Below are positions 1-64,000 of a stretch of 64,000 nucleotides of DNA, piece after piece. The notes below the pieces were generated by a model. That model was not told the DNA's origin, ran no database searches, and worked only from the letters and a program-made list of their open reading frames with translations. Origin of the DNA: a virus. Numbering within the stretch: position 1 is the stretch's first letter; every line of letters begins with the position of its first letter. The position numbers and the translations under genes were made by a program. The stretch covers positions 25,474-89,473 of IMG/VR virus record IMGVR_UViG_3300009011_000012; one strand, given 5' to 3'.

Positions 1-172
1 TATTTATATGTGAAAGCCTACGTGTAACGCGCCCCTGATTTTCGCCAGCGCCCGCTACTAAGGTGCCTTTGGCGGTTATGGCGTTTTTAATATCGGCCAG
101 TGCTTTGAGCTCGTTAGCGCTGGCGTCCTCGATTGCGCTAATGATTGCGATCCGATCTTGCTGTTTATCCAA
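1..172 (-). CDS. Start of probable tape-measure gene (partial)
   Basis: The reading frame runs off the left edge. The visible 57 residues are hydrophilic and helix-prone (LDKQQDRIAI near the start, then alternating Ala, Asp and Lys). I chose the TTG at 172 because GGGGAGGA lies about six bases upstream and no ATG in this frame is as well placed. An ATG at 177 is in another frame that soon stops. It follows a gene pair that looks like a tail-assembly chaperone with an overlapping extension, which is the usual position of the tape measure in contractile and lambda-like tails. That identity is inferred from position only. Confidence 0.4.
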   Translation of the reverse strand, partial: MDKQQDRIAIISAIEDASANELKALADIKNAITAKGTLVAGAGENQGRVTRRLSHIN

Positions 173-200
173 AACATCCTCCCCTGCGCAGCTGCGTGAG

Positions 201-416
201 CTATCTATTTTTCCCGGCCTGAGCCTTATATTTCTGTTCCAGCGCTTTGCTCATATGGATAGCTCGCCACTGAGAAAGGCGCTCAACGTCTCCCACCGGC
301 TGATATCCATAAAGAGCAAGGTTGTTAATGATGGTTAGCCATCCATTCAGGTCTAATTGATGGGATAAACTCTCGATTGAGAAATGGGACGTACAGCGTC
401 GTGGTAACGTCTGCAC
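201..416 (-). other. Alternative-frame extension overlapping the end of the 325-1146 gene
   Basis: A second open frame, offset +1 (or -2), overlaps the last ~30 codons of the upstream gene and continues another ~40 codons past its stop to 201. Its distal part (from WLTIINNLALYGYQ) looks protein-like. No well-placed start codon with a ribosome binding site is visible in the overlap. A programmed frameshift like those of G/GT tail-assembly chaperones is possible, as is a separate small gene from the ATG of HMSKALEQ. I see no canonical -1 slippery heptamer. Shown as a hypothesis. Confidence 0.3.
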
Positions 417-1146
417 CCTCCTTTGCGTTTTTGCATTTTTGCGGAGGTAGGATTAGACGGCTTGTACCATGTTCTATCGACATGAGTAGCCCATGGCGCA
501 GGTCGCGCTGCATGAGCTGAATACGCGCTACGAGGGGTGTAAATTCGGTTTCTAAAGCCATAGCTTCGATCATTTCGAATCGTCTATTTGCTGCTTCGGT
601 AAAGTCTTCTGGGTCATCGTCGAGAGCTGTGCATAAAGCAAGTTCAGCTATGCGAAACCGGGACATTCCGGCACTGTATTCTGGGTCTTTCATATCAGGT
701 AGAGAGGCGCGCATACGTTCGAGCATATGAGCACCACGACCGGTGAGAGGTTTTAAAGTCCACTGCGTTGGCTTCCCATTCACCGGAACCTGTGTTTTTA
801 CGTAAGGCTCTACGGTTAGCAGTTCAACTGTTTCGGCCAACTGGTTTAGGTCAATATCTGCATTATGAGAGCTGTTGCAATGGCGGCACTCATAGGAATA
901 TGTCATTACCGGATCTGGGCGTGAGTTAACAAAGATCCACCATAGTGCGGTTCGACGGTCTTGAACGGTCCATTCAGCACTGTCGCTGATCGGTGGTTCT
1001 TGCATGGAGTTAAGGTACTCTGTTGTTGTAACCTCATCTTCACTTGGATTGAAATCGCTGTATTTGATTGCGTCTTTCACCGTTGGAGCATGGAATCTGA
1101 CTTCGATTTGAGGTTTGGATGGCAATGGGAAGTTTGGGATATTCAA
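325..1146 (-). CDS. Tail/baseplate assembly protein, possible chaperone
   Basis: 273 residues, soluble, with a CxxC zinc-knuckle-like pair (YECRHCNSSHNADIDL near residue 85) followed by a helical C-terminal half. The Cys pair followed by a D-x-DL stretch resembles, from memory, the T4 gp26/gp51 baseplate-hub assembly family (PF12322-like). It sits just upstream of a probable tape-measure start and reads away from repA. The position and the overlapping extension fit a tail-assembly chaperone. Function is inferred; a general morphogenesis role is the safer statement. Confidence 0.4.
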   Translation of the reverse strand: MNIPNFPLPSKPQIEVRFHAPTVKDAIKYSDFNPSEDEVTTTEYLNSMQEPPISDSAEWTVQDRRTALWWIFVNSRPDPVMTYSYECRHCNSSHNADIDLNQLAETVELLTVEPYVKTQVPVNGKPTQWTLKPLTGRGAHMLERMRASLPDMKDPEYSAGMSRFRIAELALCTALDDDPEDFTEAANRRFEMIEAMALETEFTPLVARIQLMQRDLRHGLLMSIEHGTSRLILPPQKCKNAKEGADVTTTLYVPFLNREFIPSIRPEWMANHH

Positions 1147-1235
1147 TGTACTCTCCGGTCGGGTTTCTTATGACCAGGCGAGCATATTCAGTGTGTGATT
1201 TTTAACGATATCGCTCTCAAATAGATAACCTTTAA

Positions 1236-1490
1236 AGTTATCCACTGGATAGATCCAATAATAAGATCCTAAATAGATCCTAATATTACCAAACAGATCC
1301 CGCTGGGCTTGAGGCCGCGTCAGCTCTGGCTTGAAGGGCTATCACGATGTGCGCTGGAGGGAGATAAGTGTGTGCTGTAGGGATAATAATGTGCGCTGGA
1401 GGGTTGTCAATGTGTGCTGGCGGGATATAGGATGTGTGCTGACGGGAACCGGCGGTAAGTTGTCCAATGCCGATAAACTTATCCACACAA
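1236..1490 (+). other. oriR: Plasmid origin oriR (P1 type)
   Basis: The segment holds a DnaA box TTATCCACT at 1238-1246, a perfect DnaA box TTATCCACA at 1479-1487, and four Dam-site heptamers AGATCCN at 1251, 1264, 1275 and 1295 in AT-rich DNA. The RepA iterons lie between the heptamers and the second DnaA box. This is the P1 oriR arrangement (GATC heptamers, AT-rich opening region, incC iterons, DnaA boxes), so replication should need DnaA, RepA and Dam methylation. Confidence 0.85.
1347..1447 (+). repeat. incC: incC iterons (five RepA-binding repeats)
   Basis: Five direct repeats of ATGTG(T/C)GCTGNNGGG start at about 1347, 1367, 1389, 1410 and 1432, with a 20-22 bp pitch of about two helical turns. 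In P1 five incC iterons bind RepA monomers, start replication and overlap the repA promoter, giving autoregulation. The same arrangement is seen here immediately upstream of repA. Confidence 0.9.
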
Positions 1491-1506
1491 CCATGGTAAG
1501 CCATTG

Positions 1507-2367
1507 ATGAATCAACCATTTATCTCTGATGTTCTGTACGCAGACATTGAAAGCAAAGCTAAAGAGTTAACAGTTAATTCAAACAACACAGTACAGCCGG
1601 TAGCGTTGATGCGCTTAGGGGTCTTTGTGCCTAAGCCGACTAAAAACCAAGTTGAAAACAAAGAGATAGATGCGTCCAAGGTATTCTCTCAATTGGAGAT
1701 CGCTCAGGCCGAAGGTTACGATAATATCAAAATCACCGGCCCGCGACTCGATATGGATACTGATTTTAAGGTATGGATTGGCGTAATTTACTCTTTTAGT
1801 AAGTACGGCCTATCCTCCAACACGATACAGCTATCTTTTCAGGAGTTCGCTAAGGCGTGCGGTTTCCCTTCAAAGCGTCTGGACGGAAAGCTTCGCAACA
1901 CCATACACGATTCACTCGGTCGTTTGCGTAACAAAGGTATTTCCTTTAAACGTGGCAAAAGTGCGCGAGGCAGTTACAACACGGGCCTTCTAAAGACTGG
2001 TTATTTTGATGCTGAGCGCGACATTGTTGAGTTGGAAGCAGACTCAAAGTTGTGGGAAATTTTTCAGCTCGATTACCGTGTGCTTTTGCAACAACACGCG
2101 CTGCGAGCTCTGCCTAAAAAAGAAGCCGCCCAAGCAATTTACACATTCATCGAGAGCCTCCCGGCCCGCCCTATCCCTATTTCGTTTGAACGAATTCGCG
2201 AGCGCCTGGCTTTGATGTCAACTGTCAGCGAGCAGAATAGAACCATTAAGAAAGCTATCGAGCAACTGAAGACGATCGGCTACCTTGACTGTTCTATCGA
2301 GAAAAAAGGGCGTGAAAACTACATCATCGTGCATTCCCGCAATCCTAAGCTCAAGCCTACCGAATAG
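1507..2367 (+). CDS. repA: Plasmid replication initiator RepA (P1 type)
   Basis: 286 residues, the length of P1 RepA as I recall it, and very similar throughout (for example ESKAKELTVNSNNTVQPVAL near the start and IKKAIEQLKTIGYLDCSIEK near the end). RepA binds iterons as a monomer, initiates plasmid replication at oriR with DnaA, and limits copy number by pairing (handcuffing) incC with incA. The ATG at 1507 is chosen because P1 RepA begins MNQ; a TTG one codon upstream is possible but less likely. Iterons flank the gene on both sides, so it is expected to be autoregulated. Confidence 0.95.
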   Translation: MNQPFISDVLYADIESKAKELTVNSNNTVQPVALMRLGVFVPKPTKNQVENKEIDASKVFSQLEIAQAEGYDNIKITGPRLDMDTDFKVWIGVIYSFSKYGLSSNTIQLSFQEFAKACGFPSKRLDGKLRNTIHDSLGRLRNKGISFKRGKSARGSYNTGLLKTGYFDAERDIVELEADSKLWEIFQLDYRVLLQQHALRALPKKEAAQAIYTFIESLPARPIPISFERIRERLALMSTVSEQNRTIKKAIEQLKTIGYLDCSIEKKGRENYIIVHSRNPKLKPTE

Positions 2368-2743
2368 TGTGTGCTGGAGGGCATTGACCTCCATTGTTCG
2401 TTTGAAAATGTGCGCTGATGGGAATACGCGCACTGACCCAACGTGATTTACCCTACAGCACACATTTTTTTCCCGGCAGCACACATATTACCTCCCATTT
2501 TTCCCTGCAGCACACATGCAATTTTGGCTTTATCCCTTCAGGGCACACGCATGGCCAATCACCCCCTCCAGCACACATATTTTCCGGGCTATTACGTCTA
2601 TCTTTTCCCCTCCAGCACACATTTTTTAATGCTCATCCACCCAGCGCACATCCATTTATCGTAAAGTGGGTGCTGGAGGGAGGATTATAGCGCTAACGTT
2701 CTAGGTAATACGGCGGTGTTCAAAAACTCCCTCCAGCACACAT
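2366..2743 (+). repeat. incA: incA iteron array (copy-number control)
   Basis: About eleven copies of the RepA iteron follow repA. Two are in direct orientation (2366, 2407), then seven or eight are inverted (TCCAGCACACAT types at about 2450, 2473, 2503, 2540, 2563, 2610 and a decayed copy near 2640), one is direct near 2665, and one is inverted at 2728-2743. P1 incA has nine. Such arrays titrate RepA and hold oriR by handcuffing. Several copies are imperfect, for example GGGCACACGCAT at 2540. No gene is supported inside the array. Confidence 0.85.
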
Positions 2744-2779
2744 ATTACGTGCAATAAAATCACGTTTAGCGTTAATTTG

Positions 2780-2807
2780 TTGCACGTAGGCTTAATTGTT
2801 GTACACT
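2780..2807 (+). promoter_or_regulatory. Candidate par operon promoter
   Basis: TTGCAC at 2780-2785 and TACACT at 2802-2807 are 16 bp apart, upstream of parA. The surrounding DNA contains several partly symmetrical TGCA/GTGCA words, as expected for an operator bound by the ParA N-terminal domain, but I cannot define one clear palindrome. In P1 the operon is repressed by ParA with ParB as corepressor. Confidence 0.4.
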
Positions 2808-2859
2808 CCAAAACTGCAAAAGCAATGTCCCCAACATTGAAAACTTCATGGAGATCAGA

Positions 2860-4065
2860 ATGAAACGAGATTACGGTGGTGTAGGCTCCATAGCACGCAG
2901 GGCTAGCCATTTGCTTGAGTCAATGAGCAGGGACATTGAAGAGCAGCGCAAAGAGTTTAATTTGACTGAATATTTCCAGACATTTACCCGGAATGCTGTC
3001 GCTAAATTACCGAAACTCAGTCGCAGGATTGTCGAACAGGCCATTAAAGAAATGGAAGATGAGGGCTACGAGTTCAACAAAAAACAGGTTGGGAATGTCG
3101 AACAGTACGCACTGACTATCCAGAACGTCATTGATATTTACGCTCACCGCAAGATTCCTAAGTATCGTGATACCCATACCTCGCCTTACGTTATCTTTGT
3201 TGTGAACCTGAAAGGCGGTGTTTCGAAGACTGTTAGCACCGTTACTCTCGCTCATGCGCTTCGAGTTCACCAGGATCTTCTTCGCCACGATTTGCGCGTT
3301 CTTGTTATTGACCTCGACCCTCAGGCATCGAGCACTATGTTCCTGGATCACACACATAGTATCGGTTCTATACTTGAGACGGCGGCTCAGGCGATGCTAA
3401 ACGACGTTGATACTGAAACGTTGCGTAAGGATGTGATCCGCCCAACCATCATCCCTGGCGTAGATGTTATTCCTGCTTCTATCGATGATGGATTTGTAGC
3501 TAGTGCATGGAAGGAGCTGGTGAACGAGAACCTTCCAGGTGTTAACCAATATGAAGTGCTTCGCAAGGTTATTATCGATCGCGTAGCTGATGATTATGAT
3601 TTCATCCTGATTGATACAGGGCCACACCTCGATCCATTTTTGCTAAACGGCCTGGCTGCGAGTGACCTGATTCTCACCCCTACCCCACCGGCGCAAGTCG
3701 ATTTCCATTCGACGTTAAAATACCTTACCCGCTTGCCTGAAATGCTGGAAACATTGGAACAAGAAGGCATTGAACCGCGATTGTCCGCCAGTATTGGCTT
3801 TATGTCGAAGATGACCGGAAAGCCAGATCACCAAGTTTCACACAGCCTTGCTCGTGAAGTATACACCAGCAATATTCTCGACTCGGCCCTGCCGCGACTA
3901 GATGGTTTTGAACGATGTGGTGAGACGTTTGACACTATTATCAGTGCGAACCCTGCATCATATCCTGGTAGTAACGACGCGCTGAAAAAGGCCCGAACAG
4001 AAGCGGAGCATTTCACTAAGGCTGTGTTTGATCGCATCGAGTTCTTGAGGAGCAAAGCGGCATGA
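2860..4065 (+). CDS. parA: Partition ATPase ParA (P1 type)
   Basis: 401 residues from the ATG at 2860, which has GGAG six bases upstream; an ATG at 2848 lacks a site. The N-terminal ~100 residues form the DNA-binding region typical of large type Ia ParA proteins. A deviant Walker A motif follows (NLKGGVSKTVST), then VIDLDPQASSTMF and the Walker B-like DFILIDTGPHLD. It positions plasmid copies on the nucleoid through ParB-parS and represses its own operon. It is similar to P1 ParA over its whole length. Its stop overlaps the parB start (ATGA), so the two are translationally coupled. Confidence 0.95.
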   Translation: MKRDYGGVGSIARRASHLLESMSRDIEEQRKEFNLTEYFQTFTRNAVAKLPKLSRRIVEQAIKEMEDEGYEFNKKQVGNVEQYALTIQNVIDIYAHRKIPKYRDTHTSPYVIFVVNLKGGVSKTVSTVTLAHALRVHQDLLRHDLRVLVIDLDPQASSTMFLDHTHSIGSILETAAQAMLNDVDTETLRKDVIRPTIIPGVDVIPASIDDGFVASAWKELVNENLPGVNQYEVLRKVIIDRVADDYDFILIDTGPHLDPFLLNGLAASDLILTPTPPAQVDFHSTLKYLTRLPEMLETLEQEGIEPRLSASIGFMSKMTGKPDHQVSHSLAREVYTSNILDSALPRLDGFERCGETFDTIISANPASYPGSNDALKKARTEAEHFTKAVFDRIEFLRSKAA

Positions 4066-5036
4066 AAAAGAAAATAGTAGCTCGCGGGCGAAGCATTTTA
4101 GGCAGTGATAGCTCCGATTTTATCCGTAGCCTTGATAACCAAGGCGGTGAGAAGGTTTTCACGCTTAAGTCTGGAAAGCAGGCTAAGTTCACTCTAAAGA
4201 CCATTGTTAGTGATGAAATAGAGCAGAAAACTTTTGTTGATCCTGCTGTTAATGGTCGCGATCAAAGAAATGTAACTCCCGAGTCAGTGAGCGATATAAC
4301 GCGAACGATCACTCTTCAGCAATTTTTCCCGGCAATTGGTCGGGCTGTAGGTGAGCGCATTGAGGTGTTGGATGGTTCCCGTCGTCGAGCTGCTTGTATT
4401 TTTAGCGGCTCGAAGTTTGAAATCATGGTTACAGAAGATGAAATAAGTCTGGAAGATGCCCGCCAACTGGCAAAAGACATCCAGACCGCCCGTGAACATA
4501 CACTTCGTGAAATTGGGCAGAGATACCAGCTCATGCACGAGAATGGCATGACAAAGGATGAGATCGCGCGCGCTGAGGGAGTTTCCCCTGCAAGCGTTAC
4601 CCGCGCGTTCCAAGCCGCTTCGGTACCAGCTGAGATGGTTGCGCTATTCCCGGTCATCAATGAACTTGCTCTTGCTGATTACCAACTGCTGCTTAAGCTT
4701 TCAGAAGAGCTAAACAACAAAGGTGTTCCCCTGCCAGAATTACTTGCAAAAGTGCAAGAAGACATAAGTGCAGCGGAAGTGGAGAGCGTAACTAAGTCGT
4801 TAATCCTGGACTCGTTCAAACGTCACACAAAGCAGTTGAACCCGCGACCAGTGAAAACAGTCCAAACTGAAAAGCTGCGTGAGTTCGAAGATAAAAAACA
4901 GTTTGCACGTAAGAAAACTGATACGTCTAAACGCTTAGTGACCTATGAATTTGCTCGACTCCCAGCGTCAGTTCAAGCTGAGTTGGATAAAGCCATTAAG
5001 CAGGTAATGGATAACATGCAGGCACCTGCGAAGTAA
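4062..5036 (+). CDS. parB: Centromere-binding protein ParB (P1 type)
   Basis: 324 residues, close to P1 ParB (333). The central part holds a helix-turn-helix (MTKDEIARAEGVSPASVTRAF), followed by the linker and C-terminal dimer domain that in P1 reads the parS A-boxes and B-boxes respectively. ParB binds parS, spreads along DNA and stimulates ParA ATPase. It overlaps parA by four bases. The candidate parS lies directly downstream, as in P1. Confidence 0.93.
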   Translation: MKKKIVARGRSILGSDSSDFIRSLDNQGGEKVFTLKSGKQAKFTLKTIVSDEIEQKTFVDPAVNGRDQRNVTPESVSDITRTITLQQFFPAIGRAVGERIEVLDGSRRRAACIFSGSKFEIMVTEDEISLEDARQLAKDIQTAREHTLREIGQRYQLMHENGMTKDEIARAEGVSPASVTRAFQAASVPAEMVALFPVINELALADYQLLLKLSEELNNKGVPLPELLAKVQEDISAAEVESVTKSLILDSFKRHTKQLNPRPVKTVQTEKLREFEDKKQFARKKTDTSKRLVTYEFARLPASVQAELDKAIKQVMDNMQAPAK

Positions 5037-5081
5037 AAAAAGTGGGAACTTCAGGCAGTTTTCTACCGAAAAGTTCCCACT
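5034..5081 (-). terminator. Terminator of the late structural operon
   Basis: A perfect 11-bp inverted repeat, AGTGGGAACTT at 5041-5051 and its complement at 5071-5081, encloses a 19-nt loop. On the minus strand it is followed by a run of seven T. It therefore suits transcription coming from the capsid-tail operon. The same repeat contains TTCCCA words that may belong to parS, so the two roles may overlap. Confidence 0.5.
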
Positions 5082-5147
5082 CAATTATCAATGTTAACTA
5101 GCTAATAAATATGGATTTTATTAACTTCTTTCAATGTGAAATTCCCA
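5041..5147 (+). other. parS: Candidate centromere parS
   Basis: Immediately after parB lies TTTCAATGTGAAAT (5129-5142), followed by TCCCA. P1 parS, as I recall it, contains ATTTCAAGGTGAAAT followed by CGCCA, that is, paired heptamer A-boxes and a hexamer B-box. The A-box inverted repeat is conserved here while the B-box reads TTCCCA. The same hexamer recurs at 5074-5079 and inverted at 5043-5048. The ~50 bp between is AT-rich, where P1 has an IHF site; I do not see a good IHF consensus. Confidence 0.55.
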
Positions 5148-5167
5148 AGGCTCACGCCCCTGAAACT

Positions 5168-5875
5168 TCAGAATTCGATAACACTTCCTGCCGCTGACTT
5201 CGCAGCTGAGCCCACTGCCCCGGCCGCTCCAGATAAGATAGCCTCAACCCCAGAACCAGCAGACGTGTATTTCTGAAAGGTGATCGGATAACTCAAAAAC
5301 TCTGTTACCTGGTCACGTGAGCGGGTGATTTCTCCAAGCTGAGTCGGAAATACGCGCATCTCTTCTTCTAGGGTTTTTCCACCTTCTTGAGATACGCGAT
5401 ACAAACGTATATTCATCAGGTATGAAGGTGGCAAGTTAATTGTGCCATCTCGGTTTGTCACTTTCCCTTTTCGCTCTTTAAACCAGCCCATTATTTTGCC
5501 ATCCTCTGTATCCCGAACGGTCATCGTGACGAGCCCAGCGGTAACATGGGTAGGTTTATTGAATTCCACACTACCTATCACCTTACTTTCTGTTTCAATA
5601 GTCCCATGCCCATAAGTTATGTCTTTAACAAACATGTCAAAGCCATTTAGCCCATCAACATCGACTGTCCACTGCCATCCTTGTGCGTAGCGAATACGCA
5701 TAGCGGTCGCGACGATATTTTTCCCGTAGGCAATATCGTCGGCATAATTCCCACGCACACCTGAACCGGAAAGAGCCTTATCAAGGATGTCGCTAATAAG
5801 GTTGCTGGTGAAAGATTTAGTATTGAAGGAAAGAGAACTTGAAAGAGTGCTCTCTAGGCCGCTAAATATCCCCAC
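5168..5875 (-). CDS. Tail tube or tube-initiator-like structural protein
   Basis: 235 residues. The centre (ITYGHGTIETESKVIGSV and TMTVRDTEDGKIMGWF) resembles the two-sheet tube fold shared by tail tube and baseplate tube-initiator proteins, where a 'regular DxxDGKI..WF' strand is common. The C-terminus is Gly/Ala rich and ends SAAKSAAGSVIEF. It is the last gene of the late operon headed by the capsid gene. In P1 the genes downstream of 23-22-21 are pmgG, bplB and pmgF; I cannot assign which one this matches. Confidence 0.45.
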   Translation of the reverse strand: MGIFSGLESTLSSSLSFNTKSFTSNLISDILDKALSGSGVRGNYADDIAYGKNIVATAMRIRYAQGWQWTVDVDGLNGFDMFVKDITYGHGTIETESKVIGSVEFNKPTHVTAGLVTMTVRDTEDGKIMGWFKERKGKVTNRDGTINLPPSYLMNIRLYRVSQEGGKTLEEEMRVFPTQLGEITRSRDQVTEFLSYPITFQKYTSAGSGVEAILSGAAGAVGSAAKSAAGSVIEF

Positions 5876-5888
5876 TGTTCCGCCCTCT

Positions 5889-6446
5889 CTATGATGCCGT
5901 GGTTGCGCCTGGAATGATGGCTCTGTTCGATGCCATTTTTTCCTCCATGTCCAAAACTCGCTGGTGGAGCGTTACTTCATCTGGAAGGTCAGAATAATCG
6001 AACTTTCCATCTATAGAAGCGCGTCTTAAGCGTGCAACATTAGGCACTTTTATTAGCGCTTCCAGGTAGTCTTCAATCATACCGATAATAGCTGGGGGTA
6101 AATGCCATCCTTCAAAACCACGATCACGCAAATTCATAAGATACTGCATTCTGAATGGCCACCGCTCTGAACCTGTAAGATCCAGTTCGATGGTATTCCC
6201 TACTTCATCAGAGTAAACGAGTAAGCCGTGTGCGTCGGTAACATGGATAAGAGCTAAATAGTCATCAGGGCGAGATATAACCGTCCCTCCAGCCTTTTCC
6301 AGCTTAACAGTGGCAATGACCCCTGCCCTATCCTGATATGCTCCCAGCGCCTTTCTGAGAAGGGAATCAAGCGTTTCCTGTTCTCGAACAAGTAAAGGGT
6401 TAAAACGGAGCTTTACGTTTTCAAGGAGCTCGGCGGGCGTTGTCAT
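5889..6446 (-). CDS. Late-operon morphogenesis protein
   Basis: 185 residues, soluble, with no motif I can name. It has a helical start (LLRKALGAYQDRAGVIATV), a beta-rich middle (DDYLALIHVTDAHGLLVYSD) and an acidic helical end. The size and mix suggest a head-tail connector, tail-completion or baseplate component. It is 12 bp upstream of the tube-like gene in the same operon. Position matches the bplB/pmgG region of P1, but the match is positional only. Confidence 0.4.
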   Translation of the reverse strand: MTTPAELLENVKLRFNPLLVREQETLDSLLRKALGAYQDRAGVIATVKLEKAGGTVISRPDDYLALIHVTDAHGLLVYSDEVGNTIELDLTGSERWPFRMQYLMNLRDRGFEGWHLPPAIIGMIEDYLEALIKVPNVARLRRASIDGKFDYSDLPDEVTLHQRVLDMEEKMASNRAIIPGATTAS

Positions 6447-6511
6447 GATATTCCCTGCAAAAGAAGATTAAATGCCTAATAGGCGCTGCGATTAAGCCAG
6501 CGCCGATTCTG

Positions 6512-7003
6512 TTACTCAACCCAGTTGTATACGACGCGCAGTGTCGGACGGACTACGGTCGTGACGTCTTCAGATGAGAAGTCCACTGCATCAGAATAGA
6601 TTTTGCAGTGGGAGAAGGTACGGATTAAGCCTTTGTGATCGCCGCTGTTTGACTCGGCGGCTGCTTGAACCGTGACTTCGATATACTTCTTGCCGTAAAC
6701 AAGCTCTTTGACGGCTGCTAATACAGTTCCATCGATGGTTTCTGCACAAGTAACCTGATATTCCCCTGAGTTGCGCAGCGTACCGTGCTGGTTGAATTTC
6801 ATACCACCCGGACCAAAATCTTCTACGTCTTCACGTGTCATTTCCGGAATCTGAGTGGAGCGCACAAGGATGCTCAGATTGTCGTACCCTTTAAACGTCA
6901 TCCAAAATTCTGAGCCGATCAGCTTCTCGCCAGCTGCAATATTTTTGTTGAAGCGAGATTTGAGAAAAGCGGTATCTGCTTTGGTATTCGCAAAACCAGA
7001 CAT
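6512..7003 (-). CDS. Putative tail tube protein
   Basis: 163 residues, the same length as T4 gp19. It contains a 'STQIPEMTREDVEDFGPGG' stretch, like the strand-loop of contractile tail tube proteins that contacts the next ring, followed by a beta-rich C-terminal half (TVVRPTLRVVYNWVE). It lies two genes downstream of the sheath in the same operon, where a tube gene is expected. P1 gp21 occupies a similar place. Assigned from length, pattern and context. Confidence 0.45.
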   Translation of the reverse strand: MSGFANTKADTAFLKSRFNKNIAAGEKLIGSEFWMTFKGYDNLSILVRSTQIPEMTREDVEDFGPGGMKFNQHGTLRNSGEYQVTCAETIDGTVLAAVKELVYGKKYIEVTVQAAAESNSGDHKGLIRTFSHCKIYSDAVDFSSEDVTTVVRPTLRVVYNWVE

Positions 7004-7012
7004 AGAAACTCC

Positions 7013-7606
7013 TTAAATGATAAACACAGTGGAAATATTGCTGCGATTGAGTGATGTAATACCGCTGCATTGGAGAGTGACAGTGTTGTGGGAAAAATAG
7101 CCCTCTGAGGTTCGTGGAGCATCCAATTGATAAGTCACATCTTTAATAACCACTCCTGAGAGAGCTATTGTGCGACCTATATTTAATGTTACTTGCTCTG
7201 GACGTCGCCCGAGTGCGGTGTACTCATTGAGCTCTGGAGAGCACATTTTTAGTAGTGTTGTGATAGCAGCATTAACTTCTATTTGCGCGTTTTGGGTAGC
7301 CATGAGATCAACCGTTAAACTAAACTCCGGTGGCTGCTGACCTTCCCAGACGAGCATAGAGTTAAAGATCGTCTTTGCTGTAACGCCCGAAGCGGATTGA
7401 ATAACATTGGCTGTAGCGTCCAGTTTCTGACTTACAGCCCCCATAATTCCGCTCAATGACTGATTCTCGAACGGTGATTGCCACATAGCTGAAAGCGTGG
7501 CTGAGGAGCCATCACCGATATAACCTACAACCATATCCTCATCAGTACGGATGTAGATTTTCATGAGAGGGCTAATGCCATCCGGCATGATCGCGCCACA
7601 TATCAT
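7013..7606 (-). CDS. Baseplate/tail structural protein
   Basis: 197 residues beginning MICGAIMPDGISPL. The ATG at 7606 has GGAGG seven bases upstream. It is beta-rich, with ELNEYTALGRRPEQVTLNIG in the middle and a C-terminal NTVTLQCSGITSLNRSNI. It lies only 9 bp upstream of the tube-like gene. Its place in the operon and composition suggest a tail-tube-associated or baseplate protein; I do not recognise the family. Confidence 0.4.
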   Translation of the reverse strand: MICGAIMPDGISPLMKIYIRTDEDMVVGYIGDGSSATLSAMWQSPFENQSLSGIMGAVSQKLDATANVIQSASGVTAKTIFNSMLVWEGQQPPEFSLTVDLMATQNAQIEVNAAITTLLKMCSPELNEYTALGRRPEQVTLNIGRTIALSGVVIKDVTYQLDAPRTSEGYFSHNTVTLQCSGITSLNRSNISTVFII

Positions 7607-7652
7607 CTCCAGACCTCCGAATCAGGCCATCATTACTGATGGCCTGATATAG

Positions 7653-8363
7653 TTACATGCCGCGTTTCTTGCGCAGCTTCATGGACTTCTTGCGGTGCAA
7701 ATTCGCAACAGATGTATGAGCCTTACGGCGAGCCTTCTTCAGTGCCTGTTTCTGCAAAGAGTTAAGGCGACGAGGACGAGGGCGCTTACGAATAATTTTC
7801 ACCTTGCCGTCACGAACAACCTTTTTACGAACGGCTTCGAGCATAGCTGTATCGCCACCCGCAACTGTATACATTGCAATAGCCTCCTCCAGCATGTCTG
7901 AATCGTTCCCTGACAGAGCGTCGAAAACTCGCTCCGCTGCTGAATCATCCATATCGTCGATCATGTCGGTGACATCATCCTGGTCCGCGCCCATGGACAC
8001 TGCTGCATCAGCCAGCGAGGCTAATGCAGCGTTATAGGCATCAACTTGTTCATCGGTGAAATCAGCATCTTCATCTACACCATCAAGCCCCGCCATAATA
8101 ATGGCCAAAGCATCAAAGGCGTCGGCTTCGGGATCATCATCCTCCAACCATTGCGCGATCATCGACGCGGCGAGGCCACGCTCATCGCCTTTGGCGCGCG
8201 CGCTAACAGCTTCCAGCATTAAGGCTTCACCATCTTTAGGCTGCTCCTGCTCTCCCGGTTTACGCTCTCCTGCGCTTTCAAGCATTGCCTTATCGTCAGA
8301 ACCCGGCACGGTGGCACCAAAAAGAACACGAGCCAGGGGATTAGCGATTGTGAAATTTTTCAT
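7653..8363 (-). CDS. Bipolar acidic/basic structural protein
   Basis: 236 residues with extreme charge separation. Residues ~75-165 are very acidic and Ala-rich (AQWLEDDDPEADAF, DDVTDMIDDMDDSAAERV). The last ~60 are very basic (KVKIIRKRPRPRRL, KKARRKAH, KKSMKLRKKRGM). Such a protein could be a scaffold-like factor, an internal head protein or a DNA-contacting connector; the sequence does not decide. It follows the sheath gene directly. No homologue recognised. An Ala-rich low-complexity middle may make database matches unreliable. Confidence 0.45.
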   Translation of the reverse strand: MKNFTIANPLARVLFGATVPGSDDKAMLESAGERKPGEQEQPKDGEALMLEAVSARAKGDERGLAASMIAQWLEDDDPEADAFDALAIIMAGLDGVDEDADFTDEQVDAYNAALASLADAAVSMGADQDDVTDMIDDMDDSAAERVFDALSGNDSDMLEEAIAMYTVAGGDTAMLEAVRKKVVRDGKVKIIRKRPRPRRLNSLQKQALKKARRKAHTSVANLHRKKSMKLRKKRGM

Positions 8364-8403
8364 GTTTTATCTCTTAACGGCCGCCCGGAGGGCGGCTCAT
8401 GGT

Positions 8404-10014
8404 TTATCGCATAAGGATTGGTTTACCGATGATGCGGCGCGCTGAACCGGTAGGGCACACTGCCCATTCGACTTGCCAGTAATCGCTCTCCAGTTGAGCC
8501 ACAGTGATTACAAATGGCTCTTCGCCCTGAGACTTATCTCGGGGCTTTACCAGTGCACCTGCTGAATAGAAGCGCTCCAGTAATTCGGTCATGCCTTTCG
8601 TGAGTGACTCTTGGGTAACACCGTCCGGCTCGTGCTTGATAGCTTCAGCGAGCTCATAGAAGTTACGGGCGATGGCATTCATCAAGGAGGAGACGTGTTG
8701 GAAGCGAAGGTAGTTCTTTTTGGTAAACGTGGTCAGCGCGTCATCAATATAAACATCACCGCTGGCCGACACTTTTACAGGATTGATTCGTGCCGTAACG
8801 AAAGCTTCCAGGTCGATAGCATCGAGGTTTGGAATCTTGGTGATGTTTTGACGATCGATAATGCCTCGGGATGTCCCCGCAGGGGAATAATGCCAGCCAC
8901 CGACATCTGGTACCATCGCAACGCCTTTCGCTTTAGCTACAAAAGCGTCACAGCTAATACCGAAGACAACCTGCATGCCAGTTGCACTGTCTTTACAGGA
9001 ATAAGGGAAGTAGTAGCGTGCGGGCTGGTGTGAACCACCAAAGCCATGACCTTTGGCTTCGGTGATCGCAGCTGCAGCTGTCTGATTGCCTGAAAGATCA
9101 TAGAAGAAGTCGACGCGAACTGCTTCTGCCAGGTCCTTCAGTGCAGCTAGTACAGTTGAGTCGTAACAACCCAGCGAGAGAATGGCAGTTACATTGATCG
9201 GGGCTTGTTCCAGAATAGCCAGTGCTTTCAGGTATTCTTCAGCAGTAACTTTCGAGAACGTGCCATCAGAACCACCCACGAACGCCACATCTGTGAACGT
9301 AATGCCTGTGAACAAATCATCTTTATCATCACTGGTGATCACGCAACCTAGGCGGGTAGACATGCTTTCCAACATGGTTTGCAACCATGCTGGTTGGCCC
9401 ATATCGTTGACGGCCTCTGGGTTGAAAGAAACCTGATGAGTTTCGAGTTGTTCCACAGAACCATCCGATTGGGTTTCTTTTAGCGTCAGGTTGAGAAGGT
9501 CGCTATCCTCATCACTATCAAGCGAAATTGTACGATTGCCTGAAGCCTCGCCGTCTTTGATGTAAATGATGGCCAGTTCGCCATCCTTAAGTGCTGGTGT
9601 TTCGTGGGGACCAAACTGAGCCCCTTTTAACACGTACTCACCCAGAACGGTGAAGGATTCGCCTTCTTCAACCTGGTTTTCTTCCCCAGAAGCCTTAGAA
9701 ATGATGATGCCCGGGACCTTCATATCTGAAGGGCAAACGCGCACTACATAACCATCGCCACCTTTAACCGCCTGCTGGACGTGACGGAATGGCTCGAATG
9801 CCGAACCCAGTCGAGGATGGATTGGTGTTCCAAGCACATCCTTATAGTTCGATGCTGTGACCTGTAGCACCTTACCCGGCGCGCCACGGCGAGAAATCAC
9901 CAGACCAGCGAAAACGGAGCTGCCGCCGCTGCCGGTGGATAGGGTCGCATCAGCGTTAACAGGCATAATGCCGACGCCAGCTGCTTGCCCTACTGAATAT
10001 CCGATCTTATTCAT
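8404..10014 (-). CDS. Contractile tail sheath protein (P1 gp22-like)
   Basis: 536 residues from the ATG at 10014, which has AAGGGG at a suitable distance; an upstream ATG at 10065 would add 17 atypical residues. Sheath features: an N-terminal GGSSVFAGLVISRRGAPG loop, a variable beta-rich middle, and a conserved C-terminal domain (YINPVKVSASGD-like strand, LRFQHVSSLMNAIARNFYE, then the FVITVAQLESDYWQVEW strand used in the inter-subunit mesh). It lies downstream of the capsid and Ig-like genes, as gene 22 follows 23 in P1. Confidence 0.8.
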   Translation of the reverse strand: MNKIGYSVGQAAGVGIMPVNADATLSTGSGGSSVFAGLVISRRGAPGKVLQVTASNYKDVLGTPIHPRLGSAFEPFRHVQQAVKGGDGYVVRVCPSDMKVPGIIISKASGEENQVEEGESFTVLGEYVLKGAQFGPHETPALKDGELAIIYIKDGEASGNRTISLDSDEDSDLLNLTLKETQSDGSVEQLETHQVSFNPEAVNDMGQPAWLQTMLESMSTRLGCVITSDDKDDLFTGITFTDVAFVGGSDGTFSKVTAEEYLKALAILEQAPINVTAILSLGCYDSTVLAALKDLAEAVRVDFFYDLSGNQTAAAAITEAKGHGFGGSHQPARYYFPYSCKDSATGMQVVFGISCDAFVAKAKGVAMVPDVGGWHYSPAGTSRGIIDRQNITKIPNLDAIDLEAFVTARINPVKVSASGDVYIDDALTTFTKKNYLRFQHVSSLMNAIARNFYELAEAIKHEPDGVTQESLTKGMTELLERFYSAGALVKPRDKSQGEEPFVITVAQLESDYWQVEWAVCPTGSARRIIGKPILMR

Positions 10015-10079
10015 TGCACTTACCCCTTCGGCGTGCGATTTGAACTTAAAACATTTCCCCCTCATGCGAGGGAGGAAAA

Positions 10080-10358
10080 TTATTCGCCTACGGTGAAGGT
10101 GTCACCCACGGTAGCGTCTTGTTTTTCGCTATCCACGCTGACGCCCTCTACGGTAACTACTGCCGCTTTAACCACAACCTTATGAGTAACGGTGTGGCCA
10201 CCATCAGCAGTTGTAATAGTCAGTTCGGCTTCGCCAGGACCTTCTGCTTTACATTTATTGTTTTTACCCACAGATACGACCGCAGGGTTACTTGATACGA
10301 CAGTAATGGCCTTGTTGGTGGCGTTTTCAGGGAAAACGGAAACTTTGATATCTGGCAT
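10080..10358 (-). CDS. Small Big_2 immunoglobulin-like protein, circularly permuted
   Basis: 92 residues. Residues 5-65 match the middle and end of a bacterial Ig-like (Big_2) domain: VSVFPENATNKAITVVSSNP, then GPGEAELTITTADGGHTV. The usual first strands (VxGVSVxxxxxxLxVGDxF) are missing from the N-terminus, but an equivalent, VEGVSVDSEKQDATVGDTF, forms the C-terminus. The protein is thus either circularly permuted or built for strand exchange. Big_2 domains commonly decorate phage heads and tails and bind cell-surface carbohydrate weakly. The start at 10358 has AGGAG. A short GC hairpin (10369-10391) precedes the ribosome binding site. Confidence 0.75.
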   Translation of the reverse strand: MPDIKVSVFPENATNKAITVVSSNPAVVSVGKNNKCKAEGPGEAELTITTADGGHTVTHKVVVKAAVVTVEGVSVDSEKQDATVGDTFTVGE

Positions 10359-10410
10359 TTTGTTCTCCTAACGCCCCATAAGGGGGCGTTGTAAATAGAC
10401 GTTTTATGGC

Positions 10411-10491
10411 TTACTCAATTGCGAACGAGTCACCCTCAGATAACTCCTGGCCGTCAGATGAAACTGAAACGCCAGTTACTCCGACTTTTTT
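10411..10491 (-). other. Predicted -1 ribosomal frameshift site and Ig-strand extension of the capsid protein
   Basis: The capsid gene ends GAA AAA AAG TCG GAG TAA. The heptamer A AAA AAG is the canonical Escherichia -1 slippery sequence. Nine bases downstream a hairpin can form: CTGGC with GCCAG plus TCAG with CTGA, spanning 10447-10475. After a -1 slip the frame stays open for 24 codons to a TAA at 10411, encoding VGVTGVSVSSDGQELSEGDS followed by FAIE. This reads as the first strands of a Big_2 domain. In-frame continuity, slippery site, spacer and structure all agree. Confidence 0.75.
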
Positions 10492-12218
10492 TCTTCTTCA
10501 TCCGTGGTTTCCCCTGGATTTGATGCTGAGGAGTTAATCTGGCCTGTCAGCATGTTGATCGCGCCTTCTTTGGAGTGCGTCAGACGTAAACGTGCGAAAT
10601 AGTTTTCACCGTTACGAGGGTGAACATCATTGATTGCTGAACCCCACAGAGTTGTACGGTTAACCAGGCTCGGGTTGGTTTCGTGGACGTAAGGAATTGC
10701 TGCTACTGCATCACCGGCGATCAGACCTGCTTTGCCGATATCGTTGCCGCGACCGTAGAAATAGATGTCATCCAGGCCAAGGTCATAACCCTGTTTCTGG
10801 AACTGCTCGCAAACTGGAGTAGGGACTTCGTAAATGCGGATAGATCCAAAAAGGGTACCGATGTACTGAATGTACGGAGATTGGACATAACCCGGGGCCA
10901 GCTGGAAATGCTGAGGTGGTAGTGAGCGCAGGAAGTTAGCTGCATCGCCACCAGCGAAGCCACCGCGAATACCTGAAGCCAGGGTGCGGTTAGCCATATC
11001 CTGGGACAAAGCATTCACAACATGGCGCATCAGACTTACCCATGATTCATAGCTTTGTGCTTCTGGAAGAGCAGCATCGAATTCACGGCCATACACGGTA
11101 TGGAAAACCAGCGTGCGAAGGCGCATTACATCTTGTTCATGGCTGAGCCACTGGCGCATTGCTGAGAACTGAGTCGCAGCCATGTTAATACCAAATTCAC
11201 GGCTGGCATCAGACGCGGACATGATGGTGTGTTCAGATGCAACAACATACTGAGACGGCTTAACTTTGTAGTTACGCATCGCCTGGTTGATGACGGGGAT
11301 CAGGTTAGGAGCGCGCTCGATGTTGATCTCAACCTGTACTGCAAGCTCGGTACCTTCCGCTGGTGCATCGGTAAAGGTGATATCAATTACACCGGTGTCG
11401 TATGCCACCTTCGCAGTAGCAGCAAACAGATTGCCTTTGCTATCCGAACCGTTGAAATACAGATTGCCGTCACCATCGTCAACTTTCGATGGTTTACGAT
11501 TGATTAACAGCTTGTTATAGCCAGCACGGATAGGGCAGTTTTGTCCTTCAAAGTCCTTAATATCGAACTTGAAAACTTTGGTTACACCATCGCCTTTTGC
11601 CGCCAGCTGGTACAGTCGTTTCATCTGACTGTAGACGCCAGCGCTTTGCATATTCAATTCATCGCCTGGCTTGAAAGTGCCAAAATTGGTGCCTGCGATG
11701 TTGATGAGTTCGTAGATGTCTGATTCATCACGTTCGCATGGGATGAAAGTGCAGGCATCGCTTGTGGCTGCGCCCAGGGCAGCTGGCAGAATCAGCGCTG
11801 CAAATTGAGCGATGCGCATAACACCATCAGAACTGCGCATGGATTCAGCAGCGGACTCGAACATCGCCTTACCGGTGCCGCTATGCTTATCTTTAGCGCA
11901 TTCTGTCATAAGGTTTTCGAGCGCGACGTGACAGTTTGCCAGCACGTCTACAGCCGGGTAACGGCCGTGCTCTTGTTTATACTGGTGCATAGCCATAGCC
12001 CAGCCACCTGCAATTTGCAGGGCTGCATCAGGATCGACACCTTCGAACATTGGCACCTTTTGCACTGCTGAGGTAAGGCTCGCCGTCATGGCGGCTTCAT
12101 CGGCAATCAAATTGCCTGCACCGTCGGTGATTGGTTCGATAGTCATCGCCATGACGGAAGCCGCCCGACTCATCATTTCTTTCTCGCGTTTGCGAGCTGG
12201 CTGAATATCTTTATTCAC
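10476..12218 (-). CDS. Major capsid protein (P1 gp23-like)
   Basis: 580 residues (P1 gp23 is about 558). It is the first gene of the late operon, reading towards sheath and tail genes as 23-22 do in P1. It has a helical N-terminal ~150 residues, then a beta-rich head fold (TNFGTFKPGDELNMQSAGVY, KVFKFDIKDFEGQNCPIRAG). The product must self-assemble into the icosahedral head with the portal and protease encoded elsewhere. Its last codons contain the predicted frameshift site, so a minor, longer form with an Ig strand may exist. N-terminal ~100 residues may be processed. Confidence 0.75.
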   Translation of the reverse strand: MNKDIQPARKREKEMMSRAASVMAMTIEPITDGAGNLIADEAAMTASLTSAVQKVPMFEGVDPDAALQIAGGWAMAMHQYKQEHGRYPAVDVLANCHVALENLMTECAKDKHSGTGKAMFESAAESMRSSDGVMRIAQFAALILPAALGAATSDACTFIPCERDESDIYELINIAGTNFGTFKPGDELNMQSAGVYSQMKRLYQLAAKGDGVTKVFKFDIKDFEGQNCPIRAGYNKLLINRKPSKVDDGDGNLYFNGSDSKGNLFAATAKVAYDTGVIDITFTDAPAEGTELAVQVEINIERAPNLIPVINQAMRNYKVKPSQYVVASEHTIMSASDASREFGINMAATQFSAMRQWLSHEQDVMRLRTLVFHTVYGREFDAALPEAQSYESWVSLMRHVVNALSQDMANRTLASGIRGGFAGGDAANFLRSLPPQHFQLAPGYVQSPYIQYIGTLFGSIRIYEVPTPVCEQFQKQGYDLGLDDIYFYGRGNDIGKAGLIAGDAVAAIPYVHETNPSLVNRTTLWGSAINDVHPRNGENYFARLRLTHSKEGAINMLTGQINSSASNPGETTDEEEKKSE

Positions 12219-12255
12219 TGTTTAGCCCTAAATTCGGGCGCGGCGTGAAAGTTCT

Positions 12256-12306
12256 TTTGACAGGCTTAATCTAATAACCTTGTTATATAGTCAAGACTGT
12301 CAAAAA
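12256..12306 (-). promoter_or_regulatory. Late promoter region of the capsid operon
   Basis: An inverted repeat, CTTTTGACAG at about 12256 and CTGTCAAAAAG ending at 12306, flanks this segment. On the minus strand the sequence reads TTGACAGTCTTGACTATATAAC, in which a small palindrome AGTCTTGACT sits just upstream of a TATATA -10 element. P1 late promoters have a 9-bp inverted repeat near -22 recognised by Lpa with host SspA. This is a plausible equivalent, but I could not confirm a second copy elsewhere. Confidence 0.4.
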
Positions 12307-12346
12307 GTTTAAATTGCTTGAAAAATCTCTCGTTTTAGATCTAAGA

Positions 12347-12378
12347 TTGAAAATCAGTTAGTAATTTTCTAACATAAA
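12347..12378 (+). promoter_or_regulatory. Promoter with overlapping dispersed operator
   Basis: TTGAAA (12347-12352), 17 bp, TAACAT (12370-12375) form a good sigma-70 promoter for the gene at 12394. The -10 is embedded in AATTTTCTAACATAAA (12363-12378), one copy of the asymmetric motif found in many intergenic regions here. Binding there would block the promoter. Confidence 0.65.
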
Positions 12379-12393
12379 AAGTGAGAGCAATTG

Positions 12394-12789
12394 ATGGGAT
12401 ACAATATTTTTCTAACTTATCCTGGAGGGTCACAGAGTCACAAAATGAAGACTCTGTGCCGTGCCAGAGCGCAAGCTCACCTGCAAAAAATCCTTGATGA
12501 TGCCGAGCTCCTGGCTATGGCGGAAAAGCTCACTATTCGCCATTCTGGCCGCAAGATTTTGGATATAGCGACAAGTAAGCCTGTTGATGAAATCCAAAAT
12601 GCGATCGAGTGGCCAGCTGTTGGTGCGCAACGGAAAGTTAAACAGCCTGTAGCAGCCACTCTATATATGCCTGAGGCAGTCCGAGACTGGCTAAAGGGGG
12701 AGGGTAATGGGAATGTTAGCGCAGGATTTCGTAAAGTGATGCAGAAGCAAAACCCGGCATTAAGTGACGAATGGGTTAAATCTAAGTGA
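12394..12789 (+). CDS. Small hypothetical protein, operator-controlled
   Basis: 131 residues from the ATG at 12394 (GAGAG seven bases upstream); a TTG one codon earlier is possible. It is basic, helix-rich N-terminal, with a short C-terminal segment ATLYMPEAVRDWLKGEGNGN. No family recognised. It reads away from the capsid operon and has its own promoter overlapped by the presumed repressor operator, so it is probably an early or immunity-regulated gene. It is coupled to the next gene by a four-base overlap. Confidence 0.5.
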   Translation: MGYNIFLTYPGGSQSHKMKTLCRARAQAHLQKILDDAELLAMAEKLTIRHSGRKILDIATSKPVDEIQNAIEWPAVGAQRKVKQPVAATLYMPEAVRDWLKGEGNGNVSAGFRKVMQKQNPALSDEWVKSK

Positions 12790-13244
12790 GTCACGTCAAT
12801 CCATCCCGAACACAATACCGCCTTATGCTGGCAATAGCCTCCGCTATACCCACTAGCCTGAATCCTCCTCTGGGCTGGCCTGCTGTAGTGGATGACTGTG
12901 GCCAGTATTACGGTTCCGATATTTTTGGGGAAACGAAGGCTCTCGCGCAGCTCTGCAAGGCTGGGGTATTGCATTGCATCGGTGAGCCGGATGATTTCGT
13001 TGTTCAACTGGCAGATCGGGATTCCTTCTTATTGTCGTGGAAGTCCGGTGCACGTGAGGCAGGTTTAGGTAATGGCATAGGGTACATTGATTATAGTGAT
13101 TGTCCTTTGGCCTTTGCTGCTGGTTACATGCACTGGCATAACCGGTGTAAGGGAAGGGTGCGTGAATATAGGATCAGCGAGTTCCATGTTTGCCACGGCT
13201 TCGAAGAGGCTGACAACCAAGACATATGGCTACAAGAGCCTTAG
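12786..13244 (+). CDS. Small hypothetical protein, GTG start
   Basis: 152 residues starting at the GTG of AAGTGAG, overlapping the stop of the preceding gene. An HTH-like N-terminal half (LMLAIASAIPTSLNPPLGWP) and a C-terminal part with several Cys and His (SDCPLAF, MHWHNRCKG, FHVCHGFEE) might bind metal. Not recognised. Followed at once by a strong terminator. Confidence 0.5.
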   Translation: MSHVNPSRTQYRLMLAIASAIPTSLNPPLGWPAVVDDCGQYYGSDIFGETKALAQLCKAGVLHCIGEPDDFVVQLADRDSFLLSWKSGAREAGLGNGIGYIDYSDCPLAFAAGYMHWHNRCKGRVREYRISEFHVCHGFEEADNQDIWLQEP

Positions 13245-13256
13245 TTGAAGCTACAT

Positions 13257-13281
13257 AAAAGGCCGCATAGCGGCCTTTTTG
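13257..13281. terminator. Bidirectional rho-independent terminator
   Basis: AAAAGGCCGC, ATA loop, GCGGCCTTTTTG. It ends the two-gene plus-strand unit and is A-rich on the left, so it can also end the convergent spanin operon. Confidence 0.8.
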
Positions 13282-13560
13282 TTATTGGAAAGCTTCTTTG
13301 TTGCGTTTGTTTATCAGAAAATTTCGTTCGTTACACTCATCAACTTTGGTGAAGATTGTTTCCGTGTACGCCGGATACTGGTTAAACAAGATGGGAGAGT
13401 TTTCAGGAACTATGCACGGTTGGTAATCCATCACCGTTGCCATGTGCTTGCTGTTCGTTGTTATCGTAACCTTCACGGGCTCTACGGTTGATTTCTTTTG
13501 CCCGGTCCCGCTGCATCCGGATAACGTCATCAGGAACAGGCTCATCACTAACACCGGCAT
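13282..13560 (-). CDS. Outer-membrane spanin lipoprotein Rz1
   Basis: A short signal with lipobox LMTLSGC (start taken at the ATG of MPVLVMSLFL; an upstream ATG at 13593 is also open) and a mature part of about 75 residues. It overlaps the C-terminal part of the Rz gene in another frame, the classical Rz/Rz1 nested arrangement (lydD/lydE in P1). Rz1 is lipidated, sits in the outer membrane and pairs with Rz to fuse the membranes in the last step of lysis. Mature Rz1 proteins are often Pro-rich; this one is not markedly so. Confidence 0.75.
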   Translation of the reverse strand: MPVLVMSLFLMTLSGCSGTGQKKSTVEPVKVTITTNSKHMATVMDYQPCIVPENSPILFNQYPAYTETIFTKVDECNERNFLINKRNKEAFQ

Positions 13561-13879
13561 TGAGAAGTGCTTTTTCCAGACGGTTGATTTCATCCCGGCT
13601 TTTCTCCTGTTGTTTGGAAAGTTTGATTTCTAAATCTGCAACTTTTTGTTGGTAGTTTTGCTCAACACTATTCAGCCGCTTTCGCTCTTCGAGCTCTGCT
13701 TTCCTTTGAGCCTCGCTGAGGTTCAAAGCGCCTTCCAGAGTGCTTACATTTGTATTTAAGGTCGAATTTGCGGCCTCAAGTCTCTCTATGTAGTCAAAGT
13801 GGTCGGATACTGCATTCACGGTCTTATAGCCTGCAAATAACAGAAGCATGGCCACAACTGCGATGATGGTGTTTTTCAA
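13403..13879 (-). CDS. Inner-membrane spanin Rz
   Basis: 158 residues: one N-terminal transmembrane signal-anchor (IIAVVAMLLLFAGYKTV), then a long coiled coil (residues ~30-110, Glu/Lys/Leu rich). That is the type II membrane topology of Rz. With the nested Rz1 it spans the periplasm and disrupts the outer membrane after the murein is cut. It follows a structural gene with only one base between. Confidence 0.8.
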   Translation of the reverse strand: MKNTIIAVVAMLLLFAGYKTVNAVSDHFDYIERLEAANSTLNTNVSTLEGALNLSEAQRKAELEERKRLNSVEQNYQQKVADLEIKLSKQQEKSRDEINRLEKALLNAGVSDEPVPDDVIRMQRDRAKEINRRAREGYDNNEQQAHGNGDGLPTVHSS

Positions 13880-13880
13880 G

Positions 13881-14663
13881 TTATTCCTCCTTCAGAGATT
13901 CGATTACACCAGCGGGCATCAGCAGGCTTAATGCAGGTAAGATGGCCTGATTAGTCATCATTGAGCCTGTTAGGGTTATAGCTACTGCGTTATGCAGACT
14001 GGCAGCCGCGAGCACTGTCGATTCACTGATTTTTGAAGCCGCTATTTGTGTCGCAGCGGTCGCTGTTAAGATCTCGTCGGTTACGGCCGCAGCGGTTTCT
14101 ACGGCGGTTTTCAGCGCCAATATCTCTTCGTCGGTTAAAGAAGGCGGCACCGGCGCACCACCAGCTCCAGCACCTCCCTCTGTGCCGGTAGTCGTACCGT
14201 TTGAAAGCTTATTGTTTATGGCTGTCATGGACGCCTGCAACTCGTCGATGTTGAATTCATTCACGCTCATTTTAAGCGACCGGGGTATGCCTTCGTCTCC
14301 CATACCGGCAACGAGAGGGAATGGTTCACTCACAGGTAACGAAGCTGCTTTTACATGGCATTCCCAACCCAGCTTCATCTGTAAGAGGTCAGACGGCGTG
14401 CAATATGGAGATATGGCTCCTGCAAGTGCGCTTGCAGCATTAGCTGCTTGCGTAATGATCTCTGTGAACGCTGGAAGCTGAGACGTATACGCACTGACCG
14501 AAGGTGGGTAAGACATTCCAGGTTGAATAAGCGTTCCGATAGTTGTCGCCAAGTTAGTAGCGGCATCTTCAGCTTCTCTGCTTAATTTGACAGTTGCAGG
14601 CGTATTTAAGCCTGCCTGATTAAGGATATTGAAGGCATCAATCTGGCCTTGGGTATCGAGCAT
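13881..14663 (-). CDS. Structural/late protein with repeated hydrophobic helices
   Basis: 260 residues, rich in Ala and Thr, with a Gly-rich linker (GTTTGTEGGAGAGGAPVPP) separating two helical halves. The second half is almost all Ala/Thr/Ile/Leu helix. No family recognised. Adjacent to the PAAR tip gene (stop and start overlap) and to the spanins, so probably a late product; baseplate-associated is the most likely role. Confidence 0.45.
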   Translation of the reverse strand: MLDTQGQIDAFNILNQAGLNTPATVKLSREAEDAATNLATTIGTLIQPGMSYPPSVSAYTSQLPAFTEIITQAANAASALAGAISPYCTPSDLLQMKLGWECHVKAASLPVSEPFPLVAGMGDEGIPRSLKMSVNEFNIDELQASMTAINNKLSNGTTTGTEGGAGAGGAPVPPSLTDEEILALKTAVETAAAVTDEILTATAATQIAASKISESTVLAAASLHNAVAITLTGSMMTNQAILPALSLLMPAGVIESLKEE

Positions 14664-14947
14664 TATTCAACCTCAAATGAGCCATCACCGGTCGCAACTA
14701 CCGATCCGCACGAAACTGGGTCGCCAACACAAACTCCCGCTTTACCTCCAATGACGAACCATGGGCGAGTAGAAACAGCCGCGCCCGGGTGTGAGCTATT
14801 CCCGTCGCTATGATCAGGAAACGCATTTCCATCCACTACTACCGGTTTTCCATTAACTGTGAACCAGGGCACTGTCTCTGCTACTTGGCGGGATGGAAAC
14901 CCGCCATGCCCGGAGCAAACAGTATCGCTGATCGCAATAGCACTCAT
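14663..14947 (-). CDS. PAAR-repeat baseplate spike tip
   Basis: 94 residues from the ATG at 14947 (AGGAGG upstream). It consists of PAAR-type repeats: SDTVCSGHGGFPSRQ, GNAFPDHSDGNSSHPGAAVS and GDPVSCGSVVATGDGSFEV. Cys and His residues suited to bind an apical metal are present. PAAR proteins cap the membrane-piercing spike in contractile tails and type VI systems. It would sit on the gp5-like spike encoded at 19.5 kb. Confidence 0.85.
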   Translation of the reverse strand: MSAIAISDTVCSGHGGFPSRQVAETVPWFTVNGKPVVVDGNAFPDHSDGNSSHPGAAVSTRPWFVIGGKAGVCVGDPVSCGSVVATGDGSFEVE

Positions 14948-15029
14948 AACGCCTCCTTTGATCTTGTGGAATTCTGGTCGGTTTGTGATTTGACGTGATA
15001 GCCCGCCGGAGGACTTGTGATGTTGAGTA

Positions 15030-15120
15030 AAGATAAATTCTCTTTTCGTTCTCAAAACAATCTCAATTCAGTCTCTTGTTAAGTGCCATTTCACTTGTTA
15101 TTCTCTCTTCGTTCTCAGTT
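15030..15120 (+). other. parC: Candidate parC centromere and promoter of parMR
   Basis: A direct repeat ATTCTCT(T/C)TTCGTTCTCA occurs at 15037-15054 and 15100-15117, with further TCTC words between (ATCTCAATTCAGTCTC). R1 parC has two sets of short direct repeats flanking the parM promoter, to which ParR binds. The 45 bp between the two copies here could hold that promoter. Confidence 0.65.
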
Positions 15121-15163
15121 ATGTATCTTTATAAACTCTTATGTGTCTCAGAAGTGGAGCAAT

Positions 15164-16123
15164 ATGATGCGCATTTTTATCGACGATGGTTCAACTAATA
15201 TCAAAATGTTGTGGGAAGAGGGTGGTAAGACCTTCACTCACATCAGCCCTAACAGCTTCAAGCGAGGATGGTCGGCAACGTTCGGTTCAGGAAAACCGTT
15301 CAACTATTTAGTTGATGGGGAGAAGTATTCCTTTGATCTGATTACGCCGGACGTTCTGCCTACAAACAATGTTGAATGGCAGTACAGCCCGTTAAATGCC
15401 CTGGCCATACACCACGCACTACAGACAAGCGGCATAGAGCCACAAGATGTAGAGGTTATTGTTACCTTGCCACTGGCTGAGTATTACGACGAGGATGCTC
15501 AGTACCGCCTGGATAACATTGAGCGTAAAAAGAAGAGTGTCATGCGCTCTGTGGAACTGAATAAGGGGAGCGGCTTCAACATCACCAAAGTTAAGGTGCT
15601 CCCGGAGTCTATTCCTGCTGGCGTTAGCCTCTGCGCGGATCTCAAACCGTCTCATTCAGCTTTGATCGTAGACTTGGGAGGGACCACGCTCGATGTCTCG
15701 ATGGTGGCCGGTCAAATGACTTCAGTATCCCGCGTCTATGGCGACTCACGGCTAGGAGTATCATTAGTAACTGATGCCGTTAAACTGGCCCTGGCTAAGG
15801 CGGAAACAGCAACGTCCAGCTACAACGTAGACCAGATCATTATTAACCGTAATGACGCGGAATTTTTGGCCGAAAACATTAACGACCCTGCAGCCATTGA
15901 TTTTGTCAAAAAAGAGATCACGTCCAGCATCGAGCGTCTTTGCAAACGCGTGAATGATGTTATTAGCAGTTTCAAAGGGTATTCTCATGTTATTGTAATT
16001 GGAGGTGGCGCACCGCTAGTGGCTGACTCTATCCGTGATCATGTTGCTATCCGTGATGATCGCTTTTTTGTGGCCGACGAACCTCAATTTGCTCTCGTTC
16101 GTGGCCTTAAACTACTCGGTTAA
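15164..16123 (+). CDS. parM: Actin-like plasmid segregation protein ParM
   Basis: 319 residues from the ATG at 15164 (GTGGAG upstream; the next codon is also ATG). It closely resembles R1 ParM/StbA: IFIDDGSTNIK (phosphate 1), VTLPLAEYYD, VLPESIPAGVS, LIVDLGGTTLDVS (phosphate 2), YGDSRLGVSLV and VIVIGGGAPLV (adenosine motif). It polymerises into filaments that push ParR-parC complexes apart. Unlike ParA it needs no nucleoid. It is a second partition module on the same replicon. Confidence 0.93.
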   Translation: MMRIFIDDGSTNIKMLWEEGGKTFTHISPNSFKRGWSATFGSGKPFNYLVDGEKYSFDLITPDVLPTNNVEWQYSPLNALAIHHALQTSGIEPQDVEVIVTLPLAEYYDEDAQYRLDNIERKKKSVMRSVELNKGSGFNITKVKVLPESIPAGVSLCADLKPSHSALIVDLGGTTLDVSMVAGQMTSVSRVYGDSRLGVSLVTDAVKLALAKAETATSSYNVDQIIINRNDAEFLAENINDPAAIDFVKKEITSSIERLCKRVNDVISSFKGYSHVIVIGGGAPLVADSIRDHVAIRDDRFFVADEPQFALVRGLKLLG

Positions 16124-16134
16124 CAGGAGTATGT

Positions 16135-16515
16135 ATGTCCCAGGACCGCAGAAAGGTACTTCTGTATCTTCGCCGGACTAAAATCGCCAACGAGCGTTTT
16201 GTTGATGAACGATTAGAATCATATCCTAATCGTGTTCGCGGCGATGTTGCTCGGACTGCGTTGCTGGCCGGTTTTGCATTAGCTGAAATCGATAGCCGGT
16301 TGCCTGGCATTCTCGCTGCCACACTCGGCGACGAGACAAAGGGTGAAACCATACGCGCTATATTGGCGTCATTCTTAGAACTTCAGTCACCATCAGCTGA
16401 GCCAGCCGTAAAGCCAACCGAAGAAACGCGGTTGCCCGGGGAAACAAGCAAGGGAAATCCTGACGAGACTGATAATTCAGCGATCAAGCGGTTTTCCAGC
16501 CAGTTCCCTGAATAA
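16135..16515 (+). CDS. parR: ParR/StbB-like centromere adaptor
   Basis: 126 residues, 11 bp downstream of parM with AGGAG before the ATG. An N-terminal ribbon-helix-helix-like segment (RRKVLLYLRRTKIANERFVDE) is followed by helices and a disordered acidic tail. ParR proteins bind parC repeats, cap ParM filaments and repress the operon. Size matches R1 ParR (117). The C-terminal tail is Pro/Glu/Thr rich. Confidence 0.8.
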   Translation: MSQDRRKVLLYLRRTKIANERFVDERLESYPNRVRGDVARTALLAGFALAEIDSRLPGILAATLGDETKGETIRAILASFLELQSPSAEPAVKPTEETRLPGETSKGNPDETDNSAIKRFSSQFPE

Positions 16516-16543
16516 AAAAAGCCCCTATTAAGGGGCTTTTTTT
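16514..16543. terminator. Bidirectional terminator between parR and dmt
   Basis: A run of A, the stem AAGCCCC / GGGGCTT with loop TATTAA, then seven T. It ends both the parMR operon and the convergent methyltransferase gene, whose stop lies inside it. Confidence 0.9.
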
Positions 16544-18590
16544 AGCATCCAAGTTTAGCCAGGATATCACTGGCCATCTCCCGGCTACCGGATTTACACG
16601 ACACCGAACGCCGAGCCTGCAGCTGGTGGAGGTCAAAACCGTTATTGCGGTACAACTCCCGTATTTTAGGCGCGCCGCTGTTCGTGATAAGCACCTTTGC
16701 TCCTCGCTTATTAGCTGCCACCAGCAGTGAAACCAATCTTTCCTGTTCGTCAAAACCAAAGCTGTGGCCAGAATAGCTCGTGAAACCATTCTTGCCCGGC
16801 ATGGGCTCGTATGGAGGGTCACAAAAAATAACATCGCCTTCACCGGCCTGCGTGATCACGCCAGCGAAGTCGCCAGTGACAAACTCGCTTATGTTTGCCG
16901 CCCCAAGGAACTGCTCCATCTCTTCAAGTGGGAAGCGAGGCGCTTTATATTTGCCGTAACCAACATTGAATTCTCCGGACAGGTTATAGCGCACAAGGCC
17001 GTTGAATGCGTGACGGTTAAGGTACAAGAACGCAGCGGCTAAATGACAGTCGTCTAAAGCTTTCTCATTGAACAACCTACGTATTCGAAGAAATGAATCG
17101 GCGGTATTGTAGTTCTCGAAGTAATGATGGGCGAGGGTTATAAGAGCATGCCCCTCACGCTGTAATACCTTATAGAAATTGATTAGGTGGCCGTTAACAT
17201 CATTAAGCAGATTCTGTTTATAGCCCGCATTGGTAAAGACCGAGCCGCCGCCGACAAATGGCTCGATCAAACGTTTCCCGTGCGGCAAGTGCTCATTCAA
17301 CACTTCCATTACGGAAAACTTGCCACCAGCCCATTTGAAGATCGGGCGCTCAAACTCTTCCGGCGCGCGAACGACGCGAAGGTGTGTAACGGTGCTCTTG
17401 AGAGGGCTAGCCTCGCGAATAGCATCATCTATACGCTTGCCTATCCATCTCATTACCGGCACCGCCATAGAGTTTCCCAGAGCTTTGTAGCGCGGACCAT
17501 CAGCTGCAAGTTTTTTTGCTTCTTCGACTGTAATATCTGGGAAGTAATGATGCAGATGGGTAATGTCATCCTCTCGGATTTGCTTACGCTTTGCTGTAGG
17601 GATGAGGGTGTACTGGTCAGGGAAGCCCTGAAGTCGTTCGCATTCAACTGGAGTTAAGCGCCGAACATTAATCGGGTCCACTGTCACAACAATTGGAGCC
17701 TCATGATTACAGGTAAGCGTTGGCGTTGCGCCATCAGTTTTGATCTCTGCTCCGCCTTGGCCATGTGCCATAGCTATCAGATGGTTTTTTTCGACTTCGC
17801 AACTGAGTCCAGTGCCATGCGTAGCATTGTCGGCAGAGTTCTGCCGCGCGCTCCGGCCCGGCGGAGTATCCCTGCGCTCGCCTTCGCGCTCAAATAGTAT
17901 TTCGGATGGATCGATGTCTGTTCGAGCACTTGAGACAACGAAGACACGGTTGCGTTGTTGGGCCACGCCGAAGTATTGGGCATCGAGGGTTCGCCAGGCC
18001 ACTTTGCGCTTTCGCCCAATAACACAACCAGACTTTGGCCACTTTGGAAAATGTTGACTGGCTTTTTTGCTCCATGTCCAGAAAGCACTGGATTTTCCGT
18101 CTGCAGGTCGTTGACCTGGTTCAAATGGATCATCTTCACCAGCCAATCCGGCAAGGAAACAGCCGAATGCGTTATCTGTGGAGCTGAGGACTCCGCTAAC
18201 ATTTTCCCACACCGAGATTGCTGGCTGGTGGCCAGATTTAATACGTGTTTCATCGATAACATCCAGTAACTCAACATATTTTAGAGTCAGCTGCCCACGC
18301 TCGTCTTCCAAACCACCACGTAACCCGGCAATTGAAAATGCTTGGCAGGGCGTGCCACCCACCAGCAAATCAGGGGCATTAATCTCACCCGAAGCAATGC
18401 GACTGGCTATTTGCGTCATATCCCCTAAGTTCACAGTGTCGGGATAACGATAAGCAAGTACAGCTGAAGGGAAGGGGGCTATCTCGCTCAGCCAGTCGGC
18501 GCTCCACCCAAGCGGCCCCCAGGCGCAGCTGGCCGCCTCAATACCAGAGCAAACTGAGCCGAAGCTTACCTTAGCGTTGTGCTTCGCCAC
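16542..18590 (-). CDS. dmt: Bifunctional DNA methyltransferase (Dcm-like + Dam-like), P1 Dmt type
   Basis: 682 residues from the GTG at 18590, which has GGAGG six bases upstream. The N-terminal half is a C5-cytosine methyltransferase: GSVCSGIEAA (AdoMet), GGTPCQAFS with catalytic Cys, ENVSGV, RNRVFVVS and LTPVECERLQGFPDQY. The C-terminal half is a Dam-type N6-adenine enzyme: FKWAGGKFSVM, LIEPFVGGGSVF, DPPYEPMP. In P1, Dam methylation by this protein matters because pac must be methylated for cleavage and oriR needs Dam. It overlaps the rdgC-like gene by 20 bp. Confidence 0.9.
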   Translation of the reverse strand: MAKHNAKVSFGSVCSGIEAASCAWGPLGWSADWLSEIAPFPSAVLAYRYPDTVNLGDMTQIASRIASGEINAPDLLVGGTPCQAFSIAGLRGGLEDERGQLTLKYVELLDVIDETRIKSGHQPAISVWENVSGVLSSTDNAFGCFLAGLAGEDDPFEPGQRPADGKSSAFWTWSKKASQHFPKWPKSGCVIGRKRKVAWRTLDAQYFGVAQQRNRVFVVSSARTDIDPSEILFEREGERRDTPPGRSARQNSADNATHGTGLSCEVEKNHLIAMAHGQGGAEIKTDGATPTLTCNHEAPIVVTVDPINVRRLTPVECERLQGFPDQYTLIPTAKRKQIREDDITHLHHYFPDITVEEAKKLAADGPRYKALGNSMAVPVMRWIGKRIDDAIREASPLKSTVTHLRVVRAPEEFERPIFKWAGGKFSVMEVLNEHLPHGKRLIEPFVGGGSVFTNAGYKQNLLNDVNGHLINFYKVLQREGHALITLAHHYFENYNTADSFLRIRRLFNEKALDDCHLAAAFLYLNRHAFNGLVRYNLSGEFNVGYGKYKAPRFPLEEMEQFLGAANISEFVTGDFAGVITQAGEGDVIFCDPPYEPMPGKNGFTSYSGHSFGFDEQERLVSLLVAANKRGAKVLITNSGAPKIRELYRNNGFDLHQLQARRSVSCKSGSREMASDILAKLGC

Positions 18591-19476
18591 CAACGACCTC
18601 CACCAGTGCAGTAAACAGCGCAGATAACTCGGCAGTAAAAAGAATGAAGTCAGCGTCAAATCTTTGAAGCACATCTTCACGGTCGATGTCGTCGTTCTGA
18701 TCGTACAGTTCGTCGGTGAAGCTAAGTCCTTTGATTGTCATGTCATCGCACAGGCGGAATGAGGCACGATCGGACCAGTTTAAACCGACGGCAGTAGCTA
18801 CCTTTCCTGCGTCGATATGGGTCAGGACTTCCTCAGAATGCAGATCCTGTTTCTTACAGCGCACAGCGCCGCCATCTTCCAAAATGGCTTTGAGCATTAC
18901 GTCTGTACCGGCAGTAAAACCGCGCGGGAAACCGCTTCGAATCCATTCGGTGATGGTCAACTCTACTGGTTCAGCGGGGGTGAATGGAACGACCGGCAGA
19001 CTTCCTAGGGACTTACGCAGCAACGCCAGCATATCTTCAGCCTTACGAGCGCTATTGCCTTCAACAAAGACGAGTCCTTCTTTACGGTCCACTATCAGGC
19101 GATTGCGCGATTTTCGGGTGAAGGCTCGGGGGAGAAGTGAGTGTAATACCTCATCCTTCAATGAGTCCTTCTCAGTCTTCTTAAGCTTGCGTCCCTGTTC
19201 GATTTCAAGCTTCGTAATTTTTTTATTCAATTCGTCCTTAATGACATGCGTAGGAATGATTTTTTCCTCACGTTGCATAGTCATAAGAAGATATTGCCCG
19301 CTTTCATACGTTAGATTATCCCCGATTGTTTCTATCCACCCAGCAGTGGCCATATCCTGTGACCCACAAGGTTTAAAAAGGAAGCTTTTCAGCGATTCGT
19401 TAACGGCTGCAGTCTGTAGCTCAACGTCACGCGAGAGGCGGTAAATCAGAATGCCTTTGAATGCTATAGATTTCAT
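18571..19476 (-). CDS. hrdC: RdgC-like recombination-associated protein (P1 HrdC)
   Basis: 301 residues, the size of E. coli RdgC, with the family start (FKGILIYRLSRD), the middle GWIETIGDNLTYESGQYLLM and the C-terminal FDADFILFTAELSALF. RdgC forms a ring on DNA and limits RecA filament activity. P1 carries it directly upstream of dmt, and the same order is kept here. A copy of the dispersed operator lies 15 bp upstream, so the pair is probably repressed in lysogens. Confidence 0.88.
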   Translation of the reverse strand: MKSIAFKGILIYRLSRDVELQTAAVNESLKSFLFKPCGSQDMATAGWIETIGDNLTYESGQYLLMTMQREEKIIPTHVIKDELNKKITKLEIEQGRKLKKTEKDSLKDEVLHSLLPRAFTRKSRNRLIVDRKEGLVFVEGNSARKAEDMLALLRKSLGSLPVVPFTPAEPVELTITEWIRSGFPRGFTAGTDVMLKAILEDGGAVRCKKQDLHSEEVLTHIDAGKVATAVGLNWSDRASFRLCDDMTIKGLSFTDELYDQNDDIDREDVLQRFDADFILFTAELSALFTALVEVVGGEAQR

Positions 19477-19490
19477 TTATCAACCTTAAC

Positions 19491-19502
19491 TGTTAGAAAA
19501 TT
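19491..19502 (-). promoter_or_regulatory. Dispersed operator upstream of hrdC
   Basis: AATTTTCTAACA on the minus strand, just before the hrdC start. One copy of the recurrent asymmetric motif. Confidence 0.6.
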
Positions 19503-19535
19503 ACTCTTTATTATCGTCCACAACATCGGCATTTG

Positions 19536-20168
19536 CTACGCCTTCTTGAAGCTAAAGCTTTTGGCCAAGGCTGAAAAAACACCCTTAACCTTGAAATTCA
19601 GGTCTCCACCAGCTTCGATGTCTACATTCCCCCCAGCAACTACTTTCGCGTCGCCGCCCACGTGAATAAATAATCCAGCGGGGCCGATAATGTATGGCAC
19701 ACCGTCTTCACTCATGCCGATACGGCTACCAGCTGCAGTGTTAGCGATCTCGTAACCTCCACCAGCTGATCGCAGTTCCAGAATGTTGTTGCGGTGGATA
19801 ACAAAATCCGCAGTGGAAGAGAGGGCAGGGCGGCTGGGGGAGCCTTCGATCTCTTCAGGCGTCCAGGGAGTCCCTTGGCCTGAAGCTTCTGCAGCCACAT
19901 TAGGGACGCCGCCCGGGGCGTCCTGCGCAGCGCCTACAATGAGCGGGCGACGAGTATCCATCTGGCCATTTGCATCGGTGTATGGAAACTCAACCCAAAC
20001 AGCATCGCCCGCCAGGGTAGGTACAAAGGCATTTCCGATTGGCAACTGGTATTCGGCCCAGGGGAGATCACTTTCGTCCACCCCGTTCCAGTCAGGCAAC
20101 ACGCGAACTTGCGCGCGCATCAGACCGCCAGGGTGCTTCGTGCCAACGATAACGGCGCGGCGTTTCAT
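19536..20168 (-). CDS. Baseplate central spike protein (gp5/gpV-like)
   Basis: 210 residues. N-terminal OB-fold typical of spike proteins (AQVRVLPDWNGV, PIGNAFVPTLAGDAVWVEFP, RRPLIVGAAQDAPGG). The C-terminal part has repeated G-x-V/I-x-x-x-x-G steps (VVAGGNVDIEAGGDLNF) that form a triple-stranded beta helix. There is no lysozyme domain. The trimer would punch the outer membrane with the PAAR tip. Its start overlaps the stop of the hub gene. Confidence 0.75.
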   Translation of the reverse strand: MKRRAVIVGTKHPGGLMRAQVRVLPDWNGVDESDLPWAEYQLPIGNAFVPTLAGDAVWVEFPYTDANGQMDTRRPLIVGAAQDAPGGVPNVAAEASGQGTPWTPEEIEGSPSRPALSSTADFVIHRNNILELRSAGGGYEIANTAAGSRIGMSEDGVPYIIGPAGLFIHVGGDAKVVAGGNVDIEAGGDLNFKVKGVFSALAKSFSFKKA

Positions 20169-21145
20169 TGATTTGGTACTCCTAAAATCATGCGCGTGGT
20201 GTACCCCACGCGGTCCTCAAAGTGCGCTACGTTTTTGACGATCATTTTCTGGGGTAGTGATTCATTCAGCTGGTTTTCTTCGTCATAGCGATGAATAAGG
20301 ATTTCAATGAGCATGCCAGGCCGAATAGCAGGATTCCCCTGTACCTCTATATCCAACTTTGGTACGAGCGTGAGCTGCATGTTTCTTAGCGTTTCCATAT
20401 CAGCGTCAGAGATGTAGCGTACCGGCAGCGACGGATCTCCCGACTCGATATACCCATCTGTCATTGAATACCCGACGAACCGGTATTCCTTGTTGGCGGT
20501 TGCTGCATGATCCTGGTTGATAAAGCTTATCTTCGATATCGTACGTTCTGCTTTTGGGTTATTAGCCTCATAAGTGAACGCTGGTTTCTGCTTCATCAGG
20601 TCCGCGAGGGATGAGAAGAAGAATTCCCCCCGGCACGTCCAACATAATGAACCTTTATCACGGGCCATCTCTGCCAGCATCTTAGATGGCTTTTGACCGG
20701 CATTAAGATGGTACGTAACAGAGCGCTTTTGCGTGCCGGTCGCCAGTTTCAACGCACCTATGTAGCTTTTGAAGATTTCGTTCGGTGTTTTGTTCGTATG
20801 CAGATTAGTGCGAGGGGAAGGAATCTTAAATCGCCGGACGTCTTCGCTCACCGCTATTATCGTCACAATGTCAGATGATTGGGTTGCAGAAGTAATGAAA
20901 AACGCGGTCTTAAAAGCAGTTTCCTCACCCTGTGGATCACCCATTTCAGCGATTAATGCTGCTCCGTATTTCGCTTTCCAGTCATCAACAACGGTACCAG
21001 TAGCATCACGCACTTCGATTTTCAGCAGAGGGGCTTTGAGGCTTGCTTTCTCGACATATACGGTTGCAACAATCCACTCACGCGGTACCTTGTTGTCGTT
21101 GATCATGACGGATTGCAGAAACAGTTGGTGGAGTTCTTGCGCCAT
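20165..21145 (-). CDS. Baseplate hub protein (gp27/gpD-like)
   Basis: 326 residues, beta-rich, with IEVRDATGTVVDDW, the central PNEIFKSYIGALKLATG helix and a C-terminal RPGMLIEILIHRYDE barrel, like hub proteins that hold the spike. It overlaps the spike gene by four bases, the normal hub-spike gene order. Not aligned to a specific family here; the role follows from pattern and neighbours. Confidence 0.55.
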   Translation of the reverse strand: MAQELHQLFLQSVMINDNKVPREWIVATVYVEKASLKAPLLKIEVRDATGTVVDDWKAKYGAALIAEMGDPQGEETAFKTAFFITSATQSSDIVTIIAVSEDVRRFKIPSPRTNLHTNKTPNEIFKSYIGALKLATGTQKRSVTYHLNAGQKPSKMLAEMARDKGSLCWTCRGEFFFSSLADLMKQKPAFTYEANNPKAERTISKISFINQDHAATANKEYRFVGYSMTDGYIESGDPSLPVRYISDADMETLRNMQLTLVPKLDIEVQGNPAIRPGMLIEILIHRYDEENQLNESLPQKMIVKNVAHFEDRVGYTTRMILGVPNQ

Positions 21146-21148
21146 GAT

Positions 21149-21916
21149 TTACCCCACTGCCAGCGTCGTTTCTGTCACTACCCGGGTGGCATCTAATTCA
21201 AAGGCGGTAATGACATCAGCCAGCACTGAGATTGGTGCTTGAGCAGCGTAAATACGTTCTTCGGCCAGCGGAGCAGAGACATCAGAGAATCCTATTTCTT
21301 TTGCGTCTTGCAAAGAACAGATCAGCGGTACTGGCACGCGGACAAGCTTTGTATTGGCTTCGAACTGAGTAGACATTAATAGTCGAATGCTTGCGCCCAG
21401 GGAGTTACACATCAGCCCTAGAGTGTCTTTATCGGTGGCCATGATAGTGACGTCATAGGTGATGATCGCCTGCATGAATTCCAGGCTGGCCAGTGGCCTG
21501 CCATCATCGGGATCGCTAAATGATGAACCGATACGGCGATCTACCTGCTGATCGGTGTTGTCATAGTTGATATCCATCGAGCGAGAGATATTGATGAGCG
21601 GTAACGCGTCCCGGTTTAACTGCAGATCATCAGGCTTTCTCCCTTGCCCTGCATTAGCACGGCGGATAGCTTTAAGGCATTCTATTACGCTATCGAAGCG
21701 GCCCACGTAAATCCGTTCCGCAGCTGGGCGTGATAGGAATGACTGAAAACGTTTTTCAACCGGGCGTGGTTCCACCAGCAGCACATTATCGAATACTTTG
21801 CTGATCAGAGTGGCCAGAGCATCGTCTACCGCGTCAAATCCCGTGGTCTGCTGCTTACCTGTTTTGCTGACCTTCCACTCACCGGTTCTGGATAGGAGCT
21901 TGCTGTTATCACTCAT
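21149..21916 (-). CDS. Baseplate-operon structural protein
   Basis: 255 residues from the ATG at 21916, which overlaps the preceding stop as ATGA. Middle segment: RFDSVIECLKAIRRANAGQG; a beta-rich C-terminus ends RVVTETTLAVG. It could be a baseplate wedge or tail-terminator protein. Only 3 bp separate it from the hub gene, so it is part of the same unit. No family recognised. Confidence 0.4.
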   Translation of the reverse strand: MSDNSKLLSRTGEWKVSKTGKQQTTGFDAVDDALATLISKVFDNVLLVEPRPVEKRFQSFLSRPAAERIYVGRFDSVIECLKAIRRANAGQGRKPDDLQLNRDALPLINISRSMDINYDNTDQQVDRRIGSSFSDPDDGRPLASLEFMQAIITYDVTIMATDKDTLGLMCNSLGASIRLLMSTQFEANTKLVRVPVPLICSLQDAKEIGFSDVSAPLAEERIYAAQAPISVLADVITAFELDATRVVTETTLAVG

Positions 21917-22707
21917 TGGACGTGACCCCCATTCGTGCTGTCGAAATTGCGGGCCGGGATACAGTAATACAGCGATCCTACGTGCTGAGTTCCATAGCTG
22001 AAGATACGATGCACATACCACCAGCGCCGGGCGGTACCGTTAGCCATTTCCTCATTCCATTCCAGAATGGAGCCTACGGGCACGTTATTAGCTGCTATAC
22101 GCAACACCAGAACGTCATCCGTTAATCCGTCCTGTTCACCATCACCATCAACTGCGCGGAAAGACTCGCGTCCATCCGGGTTATCCAGCACGTACACGAT
22201 GTCAGGTTCCTGGTATGTCAGCGGCCGTTGGTTATTGTCGATTTCGGTGAAGGACTCCGTGCCGCTTTCGTCGTCTATAACGCCATACGTCCCAACATCA
22301 GGGCGATAAATAAGCGCCTGGAATGAGTCAGGACTGCTTTCAATAACCAGCATCCAGTCTGCACGGATCTGATCATTAAACTGCTTGTGACCATTGAATC
22401 GGGTCTTGAGTTTGGTATTTTGCTCACGAGCTGCCAGAGAAGCGGGAAGAGATGCTACATCAGGCTCATTGTCATCTGTTTCGCCATAACCACCAGCGAG
22501 ATCACCATTATCATCAGGAGCAACACCCATGGAGGAGGTGGACGCTTCCAGGTTGCTGAACGAGATGGAGTGCTCAGGCTTTGCTTCTGAGACACTTCCC
22601 GTATTTTCTTCTGTCGGCGTTGTCGTTTCTGCCTGGGTGCTGTCATTTGCTGGTTCCTCCTGCTTCTGGCTTAACTCGTCGGTTAGCCACGCATCAAAAC
22701 GGCCCAT
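21913..22707 (-). CDS. Baseplate-operon protein with disordered N-terminus
   Basis: 264 residues. The first ~95 are Glu/Thr/Ser/Asp rich and look disordered; the rest is a folded beta-rich domain (DIVYVLDNPDGRESF, WWYVHRIFSYGTQHVG). It is the first gene of the baseplate unit and is divergent from higBA. Function unknown; virion association is inferred from the operon. Confidence 0.4.
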   Translation of the reverse strand: MGRFDAWLTDELSQKQEEPANDSTQAETTTPTEENTGSVSEAKPEHSISFSNLEASTSSMGVAPDDNGDLAGGYGETDDNEPDVASLPASLAAREQNTKLKTRFNGHKQFNDQIRADWMLVIESSPDSFQALIYRPDVGTYGVIDDESGTESFTEIDNNQRPLTYQEPDIVYVLDNPDGRESFRAVDGDGEQDGLTDDVLVLRIAANNVPVGSILEWNEEMANGTARRWWYVHRIFSYGTQHVGSLYYCIPARNFDSTNGGHVQ

Positions 22708-22776
22708 ATGCCCTCAAGGTCCACTCTATTCAGGTTAAGTAGGGATTTTGGCGAGGTTGTGAAATGCAAAGATAGC

Positions 22777-22833
22777 GTTCACATATTGTAAACGGCAAAG
22801 GACGATGCTATGATGTTCACATAATGTAAACGG
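22777..22833 (+). promoter_or_regulatory. higBA promoter and twin HigA operators
   Basis: Two copies of GTTCACAT(A)TGTAAACGG-type palindrome lie at 22777-22795 and 22815-22833. They overlap the -35 TTGTAA (22786-22791) and follow the -10 TATGAT (22809-22814; 17 bp spacing). HigA repressing its own operon from such sites is well established. Confidence 0.8.
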
Positions 22834-22849
22834 ATGGAACGACCGCAAG

Positions 22850-23161
22850 ATGCACGTAATTTCAAAAGAGCCTTTTGAGGAAGCGGCAAAGCGATATCCC
22901 AACGATTCGTTAGCCATTCGGGCGCTGTACCGCTTAGTGCGCGAGACGGACTTCTCTTCTCCAGCTGAGATGAGAACTCTGATACCGAGCCTGGATAATT
23001 TTAAGTACAGGAATAAGTGGTGGGTTTTGGATGTAGGGGGCAACAACTTGAGGGTTATCGCCTATATCAATTTCGTGAATAAGCGCTTCTACGTGAAGCA
23101 CATCGCAACCCACGCTGATTACGACAAGTTGACCCGCTATTACAGGGAGAACAAAGAATGA
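22850..23161 (+). CDS. higB: HigB-type mRNA interferase toxin
   Basis: 103 residues, similar to E. coli K-12 HigB in length and in the motif FPSLDNFKY-like (IPSLDNFKYRNKWWVLDVGG) and in YVKHIATHADYDKLT near the end. HigB cleaves translated mRNA at the ribosome. It is toxin-first with antitoxin overlapping, as usual for hig. It probably stabilises the plasmid or acts in phage defence. Confidence 0.88.
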   Translation: MHVISKEPFEEAAKRYPNDSLAIRALYRLVRETDFSSPAEMRTLIPSLDNFKYRNKWWVLDVGGNNLRVIAYINFVNKRFYVKHIATHADYDKLTRYYRENKE

Positions 23162-23577
23162 TTACCGACACTGCAAAAGCCATTGAAGCAACCAAACAAC
23201 TCGTAGCGGCTGTCCCCTTCCTGGGGGGCAGTTCTTCCGAGAGCGATTACCGCGAAGCGATGGAGCTGGTGGACTACCTGATCGAGAACGATGATGAGAA
23301 CCCGCTAATAGACTTCCTGGCGAGCAAAATTGCCGACTATGAAGATAACAGCCCTCGTTTCGCTGAGTTCAACAAAGCTATCGCTGAAATGCCAGTCGGC
23401 GTTGCACTTCTGCGTACCCTGATTGACCAGCACAAGCTGTCTTATTCAGACCTTAAGGATGAGATCGGATCTAAATCACTGGTCAGCCAAATCCTGTCAG
23501 GGCAGCGCTCTTTGACTATCACTCACATAAAAGCGCTTTCCGCGCGCTTTGGTGTTAAACCTGAGTGGTTCCTATAA
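23158..23577 (+). CDS. higA: HigA-type antitoxin
   Basis: 139 residues, overlapping higB by four bases. Residues 1-80 resemble the K-12 HigA N-terminal domain (AVPFLGG, EAMELVDYLIENDDENPL). The C-terminal Xre-type helix-turn-helix is SYSDLKDEIGSKSLVSQILS with GQRSLTITHIKAL. It neutralises HigB and binds the two upstream palindromes. Confidence 0.9.
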   Translation: MITDTAKAIEATKQLVAAVPFLGGSSSESDYREAMELVDYLIENDDENPLIDFLASKIADYEDNSPRFAEFNKAIAEMPVGVALLRTLIDQHKLSYSDLKDEIGSKSLVSQILSGQRSLTITHIKALSARFGVKPEWFL

Positions 23578-23588
23578 CCGAAAGATAT

Positions 23589-23616
23589 AACTAAATCACC
23601 TGATGGTGATTTAGTT
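23589..23616 (+). terminator. Terminator-like hairpin after higA
   Basis: A perfect 12-bp inverted repeat AACTAAATCACC with a TGAT loop; the T-tract that follows is weak. It separates higBA from the AT-rich membrane-protein gene. Confidence 0.6.
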
Positions 23617-23646
23617 ATGGTTAATTTCATTTGTAAGGAAGCTTCC

Positions 23647-24384
23647 ATGTCAGACGAAGTAGCAAAGCCAGGGAATGAAGAGGCTCTTAGTCCAAACCAG
23701 TCTCTGTCAGAGGCAATAAAAGATAAAATTTTCAATAAAATATATTTTTATATTCTAGTTTCTTTCCTGTTGGTAAACTGGCAGGAGATATTAATTCTCT
23801 TCAAATCAGGTGAAGATATTCTTTATACATTGTCTATTATCTTCACAAGCCAAATGTGGTTCGGCTACATGCTTTCGCCTTGGTTTGCACATTTCGGCTT
23901 GCCAATCCTATTTGGCATCCTTGCATCAGCTTTAACTCCTTTTGTAACATATTGGATTTCAAGGGTTACAGCAAAAAGGTTTGCTAAAATTAGGCGCGCA
24001 GATAGAAAAGCCGATCTTGAGGTTGAAGATGAATTTCAAGACTTGCGAATCAAGCTTGTTACAAAAACAAATAAGGCGGAAAGTCTTTTAAATAGAATCA
24101 ATCTATTAGAAATGCAAAACGCCTCTATATCAGAGAAAAACATCCAACTTCAGGAGCATAGAAAACAGTTGTTTTTTGGCATTAAAGCATTGGTTGATTA
24201 TTATGAAACAAAAGGGGCGTTGAAAACTCCAGAAGATTTTGCGGAATTTCTCACGTTGGTTGAGAAAACCGATTTTTACAAAGATCAAACAATAATAGGT
24301 AGGGTAAATAAACTTCTTGAAGACATTAAGAATATTTACTTTGAAGAGCCAGAAGGTGAAATAACTACAACTGCAAACGAATAA
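23647..24384 (+). CDS. AT-rich membrane protein with coiled coil
   Basis: 245 residues from the ATG at 23647 (AAGGAAG upstream). A charged N-terminus is followed by two hydrophobic segments (IYFYILVSFLLVNW around residue 36 and FGLPILFGILASALTPFVTYW around residue 90), then a ~60-residue coiled coil and a short helical C-terminus. Base composition is clearly more AT-rich than its neighbours, which suggests recent transfer. It sits beside a toxin-antitoxin pair, a frequent place for superinfection exclusion or abortive infection genes. No family recognised. Confidence 0.55.
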   Translation: MSDEVAKPGNEEALSPNQSLSEAIKDKIFNKIYFYILVSFLLVNWQEILILFKSGEDILYTLSIIFTSQMWFGYMLSPWFAHFGLPILFGILASALTPFVTYWISRVTAKRFAKIRRADRKADLEVEDEFQDLRIKLVTKTNKAESLLNRINLLEMQNASISEKNIQLQEHRKQLFFGIKALVDYYETKGALKTPEDFAEFLTLVEKTDFYKDQTIIGRVNKLLEDIKNIYFEEPEGEITTTANE

Positions 24385-24398
24385 GAATATGTGGCGTA

Positions 24399-25598
24399 TC
24401 ATGCGCCACCTTTTTTAATATATTCCATAAACATCTTTTCCGCTTGCGTCGGTGCTGTTCCAGCCATCACTAGAGCGTCAATAAACGACTGCTTCTTCAG
24501 TGCGAACTGATCTGCTAATTGCTGCTTGAGCATCTTGTTCTTTTCTTTCTCTTTCTGCAATGCTGCCTCCTTCTCGGCGGCACGCTTTTTCTGAGTATCA
24601 GAGAGTTTTCTGGCTTTGGTGAGCTGCGTCCGGAGCTGTTCTATCTTCCCAGAGCCCTTAGCAAGCTTCGAGCTCAGCGCGGCCTGGCGCTTTTGGTAGA
24701 TATCCCACTCGCGCTTAGCCGCGGCAACGTTCGTTTTGGCGTTACGGTTACGGCTAAATTCTTTCTCATCTGTTTTGCTGAAGTGCTGTGTGGTGCGGCG
24801 CTTATCATCGCCAAAGGCAATCTGTGTCGCCGCTTTCTGCATGGCACGGGCAATACTCAGTTGCCAGCTGGACGACTGCAACCGCGTGAGGGAGTGGATA
24901 ACATGCTTACACGCTACACCCTGTAACTTGGGGTTTTTAATTTTGGGGTAGGCGTACTCTTTCGGCGGTGCCAGCGCGAAATTACCCGCCGTGGCAATAT
25001 AGCGATACCAATATTGGTGACGGCCGCAATCGCAGTCGAACGACACTCGACCAGCGCAAAGAGCCTTCGTAACCTTGATCCCGGCCTTCTCGTCTTCTGC
25101 GATGTCCTCCACCAGCTGATCCCATTCCTCAAAACGGAACTTGACCAAGTGGTGCTGGTGGGCCGATTTATCAGAAGCCTCAACGCGGATATTGATCATA
25201 TTGTGCTTGAGAGACAGCGGAACCGCACGCTTAATGCCTGAGCCGTCGTCTACAGCGTTATTGGCACGCTTAATATCTATGGCCTGGCTGGAAGCCACCA
25301 GCTGCGCATAAGTGATACCAGCGGTTTTATTATCGAACTTCTCCCGCGTCTTGCCACGCTGCTTTTCAAATCCCTTCAGGTCATCGAGTGTGAAAAACGT
25401 GCCTTCTTTCTTTTTCCCCAGCTTCAGGATGTCGTCAATAGACCGGTTCTTGAGCCTGCCAGGGGTTAATGTCCGATGGGCAGAGCGACGCTTGCGCGTC
25501 TGCTCCTTGCGTATCAGGTCGAATACCTTATTGAATGCCTTTGGTGATAGCCCATCAGTGATATAGCGGCCATTGTCATTTTTGAGGAATTCAGCCAT
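24399..25598 (-). CDS. Large basic protein with SWIM-like zinc motif
   Basis: 399 residues, Lys/Arg rich. Around residue 190 a pattern FDCDCGRHQYWY is followed ~40 residues later by VACKHVIHSL, that is CxC...CxH as in SWIM zinc fingers. The C-terminal third is coiled coil (KEAALQKEKEKNKMLKQQLA). SWIM domains bind DNA or protein. It overlaps a probable baseplate gene, so it may be a late or morphogenesis protein, but this is uncertain. Confidence 0.5.
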   Translation of the reverse strand: MAEFLKNDNGRYITDGLSPKAFNKVFDLIRKEQTRKRRSAHRTLTPGRLKNRSIDDILKLGKKKEGTFFTLDDLKGFEKQRGKTREKFDNKTAGITYAQLVASSQAIDIKRANNAVDDGSGIKRAVPLSLKHNMINIRVEASDKSAHQHHLVKFRFEEWDQLVEDIAEDEKAGIKVTKALCAGRVSFDCDCGRHQYWYRYIATAGNFALAPPKEYAYPKIKNPKLQGVACKHVIHSLTRLQSSSWQLSIARAMQKAATQIAFGDDKRRTTQHFSKTDEKEFSRNRNAKTNVAAAKREWDIYQKRQAALSSKLAKGSGKIEQLRTQLTKARKLSDTQKKRAAEKEAALQKEKEKNKMLKQQLADQFALKKQSFIDALVMAGTAPTQAEKMFMEYIKKGGA

Positions 25599-25920
25599 TG
25601 CTTAACTCCGGCGCGTTGCCTGCGAAGTCACGGATGCGGTTACGTATCCATGCCTGATCGGGAAGAATGAGCGTTTTACCCGCAGGCATTTCTTCCATTT
25701 CAGATTCATGACCCACTAGCACGCGGAATACCCAGCGTAGGTCTGCATTTCCATAGGCACGGTAGGCTGCCAGATCAGATCGGTATGTTTCATCAATCTT
25801 TATCGTGTACTCAAAATTGTCAGATCGACGTTGGCTGACGCGGGCAATCAGCTCCTGGTGGAGTAGGGCGCGGAGAACGTCATCTTCAACATATCGGTCA
25901 TCGAGTCGGCTATAGCTCAC
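25591..25920 (-). CDS. Baseplate wedge protein, gp53-like
   Basis: 109 residues with a GTG start at 25920 preceded by GGGGGA. The pattern DLAAYRAYGNADLRWVFRVL then LPDQAWIRNRIRDF resembles T4 gp53-like wedge proteins ('R.D..AY.iYG...L.W.i') from memory. These join wedges around the hub. Overlaps the SWIM-like gene by 8 bp. Confidence 0.45.
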   Translation of the reverse strand: MSYSRLDDRYVEDDVLRALLHQELIARVSQRRSDNFEYTIKIDETYRSDLAAYRAYGNADLRWVFRVLVGHESEMEEMPAGKTLILPDQAWIRNRIRDFAGNAPELSNG

Positions 25921-25935
25921 TTATCCCCCTGAATG

Positions 25936-25961
25936 CAAAAAGACCGCAGAATGCGGCCTAA
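25936..25961 (-). terminator. Minus-strand terminator
   Basis: GGCCGCA / TGCGGTC stem with a TTC loop followed by five T when read on the minus strand. It follows the stop of the 217-residue gene. Confidence 0.7.
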
Positions 25962-25979
25962 TTGTCAGTGGTCTGTGAT

Positions 25980-26633
25980 TTATAGGATGTACGTATCGTC
26001 ATCTATGCGTCGGCCGGCAAGTGATTTTGGCTGCGATGTGGCGGCCTTTTTCTGTTCATGGCCAATGAGGGATAAGAAGGAAGCGACCAGCCCAGGCTCT
26101 TCTTGTTCAATGGTTACACCTGTCATCTGGCTTACGTAATCCGCGCTGGCCACGTTGTGATACACGGTCGCGAAGCAGCAAAGGATCATCAGGATGTGTT
26201 CTGGACGGATATCTTGCCAGTTGACGCGATAGACCTCTTCCCCATTGCCATTAAATTCGATATCGACGATGGAATCCGGTATTTCAAATGAGCCTTTGAG
26301 TCCTTTTGGTAGCGAGAGCATGCGCTGAAGCTTCAACTCCCTGTAACGCTCCATGCCAACGATGATTGCCGCTCTTCCGTCTAAATGCCGTGTTTTAAGC
26401 GTTACCTGGCTGGCACCGGTGCCCGCTGAAACTGTGGGAGTGATTTCATCCACCAGCACCTTGAATCTTTTTTCTCTTAACTTACGTATCGCCGCAGGAA
26501 TTTTTTCTTTCTGCTCGCGCGCTGAGATAGCCAACGGCTTTACTTCGTTAATCAGCAGCGCACCTTCTTTAAACACTGCCGTCATCAGCTGTGGTTTGCT
26601 GGTGGTAAGGCTAAATATCGCGATCTGTTCCAT
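25980..26633 (-). CDS. Hypothetical protein, possibly maturation-related
   Basis: 217 residues. N-terminal half is alpha/beta (IAIFSLTTSKPQLMTAVF, KRFKVLVDEITPTVSAGTG); then a segment EHILMILCCFATVYHNV. I do not recognise the family. It stands alone between two terminators, so it is its own transcription unit, with a dispersed-operator copy ~170 bp upstream. Confidence 0.45.
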   Translation of the reverse strand: MEQIAIFSLTTSKPQLMTAVFKEGALLINEVKPLAISAREQKEKIPAAIRKLREKRFKVLVDEITPTVSAGTGASQVTLKTRHLDGRAAIIVGMERYRELKLQRMLSLPKGLKGSFEIPDSIVDIEFNGNGEEVYRVNWQDIRPEHILMILCCFATVYHNVASADYVSQMTGVTIEQEEPGLVASFLSLIGHEQKKAATSQPKSLAGRRIDDDTYIL

Positions 26634-26653
26634 AAACTCCCCGGTATCAGATA

Positions 26654-26679
26654 CAAAAAAAGCCGCTCTGAGGCGGCTT
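26654..26679 (-). terminator. Hairpin terminator before the 217-residue gene
   Basis: AGCCGC / GCGGCT stem with seven T on the minus side and TTGTTT on the plus side. It would stop minus-strand transcription entering from the 26.7-26.9 kb region. Confidence 0.6.
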
Positions 26680-26800
26680 GTTTCGGCGCTAGGGCTCCCA
26701 ACCGCGCTTCGGCAGAAAGTTAGTCGTCAAAAGAACCCTCAACGGGAACCTTAGCGCGAATGAAGTATTGCCAGTTTGTGAAATTGATATCAAATATTTT

Positions 26801-26812
26801 TGTTAGAAAATT
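26801..26812 (-). promoter_or_regulatory. Dispersed operator copy
   Basis: AATTTTCTAACA on the minus strand in the 318-bp gap 26634-26951. Apart from this, a terminator and the promoter of the exported-protein gene, the gap holds a short minus-strand open stretch (ending VPVEGSFDD at about 26719) with no usable start codon, perhaps a gene remnant. Confidence 0.55.
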
Positions 26813-26951
26813 GGAATTATGTGCTTCTTGCGTTTCAGTTATTAATGCGCCAACTCACTGATATAACGAGGAATATCATTGGAGATTGATCTCTTTTTCT
26901 GCAGTTGAATTGATACTATGAAGCCTTACATACAACGATAAGGCCCTAATA

Positions 26952-27785
26952 ATGAGAATAAAACTTCTTGTTGCGCTTTCTGCATCAGTGCTTTTTGGTG
27001 CATTTTCGGCTATCTCCTTTGCGCAAGCGTTACCGGCAAACCCGCACGCCGGGAGGCTGGTTCTCAACAAAATCCCCGGCAACTATACACAGTCTCAGAT
27101 TCTGGAATTCTGTTCGTCAAATGACGTACCGTTAAAGCCGGTTGGGCCGCTGCAGGGCTCTAATGAATTCTGCGTAATGGCGTTCTCCGCTCACTTAACG
27201 GATACGGCGATCGCCGCGATCGGCTATTCCACTCAGGACACCATTTCAAAGATTGCTAAGGACTACGGTATCTCATACCAGCGCGCGGGACTGGGTGATG
27301 TCCTTCTGCCATTCAGTGGACTGGCGTCGTTCCCCGAGGGGCAGGATTTTCTTGTTAGCCAGAGCATGATGCGCACCGGCGACAGGTCATTATTTAATAA
27401 AACGCCTGCTATTGAGGGTCACGTCGCCGCTGGGGGAAGTGTTCAGGCAACTGCGAACCTGGCCGTTGAATGCGGTAAATACAGCATCAAAATATACCCT
27501 GGCGCTATCTTCCTTAACGGCAACAAAATGGACTATCCCAAGAAGCAAACTGAATCCGATGTAAGTAATTACTTCTTCCAAGAGTTCGCTGAAATGGGGG
27601 GGACCTATACGCTTTATTCTCTCGATATTCCTGCTCGGGGTGGAATGACATTATCTCACCAATGGCAAGATGCCGACGGCAATGCGTTGCGTGATGTTAA
27701 AACGGAGAAGTGTGGCACCTTCAAATCGTTCTCCGGGGAACAACCCAACAAGCAATCTACCCTAGAGCGTCAACAAGCGGGGTAA
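26952..27785 (+). CDS. Exported protein of unknown function
   Basis: 277 residues with a clear Sec signal peptide (KLLVALSASVLFGAFSAISF then AQA, cleavage near residue 26). The mature part has five or six Cys (for example LEFCSSNDVP, NEFCVMAFSA, VECGKYSI, EKCGTFKSF) that could form disulphides in the periplasm. It is transcribed alone, against its neighbours, with its own terminator. That setting suits a lysogenic-conversion gene acting on the envelope. No family recognised. Confidence 0.6.
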   Translation: MRIKLLVALSASVLFGAFSAISFAQALPANPHAGRLVLNKIPGNYTQSQILEFCSSNDVPLKPVGPLQGSNEFCVMAFSAHLTDTAIAAIGYSTQDTISKIAKDYGISYQRAGLGDVLLPFSGLASFPEGQDFLVSQSMMRTGDRSLFNKTPAIEGHVAAGGSVQATANLAVECGKYSIKIYPGAIFLNGNKMDYPKKQTESDVSNYFFQEFAEMGGTYTLYSLDIPARGGMTLSHQWQDADGNALRDVKTEKCGTFKSFSGEQPNKQSTLERQQAG

Positions 27786-27793
27786 AGGGTGTT

Positions 27794-27820
27794 AAAAAGC
27801 CGCCTGGTGGCGGCTTGTTT
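27794..27820 (+). terminator. Terminator of the exported-protein gene
   Basis: AGCCGCC, TGGT loop, GGCGGCT, then TGTTT, with a leading A run. Also usable from the opposite strand. Confidence 0.75.
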
Positions 27821-27837
27821 CGACTGTGGGGCCAGCG

Positions 27838-28014
27838 TCAAGCGGCCTTTCTCTTTCGGGTAGGGCGCTGCGATAATTTGCAGGCATAGGCCATAACTTT
27901 CTGCTTCACTTCATTCAGCGCACCGGACACGTGATCTTTGCCAAGCGTAGCCGTCCAGTCGTAGCAGCCACCAGTGCTGTTCTTAATGTTGAACTTGAGA
28001 TATCTAACAACCAT
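27838..28014 (-). CDS. Small basic protein downstream of icd-like gene
   Basis: 58 residues, MVVRYLKFNIKNSTGGCYDW at the start, ending in a basic tail (QRPTRKRKAA). The ATG at 28014 has GGAG nine bases upstream. It lies 44 bp after the icd-like gene on the same strand and probably shares its transcript, in the place where P1 has ant. It is far too short to be Ant and looks unrelated. Confidence 0.55.
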   Translation of the reverse strand: MVVRYLKFNIKNSTGGCYDWTATLGKDHVSGALNEVKQKVMAYACKLSQRPTRKRKAA

Positions 28015-28058
28015 CAGCTTAACTCCATATGAGCTGGTGGAGCGCCACCAGCAACAAA

Positions 28059-28244
28059 TCAGTGACGAATACAGCCCGCGAAAAAACAGATGTGAGTAGG
28101 GGCCAGCAAGCGGCGCGCTTCACGCTCAGTTTCAGCTTCGATATGAAAGGTCTGGGGCTTAATCTCTTTCTGCATGCGCGGCTGCGCGGCGAAGATCCAG
28201 GTCGGCGGACGTTTGTCCGATTGGGTATTTGCGAAGATATTCAT
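28059..28244 (-). CDS. Icd-like host cell division inhibitor
   Basis: 61 residues from the ATG at 28244, which has AGGAG five bases upstream. The pattern TWIFAAQPRMQKE, then FHIEAETEREARRLLAPTHI and CFFAGCI, matches the Icd-like family ('F.FAAI.R......R..I.A..E.EARR.LA....L.FAGR'). P1 Icd is encoded behind the c4 antisense RNA and blocks division when c4 fails. Here too a C4-like RNA lies immediately upstream, so translation is probably silenced in lysogens. Confidence 0.75.
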   Translation of the reverse strand: MNIFANTQSDKRPPTWIFAAQPRMQKEIKPQTFHIEAETEREARRLLAPTHICFFAGCIRH

Positions 28245-28257
28245 TGTGGCTCCTGTT

Positions 28258-28395
28258 GTTCCAGAAGTCACACCTAACGTTCCAGGGCTAAGTGTGACAT
28301 GGTTAAGGCTGGAACACCGGGAAGCCTACAACCGGGGGCTTTCGCCTCCTTAACCACGTCACGGCGCACATGATACGCAAGTGAATGGTTATTGT
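28258..28395 (-). ncRNA. c4: C4-like antisense RNA (immI)
   Basis: The leader of the icd-like gene folds strongly. GAGGCGAAAGCCCCC makes a hairpin, GTGGTTAAGG pairs with CCTTAACCAT, and CACACTTAG pairs with the later GGTGTGA. GTTCCAGCC (near 28309-28316) is complementary to CTGGAAC, which recurs at 28280 and immediately before the icd AGGAG at 28258. In P1/P7 the c4 RNA is cut from this transcript and pairs with two such sites to block translation of icd/ant. The layout matches. Confidence 0.7.
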
Positions 28396-28450
28396 CTTCC
28401 CGATGCTCCTAATTTATTGGCAAAAACTTTATCGCATTGCCAATATGCAC

Positions 28451-28498
28451 AATGTACACACCCAATTTATTACAGTCAATATATTATGTTAGAAAATT
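28451..28498 (-). promoter_or_regulatory. Promoter of the c4-icd unit with nearby operator
   Basis: On the minus strand TTGACT (28479-28474), 17 bp, TACATT (28456-28451) is a strong promoter for the C4-like RNA. The dispersed operator AATTTTCTAACA (28498-28487) lies just upstream, inside the last codons of ref. Confidence 0.65.
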
Positions 28499-29095
28499 GC
28501 ATTGTTCATAAACAATAGCCAGCAATGCAGCCTCAGAAGCATTAAGGCGGGTAAACTCACTCTTGCCGCCGGTAATCCCATCTGCATGAACCGGGACGAG
28601 CCAAGGGTGTTTGTGCCTCATCTCTATTGGCGCGGCGTACTGGTGATGCCAATTGCATAGAGGGAGCACTTTCTTATGTGCGTCTGGCGCGGTACGGCCA
28701 TCAATATGGTGTAGGACAATAACTGGGCTATATACTCCGTGCAGCGCACATGCAGCACATGGAAGCTTTGCGATCGCTTCCTGGTAGCGCTTCTCCTCTG
28801 CCGTGGGCGAACGACCTTTCAGACCTCGCGAAGAAGAACGACGCGGGGACGACATAGCTTGCGTCTGAATGGACGCCTTTTCCCTGGCTTTCTCCCGTGC
28901 CTTGTGCAACTTCTCCCGACACTTATCCCTGTATTCCGGGCTGGCAATTTTCTCCCTGTGTTTCTTCAAAGCTCTATCTGCAGCGGCTCGCTTTTTTTCT
29001 TGTTGCTGTGCCAGCCAGGCAGGATCTGCAAGCTTGAGTTTCATTTTCGCGCGCTGCTTTTCTCTCTGTTTTTCCCACTGCGTTTGCTCTGCCAT
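28484..29095 (-). CDS. ref: Ref, RecA-dependent HNH endonuclease
   Basis: 203 residues (P1 Ref 186). The basic N-terminal ~100 residues are Lys/Arg-rich and bind DNA and RecA. The C-terminal HNH-like domain is well conserved with P1 Ref as I recall it: RGLKGRSPTAEEKRYQEA, LPCAACALHG, LHHIDGRTAPDAHKKVLPLC, NWHHQYAAP and VPVHADGITGGKSEFT. Ref cuts displaced strands at RecA D-loops and stimulates recombination of short homologies. In P1 it is C1-repressed; here a dispersed operator lies 65 bp upstream. Confidence 0.93.
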   Translation of the reverse strand: MAEQTQWEKQREKQRAKMKLKLADPAWLAQQQEKKRAAADRALKKHREKIASPEYRDKCREKLHKAREKAREKASIQTQAMSSPRRSSSRGLKGRSPTAEEKRYQEAIAKLPCAACALHGVYSPVIVLHHIDGRTAPDAHKKVLPLCNWHHQYAAPIEMRHKHPWLVPVHADGITGGKSEFTRLNASEAALLAIVYEQCNFLT

Positions 29096-29159
29096 TCCTT
29101 ATCCCGGTTATCAATATCCAGACCGATATGATGGATCAGAATTTAAATATTAAAAATAG

Positions 29160-29174
29160 ATTTTCTAACATAAA
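29160..29174 (+). promoter_or_regulatory. Dispersed operator between ref and the 29.2 kb operon
   Basis: ATTTTCTAACATAAA, one of the best copies. It lies between divergent units (ref on minus, small genes on plus) and could control both. A TAACAT -10-like word is inside it. Confidence 0.65.
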
Positions 29175-29220
29175 AGATAATTTGATATGATTTTAATCCG
29201 ATTCGAACAGAGGGTTAGTC

Positions 29221-29373
29221 ATGCTCATAGCAATCCATGCCTTCCTAAACAGTCTCGCAGGAGCCTCGCTGTATCAGCTGGAGTTGATCTATAGCCTGTC
29301 TGCGGTTGAGGCGTGTTTTGAGCTGTATGTATTGGTCATGGCCGCGCTCGCAATTAAAGGAAAACTACGATGA
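29221..29373 (+). CDS. Small hydrophobic peptide heading an early operon
   Basis: 50 residues (MLIAIHAFLNSLAGASLYQL at the start), ATG at 29221 with GAGGG six bases upstream. Helical and rather hydrophobic but with Glu in the middle, so amphipathic rather than a clear membrane span. Its stop overlaps the next start (ATGA), supporting real translation. Function unknown. Confidence 0.5.
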   Translation: MLIAIHAFLNSLAGASLYQLELIYSLSAVEACFELYVLVMAALAIKGKLR

Positions 29374-29612
29374 ACACCCAGCAAACAGTTTTAACCACGA
29401 ACTTAGTTAGTCGCGTTGAAGGTGAGGTGGCTTGTATCTGCCCTCACTGCAAGCGACCGGCCTTCTTATCCGCCTCCCGACTCAATGATGTTCGCGGCGA
29501 ACAGTTCAAACATAGTGATGTGGTTAATCTCAGGACACGGGCACGTTGCAATGGGGTTTTTGAGGTTAGCAGCACGGCAAAATACGACGGTTCTCTCTTC
29601 AACGTTGCTTAA
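29370..29612 (+). CDS. Small zinc-ribbon-like protein
   Basis: 80 residues with CICPHCKRPAFLS near residue 22 and a later RARCNGVF; a one-knuckle zinc-ribbon-like pattern. Part of a tight operon with overlapping or closely spaced genes on both sides. No named family. Confidence 0.5.
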   Translation: MNTQQTVLTTNLVSRVEGEVACICPHCKRPAFLSASRLNDVRGEQFKHSDVVNLRTRARCNGVFEVSSTAKYDGSLFNVA

Positions 29613-29626
29613 TAGGAGACTCATAT

Positions 29627-29803
29627 ATGGCAGATTTCGCGTCGACTAAACACACAGCCACCTTTGAGGAATGGCACGAACAACTGATGGATTACGCTGA
29701 TTTACGTGGTGGAAGCGCAGCTGATGCAGATGTCTGGCGAGAAGACTACGAGGCAGGAAAAACGCCGGTAGCAGCTTACTGTGACGAGTGGGGCGAAGAT
29801 TAA
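29627..29803 (+). CDS. Small acidic protein
   Basis: 58 residues, very acidic (FEEWHEQLMDYADLRGG, DADVWREDYEAGKTP). AGGAG precedes the ATG at 29627 and its stop overlaps the next start (TAATG). Small acidic proteins in such operons are sometimes DNA mimics that block restriction or host nucleases, but nothing here proves that. Confidence 0.5.
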   Translation: MADFASTKHTATFEEWHEQLMDYADLRGGSAADADVWREDYEAGKTPVAAYCDEWGED

Positions 29804-30096
29804 TGTCCGACCTCCAGTTAGCCGTTAAGGGGGTTTATTTTGACGCAATGCAAACAGGGGAGAAGGTGGAAGAATACCGCCTGGTTAGCCCTTACTGGAT
29901 TAATCGGTTGATGTCGGGATTTAAACAACGGAAGTATGACCGCCTGATCATTACCCGGGGCTACCCAAAGCGTGATGACCTCAGCAAGCGGATTGTTGTT
30001 CCGTATAACGGTTATGAAATTAAGGTCATCACACATGAGCATTTCGGCCCCGACCCGGTGAAAGTCTTTGCGATTAAGGTAAACCTACAACCTTAA
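29803..30096 (+). CDS. ASCH-domain protein
   Basis: 97 residues from the ATG at 29803. LAVKGVYFDAMQTGEKVEEY and DRLIITRGYPKRDD match the small ASCH (PUA-like) fold, whose E-x-R/K motif binds RNA or modified bases. Some members hydrolyse acetylated cytidine. Phages often carry such genes; the substrate here is unknown. Followed by a GC hairpin at 30111-30131. Confidence 0.65.
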   Translation: MSDLQLAVKGVYFDAMQTGEKVEEYRLVSPYWINRLMSGFKQRKYDRLIITRGYPKRDDLSKRIVVPYNGYEIKVITHEHFGPDPVKVFAIKVNLQP

Positions 30097-30174
30097 CTAC
30101 CCGCCTCACAACCATCCGGTAGCTCCGGATGGCCCCTTCTGCGCACGTCGTGCATATTTATTTCCTCTCAACTA

Positions 30175-30203
30175 TTGAAAGTGATTTTCTAACACATTAT
30201 ATT
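30175..30203 (+). promoter_or_regulatory. Promoter with operator in the spacer
   Basis: TTGAAA (30175-30180), 17 bp, TATATT (30198-30203). The spacer contains GATTTTCTAACACAT, the dispersed operator. A repressor bound here would cover the promoter of the 30.2-34.3 kb operon. Confidence 0.7.
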
Positions 30204-30235
30204 TTTAACCGGAACAAATTGAAGCCGAGTTAAAT

Positions 30236-31231
30236 ATGAGTGCAATCATCACCCCCTTCGTACAAAAAGAAACCGGCGTTGCTGTGTTCTCTGTGGACTC
30301 AGCCACCAGCAACATGATCAAGAGCGCTGAACGGTTTCTGTTAACCCCATTGCCAAAAGAGCAGGGAAAAGACACTCCTGACGGGTTTGTCGATCTGAAC
30401 TACTCGCTGGTGGCCAATGAAACGCTAAAGCCATTTTTTGAAAGTGAACGCGTATTCGACTCCCTTGGCGGTCAACCCTCTGTTATGGACTGGGTGCAAC
30501 GCAGTGTGCATACCTGCCAGGCAGAAAGTCGGGAGGATTGTGATAACCAACTAACTACGCATTTTCACAACGGCTCTGCTGTGCGTTTGTGCTGGTATCA
30601 CGACAATGAATATTTGATGCGGGGCTATAACCGTCTCAATGATGTTTTTCAGCGGAATCGCGCCAATTGGATCATGTCATGGGCGAACAGCGAAATGAGG
30701 CTGGAGCCCGGCCGTGACATTAGCCTCATCGAATTAACGTTTTGGGCACTGCGTCGCGGATTCAAAGACCAGCTACCCCAAGAGGCTGGACGCATCGCCC
30801 TCTGCAAGCCAGTAGAAGAGTTCACGACAGGCACCATGCGTGAATCCGATATCGTTTGGACCTATGGAGTCAATGAGCTGGTGGAGCAGCTGGCGGACAA
30901 GATTACAGAAATTGACGTTGATGAAGAATCCGGCTTGCTCTACATGGCCAGACCAAAAATCCAGTTGGGAAAAAGCGCAGCCTATCGCCGGTTTATCGTC
31001 TCCCGCCCCTGTGTAGGTTGCTCTGGTGAGGTTAATCGCCCCTTCATGTACCGCGCACGCGGTTTAAACGAACACGACCGTTGGTGTGTGCCCCTTTGTG
31101 ATAAATGCGCCCACGACGCCGCTCAGGACGTCAGGGGATGGGAAGCCGCACACGGCAAGCGTCTCTATGTTCTCGCTAACCAGATATTCGACTTTGCCAT
31201 CGAGCATGGCGTGATCAACTTCAATAACTGA
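30236..31231 (+). CDS. DUF968-like protein, possible HNH nuclease
   Basis: 331 residues. The C-terminal ~80 residues carry RPCVGCSGEVNRPFMYRARG, then WCVPLCDKCAHDAAQDVRGW, which fits the DUF968 family of phage proteins with an HNH-like Cys/His metal site. The N-terminal ~230 residues are not recognised. It heads a large early operon under an operator-controlled promoter. A role in recombination or replication is likely for this family but is inferred. Confidence 0.6.
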   Translation: MSAIITPFVQKETGVAVFSVDSATSNMIKSAERFLLTPLPKEQGKDTPDGFVDLNYSLVANETLKPFFESERVFDSLGGQPSVMDWVQRSVHTCQAESREDCDNQLTTHFHNGSAVRLCWYHDNEYLMRGYNRLNDVFQRNRANWIMSWANSEMRLEPGRDISLIELTFWALRRGFKDQLPQEAGRIALCKPVEEFTTGTMRESDIVWTYGVNELVEQLADKITEIDVDEESGLLYMARPKIQLGKSAAYRRFIVSRPCVGCSGEVNRPFMYRARGLNEHDRWCVPLCDKCAHDAAQDVRGWEAAHGKRLYVLANQIFDFAIEHGVINFNN

Positions 31232-31240
31232 GGGATCAGT

Positions 31241-31879
31241 ATGCACCAGCGTTTTTACATGATGTGCTTGCGGGAAACTGTGGGCACGAATGCTTCATTC
31301 CATCGCAAAGATGGCCATGGCTACAGTAGCGATATCGATGCCGCCCATGTCTACACACTGAGCGAAGCGCAAAACAACTGGGAGAAAGGGAGGAGTATCG
31401 ATCTGCCTATCTCAGCTGAGTGCGTAGATGCTCTGGCCGTTTGGCACGTAGACCACCAGCTAATTCCACATGAGACGGTGGAAGAAGAGGGCTGTAGTCA
31501 ATACGTGGCCTTTCTTAAAGGGGAGTGGGACGGAAATGATGTGTACTGGCTTGCAGGTACCGAGCGGCCTACTACCGATTTCAGCAAAGCCTATATCCAT
31601 CCGTTCCCGGTGACATCGAGTGAAGGAGTGGTATGGCTTCCTTATCATCTCGTTGCGGCAGTAAAAAGACGCACTTTCAATATCCACCTCTTGGACCGCC
31701 GCAAGATGATTCAGGCTCCAGGCTTGCGCATGCCCAAATGGCTGAAGCTTCAAAAACGTCGGCACCAGAATTCATCCGGCAAGGTTCGTTGGAATTGCCC
31801 CAGCTGCGGCCGTATCTCCTGGCAATTGAATCCCTATGACTTTGACGGTTGCTCAAACCTCAGCTGCAGGGGGACGTGA
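31241..31879 (+). CDS. Early protein with C-terminal zinc ribbon
   Basis: 212 residues. N-terminal YMMCLRETVGTNASFH and an alpha/beta middle; at the end WNCPSCGRISWQLNPYDFDG with CSNLSCRGT gives four Cys in two pairs (zinc ribbon). GAGGGA precedes the ATG at 31241. Its stop overlaps the next gene (TGATG). Unknown function. Confidence 0.5.
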   Translation: MHQRFYMMCLRETVGTNASFHRKDGHGYSSDIDAAHVYTLSEAQNNWEKGRSIDLPISAECVDALAVWHVDHQLIPHETVEEEGCSQYVAFLKGEWDGNDVYWLAGTERPTTDFSKAYIHPFPVTSSEGVVWLPYHLVAAVKRRTFNIHLLDRRKMIQAPGLRMPKWLKLQKRRHQNSSGKVRWNCPSCGRISWQLNPYDFDGCSNLSCRGT

Positions 31880-32190
31880 TGGCCAGCGCCAATCTTTGGG
31901 CGATCGTCCGGACGATTCAACGCGACGGGGAGATCACCCCACGAAAGGTGTGCCGTTTGCTGGGCTGCTCCAGCAAAAAGGCAAGCCGCATGCTTGAGCA
32001 CTTGGTGTCAGCTGGTGCTGTTAAGAACGTTGGCCAACGCGGTCACCCAGTGTTCAGGATGCGGCCAGGCGGGGAAACAAAAATTAAGCCAATGCTGGTG
32101 GCACGCGAGCTACCCAGCATCACAGAGATTTGCCGCAAGAACTGGCGCGGCTATCAAATTCACAAAATCATCGGGAGTACGAGAGCATGA
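31879..32190 (+). CDS. Winged-helix DNA-binding protein
   Basis: 103 residues from the ATG at 31879. LWAIVRTIQRDGEITPRKVC, then LLGCSSKKASRMLEHLVSAG and VKNVGQRGHPVFRM is a clear winged helix: two helices, recognition helix and wing. Probably a small regulator of the early operon. Coupled to both neighbours by overlaps. Confidence 0.65.
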   Translation: MASANLWAIVRTIQRDGEITPRKVCRLLGCSSKKASRMLEHLVSAGAVKNVGQRGHPVFRMRPGGETKIKPMLVARELPSITEICRKNWRGYQIHKIIGSTRA

Positions 32191-32603
32191 CACCCAATAT
32201 ACAGGCGTACCGCGCTGACGGTGGCGATATTGGCACTGACCGCATTAAAGAGATAGCCAATAACCCATACGGTGACGAAGAGAAATGCTGGCTAGCTAAG
32301 CGCGTGCTGGCACTGCTGGATGAACTGGAAGCCAAAGACAAAGCATGGTCCGCACAGGACAACCATATCAACCAGCAGGCTGACCGAATTGAATCGCTGG
32401 AGAAGAAGAATGGCGATCTGGGCAGAGCGCTTGGAGCAGCAGAGAAGCGGACTGCTGAGCTGCAGGCGCGGGATATCACCATCAAACAGCATGCACAGGC
32501 TTTATTTGAGGCAATCGCAAACCCGTCTGACCATTACGTACCTGCATACGCCCGGTGTTTAAGAGAAGCGCTGAATGGCACTAGCACCGGTAAAGGAGAG
32601 TGA
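32187..32603 (+). CDS. Ea22-like coiled-coil early protein
   Basis: 138 residues. N-terminal DRIKEIANNPYGDEEKCWL is typical of lambdoid Ea22-like early proteins, then a coiled coil (QADRIESLEKKNGDLGRAL) and a C-terminal YVPAYARCLREAL helix. Such mosaic genes vary between phages and are non-essential in the laboratory. Function unknown. Confidence 0.55.
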   Translation: MTPNIQAYRADGGDIGTDRIKEIANNPYGDEEKCWLAKRVLALLDELEAKDKAWSAQDNHINQQADRIESLEKKNGDLGRALGAAEKRTAELQARDITIKQHAQALFEAIANPSDHYVPAYARCLREALNGTSTGKGE

Positions 32604-32605
32604 GC

Positions 32606-32893
32606 ATGGCTACTTTGCAGGAGTTAATCGACCTGACGCCGGAACAGGAAAAAGCCTGGAAACGTCTTGAGAAAGCAGTGAAGGATTTCAGAGCCGCAGG
32701 AGGCAAGTTCTATAGCGTTCTGGACACTTTGAGCGCCTACAACGGTGAGCACGTTTACTGCATTGATAACGATACGGGATATCACACCGCAAGCGTCTAC
32801 ATGCCGAGCATTGATGCACCAGGGCTAACCAGTTGGGCCGATGATTGGCATGGCATAACGCTGAAAGATGGCGTTGAAGTGGATGAGGACTAA
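32606..32893 (+). CDS. Small hypothetical early protein
   Basis: 95 residues (ATG at 32606; an upstream GTG two codons earlier also has GGAGAG before it). Helical start (LTPEQEKAWKRLEKAVKDF), beta-rich end (DDWHGITLKDGVEVDED). Part of the tight early operon. Not recognised. Confidence 0.5.
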   Translation: MATLQELIDLTPEQEKAWKRLEKAVKDFRAAGGKFYSVLDTLSAYNGEHVYCIDNDTGYHTASVYMPSIDAPGLTSWADDWHGITLKDGVEVDED

Positions 32894-32896
32894 CCC

Positions 32897-33151
32897 ATGA
32901 GCACTATTACCAGCGAATTCACCATAGAGCAGATAAAGGCGCTAATTTCAGAGGCTGAAGAATGGGCTGAAATTTACGAACATCCGATTCACGATAAGCC
33001 TCAAAGGGATTTCTTCGAAGGCATGGCGCGAGCAATGACCGCTTATCTTGCGGTATTAACCACCGAGCCTGCGAAATGTGGGCATATCGATCTTGATTGC
33101 GATGACGGCAAGGCTGTTTGTCTGCATTGCGGCAAAACGTGGGAGGTCTAA
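32897..33151 (+). CDS. Small early protein with Cys/His cluster
   Basis: 84 residues; a helical N-terminal part (QRDFFEGMARAMTAYLAV) and a C-terminal AKCGHIDLDCDDGKAVCLHC pattern with four Cys and two His, consistent with a zinc site. Adjacent stop/start with the next gene. Confidence 0.5.
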   Translation: MSTITSEFTIEQIKALISEAEEWAEIYEHPIHDKPQRDFFEGMARAMTAYLAVLTTEPAKCGHIDLDCDDGKAVCLHCGKTWEV

Positions 33152-34147
33152 ATGGAATTTACCAGAGAACAATTAACGAAAATCATCGAAAGCGCGGAAG
33201 TCGTTATTACTGCATTGGATGGTACGAATGAAGACCTTCATCCAGGCAATAACAAAGGGATGGTGGAAGCTTGGGACCATTTGAATGATGTTGCGGCCCC
33301 GCCGAAAGTTGTGAAGGAGCTGGCGCGTATTGCGATGGCAGCAACAGTTGAGCCCCTGTATCAATACCGAATTCGAAATGGCTACAACGGACAGGTAACA
33401 GAGTGGCAAACCATTAGACGTGACCAGGTTGATTTTGTTTTGAAAGCTCAGCCGCATAATACTGAGTTTCAAATTATCGCCCCGCCAGCTCCGATTCCTG
33501 ATGTTTCCGCCGTCGCCCGCGCGGCGCTGGATTACATCGATGCACTTCCGGACGAAGTGGTAGCCAAGCTTCCTGCAATGCCTGGTTTCGATCGAGATTG
33601 GGCTGAAGAGATTCTTTCCACGGTCGCCGCACCGGCGCAGAGAACGCTAGCCATTGCGAACGAGACGATCGACTTTGAACGCCTGTGTGAAATCGCAGAA
33701 GAGGACAAAGGAAGCGACGTGGCGTCTGAATCTTCAATAATGGCGCGCATGCTAATTGGCGTGGCCATGAACAGCGAGCCGGTGGCGTATACTGATGCAG
33801 ATGAATTGCGTTTCCCGCACGCCACCAGCGACATGTGGCCCGCACCTCTTGGGCACGGTAGGGATGTTCCTCTATACACTGTACAGCAGCTTAACGATAG
33901 GGAAAGGGCTGAGCTCACGTCATATCGTTGGCTGGTGGAGCGCCTTGAGGCAGCGCTCCGGCCTGACTGTCCCGCTTTTGATGCTGCATGCCGCGCATTA
34001 TGGGAACGTGAACCACACAGGATTTTGGAAAAGGCCGGTTACCCGATTGATTACGACTCTCAGCCACCAGCGATTAAAGCTGGCTTAAAGCGGCAGGTGT
34101 TAACGGTTTTAAGGACCGTGGAAAAGGAGGTGAGGGGTGAAGGCTGA
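33152..34147 (+). CDS. Ea22/DUF551-type mosaic early protein
   Basis: 331 residues made of short modules. One module, EPLYQYRIRNGYNGQVTEWQ, and another, SEPVAYTDADELRFPHATSD followed by VPLYTVQQ, recur in many enterobacterial phage early proteins as shuffled units. GGGAGG precedes the ATG. Role unknown. It ends in a helical region overlapping the next gene. Confidence 0.55.
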   Translation: MEFTREQLTKIIESAEVVITALDGTNEDLHPGNNKGMVEAWDHLNDVAAPPKVVKELARIAMAATVEPLYQYRIRNGYNGQVTEWQTIRRDQVDFVLKAQPHNTEFQIIAPPAPIPDVSAVARAALDYIDALPDEVVAKLPAMPGFDRDWAEEILSTVAAPAQRTLAIANETIDFERLCEIAEEDKGSDVASESSIMARMLIGVAMNSEPVAYTDADELRFPHATSDMWPAPLGHGRDVPLYTVQQLNDRERAELTSYRWLVERLEAALRPDCPAFDAACRALWEREPHRILEKAGYPIDYDSQPPAIKAGLKRQVLTVLRTVEKEVRGEG

Positions 34148-34328
34148 AATATCCATCGTTCGTCCGGGCGCATGCGATGACCATGAGATCAGGTTGATTA
34201 TCCGGCTGGCACGCGGGAAAACGATCACTGCCATCATGACGCCGGAAAACCTGGCATTAGCGCTGACAGGGAAATCAGACCTACCGGCAGAAATTTCCCT
34301 ACGTAATGTGGATATAGTGGTGAAGTGA
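34137..34328 (+). CDS. Small hypothetical protein, GTG start
   Basis: 63 residues, beta/alpha (ISIVRPGACDDHEIRLIIRL). The GTG at 34137 is preceded by GGAGGTGAGG and overlaps the upstream gene. A similar domain (DDHEIRLIIR... TMTPENLALALTG) is common at the end of phage early operons. Followed by the operon terminator. Confidence 0.55.
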   Translation: MKAEISIVRPGACDDHEIRLIIRLARGKTITAIMTPENLALALTGKSDLPAEISLRNVDIVVK

Positions 34329-34345
34329 CCCATGGTGAAACGAGG

Positions 34346-34372
34346 AAAGGCCCAATATCTGGGCCTTTTTTT
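34346..34372 (+). terminator. Terminator of the early operon
   Basis: AAAGGCCCA, ATATC, TGGGCCTTT, then TTTT. Confidence 0.9.
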
Positions 34373-34383
34373 ATTTGACGTAA

Positions 34384-34464
34384 TCACCGCTTGTTGATGT
34401 AGTCGATGATCGTCGTGATGATGGCCACCAGCGGTGGTAGTATCTTCAGCAGCAAACTAACCAT
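34384..34464 (-). CDS. 26-residue hydrophobic peptide (type I toxin-like)
   Basis: MVSLLLKILPPLVAIITTII followed by DYINKR. One hydrophobic span, a Pro pair in the N-terminal half and a basic end. The ATG at 34464 has AGGAGG upstream. The shape is that of Ldr/Fst-type toxins of type I toxin-antitoxin loci. A similar peptide lies next to it. No antisense RNA promoter could be fixed by eye. Confidence 0.5.
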   Translation of the reverse strand: MVSLLLKILPPLVAIITTIIDYINKR

Positions 34465-34488
34465 TTTGAGCCTCCTTGGGCTTCGGGG

Positions 34489-34575
34489 TTATCGGTCTTT
34501 CCAGTAACCCAGCAGCGTCATAATGATGACCGCTACCGGATGCGCGAGTTTTAAAAACAACAGCAGCATTTGCAT
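34489..34575 (-). CDS. 28-residue hydrophobic peptide (type I toxin-like)
   Basis: MQMLLLFLKLAHPVAVIIMT followed by LLGYWKDR. It shares with its neighbour a hydrophobic span with Pro near the middle, an aromatic residue and a short basic C-terminus. AAGGA precedes the ATG at 34575. The two peptides may be diverged tandem copies, as ldr and ibs genes often are. Confidence 0.5.
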   Translation of the reverse strand: MQMLLLFLKLAHPVAVIIMTLLGYWKDR

Positions 34576-34584
34576 GTTGAATCC

Positions 34585-34809
34585 TTACTTGTTTTCTCGC
34601 GCCTGGCTGCAAACACCCTTGGGCTTGCCTTTGCAGTTGCTGTATCGATAGTCGCCAGATACATTCAGCACGATTTCATGTTTGGGTGAGGCCTTCGAAT
34701 CACCAAAAAACCTGCGCAGAAATTTCGCTTTTAAATCATGTCCTAAACCCTTCTCAACCGTTAGGGAACCTTCAGAACGGTTCCAGCTGGCTTGAAGAAT
34801 GCAGTGCAT
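34585..34809 (-). CDS. Small basic protein upstream of the peptides
   Basis: 74 residues (MHCILQASWNRSEGS at the start; HEIVLNVSGDYRYSNCKGKP near the end). No strong ribosome binding site. A 15-bp stretch of its 3' part (GTCGCCAGATACATT, plus strand) recurs at 34830, in frame to encode NVSGD again, so a second, broken copy lies just upstream. Function unknown; translation moderately likely. Confidence 0.4.
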   Translation of the reverse strand: MHCILQASWNRSEGSLTVEKGLGHDLKAKFLRRFFGDSKASPKHEIVLNVSGDYRYSNCKGKPKGVCSQARENK

Positions 34810-34885
34810 TTGTTTAAGCTAACTTCAGTCGCCAGATACATTTGGCACGGTAAGCGGAGTTCGCACCTCCAGTTACCGATTGAAA

Positions 34886-34914
34886 GACCCGGTCTAATCA
34901 GCCGGGTTTTTTCA
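34886..34914 (+). terminator. Terminator in a gene-poor stretch
   Basis: ACCCGG, TCTAATCAG, CCGGGT then TTTTT. No clear gene precedes it on the plus strand. The following 300 bases (34915-35221) are AT-rich; I see only a 26-codon ORF at 35100-35180 with GGAAGAG before it, and a 7-bp inverted repeat ATTGCGC at 35167-35191. An untranslated RNA ending at this terminator is possible. Confidence 0.6.
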
Positions 34915-35221
34915 TTTCCGGCAGACAAAAAAAAGCTTATGGAATAAATACTACATATAGGGGTTTCAAAAATTCTTCCCGCTATATGGTGAGTATTCTA
35001 GTATCGAATCATTTCAGTACAAGAGTTGATTTTGACGTTAAATTGAGGTTGTCAAGGGGTAAAAATGCTTAAGTCCTCGTAACATAAGGCCTGGAAGAGA
35101 TGTCAATAATTAAGAAAAAAAATTCAAAATTTGATCGAGTGATGATTTCTTCAACGGGAGGTCAGAATTGCGCAACATGATGTCGCGCAATGCACTCAGT
35201 TTCATACCAAATCTTCGCTTC

Positions 35222-35539
35222 TTATCTTATGGTTTGTGCCATGCATTTCCGCCAGGCACTCCCCTCAACACCATTATCCACATACGTTGATATTGCATAC
35301 GGAATACTCCTGATTTCGGTTGAAACGACTGCTCCATCACTAGCTGAGGTCGCGCGAGGTATTGAGGTGAACTTGTATTGGCCGCTGATTCCTTTTGCTG
35401 CTTGAGCCTTCGATTTCGTCATGATGGTATTTGCGCATTGTTCTGCTGCTGCAAGCTGCGGATCTTTATCCGATTTATCCGCGCTGCATGCTGTGAGGGT
35501 GATAACCAAAGCAGAGATGAATAATTTTCTATTTATCAT
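35222..35539 (-). CDS. Small lipoprotein
   Basis: 105 residues with a lipoprotein signal: KLFISALVITLTAC, lipobox LTAC, Cys at residue 18, followed by Ser-Ala (no Asp at +2, so outer-membrane sorting is expected). The mature part has one more Cys pair (AAEQCANTIM, WRKCMAQTIR). Monocistronic. A candidate lysogenic-conversion or surface-exclusion gene. No family recognised. Confidence 0.6.
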   Translation of the reverse strand: MINRKLFISALVITLTACSADKSDKDPQLAAAEQCANTIMTKSKAQAAKGISGQYKFTSIPRATSASDGAVVSTEIRSIPYAISTYVDNGVEGSAWRKCMAQTIR

Positions 35540-35668
35540 TTTTTCGACCTAACGCTAATAAAAACAATAGACTACATCAAAATACAGTGGCGTAGAAGCG
35601 ACCGCTGCGCTTTGACATTTGCTTACTTCGCTCACTACACGATTTGGATCAGTGCCTAGTATTGAATA

Positions 35669-35688
35669 TACTGTATATATATACAGTT
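35669..35688 (+). promoter_or_regulatory. LexA (SOS) box
   Basis: TACTGTATATATATACAGTT matches the LexA consensus CTG-(TA-rich)-CAG almost perfectly, with the alternating TA core of the tightest sites. It overlaps the presumed promoter of the 35.7-36.3 kb gene pair. Confidence 0.9.
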
Positions 35689-35706
35689 CATGCGCGTGAG
35701 GCCGTT

Positions 35707-35961
35707 ATGGGTAAGGATCTGAAATATGAAGTTATTCCGCGAGGGACTCATATCCCTTACATCACACCGGGAAAATGGACCTTCATACAGCGCAAACGTG
35801 AATATGGGGGAGGCTGGTGGTTCGGGAGGGCTTATGACGATCACTTTCAGCTTGAGTTTGAACGGCCGACCTCATTGGGTGAAGGTATTGACTATATAAA
35901 TGCCTACGAAAAAGTAAGCAAACTACCTGACTGGGATGATGATTTTAATTTGGAGGGTTAG
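35707..35961 (+). CDS. SOS-regulated small protein (P1 Lxr position)
   Basis: 84 residues from the ATG at 35707 (GAGG upstream). KWTFIQRKREYGGGWWFGRA is unusually aromatic; the C-terminus is acidic (DWDDDFNLEG). It is the first gene behind the LexA box and is followed with no gap by a HumD homologue. P1 has lxr (LexA-regulated) followed by humD in the same arrangement. Sequence homology to Lxr was not verified. Confidence 0.55.
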   Translation: MGKDLKYEVIPRGTHIPYITPGKWTFIQRKREYGGGWWFGRAYDDHFQLEFERPTSLGEGIDYINAYEKVSKLPDWDDDFNLEG

Positions 35962-36273
35962 ATGGGATTTCCTTCTCCTGCAACTGATTACGCAGAGTCT
36001 AGGTTAACCATAGATAGGATCTGCCAGATAGACAGTAACTGTGTTGTTATTGAGACAACGACCGGTTACGCAGTGATTAACCGGTCAATGAAGGCAAAGC
36101 AGGGTGATATGGTGCTGATCTCGATGTTCGGGCGAAACCTATTTGCCAGGGTCCATGGAGCGACCTTGCGAGAAAACGACGGGAAAATAATAGCGGGTGA
36201 GGAGCTCAATGAAGTTCATGTTGAGGGCGTAGTGACCTTCACAATTCACAGAACTCCAAGTACCCGCACTTAG
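35962..36273 (+). CDS. humD: HumD, UmuD'-like protein
   Basis: 103 residues starting MGFPSPATDYAESRLTIDRI. E. coli UmuD is self-cleaved just before GFPSPAADY, so this protein begins exactly as mature UmuD'. The S24-type catalytic Ser in GDSM is absent and the Lys region reads LFARVH, so it cannot cleave itself. P1 HumD can replace UmuD' in mutagenic repair with UmuC. Behind a LexA box, it would help translesion synthesis after damage. Confidence 0.85.
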   Translation: MGFPSPATDYAESRLTIDRICQIDSNCVVIETTTGYAVINRSMKAKQGDMVLISMFGRNLFARVHGATLRENDGKIIAGEELNEVHVEGVVTFTIHRTPSTRT

Positions 36274-36692
36274 TCCTTTTGGTCGGCGTAGCGTTGTTCT
36301 TGTAGGCTCTCAAACGATTCGGTTATTGACCAAGGGACCGATTTAAACCGCTCGATCGCCTTCAACACCTCTACAGCGGTCGCTGTTGGCTCGACGGCCC
36401 CCTGAAGCCACGGGAGGAGGGCATCAATAATGCGATCTTTCATGTTCTCACCGTCCGCAAGCAACCGGGCTTGGTACGCTTGAATGTCGGCCACCAGCGC
36501 CGACTCAGCCAGGCGTTGAAAAGGTTCTCCCTCTCCCGGTTCGTCAAGTAACTCCAGACGCTCTTTAATGCGTTGCGTATCCCGTGTTATCGCGTCGGAG
36601 GGAGTTGTGGCCAACCAGAGCTGGCAAAGATGATCGGGAATAACGATCGTCGTTCGCGTACCGGTGCTCTTCCTCACATAGTTCACTTTCAT
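36270..36692 (-). CDS. Possible regulator next to twin palindromes
   Basis: 140 residues. The N-terminus (MKVNYVRKSTGTRTTIVIPD) looks like the beta strand and first helix of a ribbon-helix-helix or AbrB-like fold; the rest is helical. It is divergent from the 36.8 kb gene across two identical palindromes. An autoregulatory role is inferred from that layout only. It overlaps the humD stop by four bases on the opposite strand. Confidence 0.45.
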   Translation of the reverse strand: MKVNYVRKSTGTRTTIVIPDHLCQLWLATTPSDAITRDTQRIKERLELLDEPGEGEPFQRLAESALVADIQAYQARLLADGENMKDRIIDALLPWLQGAVEPTATAVEVLKAIERFKSVPWSITESFESLQEQRYADQKD

Positions 36693-36742
36693 GGATTGAA
36701 CCTCTTTTTTCAGAAAGCAACATAATACCGATCATCCGTTTT

Positions 36743-36801
36743 TGAGTAAATATTTACTCAATCCCATTGACCTAATTCCATAAATGAGTAAATATTTACT
36801 C
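36743..36801. promoter_or_regulatory. Twin perfect palindromes TGAGTAAATATTTACTC
   Basis: GAGTAAATATTTACTC occurs at 36744-36759 and 36786-36801, 42 bp apart centre to centre (four helical turns, same face). They lie between divergent genes. Such paired sites normally bind two dimers of one repressor. Confidence 0.75.
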
Positions 36802-36836
36802 GTCAGATGAGTTAGATAAAAATAAGGATGAACGCG

Positions 36837-37190
36837 ATGAAACCGATACTCAACAAAGAGATCACCACACTTGCCGAGCTGGTGGCCACAACTGAAAATC
36901 TTGAGCCAACAGACCCGAAATTACTCGCGGCGATTAACGAAGTGCCTGCTGCGGCAAACACTGACATAACCTCTCCACTGCGGATTATTTCCGATTACAT
37001 GCTGCGCTTCCTCAGCAACAACAAGGATGCAAAATTGTATGAGGCAAAAGATCGGCTCGAACACAAGATCATCCAGTTTACCTTTGATGGATACGATGAG
37101 CAGTGCTTACGACAAGCACTCTCCACCGCCACCAGCTGCCACACACGGGAAGCGTTCGCCAGCGCCCTCGAATTGGAGGCAATCCAATGA
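36837..37190 (+). CDS. Hypothetical protein behind the twin palindromes
   Basis: 117 residues from the ATG at 36837 (AAGGA eight bases upstream; the earlier ATG at 36828 is too close to that site). All-helical (TLAELVATTENLEPTDPKLL; SDYMLRFLSNNKDAKLYEAK). Not recognised. First gene of the 36.8-38.9 kb operon; stop overlaps the next start. Confidence 0.5.
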   Translation: MKPILNKEITTLAELVATTENLEPTDPKLLAAINEVPAAANTDITSPLRIISDYMLRFLSNNKDAKLYEAKDRLEHKIIQFTFDGYDEQCLRQALSTATSCHTREAFASALELEAIQ

Positions 37191-37642
37191 CCGTATATCG
37201 CAACTATGCCACCCGCACGCAAGCCGTTACTGCGTTGAATAAGCTGCCGCTGGGAGAGTCCATTCTGTTAGTGCCGTACAACCCTGGCGCGTATCAGCAG
37301 GAGTCTGGAAGTCTTAAAGCTGTAGCTTGTAAGCAGCGTATTAAAATTGAGCTGAAAAAGGTGCTGCTGGTGGTTGAGGACGAAATGCCGCAGTCCTTCT
37401 TGCGTGTGAGGAAGGTCGCCGGGGAGCCAGTTCCGCTGACCGAAAAAGAGCAACGCACCGCCCTGCGTGATGAAGCTGCCGCGCTGCTGGAGCAGGCTGA
37501 AGCGCTGTTAACTGAGCTAACTGACGGATACACCGAAGAGAAGGACGGCACATTCAGCGCCTGCCACCCGCATAATGGCTTTGCTAGCGTGATTCGTCAG
37601 ATCTCCAGCCTGCGTAAACCACTGACGAGGGCGAAGGTATGA
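37187..37642 (+). CDS. Hypothetical protein
   Basis: 151 residues from the ATG overlapping the upstream stop. Beta-rich N-terminal half (GESILLVPYNPGAYQQESG) and a helical second half with a HPHNGFASVIRQIS end. No named family. Coupled to the next gene. Confidence 0.5.
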   Translation: MTVYRNYATRTQAVTALNKLPLGESILLVPYNPGAYQQESGSLKAVACKQRIKIELKKVLLVVEDEMPQSFLRVRKVAGEPVPLTEKEQRTALRDEAAALLEQAEALLTELTDGYTEEKDGTFSACHPHNGFASVIRQISSLRKPLTRAKV

Positions 37643-38454
37643 CACTTCTTAAGCCGATCACGCACGCACAGATCATGACGCTGCGCCGCCTGGGCTCTGG
37701 AGTGCGTTTCTCGCTCCGTGGTGATGGCAAGAAGGTGATAGAACGCCGGGGGCAAGCCTTGGCTCACCATGACCATATTAACGTCTCCAGCCTCATAATA
37801 ATGGCTTGCTCGGCGACAAAGGGCAGGGAGGCGGCCCCGGCTATGGACCTCTATAAAGGAGTTATGTATTCAACATTCCGCGCGAACGTACCCGCAACAC
37901 ATCCTGCAATTGTCATCTTGTCGGCAAAGCACGGCTTCATTGAAGCTGACCGTGTTATCGAACCTTATGAACAGTGCATGACAGAAGCGCGTGCAGATGA
38001 AATGATTGCGAAGTTGCCTGATCTTGACTCAATAAGATGGCCAACTGGCGTTCACTCAATACTGCTGGCTGGTGGCAAAACCTATCAGCGAGTGATGCGA
38101 GCAGCGATTAAACGCCGTATTGAACTTGGCTTGCTGGATAACGGCATCATTATCGAACAAACGAGTGGTGGCATTGGCTATCAACGGGCGCAGCTAGGCG
38201 CTTATCTGCGTAGCCTGCCTAACTCCAACGTGAACCATGATAAAGTAACCGCGGACACTACAATGCACATAAAGGGGAGGGCCATGAGTAACCAACTCGA
38301 CGCTCCGGCAGAGCAGGACATAGCAGCTGAAGGCTGCAATCCCAAAGAGGGATTGATCATCAACGGCTTGGGCCAGAAACCTGGTAATGGTAAATCGGTA
38401 CCGTTTCAGATGCAGGAAATGAGCGACCGGGCGACGGCTGAAGGACAGGAGTAA
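37639..38454 (+). CDS. DUF6884-like protein with C-terminal tail
   Basis: 271 residues. Residues ~50-180 follow the pattern IIMACSATKGREAAPAMDLY, VILSAKHGFIEADRVIEPYE and SILLAGGKTYQRVM, recalling the DUF6884/YaaA-like alpha/beta family that starts with a conserved Cys-Ser motif. The last ~60 residues are low complexity and may have been fused. Catalytic role unknown. Part of an operon of overlapping genes. Confidence 0.5.
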   Translation: MTLLKPITHAQIMTLRRLGSGVRFSLRGDGKKVIERRGQALAHHDHINVSSLIIMACSATKGREAAPAMDLYKGVMYSTFRANVPATHPAIVILSAKHGFIEADRVIEPYEQCMTEARADEMIAKLPDLDSIRWPTGVHSILLAGGKTYQRVMRAAIKRRIELGLLDNGIIIEQTSGGIGYQRAQLGAYLRSLPNSNVNHDKVTADTTMHIKGRAMSNQLDAPAEQDIAAEGCNPKEGLIINGLGQKPGNGKSVPFQMQEMSDRATAEGQE

Positions 38455-38918
38455 TGTTAGATCTACGAAGTTACGAAAGCCAGTTAGATGATCCAGCCTG
38501 GCGCAAACTTCACATATCCGGGCCGGTCGATGAATTGAAAGCTGTGGCCAATGTTGCCCGATTAATTTTTATCGCCATACTGGAAGACTGCCAACCTGGG
38601 GTTAGCACTGAGGGGACTTGTGCTTACTCAACTGTCCTCGTGAAGATGATGCTGGAAAGCCGCACAGGATACAAAGTCACCCAGAAAGGCGGCGATGGGC
38701 AAGGCGACGGCGGTTATTTCGATGCTGCTGGTGGTCACGGCCATTACTGGCTTGAGGTTGATACGGCTGCAGGCGCATATGTTGTGGACATTACTGCAGA
38801 TCAGTTTGGTGCCGATCCCGTGGTGGTAGTGCCCGCCAGCAACCCTCAATACGTACCAGGTGATCAGCAACTGGTGGATGAGCAATTTATTGGATTCATC
38901 CGGGGCATTGTCAGTTGA
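38454..38918 (+). CDS. Papain/transglutaminase-like protein
   Basis: 154 residues with the order Cys-His-Asp expected of a papain-like or transglutaminase-like fold: STEGTCAYSTVLVKMMLESR, GGHGHYWLEVDTAAG and YVVDITADQFGADPV. Such domains cleave or cross-link peptides, or act as deamidases. There is no signal peptide, so it acts in the cytosol. It ends the operon. Possible counter-defence or host-modifying enzyme; inferred. Confidence 0.5.
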   Translation: MLDLRSYESQLDDPAWRKLHISGPVDELKAVANVARLIFIAILEDCQPGVSTEGTCAYSTVLVKMMLESRTGYKVTQKGGDGQGDGGYFDAAGGHGHYWLEVDTAAGAYVVDITADQFGADPVVVVPASNPQYVPGDQQLVDEQFIGFIRGIVS

Positions 38919-38947
38919 ACGGGCGGGCGAAATGCCCACCGCTCTTA

Positions 38948-39694
38948 TCACTCAGTGTGAGCGATCGCCGCGAGACACTGTAAACGCGCTTTTTCAACGG
39001 CGGCCGCCTTAACATCCGGGGGGATTTTTTCCGCCGTACCCAATGTGGCGTACATATCGAGCGAAGGGGCATGGAACAGGCTATGGCCAATGTATTCGGC
39101 AATCTCCCCCACCAGCTCAAAGTCACACGCCAGCAACTCTGCTTCTCCATCTGGGCCATTCGGGAACTGGATAAAAATCTGCTTACCTAACCCCATTACC
39201 CGACAAGCTGTTGCATACACCGCATGCAGGAGGTTTGGCGATTCCGTGGCCACCGGCTGACTCACGCCGCTGAGTATGCCGTTACGCTCTTTATTAAGTG
39301 GGTCATAGGAAGATAAACGCTCTACACGCCAGCACCCAGCCAGTGAGCCCTTTTGGAAAATTATGGGGCTAATGTGAAGGTTCAGGGCATTGATAAGATC
39401 CTGAGCGATGCCATAGTCGGTCATTATACTCAACGATCTGCAGCCGAAAGATTGCGCGTGCTCGATCAGCTCTGCGTTCGTCATATCGTCTCTGCGAGCA
39501 GTAATGTAATTGCGCCCGCCGCCGCCCACTTCTGACCAGACGGCGACGCCATTCTCATGATCTTCCTCTTCCCTGTAACCGAAAAAGCTCATTACGGCGC
39601 GTTCAATAGTGATGAACGGGAAGGACTTATCTGCGCCTATTTCAACCAGTAATCCGTTGCGCAAAAGGTAATGATTGGAGGTGTTTTCTTTCAT
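38948..39694 (-). CDS. Hypothetical protein with phage ABA-sandwich-like part
   Basis: 248 residues in an accessory operon reading leftwards from 41825. The C-terminal half (PNLLHAVYATACRVMGLGK) with ELVGEIAEYIGHSLF is a type of phage domain often found beside nucleases and Ea-type proteins. No function is known to me. Confidence 0.45.
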   Translation of the reverse strand: MKENTSNHYLLRNGLLVEIGADKSFPFITIERAVMSFFGYREEEDHENGVAVWSEVGGGGRNYITARRDDMTNAELIEHAQSFGCRSLSIMTDYGIAQDLINALNLHISPIIFQKGSLAGCWRVERLSSYDPLNKERNGILSGVSQPVATESPNLLHAVYATACRVMGLGKQIFIQFPNGPDGEAELLACDFELVGEIAEYIGHSLFHAPSLDMYATLGTAEKIPPDVKAAAVEKARLQCLAAIAHTE

Positions 39695-39705
39695 GATTAT
39701 CTCTC

Positions 39706-40371
39706 TTAAAAACCCAGCATGTTGGCTGGCCGTGTTTCAGGCATGTCAATACCGGCGGCCTCCAGTTTCCGACGTAATCGGTAAATGGTGTGGGAATCCT
39801 CGCGGCGCAGCTTTTCCAGCTCGTTGATCTTGGTGGCCTGCTGGTGGTTCTCACGGAGATATGAGCGTTGCTCTTGCAAAAGAGCGTCCGGATCACCTAC
39901 CCGATGAAGTAAATAAGACAGCAGCCCGCGCTCGGCATCCTTATCGGAATCATGCGCCCAGAAGCATGCCAGATCACGATTACCGCCCCAGCTATTACCA
40001 ACCAGACAACAGATATGTCCTGCCATTAGTCTTACGTGCCCGCGCTTATTCACCCACAACAGCCCCCAGCGGTCAGGAAGGTCTGCGATGTTTATGATCC
40101 CCTCCGGGCACATGTAGTAGCGGTAATCACCCAGCCCGCCCGCCTGCCGATGGGGTTTGTGTTTGTCCCTGAGGAAATCAGAACGTGACACCTTCACTTC
40201 CACCAGCACGCTACCGCCATGGTATCCCCAGCGATAGCCCCATGCGTCAGCTCGCTCTGAATCACCGACGGCCCCCACCTCATTGAGAGCGATCTTACAG
40301 CCCGGGCCACGCCCTGATTCGGCTCGAAGAAGCCAGCGGCGCGCTATATCATTAAGCTCGTTATGTGTCAT
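39706..40371 (-). CDS. PD-(D/E)XK-like nuclease (MmcB-type)
   Basis: 221 residues from the ATG overlapping the upstream stop. ALNEVGAVGDSERADAWGY followed by SVLVEVKVSRSDFLRDKH gives the E...D...E-x-K order of a PD-(D/E)XK active site; then GGLGDYRYYMCPEGIINIAD and DRWGLLWV, typical of MmcB-like DNA-repair nucleases. The C-terminal third is coiled coil. It probably cuts DNA; substrate unknown. Confidence 0.6.
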   Translation of the reverse strand: MTHNELNDIARRWLLRAESGRGPGCKIALNEVGAVGDSERADAWGYRWGYHGGSVLVEVKVSRSDFLRDKHKPHRQAGGLGDYRYYMCPEGIINIADLPDRWGLLWVNKRGHVRLMAGHICCLVGNSWGGNRDLACFWAHDSDKDAERGLLSYLLHRVGDPDALLQEQRSYLRENHQQATKINELEKLRREDSHTIYRLRRKLEAAGIDMPETRPANMLGF

Positions 40372-41009
40372 GCAACAACCACCCAATCGCAAGCCAATAC
40401 ATCCCCTACGGATGGTTGCCAGGGGACGACCATGTTTTGGGCGTTCAAAAGGGCAAAATGATCTCCATATGGAGAATCATCAGCTGCATGCACCATCCAG
40501 CAGTGTTGGCCACCAGCATTCCAGCCCTTACGAGAGACTTTTTTCCCTTCTTTAAGCCACATAAGGGCGTCTGAGAAATCGGCCGCTTCGAGATCAATTT
40601 CAGCAGCTACAGTTTCACCTACGCTGGGACCACCAAATATTGAGTTGCATATCGAGTCCATCTTTTCAGCACTGGTTAAAGTGTGGTTGATAGCGTATTG
40701 CGCCAGTTCACCCCAGCAGGGCTCCTGTTTAACCAGTGAATGACCGTCATGGAATCGCTTTGAGGGGCAATATGAAAGCGAGCCAGCCCGATCGGAAATA
40801 AGCCATCCTCCAGATTTTACGGATAGTAGCTCTATGAACTCTTTTTCTACGTCAACATACATCCCGGCAGGCTCAAGGAGCATGATTCGTGCAAGATCCG
40901 AGCTGGGACACGACAGAACGTCAATGATTTGCGAAGCGTGAACCACCTTAAGGCCAAGGAATTTGGGCATCTGAAAGAGCTTTTTCTTGCTTACAGTGAC
41001 ATTAACCAT
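40368..41009 (-). CDS. Tad2 (DUF2829)-domain protein, putative anti-Thoeris
   Basis: 213 residues from the ATG at 41009, which overlaps the upstream stop; longer starts are unlikely. The C-terminal ~75 residues match DUF2829: FSDALMWLKEGKKVSRKGWN, then VVPWQPSVGDVLACDWVVV. Tad2 tetramers trap the Thoeris signal molecule and so disarm that defence. The N-terminal ~130 residues are unrelated and unrecognised. A second DUF2829 protein is encoded at 48.3 kb. Confidence 0.65.
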   Translation of the reverse strand: MVNVTVSKKKLFQMPKFLGLKVVHASQIIDVLSCPSSDLARIMLLEPAGMYVDVEKEFIELLSVKSGGWLISDRAGSLSYCPSKRFHDGHSLVKQEPCWGELAQYAINHTLTSAEKMDSICNSIFGGPSVGETVAAEIDLEAADFSDALMWLKEGKKVSRKGWNAGGQHCWMVHAADDSPYGDHFALLNAQNMVVPWQPSVGDVLACDWVVVA

Positions 41010-41484
41010 TCCGCTTCGCCTTCTCAGTGAAGGTGTATATCCGGCGCTTAATGTGCCCCACACGCGGAGCTGGCACCAAATCACTCTGTATGACTCCCTG
41101 AGCCACCAGCGCGCGTGCGGCGCGTAGAAACTGGGTAGCATCGGCCTTGCCTGCCAGTTGGAACTGACGAGCGTAAACAAAGCCTTTATGGAGTATTTCG
41201 GCCATCATCAACCGCTGAGTAGCCGTTTCTTTGTAAGCAAAAATCGCCCGGGCTTCTTCAACGGGCATGGCCAGCTGATAGCCGCGCGCGTCCTTGCGCA
41301 AGATTCCTTGCTGGCAGAGGTTGCGTAACTCATTGCGGGCGCGAAACTCTCCATCAGCCAAAAAGAAAGGGTAGATATTGCACGGAGGCACCCATTCACC
41401 AGAGGCATCAATGAAGAACGCCACCAACTGCTTAGATAGCTCTGGGTAAGAGGATGGGTAACAGTTGAGTGTTGGATAAATCAC
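41002..41484 (-). CDS. Hypothetical protein with winged-helix-like halves
   Basis: 160 residues, GTG start overlapping the upstream stop (AAGTGA). LRNLCQQGILRKDARGYQLA and LRAARALVAQGVIQSDLVPA both look like helix-wing units, so a small DNA-binding protein is possible. Located in the accessory operon before the Tad2-like gene. Confidence 0.5.
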   Translation of the reverse strand: MIYPTLNCYPSSYPELSKQLVAFFIDASGEWVPPCNIYPFFLADGEFRARNELRNLCQQGILRKDARGYQLAMPVEEARAIFAYKETATQRLMMAEILHKGFVYARQFQLAGKADATQFLRAARALVAQGVIQSDLVPAPRVGHIKRRIYTFTEKAKRNG

Positions 41485-41825
41485 TTACACCCCCGGGAAG
41501 GGAATCGTCCCTTGTTGGTGTCCGGGGCAATAAAGCCGGTATGCTCGCGCGCAAAAACGCGGTTAACCTGTTCAGTCATAGCCTGGTAATGTTCCTGATA
41601 GTGGGCCAGGAATTTTTCGGCAGCTACGACAGACACATGCTGGACGTAATGGATCGCGCCTTCAATGGTCTGCCATTCTTTATCGAGAGAAAATACAGGG
41701 ACCGCTTCAAGACCGGTATAAATGCCGAAAACGACTACGGGCTTTTGGCGTTTAATTCCGGCGGCGAATGTTACAACAACGCCGTCAACGTCGAAGCGGC
41801 TGGTGCTCTGAATTGAGTCCTGCAA
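41481..41825 (-). CDS. Small hypothetical protein, first in the accessory operon
   Basis: 114 residues, no motif recognised. It begins the minus-strand operon (41825 to 38948), whose genes overlap or nearly touch. A dispersed operator lies ~60 bp upstream, so the whole accessory operon is probably under the master repressor. Confidence 0.5.
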   Translation of the reverse strand: MQDSIQSTSRFDVDGVVVTFAAGIKRQKPVVVFGIYTGLEAVPVFSLDKEWQTIEGAIHYVQHVSVVAAEKFLAHYQEHYQAMTEQVNRVFAREHTGFIAPDTNKGRFPSRGCK

Positions 41826-41883
41826 TTCACCCTCCTGTGGTTCGAGGGTAATTTACAGGAAAATACACTGCTTACAAGTTATT

Positions 41884-41893
41884 ATTAGAAAAT
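41884..41893 (-). promoter_or_regulatory. Dispersed operator between dre and the accessory operon
   Basis: ATTTTCTAAT on the minus strand (variant with T instead of C at the end of the core). Confidence 0.5.
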
Positions 41894-41898
41894 GCCAC

Positions 41899-42927
41899 TT
41901 AGGAATCCATTAACTTGCTGTTTGCACTAACAGTCTTTGAAGATTTTCTTAAATAACGCATTAGAGTTTCCGGTTTACTCCAGGTGCCTTCGCGCATTAT
42001 TTCGACGATAGAAACTTGTTTATCTGCCATATCCATTGCAGCACCGACACGTGCACTATGTCCGGTCCAGGTCCTATAACGACCTTTATTTGCCGCTACG
42101 TCACGCTTGCCCGCAAGTTGCCATGCGTCACTAAATATTTTTTCAAGCGCCGGTGCCGTCAAAGGCTTATCTGTTACTTTTGCCTTATTAGAGCGATGCA
42201 CCGGCGGAAAGAGAACGGCATTGGGATGTTCGGTCAACCCAGAGGCTTTGAGCCAGTCTTCAAGAACGGACGTGGTACAGCGGGCCAAGCGCTTCTCTAT
42301 GCCTGCAGCCGTAACACTCGTTTTGGTGTGGCCCACATGAACCGTTACAGTGTCACCTATCATTTCTAAATCACGCACCCGAATACGGGCCATTTCACTC
42401 ATTCGCAGCAGTGAGTTATATGCTACGTAAAGAAAAGCTCGGTTGCGGAGGTCTACCAGCCGACCGGAACGGGAAAGTAAAACATCAAGCAGCCTGAGGT
42501 CATCCCAATGCAACGGTACCGCCTGGCCGGTTTGCTCATTGTTTTCCGTTACTGCTTCACGCCTGATCCTCCTCATCAGAAGTGATACGCTTTTGCTGGT
42601 GGCCAGAGACGGCTGGCCACACTGTGCAAGAAACATGTTGAGCATGGCGTAATGTTTGTCCGTTGTGGTCGAGGCGCGGCCGGAATTATAGAGCTGCAGT
42701 AGATATTCCCTCACAGCTTCAGGATCTATCGGGTACCAAGTCAACCCGCGCGCAGAGCACCAGCGCACCCATGCTTCAAAGACCAGGCGCAGATCGCGAA
42801 GCGTGTTCTTTGAGTAAGCTCCTTGGTCGCGCAGAAAATGAAGGAGATTTTGCGCTGCCTCTTTGTGCTGACTACCGACATTTCGAAGGAAGCCAGCGTT
42901 ATCACTTTTTAGGATTAGATCACTCAT
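41899..42927 (-). CDS. dre: Dre-type tyrosine recombinase
   Basis: 342 residues, the length of D6 Dre, and closely similar to my memory of it throughout, for example STTTDKHYAMLNM, SVSLLMRRIRREA, LRNRAFLYVAYNSLLRMSEM and RYRTWTGHSARVGAAMDMAD. Catalytic residues visible: Arg in SLLRMSEM, His/Arg in GHSARVG, Trp in EGTWSKPETLMRYLR and the nucleophile Tyr in LMRYLR. It resolves plasmid dimers and can circularise packaged DNA at the nearby rox site. P1 Cre is a more distant relative. Confidence 0.93.
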   Translation of the reverse strand: MSDLILKSDNAGFLRNVGSQHKEAAQNLLHFLRDQGAYSKNTLRDLRLVFEAWVRWCSARGLTWYPIDPEAVREYLLQLYNSGRASTTTDKHYAMLNMFLAQCGQPSLATSKSVSLLMRRIRREAVTENNEQTGQAVPLHWDDLRLLDVLLSRSGRLVDLRNRAFLYVAYNSLLRMSEMARIRVRDLEMIGDTVTVHVGHTKTSVTAAGIEKRLARCTTSVLEDWLKASGLTEHPNAVLFPPVHRSNKAKVTDKPLTAPALEKIFSDAWQLAGKRDVAANKGRYRTWTGHSARVGAAMDMADKQVSIVEIMREGTWSKPETLMRYLRKSSKTVSANSKLMDS

Positions 42928-43080
42928 GAAACTATTACCTTTCTATATACTGGTGACGCTACGTGAAAAATAGAAAAATGACAGGGTAGTTATAAGTAAT
43001 TATAAAAATTGTAACGCCTCGTCTTTGAAGCGATTTCTGTCACGCGCATCAGGTTTGCTCATTTCCTCTACATTATAACC

Positions 43081-43112
43081 TAACTTTAAATAATGCTAAT
43101 TATTTAAAGTTA
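43081..43112 (+). other. rox: rox-like recombination site
   Basis: Two perfect 14-bp inverted arms, TAACTTTAAATAAT and its complement, flank a 4-bp spacer GCTA. The arms equal those of D6 rox as I recall it; the rox spacer is GCCA, so one base differs. The site is 154 bp upstream of the dre start, matching the loxP-cre layout. CC and GG outside extend the symmetry. Confidence 0.9.
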
Positions 43113-43223
43113 GGAATTCCTCTAAGCGCCGGATATTTATACGGGTTTCAAAACACCCCGCATTTATTGGCTGATAGGCCATAACGATCAATAGCAATGT
43201 GATTGATCAGTGAGGGCGGTTGA

Positions 43224-43310
43224 TATTTTCTAACGAATATACAGCTACATCCTATTTACGAACCTGAGCGAAGCGGATACATTTGCCGTTAATGATTTAT
43301 ATTAGAAAAC
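43224..43310. promoter_or_regulatory. Pair of dispersed operators upstream of the 43.3 kb gene
   Basis: TATTTTCTAACGAA at 43224-43237 (plus) and TTTTCTAATATA at 43299-43310 (minus strand) face each other ~70 bp apart, before the 354-residue gene and beside dre/rox. Confidence 0.55.
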
Positions 43311-43332
43311 CCCTACAACATTTTGAGGGCTT

Positions 43333-44397
43333 ATGAAGAAAACTGCACTTGAAAAGGAATACCGAAATTTCATCGCCGTTGCTGAGCGCTGGCGGGCTAT
43401 TTTGGCGGAGCATGAAGTGTTCCATGACACCAATGGTAATGGTGATGCCTTCCGTTTCATTGCTGTGACCTCAGACGGTGCGGTTCTGGACGAAGCGAGA
43501 GAGTGTTTACGGAAATGGCAGGAGTTTGCTGACTTATGCCTGGCAGAAGAGGGCGCAGCAACGCTTGCCATCCCTGAACCAACTTTCCTACCAGTACCAT
43601 TTATTGTCGAGGATACAGCACAGGCCACCCAGATTTATCATCGCCGTGCGACGCCTTCTACTACACTTACGCGCGAGCAGATCCTGAAAAAGTACGATTC
43701 CATTATCAAAAAAGGACGTGCTTCTCCGGTGCTGGCACCAGTGATTCGCCCTATGCTTGCCGAGAGAAAAATCTTTGAAAATGAACCTGCTGGTTCAAAG
43801 TTTCGCGTTAGAAAAACTTCCTTTACCGAGGCGGTAATCGGCACTGCGAAATCTAAAGGTGGAGCTCTTACTCGTTACCGTGTCGGCTCCCACGGGGCGC
43901 TGATTTTTGCACAAATACCGGGCTTACACGTACCAGTAGTTGATCAATCGGAACGCCGTAGCGCAACAATGTACGATGATGTGTTGCCTGTACCATGCGC
44001 CCCGCTTGGTGAGTACAAGTTATACCGAGTCAGTGATCTCGATATGGCACAGCGCACCAGCATGACCAGATCGTACATTCAGAAGTGCATTGAGGCCCGC
44101 ACAGCTAAATTTTCTAAGCTGGAAGCCGAGCGTCTGCGCGATGCACCACCAGCGCTTAGACCTGTCATGGTGGCAAAGTTCAAGAATGCCCGCGTGATGC
44201 TTGAAAAGGTGAACACTATGGACGCTGAATTGATTGATGCCATTGCGGCCGCCGGTGATGATATTGGAAAAATCAAACTCCGCAGCGCCCGTGCCCTGTA
44301 TGGAAAAGAGATAGAGGCGCGTCATGGCATCTCTTTCGAGAAGGCACAAGGCGAAGCGAAGGTTTACACCCCTCGCGCGGCCAAACTTAAAAAATAA
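43333..44397 (+). CDS. Hypothetical protein under operator control
   Basis: 354 residues. A helical N-terminal ~90 residues, then basic segments (REQILKKYDSIIKKGRASPV, FRVRKTSFTEAVIG) and a helical C-terminus (KIKLRSARALYGKEIEARHG). Flanked upstream by two dispersed operators. It lies between dre and the packaging genes. I do not recognise it; a nucleic-acid-binding protein is suggested by its charge. Confidence 0.45.
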   Translation: MKKTALEKEYRNFIAVAERWRAILAEHEVFHDTNGNGDAFRFIAVTSDGAVLDEARECLRKWQEFADLCLAEEGAATLAIPEPTFLPVPFIVEDTAQATQIYHRRATPSTTLTREQILKKYDSIIKKGRASPVLAPVIRPMLAERKIFENEPAGSKFRVRKTSFTEAVIGTAKSKGGALTRYRVGSHGALIFAQIPGLHVPVVDQSERRSATMYDDVLPVPCAPLGEYKLYRVSDLDMAQRTSMTRSYIQKCIEARTAKFSKLEAERLRDAPPALRPVMVAKFKNARVMLEKVNTMDAELIDAIAAAGDDIGKIKLRSARALYGKEIEARHGISFEKAQGEAKVYTPRAAKLKK

Positions 44398-44468
44398 ACA
44401 CTAATAAATTCCTGCGCTTGCAGGTAGAGGTTTCTAAGCCATAACTATTCACAGCAAAAGGAATAAAA

Positions 44469-44876
44469 ATGACGATTCAGCGTCGTGAAGTCTATCTGCT
44501 TGTAAAAGAAACGTACTCTGGCAAGGTCACATACGTTGAAGGATTGCAGAGTGTCAGCAATTACTTTTTCGATGGGCATGCACGAGTAAATGATGATCCT
44601 AATGGTAAAGCAACGCATGAAGAGTTCATGGACGGCATGCGGCCAGCTCAGGTTTTTTACGTGCCTAGCAATACCTCTGGAAAATGGCAGGCTGCTTTCC
44701 ATAGTTTTGGCTGCTACCCGGAAATGGGCGCGCCTCAATTGGAATTCATCATTTTTGTAGGTGCATATTCTAACGACCACGATCGAACGCTGGAGCTGAT
44801 GCGTGAAGGGATGGACCGTGCCTATGAAGTGATTGAAGGCACTCGCCAATTACGTGATGGTGAATTCACAGACTAA
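44469..44876 (+). CDS. Small hypothetical protein
   Basis: 135 residues, AAAAGGA before the ATG. Alpha/beta (VYLLVKETYSGKVTYVEGLQ; APQLEFIIFVGAYSNDHDRT). Convergent with pacB; a GC hairpin between the two genes (44883-44899) may stop both. Not recognised. Confidence 0.5.
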   Translation: MTIQRREVYLLVKETYSGKVTYVEGLQSVSNYFFDGHARVNDDPNGKATHEEFMDGMRPAQVFYVPSNTSGKWQAAFHSFGCYPEMGAPQLEFIIFVGAYSNDHDRTLELMREGMDRAYEVIEGTRQLRDGEFTD

Positions 44877-44899
44877 TGCTAAGGCCCCAAGGAAGGGGC

Positions 44900-46408
44900 T
44901 TACAAATCCAGGTCTACCACATCCATACTGGATAGCGCTTCCTCCCTGAATGCTTCCATCTCTCCCCCAACATCTTCATCTGCAGGCACGTAATCCACGA
45001 TAAAGGTGAAGCAGTAAGTGTCCCAGCGATCGGGGGATTTGATATTTAGCTTTTGGCGCATGTGCTCCTTACGCATCATCACAAGACGCCCTTCCTCGTT
45101 CATCATGTATGGGATTTTTGAGGCTTGCTCAGCTGTTTTCGGACTCGCGTCAATGCGCATTCTGCCTGACTTAATCGCGTCACGGGCCATAATATTCGCG
45201 TAGGCACGCTGGTTTACGAAGCGATCCTTATCTTTCTGCGCAAACATAGGCTTACCCCAGCGTATGCGCACAGGATTAGCGCCGCGGCGAACCAACTGGG
45301 CACACGTATCCGAACCGAAGCCGTCAGCATCTACGGCAATAGTTATGTTCGGGTATTTATCCGGTGTGCACTCATTGAAAATGAAGTCCCCAAATGCCAG
45401 CGGGTCCATAGTACCTGGCATCTCCAGTATCTTGAAGCTAACGACACGTCGTTTCTCCCGATGCCCGGATACCTTCTGTATGTTGAGGACAGATTTATCG
45501 CGTCCATTGCCGACGTCGGCGGTCGCCACCCATCCCCAACCTTTTTCCAGCAGAACGCGTCGGCGAGCAGCTCGATCGCACTCATCACGTCCCAGCAGAT
45601 AACCAGCAATCTCGCGCGGGAACTGACCCAATACCTTGACCATGTATTCGAGAGAGTCACGCCCGCCGTACTCCAACAGCTTTTGCTTGATGAACTGTGT
45701 GGTAACGAAGGGAGATTCTTCGGAATTGAGGACAATGGATGTCCATATACCGTTTGGATTATCCGGGTTTTTTGCGAGGGTATGGTGTGAATCGTAAAAG
45801 TAACCGCTTGGACGTGTCGGCTGGGACAGCATCAGCATGCGGTTATCGAGCTCTGTCAGTGCACCGGTCATTACCCCGATCGCTTTGTCGGAGATACCAG
45901 AGGCTTCATCGAGAATTAGTAACAAGTGCGCTGCGTGCTCACCTGCCAGCGCTTCTTCGTTACCGAGGCGGTAGCCCTTGCAGAGAACTTCCCAGATACC
46001 TTTGCGCGAGCGCTCATAGAACATGGTATCCGACAAAACAAAGTAGTTTTGTAGCCATCCGTGACGTTTAATGGCATTGGCCCAATACGTTTTCACGTAC
46101 TTGAATACGCCAGTTTTAACCTGTGCGATTTTGTTGGCCACGATAACCACACGGGCATCGGGGTACAGAATCATATAGATCAGTAGTAGCATAGCCGTAA
46201 GCGACGACTTACCCGTACCATGCCCGGATGTTACCGTTGTTCGGCTGCCGACGCCCTGAACGGATTCAATGATTTCCTGCTGCTGGGGTGATGGCATCAT
46301 CCCGAAGAGCTCTACAACGGCGCGGGCATAGTCATAGCGGTACTTAACCGCCATATCGCGCCAGCGAGGGTCGGTAGTGACACACTTAAGCTTCCTTGCG
46401 CCGGACAT
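44900..46408 (-). CDS. pacB: Large terminase / headful packaging ATPase PacB
   Basis: 502 residues (P1 PacB 494). Walker A-type TSGHGTGKSSLTAMLLLIYM, Walker B LLILDEASGIS, and a C-terminal nuclease fold with Asp residues (VATADVGNGRDKSVLNIQ; IAVDADGFGSD). It drives DNA into proheads by headful packaging. It overlaps pacA (TAATG) as in P1 and the start resembles P1 PacB. Confidence 0.93.
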   Translation of the reverse strand: MSGARKLKCVTTDPRWRDMAVKYRYDYARAVVELFGMMPSPQQQEIIESVQGVGSRTTVTSGHGTGKSSLTAMLLLIYMILYPDARVVIVANKIAQVKTGVFKYVKTYWANAIKRHGWLQNYFVLSDTMFYERSRKGIWEVLCKGYRLGNEEALAGEHAAHLLLILDEASGISDKAIGVMTGALTELDNRMLMLSQPTRPSGYFYDSHHTLAKNPDNPNGIWTSIVLNSEESPFVTTQFIKQKLLEYGGRDSLEYMVKVLGQFPREIAGYLLGRDECDRAARRRVLLEKGWGWVATADVGNGRDKSVLNIQKVSGHREKRRVVSFKILEMPGTMDPLAFGDFIFNECTPDKYPNITIAVDADGFGSDTCAQLVRRGANPVRIRWGKPMFAQKDKDRFVNQRAYANIMARDAIKSGRMRIDASPKTAEQASKIPYMMNEEGRLVMMRKEHMRQKLNIKSPDRWDTYCFTFIVDYVPADEDVGGEMEAFREEALSSMDVVDLDL

Positions 46409-47784
46409 TAAACCTCCTCCGGCGGGTCAATCGCTATCTCTTCATCATCGTCATACGCATCATTTGGAACATCATAAATGTCGCTGGTGGCTGACGGGTC
46501 CAGATCCAAATCTTCATCACCGGCGTCAAACTCACCGGCCTTGCGATCGCCGGTGGCATCGATATCACCACAACCTAACTCTTCAACCACTTTCGCCACT
46601 TCAGCACGGCGGTTGGCTAGCCATTCTGGGTGCTCTCTCTGCTGCTGATGATATGCCTGTGCGTCTTTTTCAAGCTGCTCTTCATCTACAGTGTTATCGG
46701 CAACTGGTGGTTCAATAGCGGCAATAGCTCGTAAAGCCTGGGCGGCCAACATTGCCGGAACGGATACGCCTTGACGCTCAATATATTCAGCGACACCAAT
46801 ATCATCCAGTTCCTCGCGCTCACGCATACGTAGAGCTGTGGCGATGACGCGAGCCGCGCGTGCGTCTGCCCCTATGCGGTGCTCTAAGTCCCTGCGCTTC
46901 ATCTCCATCTGCTCACGAGCTAGCCCCAGCTTCTCTTGAGCTTCTGCCTCTTTGAATTGCTGTTGCCGCGCAGCCTGCCTGAGCTTCTCTGCACCCTGCT
47001 GTAGCTTACTTTCGCCCTGATAGATGGCGGCCAGGCGACTGGTGAAGTCATTCATGAAGTAAGCGGAATCTTCTAACAACCCACGCAACTTAATTGAGGG
47101 ATGCACGCCCTCTATCTCATCACCAGGTTGAATATCATCTATTTCCTCCTGAAGCCTCGCTGCCTCCTGATCAACCGCTGCCCGGTATCGAAGCGCTGAC
47201 TCGTTAGCCATCTCAATGACAAGGCGCAGATGGTGCTCTGGCCCCTGTTCGAGCATCTTTTTGGTAGCTTCGCTGGAAGGTAATGCAACGACGTTAGAAC
47301 CAAGCAAGGGGATCATTTGCCCCTTTGTTGCTTTCGCCGTTTTCTTGATCCCTTTTTTAGCTACCTTTTCGGGGATCATTTGCGGATCATTGGCATCGAA
47401 TGATCCGGCTCTTCCATTGTCTATCCTATTGTTTTTATTGGATTGTAACTTGGAATCAGATGTGCGCTTTTTTGGGGTTGCACGGAATGATTTATCACCC
47501 GCCAATTTGTCAGTTTTTGTAAGTTTTGAGTTATTATTAGCCGTATTTTGTTTGTTATTTGCTCTTGGATGGCGTGTTTTTTTAACCGTTTTCCCGGAAT
47601 GATCCCCTAAATGATCCCCTGCCTGATCAGCATTCATTGCCGAGTTCTTTTTCAGGTTCAGGTGTTTTCTGGCCGTGTTGAAACTCAGGCCGTTTTGCTC
47701 GCTGTACTCTTTGATAGTAATTCCGGTGTCCGCACGTTGCGCCGCGAACCTTTCACGGTGCTCATCCCAGCTAATGCCGCTCAT
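46408..47784 (-). CDS. pacA: Small terminase / pac recognition protein PacA
   Basis: 458 residues (P1 PacA 448). N-terminal helix-turn-helix (ISWDEHRERFAAQRADTGIT; IKEYSEQNGLSFNTARKHL), then a Lys/Asn-rich linker, a long coiled coil (EKLGLAREQMEMKRRDLEHR) and an acidic tail. PacA binds hexamers in pac and, with PacB, cuts there. The pac site lies within this gene's own linker-coding region, as in P1. Start overlaps the lpa stop. Confidence 0.9.
   Translation of the reverse strand: MSGISWDEHRERFAAQRADTGITIKEYSEQNGLSFNTARKHLNLKKNSAMNADQAGDHLGDHSGKTVKKTRHPRANNKQNTANNNSKLTKTDKLAGDKSFRATPKKRTSDSKLQSNKNNRIDNGRAGSFDANDPQMIPEKVAKKGIKKTAKATKGQMIPLLGSNVVALPSSEATKKMLEQGPEHHLRLVIEMANESALRYRAAVDQEAARLQEEIDDIQPGDEIEGVHPSIKLRGLLEDSAYFMNDFTSRLAAIYQGESKLQQGAEKLRQAARQQQFKEAEAQEKLGLAREQMEMKRRDLEHRIGADARAARVIATALRMREREELDDIGVAEYIERQGVSVPAMLAAQALRAIAAIEPPVADNTVDEEQLEKDAQAYHQQQREHPEWLANRRAEVAKVVEELGCGDIDATGDRKAGEFDAGDEDLDLDPSATSDIYDVPNDAYDDDEEIAIDPPEEV
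47310..47629. other. pac: pac site within pacA
   Basis: Hexamers TGATCC/TGATCA (either strand) cluster at 47310, 47346, 47373, 47384 and 47401 on the left, and at 47600, 47612 and 47624 on the right. An AT-rich segment of about 190 bp separates the clusters. P1 pac has four plus three TGATC(A/G) hexamers around an IHF site and the cut region. All carry GATC, so cleavage should depend on Dam methylation, here possibly from the phage Dmt. Confidence 0.8.
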
Positions 47785-48173
47785 GCAGTGGCCTTACGTG
47801 AGCGAACGGCGCTGTTCCAGATACGGTTAGCCATATTGACCACTTCCCGGCGATTTCGCTCCGAGCTCTCCACCAGCGCTTTTGACGTGTTTTCCACCAT
47901 TAGGCTGCCGTAGTCAGGAATCCGGCCACGGACCTTGAACTGATAGCCATAAAGGCCGTGCAAACGGTAGCGATGCGGGTAAACCCCCTCCTCTCGCTCA
48001 CATTGAGCGCGTTTGGAGCGAGCGAAGTGACGAATGATGTTAGTAACGCGATCGCGAGTGACTAATAGTGTGGGGTATTCAGATGCGGCAAGACGTGTAA
48101 CTTCCGTCACCGTGAGAAAATCACCATGCCTTAACATGATGTCTGCTATTTCAGCGCTACTAATCTGGCCCAT
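47781..48173 (-). CDS. lpa: Late promoter activator Lpa (gp10-like)
   Basis: 130 residues directly upstream of pacA, the P1 gene order lpa-pacA-pacB. The N-terminal SSAEIADIMLRHGDFLTVTE and ITRLAASEYPTLLVTRDRVT-like region forms a winged helix, followed by YRLHGLYGYQFKVRGRIPD. In P1, Lpa with host SspA switches on late promoters. GGAGGGATGA precedes the ATG at 48173. Confidence 0.75.
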   Translation of the reverse strand: MGQISSAEIADIMLRHGDFLTVTEVTRLAASEYPTLLVTRDRVTNIIRHFARSKRAQCEREEGVYPHRYRLHGLYGYQFKVRGRIPDYGSLMVENTSKALVESSERNRREVVNMANRIWNSAVRSRKATA

Positions 48174-48251
48174 TCATCCCTCCGGGGAAAACTTCACGGG
48201 AGGGATGTTACGGGGTTAATGAATTGCAGGTAGACTAGCTAAATGTTGAAA

Positions 48252-48265
48252 TTCGTTAGAAAATT
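48252..48265 (-). promoter_or_regulatory. Dispersed operator upstream of lpa
   Basis: AATTTTCTAACGAA on the minus strand, 79 bp before lpa. Repression of the late activator by a C1-like protein is the P1 logic. Confidence 0.6.
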
Positions 48266-48334
48266 AATGCACTGATAATCACATTCGTGCATATCCGAAA
48301 CTGATTTTTCGTTTTGATTTTTGTAAACCGGTCA

Positions 48335-48910
48335 TCAGAATGCCTCCCAATCAGTAGCCATGATGTCGACACCAATCGCGCACCAATCATATCGCGCCTG
48401 CTGTTCGCCATCAGTCATCACCAGTCGTGGCATCATTGGTAAGGACGTACCTGATACCACTTGGAATAATTCGTCCGGCATAAAGCTCGCTACGCTGCTT
48501 TGATCCCCCACCATCCCCATGATCAGCGAGACATATTTCCCTTTCGGCCAGTTGGCCCGTCTTATGTCCAATCCCCGGAGAAGCCAATGGTAAGCTGTGG
48601 CAAACGTAACGCTCTCTTTGGCCAGCTGAATATCCCCATTCGTGGTGGCTTCATGGAATCGTATCGTTCTCACTGCAGCTTCTGCCAATGCCTTAAATGG
48701 TTCTTCGTCTACAGCGGATAGAGTGAACCCAAATGCCGTAACTGACACCCTTGTGCGCGCTCCCTCAATCTGAGTGTCTACGCTGAACTTTTTACGCACC
48801 AGGGCTGTGTAAAAATCATGTTTTTGATTGCTCCAGTCCCACCGGCGACCAAGGAAATCACTGAGCACCTGATCCTGTTCCGATAGCACCATTTCTACAG
48901 CTTTTGCCAC
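48335..48910 (-). CDS. Second DUF2829 (Tad2-like) domain protein
   Basis: 191 residues from the GTG at 48910 (AAGGGG upstream; an in-frame ATG at 48949 has a poorer site). The C-terminal ~85 residues match DUF2829: FATAYHWLLRGLDIRRANWP, KGKYVSLIMGM, MTDGEQQARYDWCAIGVDIM and ATDWEAF. The N-terminal ~105 residues carry another alpha/beta domain. It occupies the place of P1 pdcB before lpa. Putative anti-Thoeris protein; substrate residues cannot be judged by eye. Confidence 0.6.
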   Translation of the reverse strand: MAKAVEMVLSEQDQVLSDFLGRRWDWSNQKHDFYTALVRKKFSVDTQIEGARTRVSVTAFGFTLSAVDEEPFKALAEAAVRTIRFHEATTNGDIQLAKESVTFATAYHWLLRGLDIRRANWPKGKYVSLIMGMVGDQSSVASFMPDELFQVVSGTSLPMMPRLVMTDGEQQARYDWCAIGVDIMATDWEAF

Positions 48911-49300
48911 GTCATTCCCCTTACTGCAGATATGCCGAAAGCCGGTCATACCGGCTCGGTTTCATCACGTCTTACTTGAGTGGCCTATTGGCCGTGAAAG
49001 TCTTCGAATGGTTCAAAATGGGGAGGATGTTATTTGCTCGTCCAGACAATGTTTCACCAACGCTATTCCGAGAGCAAGGACGCTGAATGAATAACACCCT
49101 CTCGATTTTGCGCCAGTCTCTACCTGGCCGTCACACCGAACCGTCGCGATGGTGAATCGCCGCACCCAGGACAGTGGGAGACATTGCACATTCCAGCTAC
49201 CCGAAAAGCAGTAAGACAGCGGTTAAAGGTCCCGCTACTGTTCCGGACTGCTTAATGGGTGCATGTGCCATACACCCAGCCTGCATCGTTACAACCAAAG
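48911..49300. other. Gene-poor stretch before the tRNA
   Basis: No convincing gene on either strand. A 22-codon plus-strand ORF at 49087 lacks a ribosome binding site. GC-rich words with local symmetry (GGTGAATCGCC; AGCGGTTAAAGGTCCCGCT) suggest leader or processed RNA flanking the tRNA. Confidence 0.35.
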
Positions 49301-49376
49301 TGGTGGCCCCTGCCGGGTTTGAACCGGCGACCTATCGGTTATGAGCCGACAGCTCTAACCGCTGAGCTAAAGGGCC
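49301..49376 (-). tRNA. tRNA-Ile2 (CAU anticodon)
   Basis: 76 nt with encoded CCA. Acceptor GGCCCTT/GGGGCC, D-arm AGCTCAGCGGTTAGAGCT, anticodon loop CTCATAA (anticodon CAU), T-arm GCCGGTTCAAACCCGGC. The body resembles host ileX/ileY, whose CAU is converted by TilS to read AUA. P1 also carries such a tRNA (trnI). It would support AUA codons during lytic growth. Confidence 0.9.
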
Positions 49377-49380
49377 TTTT

Positions 49381-49509
49381 TCAATTACGTTTGGGTTTAG
49401 TCTTAGGTTTGCGCAGCGCCTTAGCTGTTTGTTCTACGCAATATGCACCCACCAGTAGCGCCAGAATCGTCCAACCTGGATTCTTATCGAAGAACTCCCA
49501 GAAATTCAT
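49381..49509 (-). CDS. 42-residue single-span membrane protein
   Basis: MNFWEFFDKNPGWTILALLV begins it, followed by GAY and a Lys-rich tail (KALRKPKTKPKRN). One transmembrane helix, positively charged cytosolic end. Its ATG directly follows the stop of the upstream gene (TAGATG), so it is translationally coupled. With that gene it may be a holin/antiholin-type pair, or a small envelope effector. Confidence 0.6.
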   Translation of the reverse strand: MNFWEFFDKNPGWTILALLVGAYCVEQTAKALRKPKTKPKRN

Positions 49510-49704
49510 CTAAACACCCAATACGTTCAAATTTTTCCGTGACAAGGCTGCTATGACAAACCAGATCGCAGTATTGAGCAGGTTGTAGTAGAGCAATGTC
49601 TTACCTGTGGCCATGTTAGGCTCGGCGAACAGAGCGACCATCAGGGTGATACCTATGAGAGTTATCGAACCTAGCCCGAACACCCTCAAAATAGCTCTTT
49701 GCAT
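49510..49704 (-). CDS. 64-residue two-span membrane protein
   Basis: Start ATG at 49704 with AGGAACGG upstream. Two hydrophobic segments (VFGLGSITLIGITLMVALFA and YYNLLNTAIWFVIAALS) with a short loop between. It lies between two tRNA-type genes and is coupled to the 42-residue membrane protein. Class II holins have two spans and a similar size, but nothing proves that role. Confidence 0.55.
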   Translation of the reverse strand: MQRAILRVFGLGSITLIGITLMVALFAEPNMATGKTLLYYNLLNTAIWFVIAALSRKNLNVLGV

Positions 49705-49730
49705 AACCGTTCCTACATGTTTGATAGTGC

Positions 49731-49858
49731 TGTGGCGCTGGGACTCGAACCCAGATAACGTCCGGCCGGACCGCATGAGATACCCTGGGTTATGATCCTT
49801 GGGTAGCGCTCAACTCCCCCTTCAGGAGGCGCTCTGTTCCAATTGAGCTACATCCACA
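49731..49858 (-). tRNA. tRNA-like gene with an extra ~50-nt domain
   Basis: Minus strand: acceptor TGTGGAT / CGCCACA (two mismatched positions), D-arm AGCTCAATTGGAACAGAGC, T-arm CTGGGTTCGAGTCCCAG. Between D-arm and T-arm are about 75 nt instead of 25, containing CTCC-TGAAGGG-GGAG, an ACCC/GGGT stem and the palindrome GTCCGGCCGGAC. No normal anticodon loop with U33 is visible and CCA is not encoded. It may be a tRNA with an insertion, or a tRNA-like RNA with another role. Confidence 0.45.
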
Positions 49859-49860
49859 AC

Positions 49861-50409
49861 AGGGTGAACCATCCCCCCGGGGCTTCACTCCCCCGATAAG
49901 GTTCTCCTCGCTTAACTCCACTCGGGCCGTATCGCGCTACGGCTTGCGTGGCTACCCGCCCCCACCAGTCGCGATGCCGGACCAGAGGCAAGAATGATTC
50001 ACTCTGTTGTGTGCTGTGGTGCCAGGCGCTTATCTTCTGGTTGCTTCATAGAGCTGCAATTCACCACAACGGAAAGGACACTTACTGCGAGGCAATGCAC
50101 TCCTTCAAATTGAATGCAAAGTAGACAACCCATAGCACTAAATGACCTTACCTGTTGTGTTCTAAAAAAATGCCCACCGTGGGAGATGGGCAAAGACTAC
50201 ACACAGCAATAATTTGTTGCGGCGGGGGTGCCTCCCCCTGCTGGTTCGGTCAGTGAACAACCACCAGCGGCCTCATAAGGAAAAGGTGATATCTAATGGC
50301 AAAATGACTTCACTAATTACCGCGTGCGCTGAGCCGCATTACCGCAACATGAAAACACACTGCCCTGCAAAAACCCTGTCCCCACAGAGGTAGAAAGCAG
50401 TGCGCTTTC
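49861..50409. other. Non-coding, structured stretch
   Basis: No gene is supported on either strand. It starts with GC-rich inverted words (CCCCCCGGGG at 49873; GCCGTATCGCGCTACGGC at 49926-49943) and continues through poorly structured DNA. On the minus strand it would be the leader of the tRNA-like and membrane-protein genes. Structured untranslated RNA is possible. Confidence 0.35.
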
Positions 50410-50757
50410 ATGTTGAGAATGTTTACCGGCGCTTATCCCGGCACGGCCACTCAGGCGTCTGGTCAACCTGGCCGCTGGCGTCTTTTCGAGGCTAAAGATA
50501 AAAAACCTCGCCAGTCTTGCGTCACGTTTGCACCGTGTTTTAGCCCCTTACGAGGGCCAGGCGGACGGGGTTTGAGCCTCACGGGGCATTCTATGCGCGG
50601 GATTACGTCGTCAACCGCGTTCACTGCCGTGACAGGGAGGGCTACATGCCGTTCACCTTCTCCAATTCACTCCACCAGCGTAAAGGTAATAAAACGCATC
50701 AGGAGCGGCCCGAATCGAACTGTTTGTGGATCTTTGCAGTTCACACAAAGAGGATGA
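50410..50757 (+). CDS. Ash-like hypothetical protein (doubtful)
   Basis: 115 residues, Arg/Ser/Gly/Pro rich: ATQASGQPGRWRLFEAKDKK, FSPLRGPGGRGLSLTGHSMR. The pattern resembles Ash-family or related proteins annotated near immunity RNAs of P4-like and P1-like elements, as I recall. It has no good ribosome binding site and an unusual composition, so it may be an RNA region with a chance ORF. Confidence 0.3.
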   Translation: MLRMFTGAYPGTATQASGQPGRWRLFEAKDKKPRQSCVTFAPCFSPLRGPGGRGLSLTGHSMRGITSSTAFTAVTGRATCRSPSPIHSTSVKVIKRIRSGPNRTVCGSLQFTQRG

Positions 50758-50851
50758 CCCGTAACAGCCCGAACCTGGCCCACAGATTTATGACTACTGC
50801 CAGACCATCCTCTTTGCGTGCTGCGGCGCTTATGGAACGGCGCATCAGTAC

Positions 50852-50864
50852 AATTTTCTAACAT
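50852..50864 (+). promoter_or_regulatory. Dispersed operator copy
   Basis: AATTTTCTAACAT in the non-coding stretch 50758-50990. Nothing else is evident in that stretch. Confidence 0.55.
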
Positions 50865-50990
50865 TTTAATTTGTCGGTGCTAATCGTTAGCGAAAGTAGC
50901 AAGCAAATAAGTTTAACCACCAGCACCGACAACAGAATGGATTGTATGTAAGCTAAGCTACCTAATCAACCCTTGTGCGTAAATAAATTA

Positions 50991-52247
50991 TCATTTTCTA
51001 ACAGTGTTGAACTTGGGAGCCTTCTTCGTTTTGGCTTCAACGTACAATTGCTCCACCCCACCGTTAGCGCTATCCCACTGATCCGCCCAAACGCGGCAAG
51101 CATTAATAACTTCGCTACGCTGCTCCCCCTGCATAAACGGGATGTGTTCGTGGAAAGCTGACGGGATACAAGCGACGCTATGTACTGTGTCAAATTTTGA
51201 ATTTCTGATAGCATCCAAAGTCTCAGGACGCATCTTAAGCTCGTCCACTGAAGCTGATTTAGAGGCAACGATACGTGCATGCAGCTTTGGAAACGCATCT
51301 TTGAGGTAGGTCATTATCTTACCGGCCAAGCATTCGTCTATCTCGTTGTTCCACTCTTCAGCAAAACCATCCATTCGAACATAAATCGGCACTCCCCAGA
51401 TGGAAGGCAGGACATCCATTGAAAGAAGAACGGTAGTGCGAATCTGATAATGGATGTTGGCCATTGTCAGGATTTCGGTTTTAAGTGCGCTGGTGGCCGT
51501 CAATCCGTATGGATGGGTATGAATATAACCAACTGCATCATGGCCATTAAAAATCATTGAGAACGATTCAGGAGTCGTACCAAATCCGGCGGCCACATTT
51601 AACTCTTCCCCGATCTGATGGCATTGAGCGCGCAGCTCTTCGACTTTGGTTTCTGCTAGGGTTAAACGCTTATTCGCCTGTGTTAAGTTCGCTGTTTGTT
51701 TTATGAATTTCTGGTTTAGCTGAGTATTCGCTTCTCTTAGCTCGCGGCGCTCCCTTTTGAGGCTCCGATTGTCCTTTTCGAGAGAATCGATCCGCTCAGT
51801 GAGAGTTGTCGGATAAGCTTTCTTGTACTGCTTAAGCTCTGTTTCGGTTGCTACGGATCGAGCCTTCAGCTGGTCGAACTTAAGTGCTACCTGCTCAAGG
51901 GTGTCAGTATGTATCTTGCGGAGGTCAAAAATAGATTGTTCGAGAGTGTCGATGTCTACCGGCGCGTTAAGGACCAAGGAAAGCGTATTCATCGCCTGGC
52001 GGGTTTTTTCGTGGAAAGCTTCGAAACGATCCGCAAGGGCGTTGTAATCCTCAGCCTCTGCGTTCAGCCTTTCATCGAAACGCTCTAACAGGCTATCAAT
52101 GGTCATTAAAGCTGTATCAAACAGTCGGGTAGTCAGATCATCACCAGTAGTCCTTTTCTGGATAAGGACTATCTGGCTACGCATTGATTCAATTTCAGCA
52201 ATGAGTATGTCTTCTTTGGTGGTTTGCGCTGCAGTTGGTTGTAACAT
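50991..52247 (-). CDS. Coiled-coil protein with C-terminal alpha/beta domain
   Basis: 418 residues. Residues ~100-215 are coiled coil (ERIDSLEKDNRSLKRERREL). The C-terminal ~190 residues form an alpha/beta domain (AVGYIHTHPYGLTATSALKT, GVPIYVRMDGFAEEWNNEID) with an HTHP motif that recalls JAB/MPN metalloproteases (H-x-H-P), though the downstream Asp is not obvious. Its promoter carries two facing operators and another operator copy lies on its last codons. Function unknown. Confidence 0.5.
   Translation of the reverse strand: MLQPTAAQTTKEDILIAEIESMRSQIVLIQKRTTGDDLTTRLFDTALMTIDSLLERFDERLNAEAEDYNALADRFEAFHEKTRQAMNTLSLVLNAPVDIDTLEQSIFDLRKIHTDTLEQVALKFDQLKARSVATETELKQYKKAYPTTLTERIDSLEKDNRSLKRERRELREANTQLNQKFIKQTANLTQANKRLTLAETKVEELRAQCHQIGEELNVAAGFGTTPESFSMIFNGHDAVGYIHTHPYGLTATSALKTEILTMANIHYQIRTTVLLSMDVLPSIWGVPIYVRMDGFAEEWNNEIDECLAGKIMTYLKDAFPKLHARIVASKSASVDELKMRPETLDAIRNSKFDTVHSVACIPSAFHEHIPFMQGEQRSEVINACRVWADQWDSANGGVEQLYVEAKTKKAPKFNTVRK
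50993..51003 (+). promoter_or_regulatory. Dispersed operator over the end of the coiled-coil gene
   Basis: ATTTTCTAACA overlapping the last codons of the minus-strand gene; second copy within 130 bp of the one at 50852. Confidence 0.45.
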
Positions 52248-52265
52248 TTCGCCGTTCCTAAGTTT

Positions 52266-52306
52266 TATTTTCTAACGAATTATATTAGAAATTAACTGTT
52301 AGTAAA
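52266..52306 (-). promoter_or_regulatory. Promoter with two facing operators
   Basis: Minus strand: TTTACT (52306-52301), 16 bp, TATAAT (52284-52279). AATTTCTAATAT lies in the spacer and a full operator, TATTTTCTAACGAA (plus, 52266-52279), abuts the -10. It drives the coiled-coil gene. Confidence 0.7.
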
Positions 52307-52330
52307 TAGCGAATTTTAACCAAAAAGAAA

Positions 52331-52348
52331 CCGCCATTTGGCGGTTAT
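52331..52348 (-). terminator. Minus-strand terminator
   Basis: AACCGCCA / TGGCGGTT, followed on the minus strand by TTTCTTTTTGG. Ends the 52.35-54.2 kb unit. Confidence 0.75.
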
Positions 52349-52350
52349 GT

Positions 52351-52653
52351 TCAGAAGAAGCGCGCTAGGACAGCGGCGAGTGCCACTATCAGAAATGGCG
52401 TTAGCGCATACGTCGCGTATTTTGCAATCCGAACCTTCGAAATGGGCTTAACCCCTTCGGCATACTCTTTATCAGTCATCTTGCCCAGCCAACAGGCCGC
52501 AAGTAGCGCTGCGTTCTCACTCATACCGAGTGCCATTTGTCCTTCTCGCAGCATTTTGTCCGTAATAACCTTAGTTGGCGTTTTCATTGTAGTGCTTTGC
52601 ACACGGCCGCCGTCATCAGCGAACGACAATGAGCAATAATATAATCGCGTCAT
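52351..52653 (-). CDS. Small protein with C-terminal membrane anchor
   Basis: 100 residues from the ATG overlapping the upstream stop (ATGA). A soluble N-terminal ~70 residues and a terminal hydrophobic span (YALTPFLIVALAAVLARFF), that is, a tail-anchored protein. The first part, TRLYYCSLSFADDGGRVQST, is typical of small phage early proteins. Unknown role. Confidence 0.5.
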   Translation of the reverse strand: MTRLYYCSLSFADDGGRVQSTTMKTPTKVITDKMLREGQMALGMSENAALLAACWLGKMTDKEYAEGVKPISKVRIAKYATYALTPFLIVALAAVLARFF

Positions 52654-52841
52654 GATATAGCCTCCCAATCCCCAGCGGCGTATTCAGCTGGATGGATAAA
52701 CTCATGCTCACCGGTGATCGGGCATCGAACATCCGGCGTGCCATTTTTCAACTTAAAGATCTCAATAAAACGAGCACCTACCCAATTCTCACGACGAGCG
52801 AGAATGACAGCACCAACAGGTAAAACATCCATGATATTCAT
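52650..52841 (-). CDS. Small hypothetical protein
   Basis: 63 residues from the ATG at 52841; a longer form from 52880 would overlap the nuclease gene. Beta-rich (LPVGAVILARRENWVGARFI) with VRCPITGEHEFIHPAEY near the end. Not recognised. Confidence 0.45.
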   Translation of the reverse strand: MNIMDVLPVGAVILARRENWVGARFIEIFKLKNGTPDVRCPITGEHEFIHPAEYAAGDWEAIS

Positions 52842-52854
52842 CAAATACAAAGCC

Positions 52855-53334
52855 CTAACCCCACTCATCAAGACTGACATATTCTTTAATCGCCTCTATA
52901 GCCTCTTCAGGACTACGGGCTTCAAAACAGTAATACCCGGCATCAGAAAGACGCGACATCCAATCAATCTGCTCTGTCGTCAACCGATTAAAACCATGTT
53001 TCATTTCAATTCGCATACCGTGATAGCCACCGCGAGCAAGATCTATGCTAAGGTCCGGATAGCCCTTCTTCTGGCCCTCGGCAACCATCTTAATCGCGGT
53101 AATTTTGCTTCTTAACCCACCATTGGGGGTTGCATGGGTATAGCGGTAAACATCTTTCATGTTGCGTTCCAGCCAATCCAAAACGCGCACTTGATCATAA
53201 TGTTCACCGTTGCCCTTAATCAGGTCTGGATTCTTTTCCAGTAAACGCAGAGCGATGGCATGAGGGGAAAGAAATTCACGCTCTTCCAGGCGCTTTAGTG
53301 CTTTGGACCTCGCTGGTCGCCGCTTCCCTACCAT
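52855..53334 (-). CDS. VRR-NUC-type nuclease
   Basis: 159 residues. YRYTHATPNGGLRSK, then GQKKGYPDLSIDLARGGYHG and MRIEMKHGFNRLTTEQIDWM give the G-x-PD...E-x-K core and following Q-x-x-W of VRR-NUC (PD-(D/E)XK) nucleases. Standalone VRR-NUC proteins of phages resolve branched DNA or cut host DNA. It is the main recognisable enzyme of this small operon. Confidence 0.75.
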   Translation of the reverse strand: MVGKRRPARSKALKRLEEREFLSPHAIALRLLEKNPDLIKGNGEHYDQVRVLDWLERNMKDVYRYTHATPNGGLRSKITAIKMVAEGQKKGYPDLSIDLARGGYHGMRIEMKHGFNRLTTEQIDWMSRLSDAGYYCFEARSPEEAIEAIKEYVSLDEWG

Positions 53335-53460
53335 CGCTCACCTGAAGCCTTTGAAAATTTCATTTAAGATGCTACTTCACATTAAACGTATTATCTTTGC
53401 GCTGTGACAATTGGCGATATTTAGAACTATTCTCGGCAATAAATTCAATATATTAGACCA

Positions 53461-53718
53461 CTAAACTTCCGTAATAGTCTTTTCAATGCGTTCGATGGTT
53501 AAATCAACAGCCACTCGCCAGCCAGCCTGATCCAGGTCATTAACCTTTGCGACCAACTTCTCCTCAGTGTGAGGAAAGAAGATCCATCCCCATTTTTTGG
53601 GCTGCATTTTATTAGTAAGGGTGAATACCTTGTGATAGCGCTTAAATTCCAGGTTGTAGCCCTTGCTCTCAGCGTAAGCTTTTACATCTTCAATCGTAAA
53701 TGCACGATTTTTATACAT
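53461..53718 (-). CDS. Small hypothetical protein
   Basis: 85 residues from the ATG at 53718, overlapping the stop of the preceding gene. N-terminal TIEDVKAYAESKGYNLEFKR, then WGWIFFPHTEEKLVAKVNDL. Not recognised. The 126-bp gap to the nuclease gene shows no feature. Confidence 0.5.
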   Translation of the reverse strand: MYKNRAFTIEDVKAYAESKGYNLEFKRYHKVFTLTNKMQPKKWGWIFFPHTEEKLVAKVNDLDQAGWRVAVDLTIERIEKTITEV

Positions 53719-54155
53719 CACGCCCCCATTAACTTGAACTTTTCTAATGACTCATCGTATGAAGTGTAAATATATGGCTCAGTGTCGTTAGCATAACTGG
53801 CAGTTTCTAACATGTGAACTGGATTGTTCACCGAGTTAGATGCAAAACGTTCATCTGCATAGAGTTGTGCAGCCAAAATGGTTAGCGCCGGTCGGCTCAT
53901 TTGGTAAATCTGAGCTACATCACTATCAACGATTTGCCCTAAATCAGTGAGCCCGCGAGTTAATAGCATTGTTTTTAGCGCTGGCCACCACGGGCCATAT
54001 AGGTGGTAAAGCACCGGATTGGTTGATATCCGCTTAAACATGTTCTCTAAGTACAGCGTAACGAATTCTTCTTCTTTACGATCCACCAGCGCCTGTGGCA
54101 GGATTTCTTCAATGTAGGCTTCAGTTGGTTTAACAGTGTCAATCAGTGTGGTCAT
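53718..54155 (-). CDS. Hypothetical protein downstream of darB
   Basis: 145 residues, all-helical (YHLYGPWWPALKTMLLTRGL; ALTILAAQLYADERF). It follows darB after a hairpin (GGCCCC, TCAC, GGGGCC at 54168-54181). Possibly co-packaged or an accessory to DarB, inferred only from adjacency. Confidence 0.45.
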   Translation of the reverse strand: MTTLIDTVKPTEAYIEEILPQALVDRKEEEFVTLYLENMFKRISTNPVLYHLYGPWWPALKTMLLTRGLTDLGQIVDSDVAQIYQMSRPALTILAAQLYADERFASNSVNNPVHMLETASYANDTEPYIYTSYDESLEKFKLMGA

Positions 54156-54189
54156 TCTTTTATCGGCCCCTCACGGGGCCGCTCCATAA

Positions 54190-57100
54190 TTAAGCTGCTT
54201 CAGCTATGATTTTGCGCACTTCGTCAATTGAATAGCGAGTCGAAACCATCCATGCCGGACGATCTAAATCGATGTCAGCGACTGGGTTAACCTCAAAGTT
54301 CCAAAACTTCCCACCAATTCCTTTGATGGCATCCTTCGCTTTGCGGATTGTTGAGGAACCAGGAACGTCAGCAATCAGGTAAACAGCTCCAGCGTCCTCG
54401 CTTACACTCCACCAGCGGCCACGAACCCGGGCCCGCCCACGGATAGGGTTTTCATTTACGGTGATTGTAAAGTCCGCTTCTGCAGCTGCATCAGCTGCGT
54501 CTGACGCATCGATAGCTTGCTGTTCGCGAGCCGATTCCTGAGCCTCTAAAACTGCCCTTATCTCGTCCTCGTTGGCACCGCCATTTTTTAGGGATACGTA
54601 ATCCTCCCAACTGGCCCCCTGCAGTGTTGCAGGAAGATCATTTACGTACTCACCAGCTTTAAGTCGTTTGGCGTGACCTATCGCCATGCCCACAAGTCGG
54701 TTGACAGCAACTGAATCAGCAAAATCATCAGCAGTTATGTATTTCGCCTCAAACGCATGGATCAGCGCGCCGATCTTAATCCATACGGTAGCCGGTGATT
54801 CCAGTGGGTTATCAGCATTGGTCACAGTGCTTTGGGCTCCATGAATCTCTTGCTTAGCCGCACTATCGAGTTGAGCCCAGGCCTCCGAATCACTAAGGGC
54901 TAGGTATTGCTGATATAGTGCGTTACGCCACTCCACCAGCCCTAATTTCGTTTGCTGAATTTTGTGGGTTATGCGGGAATCTCTTACCTGCTCAAACATC
55001 CGATCAATGTCGAACGAGTTACTGAAGTCCTTCATTTGTGCGCGGAACTGCCGATTTGTGATAATCCCTTTCCAGAATGCTTCCAGGCCTTCTCCGGAAG
55101 GTTTACGAAACAGGCTGCGCAGGTCTTCAATTGTGACGCTGTTCAGGCTTCGGCCATCGAGCTCGCGCGAAGTCATCCAAGAATCAAAGATCGACGTAAC
55201 ATCATCCATGCTGGCCTGCTTACCATAAGGCTCCATCGCGCGGTCGTATTGCATGCCGAACAATGCTCGAAGGAAACCTTCAATTTCATTTGCCTGAAAC
55301 GCGTCATCTCCACTCTGGTGCTGAGTAATTTCACGTTTAAGAGCTTCGTCATTGATGTTAGGGTAGATCCACTGTTCGGCCTCAATAGCATCCTCATCCT
55401 TGCGACGGCGGCCAGAGTTGCTGAATTTACCATCAGGGATATACGCGATTGCTAACGCCCCGCTCTTCTCCCGGAATGGCCAGTAATGAATTTTCTCTGG
55501 ACCACTCCAGCCCCCTCGGCTCGGCCCTGTTACCGTCATGACATCGTTGCGGATCGCATCATAGAACTGGTCGACATTGAGAGTGGCAGATAGGTGCTGG
55601 CTCTCTACACCGCTTGCAGCTCTTTCGCGTGATTCTGCTATTCCTTCTTCGAAGGTCACTGGCTCTAAAACTGAGCTAAACAGCAGTTTCACAGTAGAAC
55701 CCGGGGAGCGTGACGAGTAGGTGTCCTTATCCAACCACGCAATACGGCACTGGTACTCTTCTGACTCAGCCTCTATAGCAGTGATACGCACGATAGCCGT
55801 CAGGTCGCGGGATTCATCAATTACTGCGCGGTAATAACTACCCTTATGCAAAAGCACGTTTTTAGCCGTTCGTACATAATCATGCGGGTTTTGAACCACA
55901 TCGATATCGATATCCAACACACCGGATTTTATCGCTCGTTCAATATCCCCACGGGACCGCTTCATCGTGGTATCCGCATCTTTTGCCCGAGATATAGCAA
56001 AACGTAACTCACGAACCCTTTTTTTCTGGTCACGGAGAACATCGACAGTAGACTTTTGTCCGTTGCGATTAGTCCCGGAAGCAATCAAACGATCAAGTGA
56101 TAGCTGAGTCTTTTCTGCCCTTTCTTGTAGACTGACCAGCTCCGCTTCCATCTGTGAGACATCTTTACCGGCGGCGTTGGCCGCTTTTAGATAGGAGTCG
56201 AGCGCGTTATTAGCCTCTCGGACGGCTTTAGCTTTAATGCGCTCATCGCGCTCGCGGGCCTGGCGCTCCATAATGGCTCGGCGCTCATCCGGGTTTGCGG
56301 CCAGCATTACCGCTCGCTCATCGGCATCATCTGCATCTCCGTTCGTCACTTCGGACAGATCAGACGTCATTACCATCTTGATCCAGTCTTTCTTGCGCTT
56401 GAGCGTATCAAGGCGGAAATCATCGAAGGTACCTTTCCCGCAATAGTAGTGGACGTTAACCTTCTCCTGAGGCGAACCAACACGAGCACCTCGACCATTA
56501 CGCTGATCAATACTGGCTGGCGTCCATGGAAGCGTCAGATGATGAATGTCCGTTGTGCCTATATGCAGGTTTATTCCGACTTCAGCCTTTTTATTGCAGA
56601 TAATGATCCGGGTGCGTCCCTCGTTATAATCCGCAGCTATCCCTTCCATCCCTTCAAGGCCAGCATCATTTTTTGCGGATACGTAATCTTCGTACAGTGC
56701 TAATTTGCTGTAATACGACTCCCAGGCTCCGTCTTTATATTCGCCGTCTTTGTTGGCCGTCGGTTCGCTCGGGCGCTTTACCTTTTTCAGCTTCACTCCA
56801 CCGGCTTGGCTAACGGTCGTCGCGTTGATAATGCCAATTTCAGCTTCCGGCAGCTGCAGCGCGCCTGCAATGATTCTGCGCAGTTTCTGATGCTGGGCTT
56901 TTTCATCGATAAACACGATCTGTTTACCACGCGTTAGCCCCTCCCGGAGGTTCTCAATCAGAGCGGCATATTTTGGCGGAACCGGGTGGGATACCAGCTG
57001 CATAGAGATGCCCGCAGCGGCGATAGCCTTCAGAATATCCGACTCAAGTGAGATGCTGGCACGCAGTTCAACGTGATTAGGGTAAGTAGTTACAGCGGTT

Positions 57101-60100
57101 TTGACCACCTTGCTGGTGCGGGTGCTGACCAGGCCACCAACCTCATCTTCTTCAGCCTCTTCAGCGTCATCAGCCTCTTTGCCACCAGCTACAGCAGGGA
57201 GTGAAGCTGAAATGGCATTAACAGCCCCCTCATTATCCAGCGGAAACTGGAACGTAATGGCACCGGCGTATAGGTCCGGATCAATGGCGACCTTATCCAT
57301 ATCTCTTATGATCGAGAATATAAAATCGTCCGGCTTCTCATTCGGCCCCTTGATGCGCATCATTTGGGTTGTCGTGCCGTCCGCAGCTTTGACATCTATC
57401 GTTTCTGTTTGGCTACTGAGTTCCTGTGCACGCTTACGCAGTTCCTCATAAGCTTCCTGCTGAGCCTGCGTCATAGGGATCTGAATCGTGCGCTCTTCGA
57501 TATCCGGTATTTTTACCGTAGCGCCAACATCTGCAGCTGTTTTAAGCGTGGTCCATCTGTGGAAAATACCGCGCAAGCCATCAAGGTTCTGGAAACCTAC
57601 CAGCCCTTGCTTCTCTTCAACTTCACCAGAGATTTTCTGTACCTGAACCGTCTCGGTCTTACCGAACACACGTACAAAGTCATCCGGGGTAATGATCCCC
57701 ATTTTCAGCCAATCGGCCTGTGGAATGACGGTCGACAACATGTTGAAAGCATCGATAGGGCTATTAACCAGGGGAGTGGCGGTAAGCATCACAACACCAC
57801 GCCCTTTGTTTCGATCCATCATGTACGCAGCTTTAACGGCCATATCGCGGGCCATTTTGGAAACAGCTGGACTTGGTAAGTATGCAAGCTGGCCTGCTTC
57901 GCGCCCGGCACCAAAGGAATTGCGGTAATTGTGTCCCTCATCAGCGATTACGCTGTCGAAGTTCATATCTTCAAAATATGGAACGTTTTGCTTTTTGGTC
58001 GTGCCGGTATCAGCTGCACGGTCCTTGATTTTATTCTTCTTTTGCGCGTCACGGTGCTTGCCAGAAGCAAGATCTAAACGCCCCATCTCAGCGGCATTAA
58101 AAACGGCCTGCTGCGAGTTTTTTTCTATGGTGTCATCACGTAACGGAATTGAGGCAAACTGCTCTTTAGTCATCACAACCATTCGCAAGTTGGAGGACGG
58201 GATGATGTTGAGCCGCTGTGCGATAGTGGCGCTGCTTGACTCTTTGACGACGTTGCGGAACAGCTGCTGGCCTTTGCTATTTATTTTAGGCTGACCATCT
58301 TCATCGAGCACCGGCGCAGTAAGTGCTTTACCCTCACCATCCAACACCTCATCCAAACCGACGAACATCATGCCGTTAAAGGCTTCAGCACTGTAGAAGC
58401 TGCGCGCTTCGTGGTACCAGTTTTGATAAACAGCCTTAGGCACTACAATGCAGGTTCGTTTGGTGCGGCCCGTCTCGAAGTTATATGCTTCCAACGCTAG
58501 CGCTGTCGTTGTTTTACCCAGCCCGGTACCGAACCCCATGATCCCACGCCCATCTTCAGAAAGGCGGCGCACCTCCTCGTTCTGATACGTCAGTGGCAGC
58601 CTTTCACCACTAATGCCTTCCAGACCCAAAGGCGCGCTGGAATGCGCAAACGGAATATAACCATTGAAGGCATTGTTATAATCGCGAGCTATCTCATCAG
58701 CTTGCGGGTGGGTGCGTAACCAGTCATTAAAAGAGGTTTCCAGTTGGCCGATTTTATCGAGGTATTCATTGGCGTTCTGGCCACGTGGTTTGACGCCGTT
58801 CAGATAGTTTTCGAGCTGGTTCAGGAATCCGTCTTTGTTGTTAGCCTTTTTGAACTCGTTACCTGTCCGGCCTGTAACGGTACGCATCTGATAGCCGGTA
58901 AATACTCCGTCTTTTCCTTCGTAGTCATCCGGGGATATCAGAATTCCGTCTTCAACTTCGAGATCTGAGGATGTGTATTTAAACTCGTCGTAACCCTGTG
59001 TCGCGAGGAATTCTTTAATCAGACGGCGATCCAGCCAGCGCGCGTTAAGATTTACAGTCACCTTATTTAACGGTGTAAATTCACGCTTTTCTTCGATCAA
59101 AGCTAATTGACGTTCGAAGTTGGCTTTTTGCTCGCCAGTGGCACTGTCACGCCAAGCAATAAGCGCGGCGACCTTGGTAGTGATATCGCCGCTGGTGGCG
59201 CGCCCGATAGGAAGTAAGCAACCATACCCATCGAGAGCAATATCGGGGAATCTCGCCAAATACTCCAGCGCGTCCTCGTCTGAAGCAGGTAATTCACCGG
59301 CGAAGACTTCGCGGAAGTGCTCAAGGGTGATCGGCATGAGTGCCACATCACTGAATAAATGCGCTACAACCTGTTCTGGCTTGGTGAAATCGATACCCGC
59401 AGCGCCTTCGGTAACATCAAGGCGGCCGGCCAGTAGATCCGAGTTGGTACCGTCTTTCTGGACGTTCCCCGCAAAGGTCATCCAGTTTTTTGCACCGGCA
59501 TCGGTAATGTCACCTAATTTCACCGCATGTGGAGGGCCGTACTTCGCAACTTCATCGGCAGTCAACCGGGCAGCATCGGCTAATTCGTCATCGCTGCTCA
59601 CACCCAAGTTGCGTAGATCAAGCGCCCTGTTTATTAACTGCCCAATTAGAGCGCCTCGCATAATTCGCTCACGATCACCTTCTCGTTGCTTCTTGGCAAA
59701 GCGAATCATCGCGCTAACGTCTTCATCAATAGCACGCGGATAATCTGCTGCAACGGCAGAGATTTGCGCCCAAGACAGCGACAAGATACCCTTCACTGAT
59801 TTGAAGGCGGTCTGCAGATCACCGAAACTGCCAGCACCGTACTTTTGTGCGTCCAGGCGGGAATTGCTCGTGGTGGAATCTTTATGCCAGTGGATACCGT
59901 CAAACTCATGCCAGACGTCTCCGACTAGGCGCTTATCACCGGGCTTTGCTCCTTGCCACGCAGGTGTTACTACTCCCAGTGAATCCCAGTCGATACGGCT
60001 ATCAAAACGACGGGACAACGCAGTTTTCATCGACTCGTTTGAAACCCTGCCGTCCTTCTTGACCACCAGCGTATTACGGAAGCTGGCGCGATCCATATCG

Positions 60101-61068
60101 CCATAAACAAATCGGCTACCTTCCGGCGAAATAAACCACTTCCCTTTTACGAAAGTGTCCCAAAGCACGTTAGCGGATTGCAACTGCGCATCGCTGCTGT
60201 CAATTATGAGCTCGGCAAATTCCTCCGGATGTTTTCGTAAGACCCAGACGTCAACAACCGTGTCGGTACCGGATTCGGAGAACGTGCCAGATGGCATTCG
60301 ATGGGCACCCAAGAATTCCGCTTTTCTACTGACTTTATCGCGTAGCTTTTTGTATTTATTCCCATCTGTCATGCCGTTGGGCACCACCAGCACCACGAGC
60401 CCGCCTGGCTTCACCTTATCGATGGTGCGCAGTACGAAATAGTTCCCCACGTTCTTTTCATTTGCATAAGCCGGATCAAGACCAGCCACCCCAGAGCGGC
60501 CATCACCGAAAGGTACGTTACCGACAGCATGATCGTACATAGCGTCTTTTGCCGCTAACGCTTCGAATGGACCGATATTCACCGCATCTTCCGGGTGCAG
60601 CAACTGATTGATTCGGCCAGATATAGGAGAGAGTTCGGCACTGGTCATTACCATGCCTTGCTTTTTTGTTTCCTGGAAAATGCCGGTACCAGCAGACGAT
60701 TCCAGCACATGCCCGCCACCAATCCCATAATCAGAGAACAAGTCCCAGATGCCCTCAGCCATAAACTGAGGTGTGTAATATTCGTATTGGCTGCCTTCGC
60801 CATCGTTAAGGCCACCTTCCCCGGTATAGCCTGCAAGTATCTGCCTTTGCTCATCAGTCAATTGACTGCCATCAAAACCGGGAGGAAGCGAATGAAGAAG
60901 AGCTACGGCTGCGCTGTTCGCGGCGCGGCGGGTTGTTTGAATACTAACGCCATCAACCTTAGTGACGCCGAAACTGGCTTTTAAGCGCGGTTTATGTAAT
61001 CGACTGACGATCTCGATAAGCCGGTCAACGCTTTTGGCATCGTTAATCGTTTCGAGTAAATGATCCAA
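54190..61068 (-). CDS. darB: DarB-like anti-restriction methyltransferase/helicase
   Basis: 2292 residues; P1 DarB is about 2255. N-terminal N6-adenine methyltransferase: TGEGGLNDGEG, VLESSAGTGIF (AdoMet site) and the catalytic NVPFG at ~195. Middle SNF2-type helicase: MGFGTGLGKTTTALALEAYN (Walker A), VIADEGHNYRNS (box II), MLTATPLVN, and the C-terminal helicase motif QRNGRGARVGSP at ~1530. A long coiled-coil and alpha-helical remainder. P1 DarB is carried in the head, injected and protects its DNA in cis from type I restriction. The start is TTG at 61068 with GAGGG upstream; no ATG fits better. Confidence 0.85.
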   Translation of the reverse strand: MDHLLETINDAKSVDRLIEIVSRLHKPRLKASFGVTKVDGVSIQTTRRAANSAAVALLHSLPPGFDGSQLTDEQRQILAGYTGEGGLNDGEGSQYEYYTPQFMAEGIWDLFSDYGIGGGHVLESSAGTGIFQETKKQGMVMTSAELSPISGRINQLLHPEDAVNIGPFEALAAKDAMYDHAVGNVPFGDGRSGVAGLDPAYANEKNVGNYFVLRTIDKVKPGGLVVLVVPNGMTDGNKYKKLRDKVSRKAEFLGAHRMPSGTFSESGTDTVVDVWVLRKHPEEFAELIIDSSDAQLQSANVLWDTFVKGKWFISPEGSRFVYGDMDRASFRNTLVVKKDGRVSNESMKTALSRRFDSRIDWDSLGVVTPAWQGAKPGDKRLVGDVWHEFDGIHWHKDSTTSNSRLDAQKYGAGSFGDLQTAFKSVKGILSLSWAQISAVAADYPRAIDEDVSAMIRFAKKQREGDRERIMRGALIGQLINRALDLRNLGVSSDDELADAARLTADEVAKYGPPHAVKLGDITDAGAKNWMTFAGNVQKDGTNSDLLAGRLDVTEGAAGIDFTKPEQVVAHLFSDVALMPITLEHFREVFAGELPASDEDALEYLARFPDIALDGYGCLLPIGRATSGDITTKVAALIAWRDSATGEQKANFERQLALIEEKREFTPLNKVTVNLNARWLDRRLIKEFLATQGYDEFKYTSSDLEVEDGILISPDDYEGKDGVFTGYQMRTVTGRTGNEFKKANNKDGFLNQLENYLNGVKPRGQNANEYLDKIGQLETSFNDWLRTHPQADEIARDYNNAFNGYIPFAHSSAPLGLEGISGERLPLTYQNEEVRRLSEDGRGIMGFGTGLGKTTTALALEAYNFETGRTKRTCIVVPKAVYQNWYHEARSFYSAEAFNGMMFVGLDEVLDGEGKALTAPVLDEDGQPKINSKGQQLFRNVVKESSSATIAQRLNIIPSSNLRMVVMTKEQFASIPLRDDTIEKNSQQAVFNAAEMGRLDLASGKHRDAQKKNKIKDRAADTGTTKKQNVPYFEDMNFDSVIADEGHNYRNSFGAGREAGQLAYLPSPAVSKMARDMAVKAAYMMDRNKGRGVVMLTATPLVNSPIDAFNMLSTVIPQADWLKMGIITPDDFVRVFGKTETVQVQKISGEVEEKQGLVGFQNLDGLRGIFHRWTTLKTAADVGATVKIPDIEERTIQIPMTQAQQEAYEELRKRAQELSSQTETIDVKAADGTTTQMMRIKGPNEKPDDFIFSIIRDMDKVAIDPDLYAGAITFQFPLDNEGAVNAISASLPAVAGGKEADDAEEAEEDEVGGLVSTRTSKVVKTAVTTYPNHVELRASISLESDILKAIAAAGISMQLVSHPVPPKYAALIENLREGLTRGKQIVFIDEKAQHQKLRRIIAGALQLPEAEIGIINATTVSQAGGVKLKKVKRPSEPTANKDGEYKDGAWESYYSKLALYEDYVSAKNDAGLEGMEGIAADYNEGRTRIIICNKKAEVGINLHIGTTDIHHLTLPWTPASIDQRNGRGARVGSPQEKVNVHYYCGKGTFDDFRLDTLKRKKDWIKMVMTSDLSEVTNGDADDADERAVMLAANPDERRAIMERQARERDERIKAKAVREANNALDSYLKAANAAGKDVSQMEAELVSLQERAEKTQLSLDRLIASGTNRNGQKSTVDVLRDQKKRVRELRFAISRAKDADTTMKRSRGDIERAIKSGVLDIDIDVVQNPHDYVRTAKNVLLHKGSYYRAVIDESRDLTAIVRITAIEAESEEYQCRIAWLDKDTYSSRSPGSTVKLLFSSVLEPVTFEEGIAESRERAASGVESQHLSATLNVDQFYDAIRNDVMTVTGPSRGGWSGPEKIHYWPFREKSGALAIAYIPDGKFSNSGRRRKDEDAIEAEQWIYPNINDEALKREITQHQSGDDAFQANEIEGFLRALFGMQYDRAMEPYGKQASMDDVTSIFDSWMTSRELDGRSLNSVTIEDLRSLFRKPSGEGLEAFWKGIITNRQFRAQMKDFSNSFDIDRMFEQVRDSRITHKIQQTKLGLVEWRNALYQQYLALSDSEAWAQLDSAAKQEIHGAQSTVTNADNPLESPATVWIKIGALIHAFEAKYITADDFADSVAVNRLVGMAIGHAKRLKAGEYVNDLPATLQGASWEDYVSLKNGGANEDEIRAVLEAQESAREQQAIDASDAADAAAEADFTITVNENPIRGRARVRGRWWSVSEDAGAVYLIADVPGSSTIRKAKDAIKGIGGKFWNFEVNPVADIDLDRPAWMVSTRYSIDEVRKIIAEAA

Positions 61069-61223
61069 AGGTAATATCCCTCACATCCAGATATGCCGCG
61101 TGGTGCGGCGTGAATGTGAAGGGTATTGAGTGTGTTATTTCGGTAGGGTGGGAACCACACTTTTACGGCGAAATCACAACCTCGGCAACATGACAGCTCC
61201 ATTTAATAGATTGGAGTTTTTTC

Positions 61224-61709
61224 ATGTCAAACATCGAACCTCGTTGGCTGATTGAAGGTCGCAAGCACATTGGCCTTGCCGAAATCCACGGGCCGAAACA
61301 TAACCCTGAAATTTTGCAATTCTGGCGCGACATTAAGCGCGGCGGGATTAAGGATGACGAAACGCCATGGTGTGCCGCTTTCACCGGTGCAATGTTGGAG
61401 CGAGTTGGTATTCGCTCAACTCGTTTTGAGTCTGCAAAGTCTTACCTCGACTGGGGCGAAAAGCTTGACGCGCCTATCTATGGGTGTGTTGTTGTGTTCA
61501 CCCGCAGCGGCGGCGGTCATGTCGGTTTTGTAGTAGGCAAACGTCCGAATGGAGATCTCCTGGTTCTCGGCGGAAATCAGTCAGATGCAGTCAACATCCG
61601 TGCTTTTTCGACTGAACGCGTTACCGGTTATCGCTGGCCAACTGGCGAACCACGCACCACTCAAGCGCTACCAACTGGTGATGCAGCATTATCCACGAAC
61701 GAAGCCTAG
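61224..61709 (+). CDS. CHAP-like (TIGR02594-type) endolysin
   Basis: 161 residues; GGAG seven bases before the ATG. WLIEGRKHIGLAEIHGPKHN, then DDETPWCAAFTGAMLERVG (nucleophile Cys), SAKSYLDWG, VFTRSGGGHVGFVVGKRP (His) and VLGGNQSDAVNIRAF fit the Cys-His peptidase family that cuts murein peptides. No signal or SAR segment, so it needs a holin. It replaces the SAR lysozyme Lyz of P1. It is convergent with repL and overlaps its stop. Confidence 0.8.
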   Translation: MSNIEPRWLIEGRKHIGLAEIHGPKHNPEILQFWRDIKRGGIKDDETPWCAAFTGAMLERVGIRSTRFESAKSYLDWGEKLDAPIYGCVVVFTRSGGGHVGFVVGKRPNGDLLVLGGNQSDAVNIRAFSTERVTGYRWPTGEPRTTQALPTGDAALSTNEA

Positions 61710-62623
61710 CCCTTATTCCCCCTGAACCCGGGGGGAATACTCCAGTTTCTTTCTTCAAACTCTGATCGCATACCACGCTTCTTGGCGTATTCCATAGCCT
61801 CGTGAATAGTGCACGACGAAGGCATGCCGTCAAATTCACCTATCGACATTTGATCGTGTGACATCCGCGACCTGCGAGCAGGCGCACCCTTTAGCCAGGC
61901 GAATTTCTTTGCCAACTTCTCAGCTTGCGCATGTATCAGTTTCTGCGCCGCATAGCGTTTATCAAGACGGTGTTTGTCAGATCGGGCTTTTGCTGCAGCC
62001 ATCTCGGCGAACACCTCGTCTTCCGGAACGGCGGAATTCCCTTCTGGTAGAACCTTATTAATTTTATCCACAGCTGGAGAGGCCGAAGGCTTCTCCAAGC
62101 ATGGTCTTTTTATTCTTTTATCAGATGGTTTAGTCTTCTTTTCTTTTGTCCGATCAGCATGATCAGACCGTGACTGATCATGCTGATCGGACCGGAAATC
62201 CTTACAAGGAAGCCCGGAAAAGACCATTTTAGCAATAGTCCTTAACCGTGGTGACTCGTTAAAAATGGAGATAGATTTCTCTTTGCATGCAATAGCTATT
62301 TGCTTTGCCATTTCAAGGAATGAATTCGAGAACTGGTATCGGTTGCTGCCGTTCTTGCGCGCTGAATCATACGTGCGCGTCTTTACCAAAATTCCGCACT
62401 TAACAGCTGCAGAAATCGCCCTCCTCACCGTGCCTTCGCTGGTATTTGTCATTCGAGCGATGTAAGGGTAGGAATTTTTGAACATATAGAGATCAGTTGA
62501 CGCGGCAAGATTGCCCATCGCACTGATGATGTTGCAATGGGTCTGACTTAAAAGTGGGCAACAGCGAATGATTTTTTCAAAACCAAAACCTGAGAAAAAA
62601 TCTGAATAGTTATTCTTAGCCAT
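61706..62623 (-). CDS. repL: RepL-like lytic replication initiator
   Basis: 305 residues (P1 RepL ~281). N-terminal winged helix: LLSQTHCNIISAMGNLAAST, YPYIARMTNTSEGTVRRAIS and AAVKCGILVKTRTYDS. A charged, probably disordered middle (EKKTKPSDKRIKRP) is encoded around a large inverted repeat, as P1 oriL lies within repL. The C-terminus is a different, conserved segment (HEAMEYAKKRGMRSEFEERN). GGGGAAAAACA precedes the ATG. It should start rolling lytic replication at the internal origin. Confidence 0.6.
   Translation of the reverse strand: MAKNNYSDFFSGFGFEKIIRCCPLLSQTHCNIISAMGNLAASTDLYMFKNSYPYIARMTNTSEGTVRRAISAAVKCGILVKTRTYDSARKNGSNRYQFSNSFLEMAKQIAIACKEKSISIFNESPRLRTIAKMVFSGLPCKDFRSDQHDQSRSDHADRTKEKKTKPSDKRIKRPCLEKPSASPAVDKINKVLPEGNSAVPEDEVFAEMAAAKARSDKHRLDKRYAAQKLIHAQAEKLAKKFAWLKGAPARRSRMSHDQMSIGEFDGMPSSCTIHEAMEYAKKRGMRSEFEERNWSIPPGFRGNKG
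62148..62192. other. oriL: 19-bp inverted repeat inside repL (candidate lytic origin)
   Basis: Arm GTCCGATCAGCATGATCAG (62148-62166), 7-nt spacer ACCGTGA, and the perfectly complementary arm at 62174-62192. Each arm holds two GATC and one TGATCA. In P1 the lytic origin lies in repL. The hexamers equal PacA-type boxes too, so a packaging-related or Dam-controlled role is also possible. Confidence 0.6.
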
Positions 62624-62684
62624 TGTTTTTCCCCATAATCAGCACGTAACTGGTGAAGAAAAACGCAGAATTTGATGAGCGGAT

Positions 62685-62901
62685 ATTGCGCGATGATCGG
62701 GGGATGGTATAATTGCACATGTTTTATTTTGATACTTCCGTGGTGGTTTGTTCGAAATGAAACAGTCCAGTTCCTTCTTACCTTTCGCCGGGTATGGAAC
62801 TGTTCAGTATTATGTTGTTTGACATTAGTTGAATGACTCCCGGTTTAGGCTGCAACCCTTATCCGGTACAGAAAAGTCGCCCTGCAAGGCGACTTTTTTG
62901 T
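62685..62901 (+). ncRNA. Candidate small RNA, ~180 nt
   Basis: A strong promoter, TTGCGC (62685-62690), 16 bp, TATAAT (62707-62712), and a terminator AAAAGTCGCC-CTGCAA-GGCGACTTTTTTG ending at 62901 enclose ~180 nt. Within it CAGTTCC pairs with GGAACTG (about 62768 and 62794). A 21-codon ORF (MKQSSSFLPFAGYGTVQYYV plus one residue) starts at 62757 without a strong ribosome binding site. It may be a regulatory RNA or a leader. Confidence 0.55.
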
Positions 62902-63001
62902 TTTTGTCCACCGCTAATGCCTCACCTGATCCAGGTGATCAACGTGGCCGATCCTACCCTATTTCTTTTCGATTAATCAACAGTGCATCTTTATACAGTA
63001 C

Positions 63002-63011
63002 ATTAGAAAAT
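63002..63011 (-). promoter_or_regulatory. Dispersed operator copy
   Basis: ATTTTCTAAT on the minus strand between the small RNA terminator and the end of the protease-like gene. Confidence 0.45.
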
Positions 63012-63021
63012 GACCATTTGA

Positions 63022-64000
63022 TTACTTACTAATGAACATAAGCGGTGTGCCTTTAGGTTTTTCTGCAGTGACCAGCTTATCCCTTTGGGCTGAAGGTATA
63101 GGAAGGCCATAGGTTGCGCTTGCACCCAGCGATTCCAGCATTGCTGCTACGATCGTTGCATCCTCTTCAGTTTCCATCCGACAAAGAGCCTGGCGCTGTT
63201 CAGCACTAATAAACAACGGCATGGATTGTATGGCGTCACGTAAAATACGACGGCATTTGCGTGCGTTCTCACCCTGGCTTTCTAACATTAAGTTGTTGTC
63301 GGCCAGCTGGTTCTTCAGGCGCTCAACCTCCATATCGCGCAACATCAAGGATGTCTCAAGGGCAGAGTTATATTCAACCGCTTCAAACATGGCCTGGTTC
63401 GAACGCATTGAATCGAAATGATGGATCAAGTCTGTTGCGGCGTTTTCACTAAAGCCCTGTTCCACCAGCTCAGCGTGCATAAGCAACCGGCTCTCTTCCG
63501 ATGATTCAAGCATCAGAGATTTTTTATCCAAGCTGATGTAGTTCGGAACTGTTACATAATCGAATCCATGGAAAGAATTAACGAGAGAAACCGCACCATC
63601 CGGTCCGTGCGTTGCCCACGACCAACCACCGGCATTGGAGTTGATCATCCCCTGCACAATTCGTCCGGGGTCTGTGTCTAAAATCTCCTGGGTGTGAGTA
63701 ATGATGCCGTTATCATCAATGCTCACCTCTACTGTTCGGTTGGAAGGAACGTTATCTAGCACCACGGGCTTTCCGTCCACCATCACTACAGTAACCTCCG
63801 GTAAATTGAGGCTTTTCGACTTTTTGTAGTGCATCGCGCGGCGACCATGCCCGTAATACCCAAACATTTCCCCAAGCGCCATACGTTCCTGAGTTTCCGC
63901 CGCATTGAATGTCTTTCTGACAGATTCAATGACGTAATTGCGCTCATTTTGTGGGGTGTGTTTACGGATTTTCTCAACGAGGGAGAATCGATCCGTAACC
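63022..64000 (-). CDS. Prohead protease-like protein (P1 Pro-like), partial
   Basis: The frame stays open to the right edge, so the start is outside; at least 326 residues are visible. MALGEMFGYYGHGRR (residue ~41 of the visible part), VMVDGKPVVLDNVPSNRTVE, GRIVQGMINSNAGGWSWATH and a C-terminal coiled coil (MEVERLKNQLADNNLML) suggest a capsid maturation protease with scaffold-like tail. In P1 pro and prt (portal) lie near darB, as here. The catalytic triad was not identified with confidence. Confidence 0.5.
   Translation of the reverse strand, partial: VTDRFSLVEKIRKHTPQNERNYVIESVRKTFNAAETQERMALGEMFGYYGHGRRAMHYKKSKSLNLPEVTVVMVDGKPVVLDNVPSNRTVEVSIDDNGIITHTQEILDTDPGRIVQGMINSNAGGWSWATHGPDGAVSLVNSFHGFDYVTVPNYISLDKKSLMLESSEESRLLMHAELVEQGFSENAATDLIHHFDSMRSNQAMFEAVEYNSALETSLMLRDMEVERLKNQLADNNLMLESQGENARKCRRILRDAIQSMPLFISAEQRQALCRMETEEDATIVAAMLESLGASATYGLPIPSAQRDKLVTAEKPKGTPLMFISK

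Follow-up and report, generated by a model that had tools for sequence, protein, structure and literature searches.

The rox–dre locus and its element

The window, that is the whole stretch of 64 kb analysed here, carries a gene for a Dre-like tyrosine recombinase, a rox site located upstream of this gene, and genes of phage packaging and plasmid partition. The features on which the analysis is based are listed below, with the supporting evidence in brackets.

2848..5036, + strand: ParA/ParB plasmid partition genes of the P1 type (Pfam HTH_54 4.6e-37, AAA_31, ParB 1.4e-29)
41899..42927, - strand: dre homologue, tyrosine recombinase of 342 aa (70% identity to D6 Dre; Pfam; matches to Cre structures)
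42928..43080, - strand: 153-bp leader, in which a conserved CACGTAGCG element precedes the dre start by about 40 bp (locus comparison)
43072..43099, - strand: putative sigma70-type dre promoter (-35 TTAGCA at 43099-43094; -10 TATAAT at 43077-43072; 16-bp spacing)
43081..43112, - strand: rox site (14-bp arms equal to those of D6 rox; centre GCTA on the + strand; putative 6-bp crossover region TTAGCA on the dre strand)
43333..44397, + strand: C1-like phage repressor homologue (phrog_1678, 1.2e-83; same neighbour in D6)
44900..46408, - strand: PacB-like terminase large subunit (phrog_2 terminase, 2.9e-37; position as pacB in D6)
46408..47784, - strand: PacA-like terminase (phrog_1711 terminase, 4.5e-103)

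The counterpart of the C1-like gene is annotated as 'phage repressor protein' in CP074151 and as c1 in D6, and the order c1-rox-dre-pac in the window is the same as in D6. In addition, the window encodes an Lpa-like activator, a PmgS-like head protein and a replication protein. Packaging genes and plasmid partition genes on one element are what defines P1/D6-like phage-plasmids and, judged by its gene content, the element is one of these, of the Enterobacter type. An actin-like ParM is also encoded, at 15083-16123 (Pfam StbA_N, 2e-67), and the same element consequently bears two different partition systems, the P1-type ParA/ParB and ParM.

The assignment of the recombinase to the Dre family, proposed in the earlier note, is borne out by its alignment with D6 Dre, which is also 342 aa long: 240/342 residues are identical over the full length, with no gaps. 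At the DNA level, the identity of the dre gene to D6 dre is 65%. The protein gives Pfam matches to Phage_integrase (4.5e-19) and Phage_int_SAM_1, matches the Cre structures with an E value of 1e-67, and retains all the catalytic residues identified by alignment to Cre (R175, K202, H290, R293, W316 and Y325). Specifically, we compared 39 DNA-facing or active-site positions, which we take to be those of the Cre-loxP structures, and found D6 Dre and window Dre to agree at 36 of them, the exceptions corresponding to Cre positions 204, 235 and 316. Against the background of 70% identity, such an agreement has a P of about 0.001, a value to which conservation for other reasons also contributes. Cre residues K43, R259 and G263 have been tied to the choice between lox and rox (PMC4957104); the corresponding residues are R, P and K, respectively, in D6 Dre and window Dre alike.

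The rox site, TAACTTTAAATAAT-GCTA-ATTATTTAAAGTTA, is 32 bp long and shows no arm mismatch to D6 rox (28/28 arm bases), confirming the previous description of a site with intact arms and a GCTA centre in place of the D6-typical GCCA. The centre of D6 rox is indeed GCCA in AY753669, and the GCTA of the window is therefore not the D6 centre itself. With its arms intact, the site would very likely be bound by Dre-type enzymes, as the earlier note had anticipated. This is the sole rox match in the 64-kb window, with no match over 100 shuffles, and the parent record (89,473 bp) contains no second rox, even when three mismatches are permitted.

The locus thus resembles that of D6 (AY753669, MF356679) in the arms, the length of the enzyme, the c1 and pac neighbours and the distance between rox and dre (153 bp in the window, 152 bp in D6), while it differs in the centre, in the DNA sequence of dre and in its occurrence on Enterobacter-type plasmids. 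The same pair of GCTA site and Dre is carried by two Enterobacter plasmids, circular and of 88 and 91 kb, which share the dre region with the window; both encode the same Dre protein, with six residues different from window Dre.

Natural variation of the rox centre

Scans of viral contigs and plasmids revealed at least five natural rox centres. Among plasmid records, counted as sampled and hence including clonal duplicates, GCCA occurs in 110, ACTA in 33, CTCCAA in 6 and GCTA in 2, whereas the CCCC centre was found in a single viral contig (L009, 12405-12436; the same contig as L040). The ACTA, CTCCAA and CCCC sites share with the window site the rox arms and the position beside a Dre gene, and differ from it in the central bases; in the CTCCAA core, the innermost arm base is altered too. 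Of all the natural centres, GCTA departs least from D6, with one base of eight changed. Since natural rox centres vary, GCCA is a mark of the D6 allele and not of the rox family.

Rox sites with one changed arm base were also found. The ACTA sites, which read TTAGTA on the dre strand, were seen in L140 and L141, in L142 with altered arms, and in the 33 PLSDB records; their carriers are mostly Salmonella and E. coli plasmids. The CCCC site adjoins a Dre protein 99% identical to D6-type Dre and differs from GCCA at two of the four central bases. More distant Dre relatives (41-57% identity) have different arms, with cores such as TGTCAG, TGGGAC, TAACAG and TTGACC. Another Dre relative, on plasmid pPAT9B04 of Pantoea sp. 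At-9b (L137), has a perfectly palindromic TAACTTTACATAA-type site with the core TGCCAA, and its locus adjoins a gene annotated as a Hint-domain homing endonuclease.

A protein-based scan of genome contigs, carried out with a two-sequence Dre alignment, returned 102 candidate stretches and no confirmed relative, and a scan for lox-like patterns was used in its place. Many lox-like matches in the genome contigs have no Dre relative alongside; these are probably AT-rich palindromes that arose by chance, or sites that belong to unrelated systems.

Co-variation of centre and enzyme was considered and rejected, as the same Dre protein is found with different centres. Loci L023 and L139 encode identical Dre proteins, yet carry TTGGCA and TTGGAG, respectively, and Dre proteins 99% identical to each other sit beside TTAGTA in one case and TGGGGA in the other. 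The centre can therefore change without a change of the enzyme, and the suggestion that the GCTA site has its own matching enzyme is left without a basis, all the more so given the 36 of 39 DNA-facing positions shared with D6 Dre.

Predicted compatibility of the GCTA centre with D6 rox

It had been proposed that the GCTA site recombines poorly, or not at all, with D6 rox. According to this view, the site would be a natural orthogonal rox, with arms bound by any Dre and a centre blocking exchange with the D6 site. Such a block would be in keeping with the need of tyrosine recombinases, in general, for homology in the overlap region. An experimental case for it is provided by Panto, a natural Dre relative whose pox site has near-rox arms and another spacer: each of the two enzymes, Panto and Dre, acts on both rox and pox, but no cross-recombination between rox and pox was detected in a plasmid-integration assay, a failure put down to spacer mismatch (PMC4957104). 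This failure indicates that Dre-type enzymes are sensitive to spacer identity once the spacers are more diverged. However, Dre and Panto share 52% identity, and the pox spacer has four of eight bases in common with rox, while the window spacer has seven of eight.

Published data on engineered sites, which share with the window site the rox arms and altered core bases (the rox4R library and rox7-rox85; PMC4777119, PMC12331466), argue against a block at this smaller distance. When a rox4R library with an NNNN centre was recombined with wild-type roxP by D6 Dre, recombination was about 0.9 and comparable to the control (PMC4777119), a pooled figure obtained with Dre expressed from a plasmid. Because the value is pooled, GCTA could belong to a minority of rox4R centres that fail. 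In the same study, recombination decreased to about 0.3 and 0.1 with libraries also changed at positions 2 and 7, and the incompatible rox clones that were retested carried changes at these two positions, outside the central 4 bp (PMC4777119). In contrast, the window core is altered at position 5 only, and is identical to D6 rox at positions 2 and 7.

A similar indication comes from pairs of individual sites. Specifically, rox7-rox12, rox7-rox61 and rox12-rox85 differ by a single central base and recombine efficiently, and a one-sided rule has been formulated, according to which recombination takes place when two 8-bp cores have the four bases on one side in common (PMC12331466). As ATGCTAAT and ATGCCAAT have ATGC in common, the rule predicts recombination between GCTA and GCCA. 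Taken alone, the same rule would let through only 31 of the 256 centres; it differs from the rox4R result on stringency, and the two agree in direction for the pair of GCTA and GCCA.

All together, the claim of poor recombination with D6 rox is unsupported: on the published Dre data, the GCTA site should stay compatible with D6 rox, fully or largely. Those data, along with the uncoupling of centre and enzyme described above, make an orthogonal rox very improbable, and orthogonality is mostly contradicted by them; the window pair is an ordinary member of the Dre/rox family rather than a new orthogonal system. The one-sided rule is not satisfied by ACTA or CCCC against D6 rox, and these two centres are predicted, from their bases, to be better candidates than GCTA for natural incompatibility; should a natural incompatible rox be wanted, they are the sites to look at.

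Probable function of the module and a putative promoter within rox

We consider it very probable that the locus is an ordinary Dre/rox recombination module of a D6/P1-like Enterobacter phage-plasmid, with a nearly neutral, D6-compatible GCTA centre. Arms kept at 28/28 bases next to a dre gene of only 65% DNA identity support a functional module. By analogy, its function is most likely the normal resolution of multimers and circularisation. In phage P1, Cre/lox resolves plasmid dimers and circularises incoming DNA, and the presence of one rox per element fits the same role. In the proposed mechanism, a Dre dimer would bind to the two conserved 14-bp arms, and two copies of rox would be brought together, supplied either by a dimeric plasmid or, once a cell has been infected, by the two ends of the terminally redundant phage DNA. 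Synapsis and strand exchange over the 6-bp region TTAGCA, whose cleavage positions are putative, would then yield monomers or circular DNA. As natural partners carry the same site, the centre would be free to drift, and GCTA would represent a nearly neutral single-base variant. Cre/loxP is comparable in that it is a phage-plasmid recombinase system located by c1 and pac, with the same catalytic residues and site layout, whereas its arms are different and the protein identity is about 40% (130/324 aligned residues); no cross-reaction between Dre and Cre was seen in one study (PMC4777119).

The window rox might, on the other hand, be a decaying copy devoid of function, a reading that would account for a centre unlike that of the type site and for the single copy per element. 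It is highly improbable in view of the perfect symmetric arms beside a gene so diverged at the DNA level, of the intact catalytic residues and of the occurrence of the same pair in two more Enterobacter plasmids.

A different constraint on the centre, compatible with an ordinary Dre/rox module and not exclusive of it, may derive from transcription. Read on the dre strand, the hexamer of the crossover region (TTAGCA in the window, TTGGCA in D6) coincides with the -35 position of the putative dre promoter, and TATAAT, or the near-variants TGTAAT and TATGAT, follows 16 bp past the hexamer at a constant distance across D6-type loci including the window, although the surrounding bases vary. The conservation of this arrangement suggests a location of the dre promoter within rox, in which case Dre may repress its own gene. 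In a promoter consensus scan the window scored 10/12, and the commonest centre, TTGGCA, gives the best -35 match (5/6), the other centres matching at three to four of six bases. Against a promoter, about 1.6 chance matches are expected per 441-bp region, the region scanned, and TATAAT is missing from the leaders of the more distant Dre homologues. We therefore advance only tentatively the view that the centre is under constraint because it serves as the -35 element of dre, with variants tuning dre expression and Dre repressing itself, so that the variation would be regulatory and not a matter of partner choice. A joint reading, equally speculative, is that the crossover region is the dre -35 element and is rebuilt at each recombination event, that Dre is autorepressed, and that the centres set both expression and partner choice, with ACTA and CCCC sites not recombining with D6 rox.

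Dre/rox is a working tool of genome engineering, and natural centres with perfect arms beside near-identical enzymes amount to a free experiment on the variation that a centre permits; the natural set shows the centre changing independently of the enzyme. In addition, window Dre, diverged and intact-looking and associated with the same arms, could be useful to map the residues responsible for arm specificity.

As regards the leader between rox and dre, a CACGTAGCG-like element lies about 30-60 bp 5' of the dre start (42928-42980, - strand, in the window; also L074, L089, L117 and L119). In the relatives from Rahnella and Pantoea, this element is one of the two arms of an inverted repeat that encloses a second GC-rich repeat, and the leader repeat of these relatives had no match in Rfam. 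A CACGTAGCG-like element is retained even in Dre homologues of 43-46% identity.
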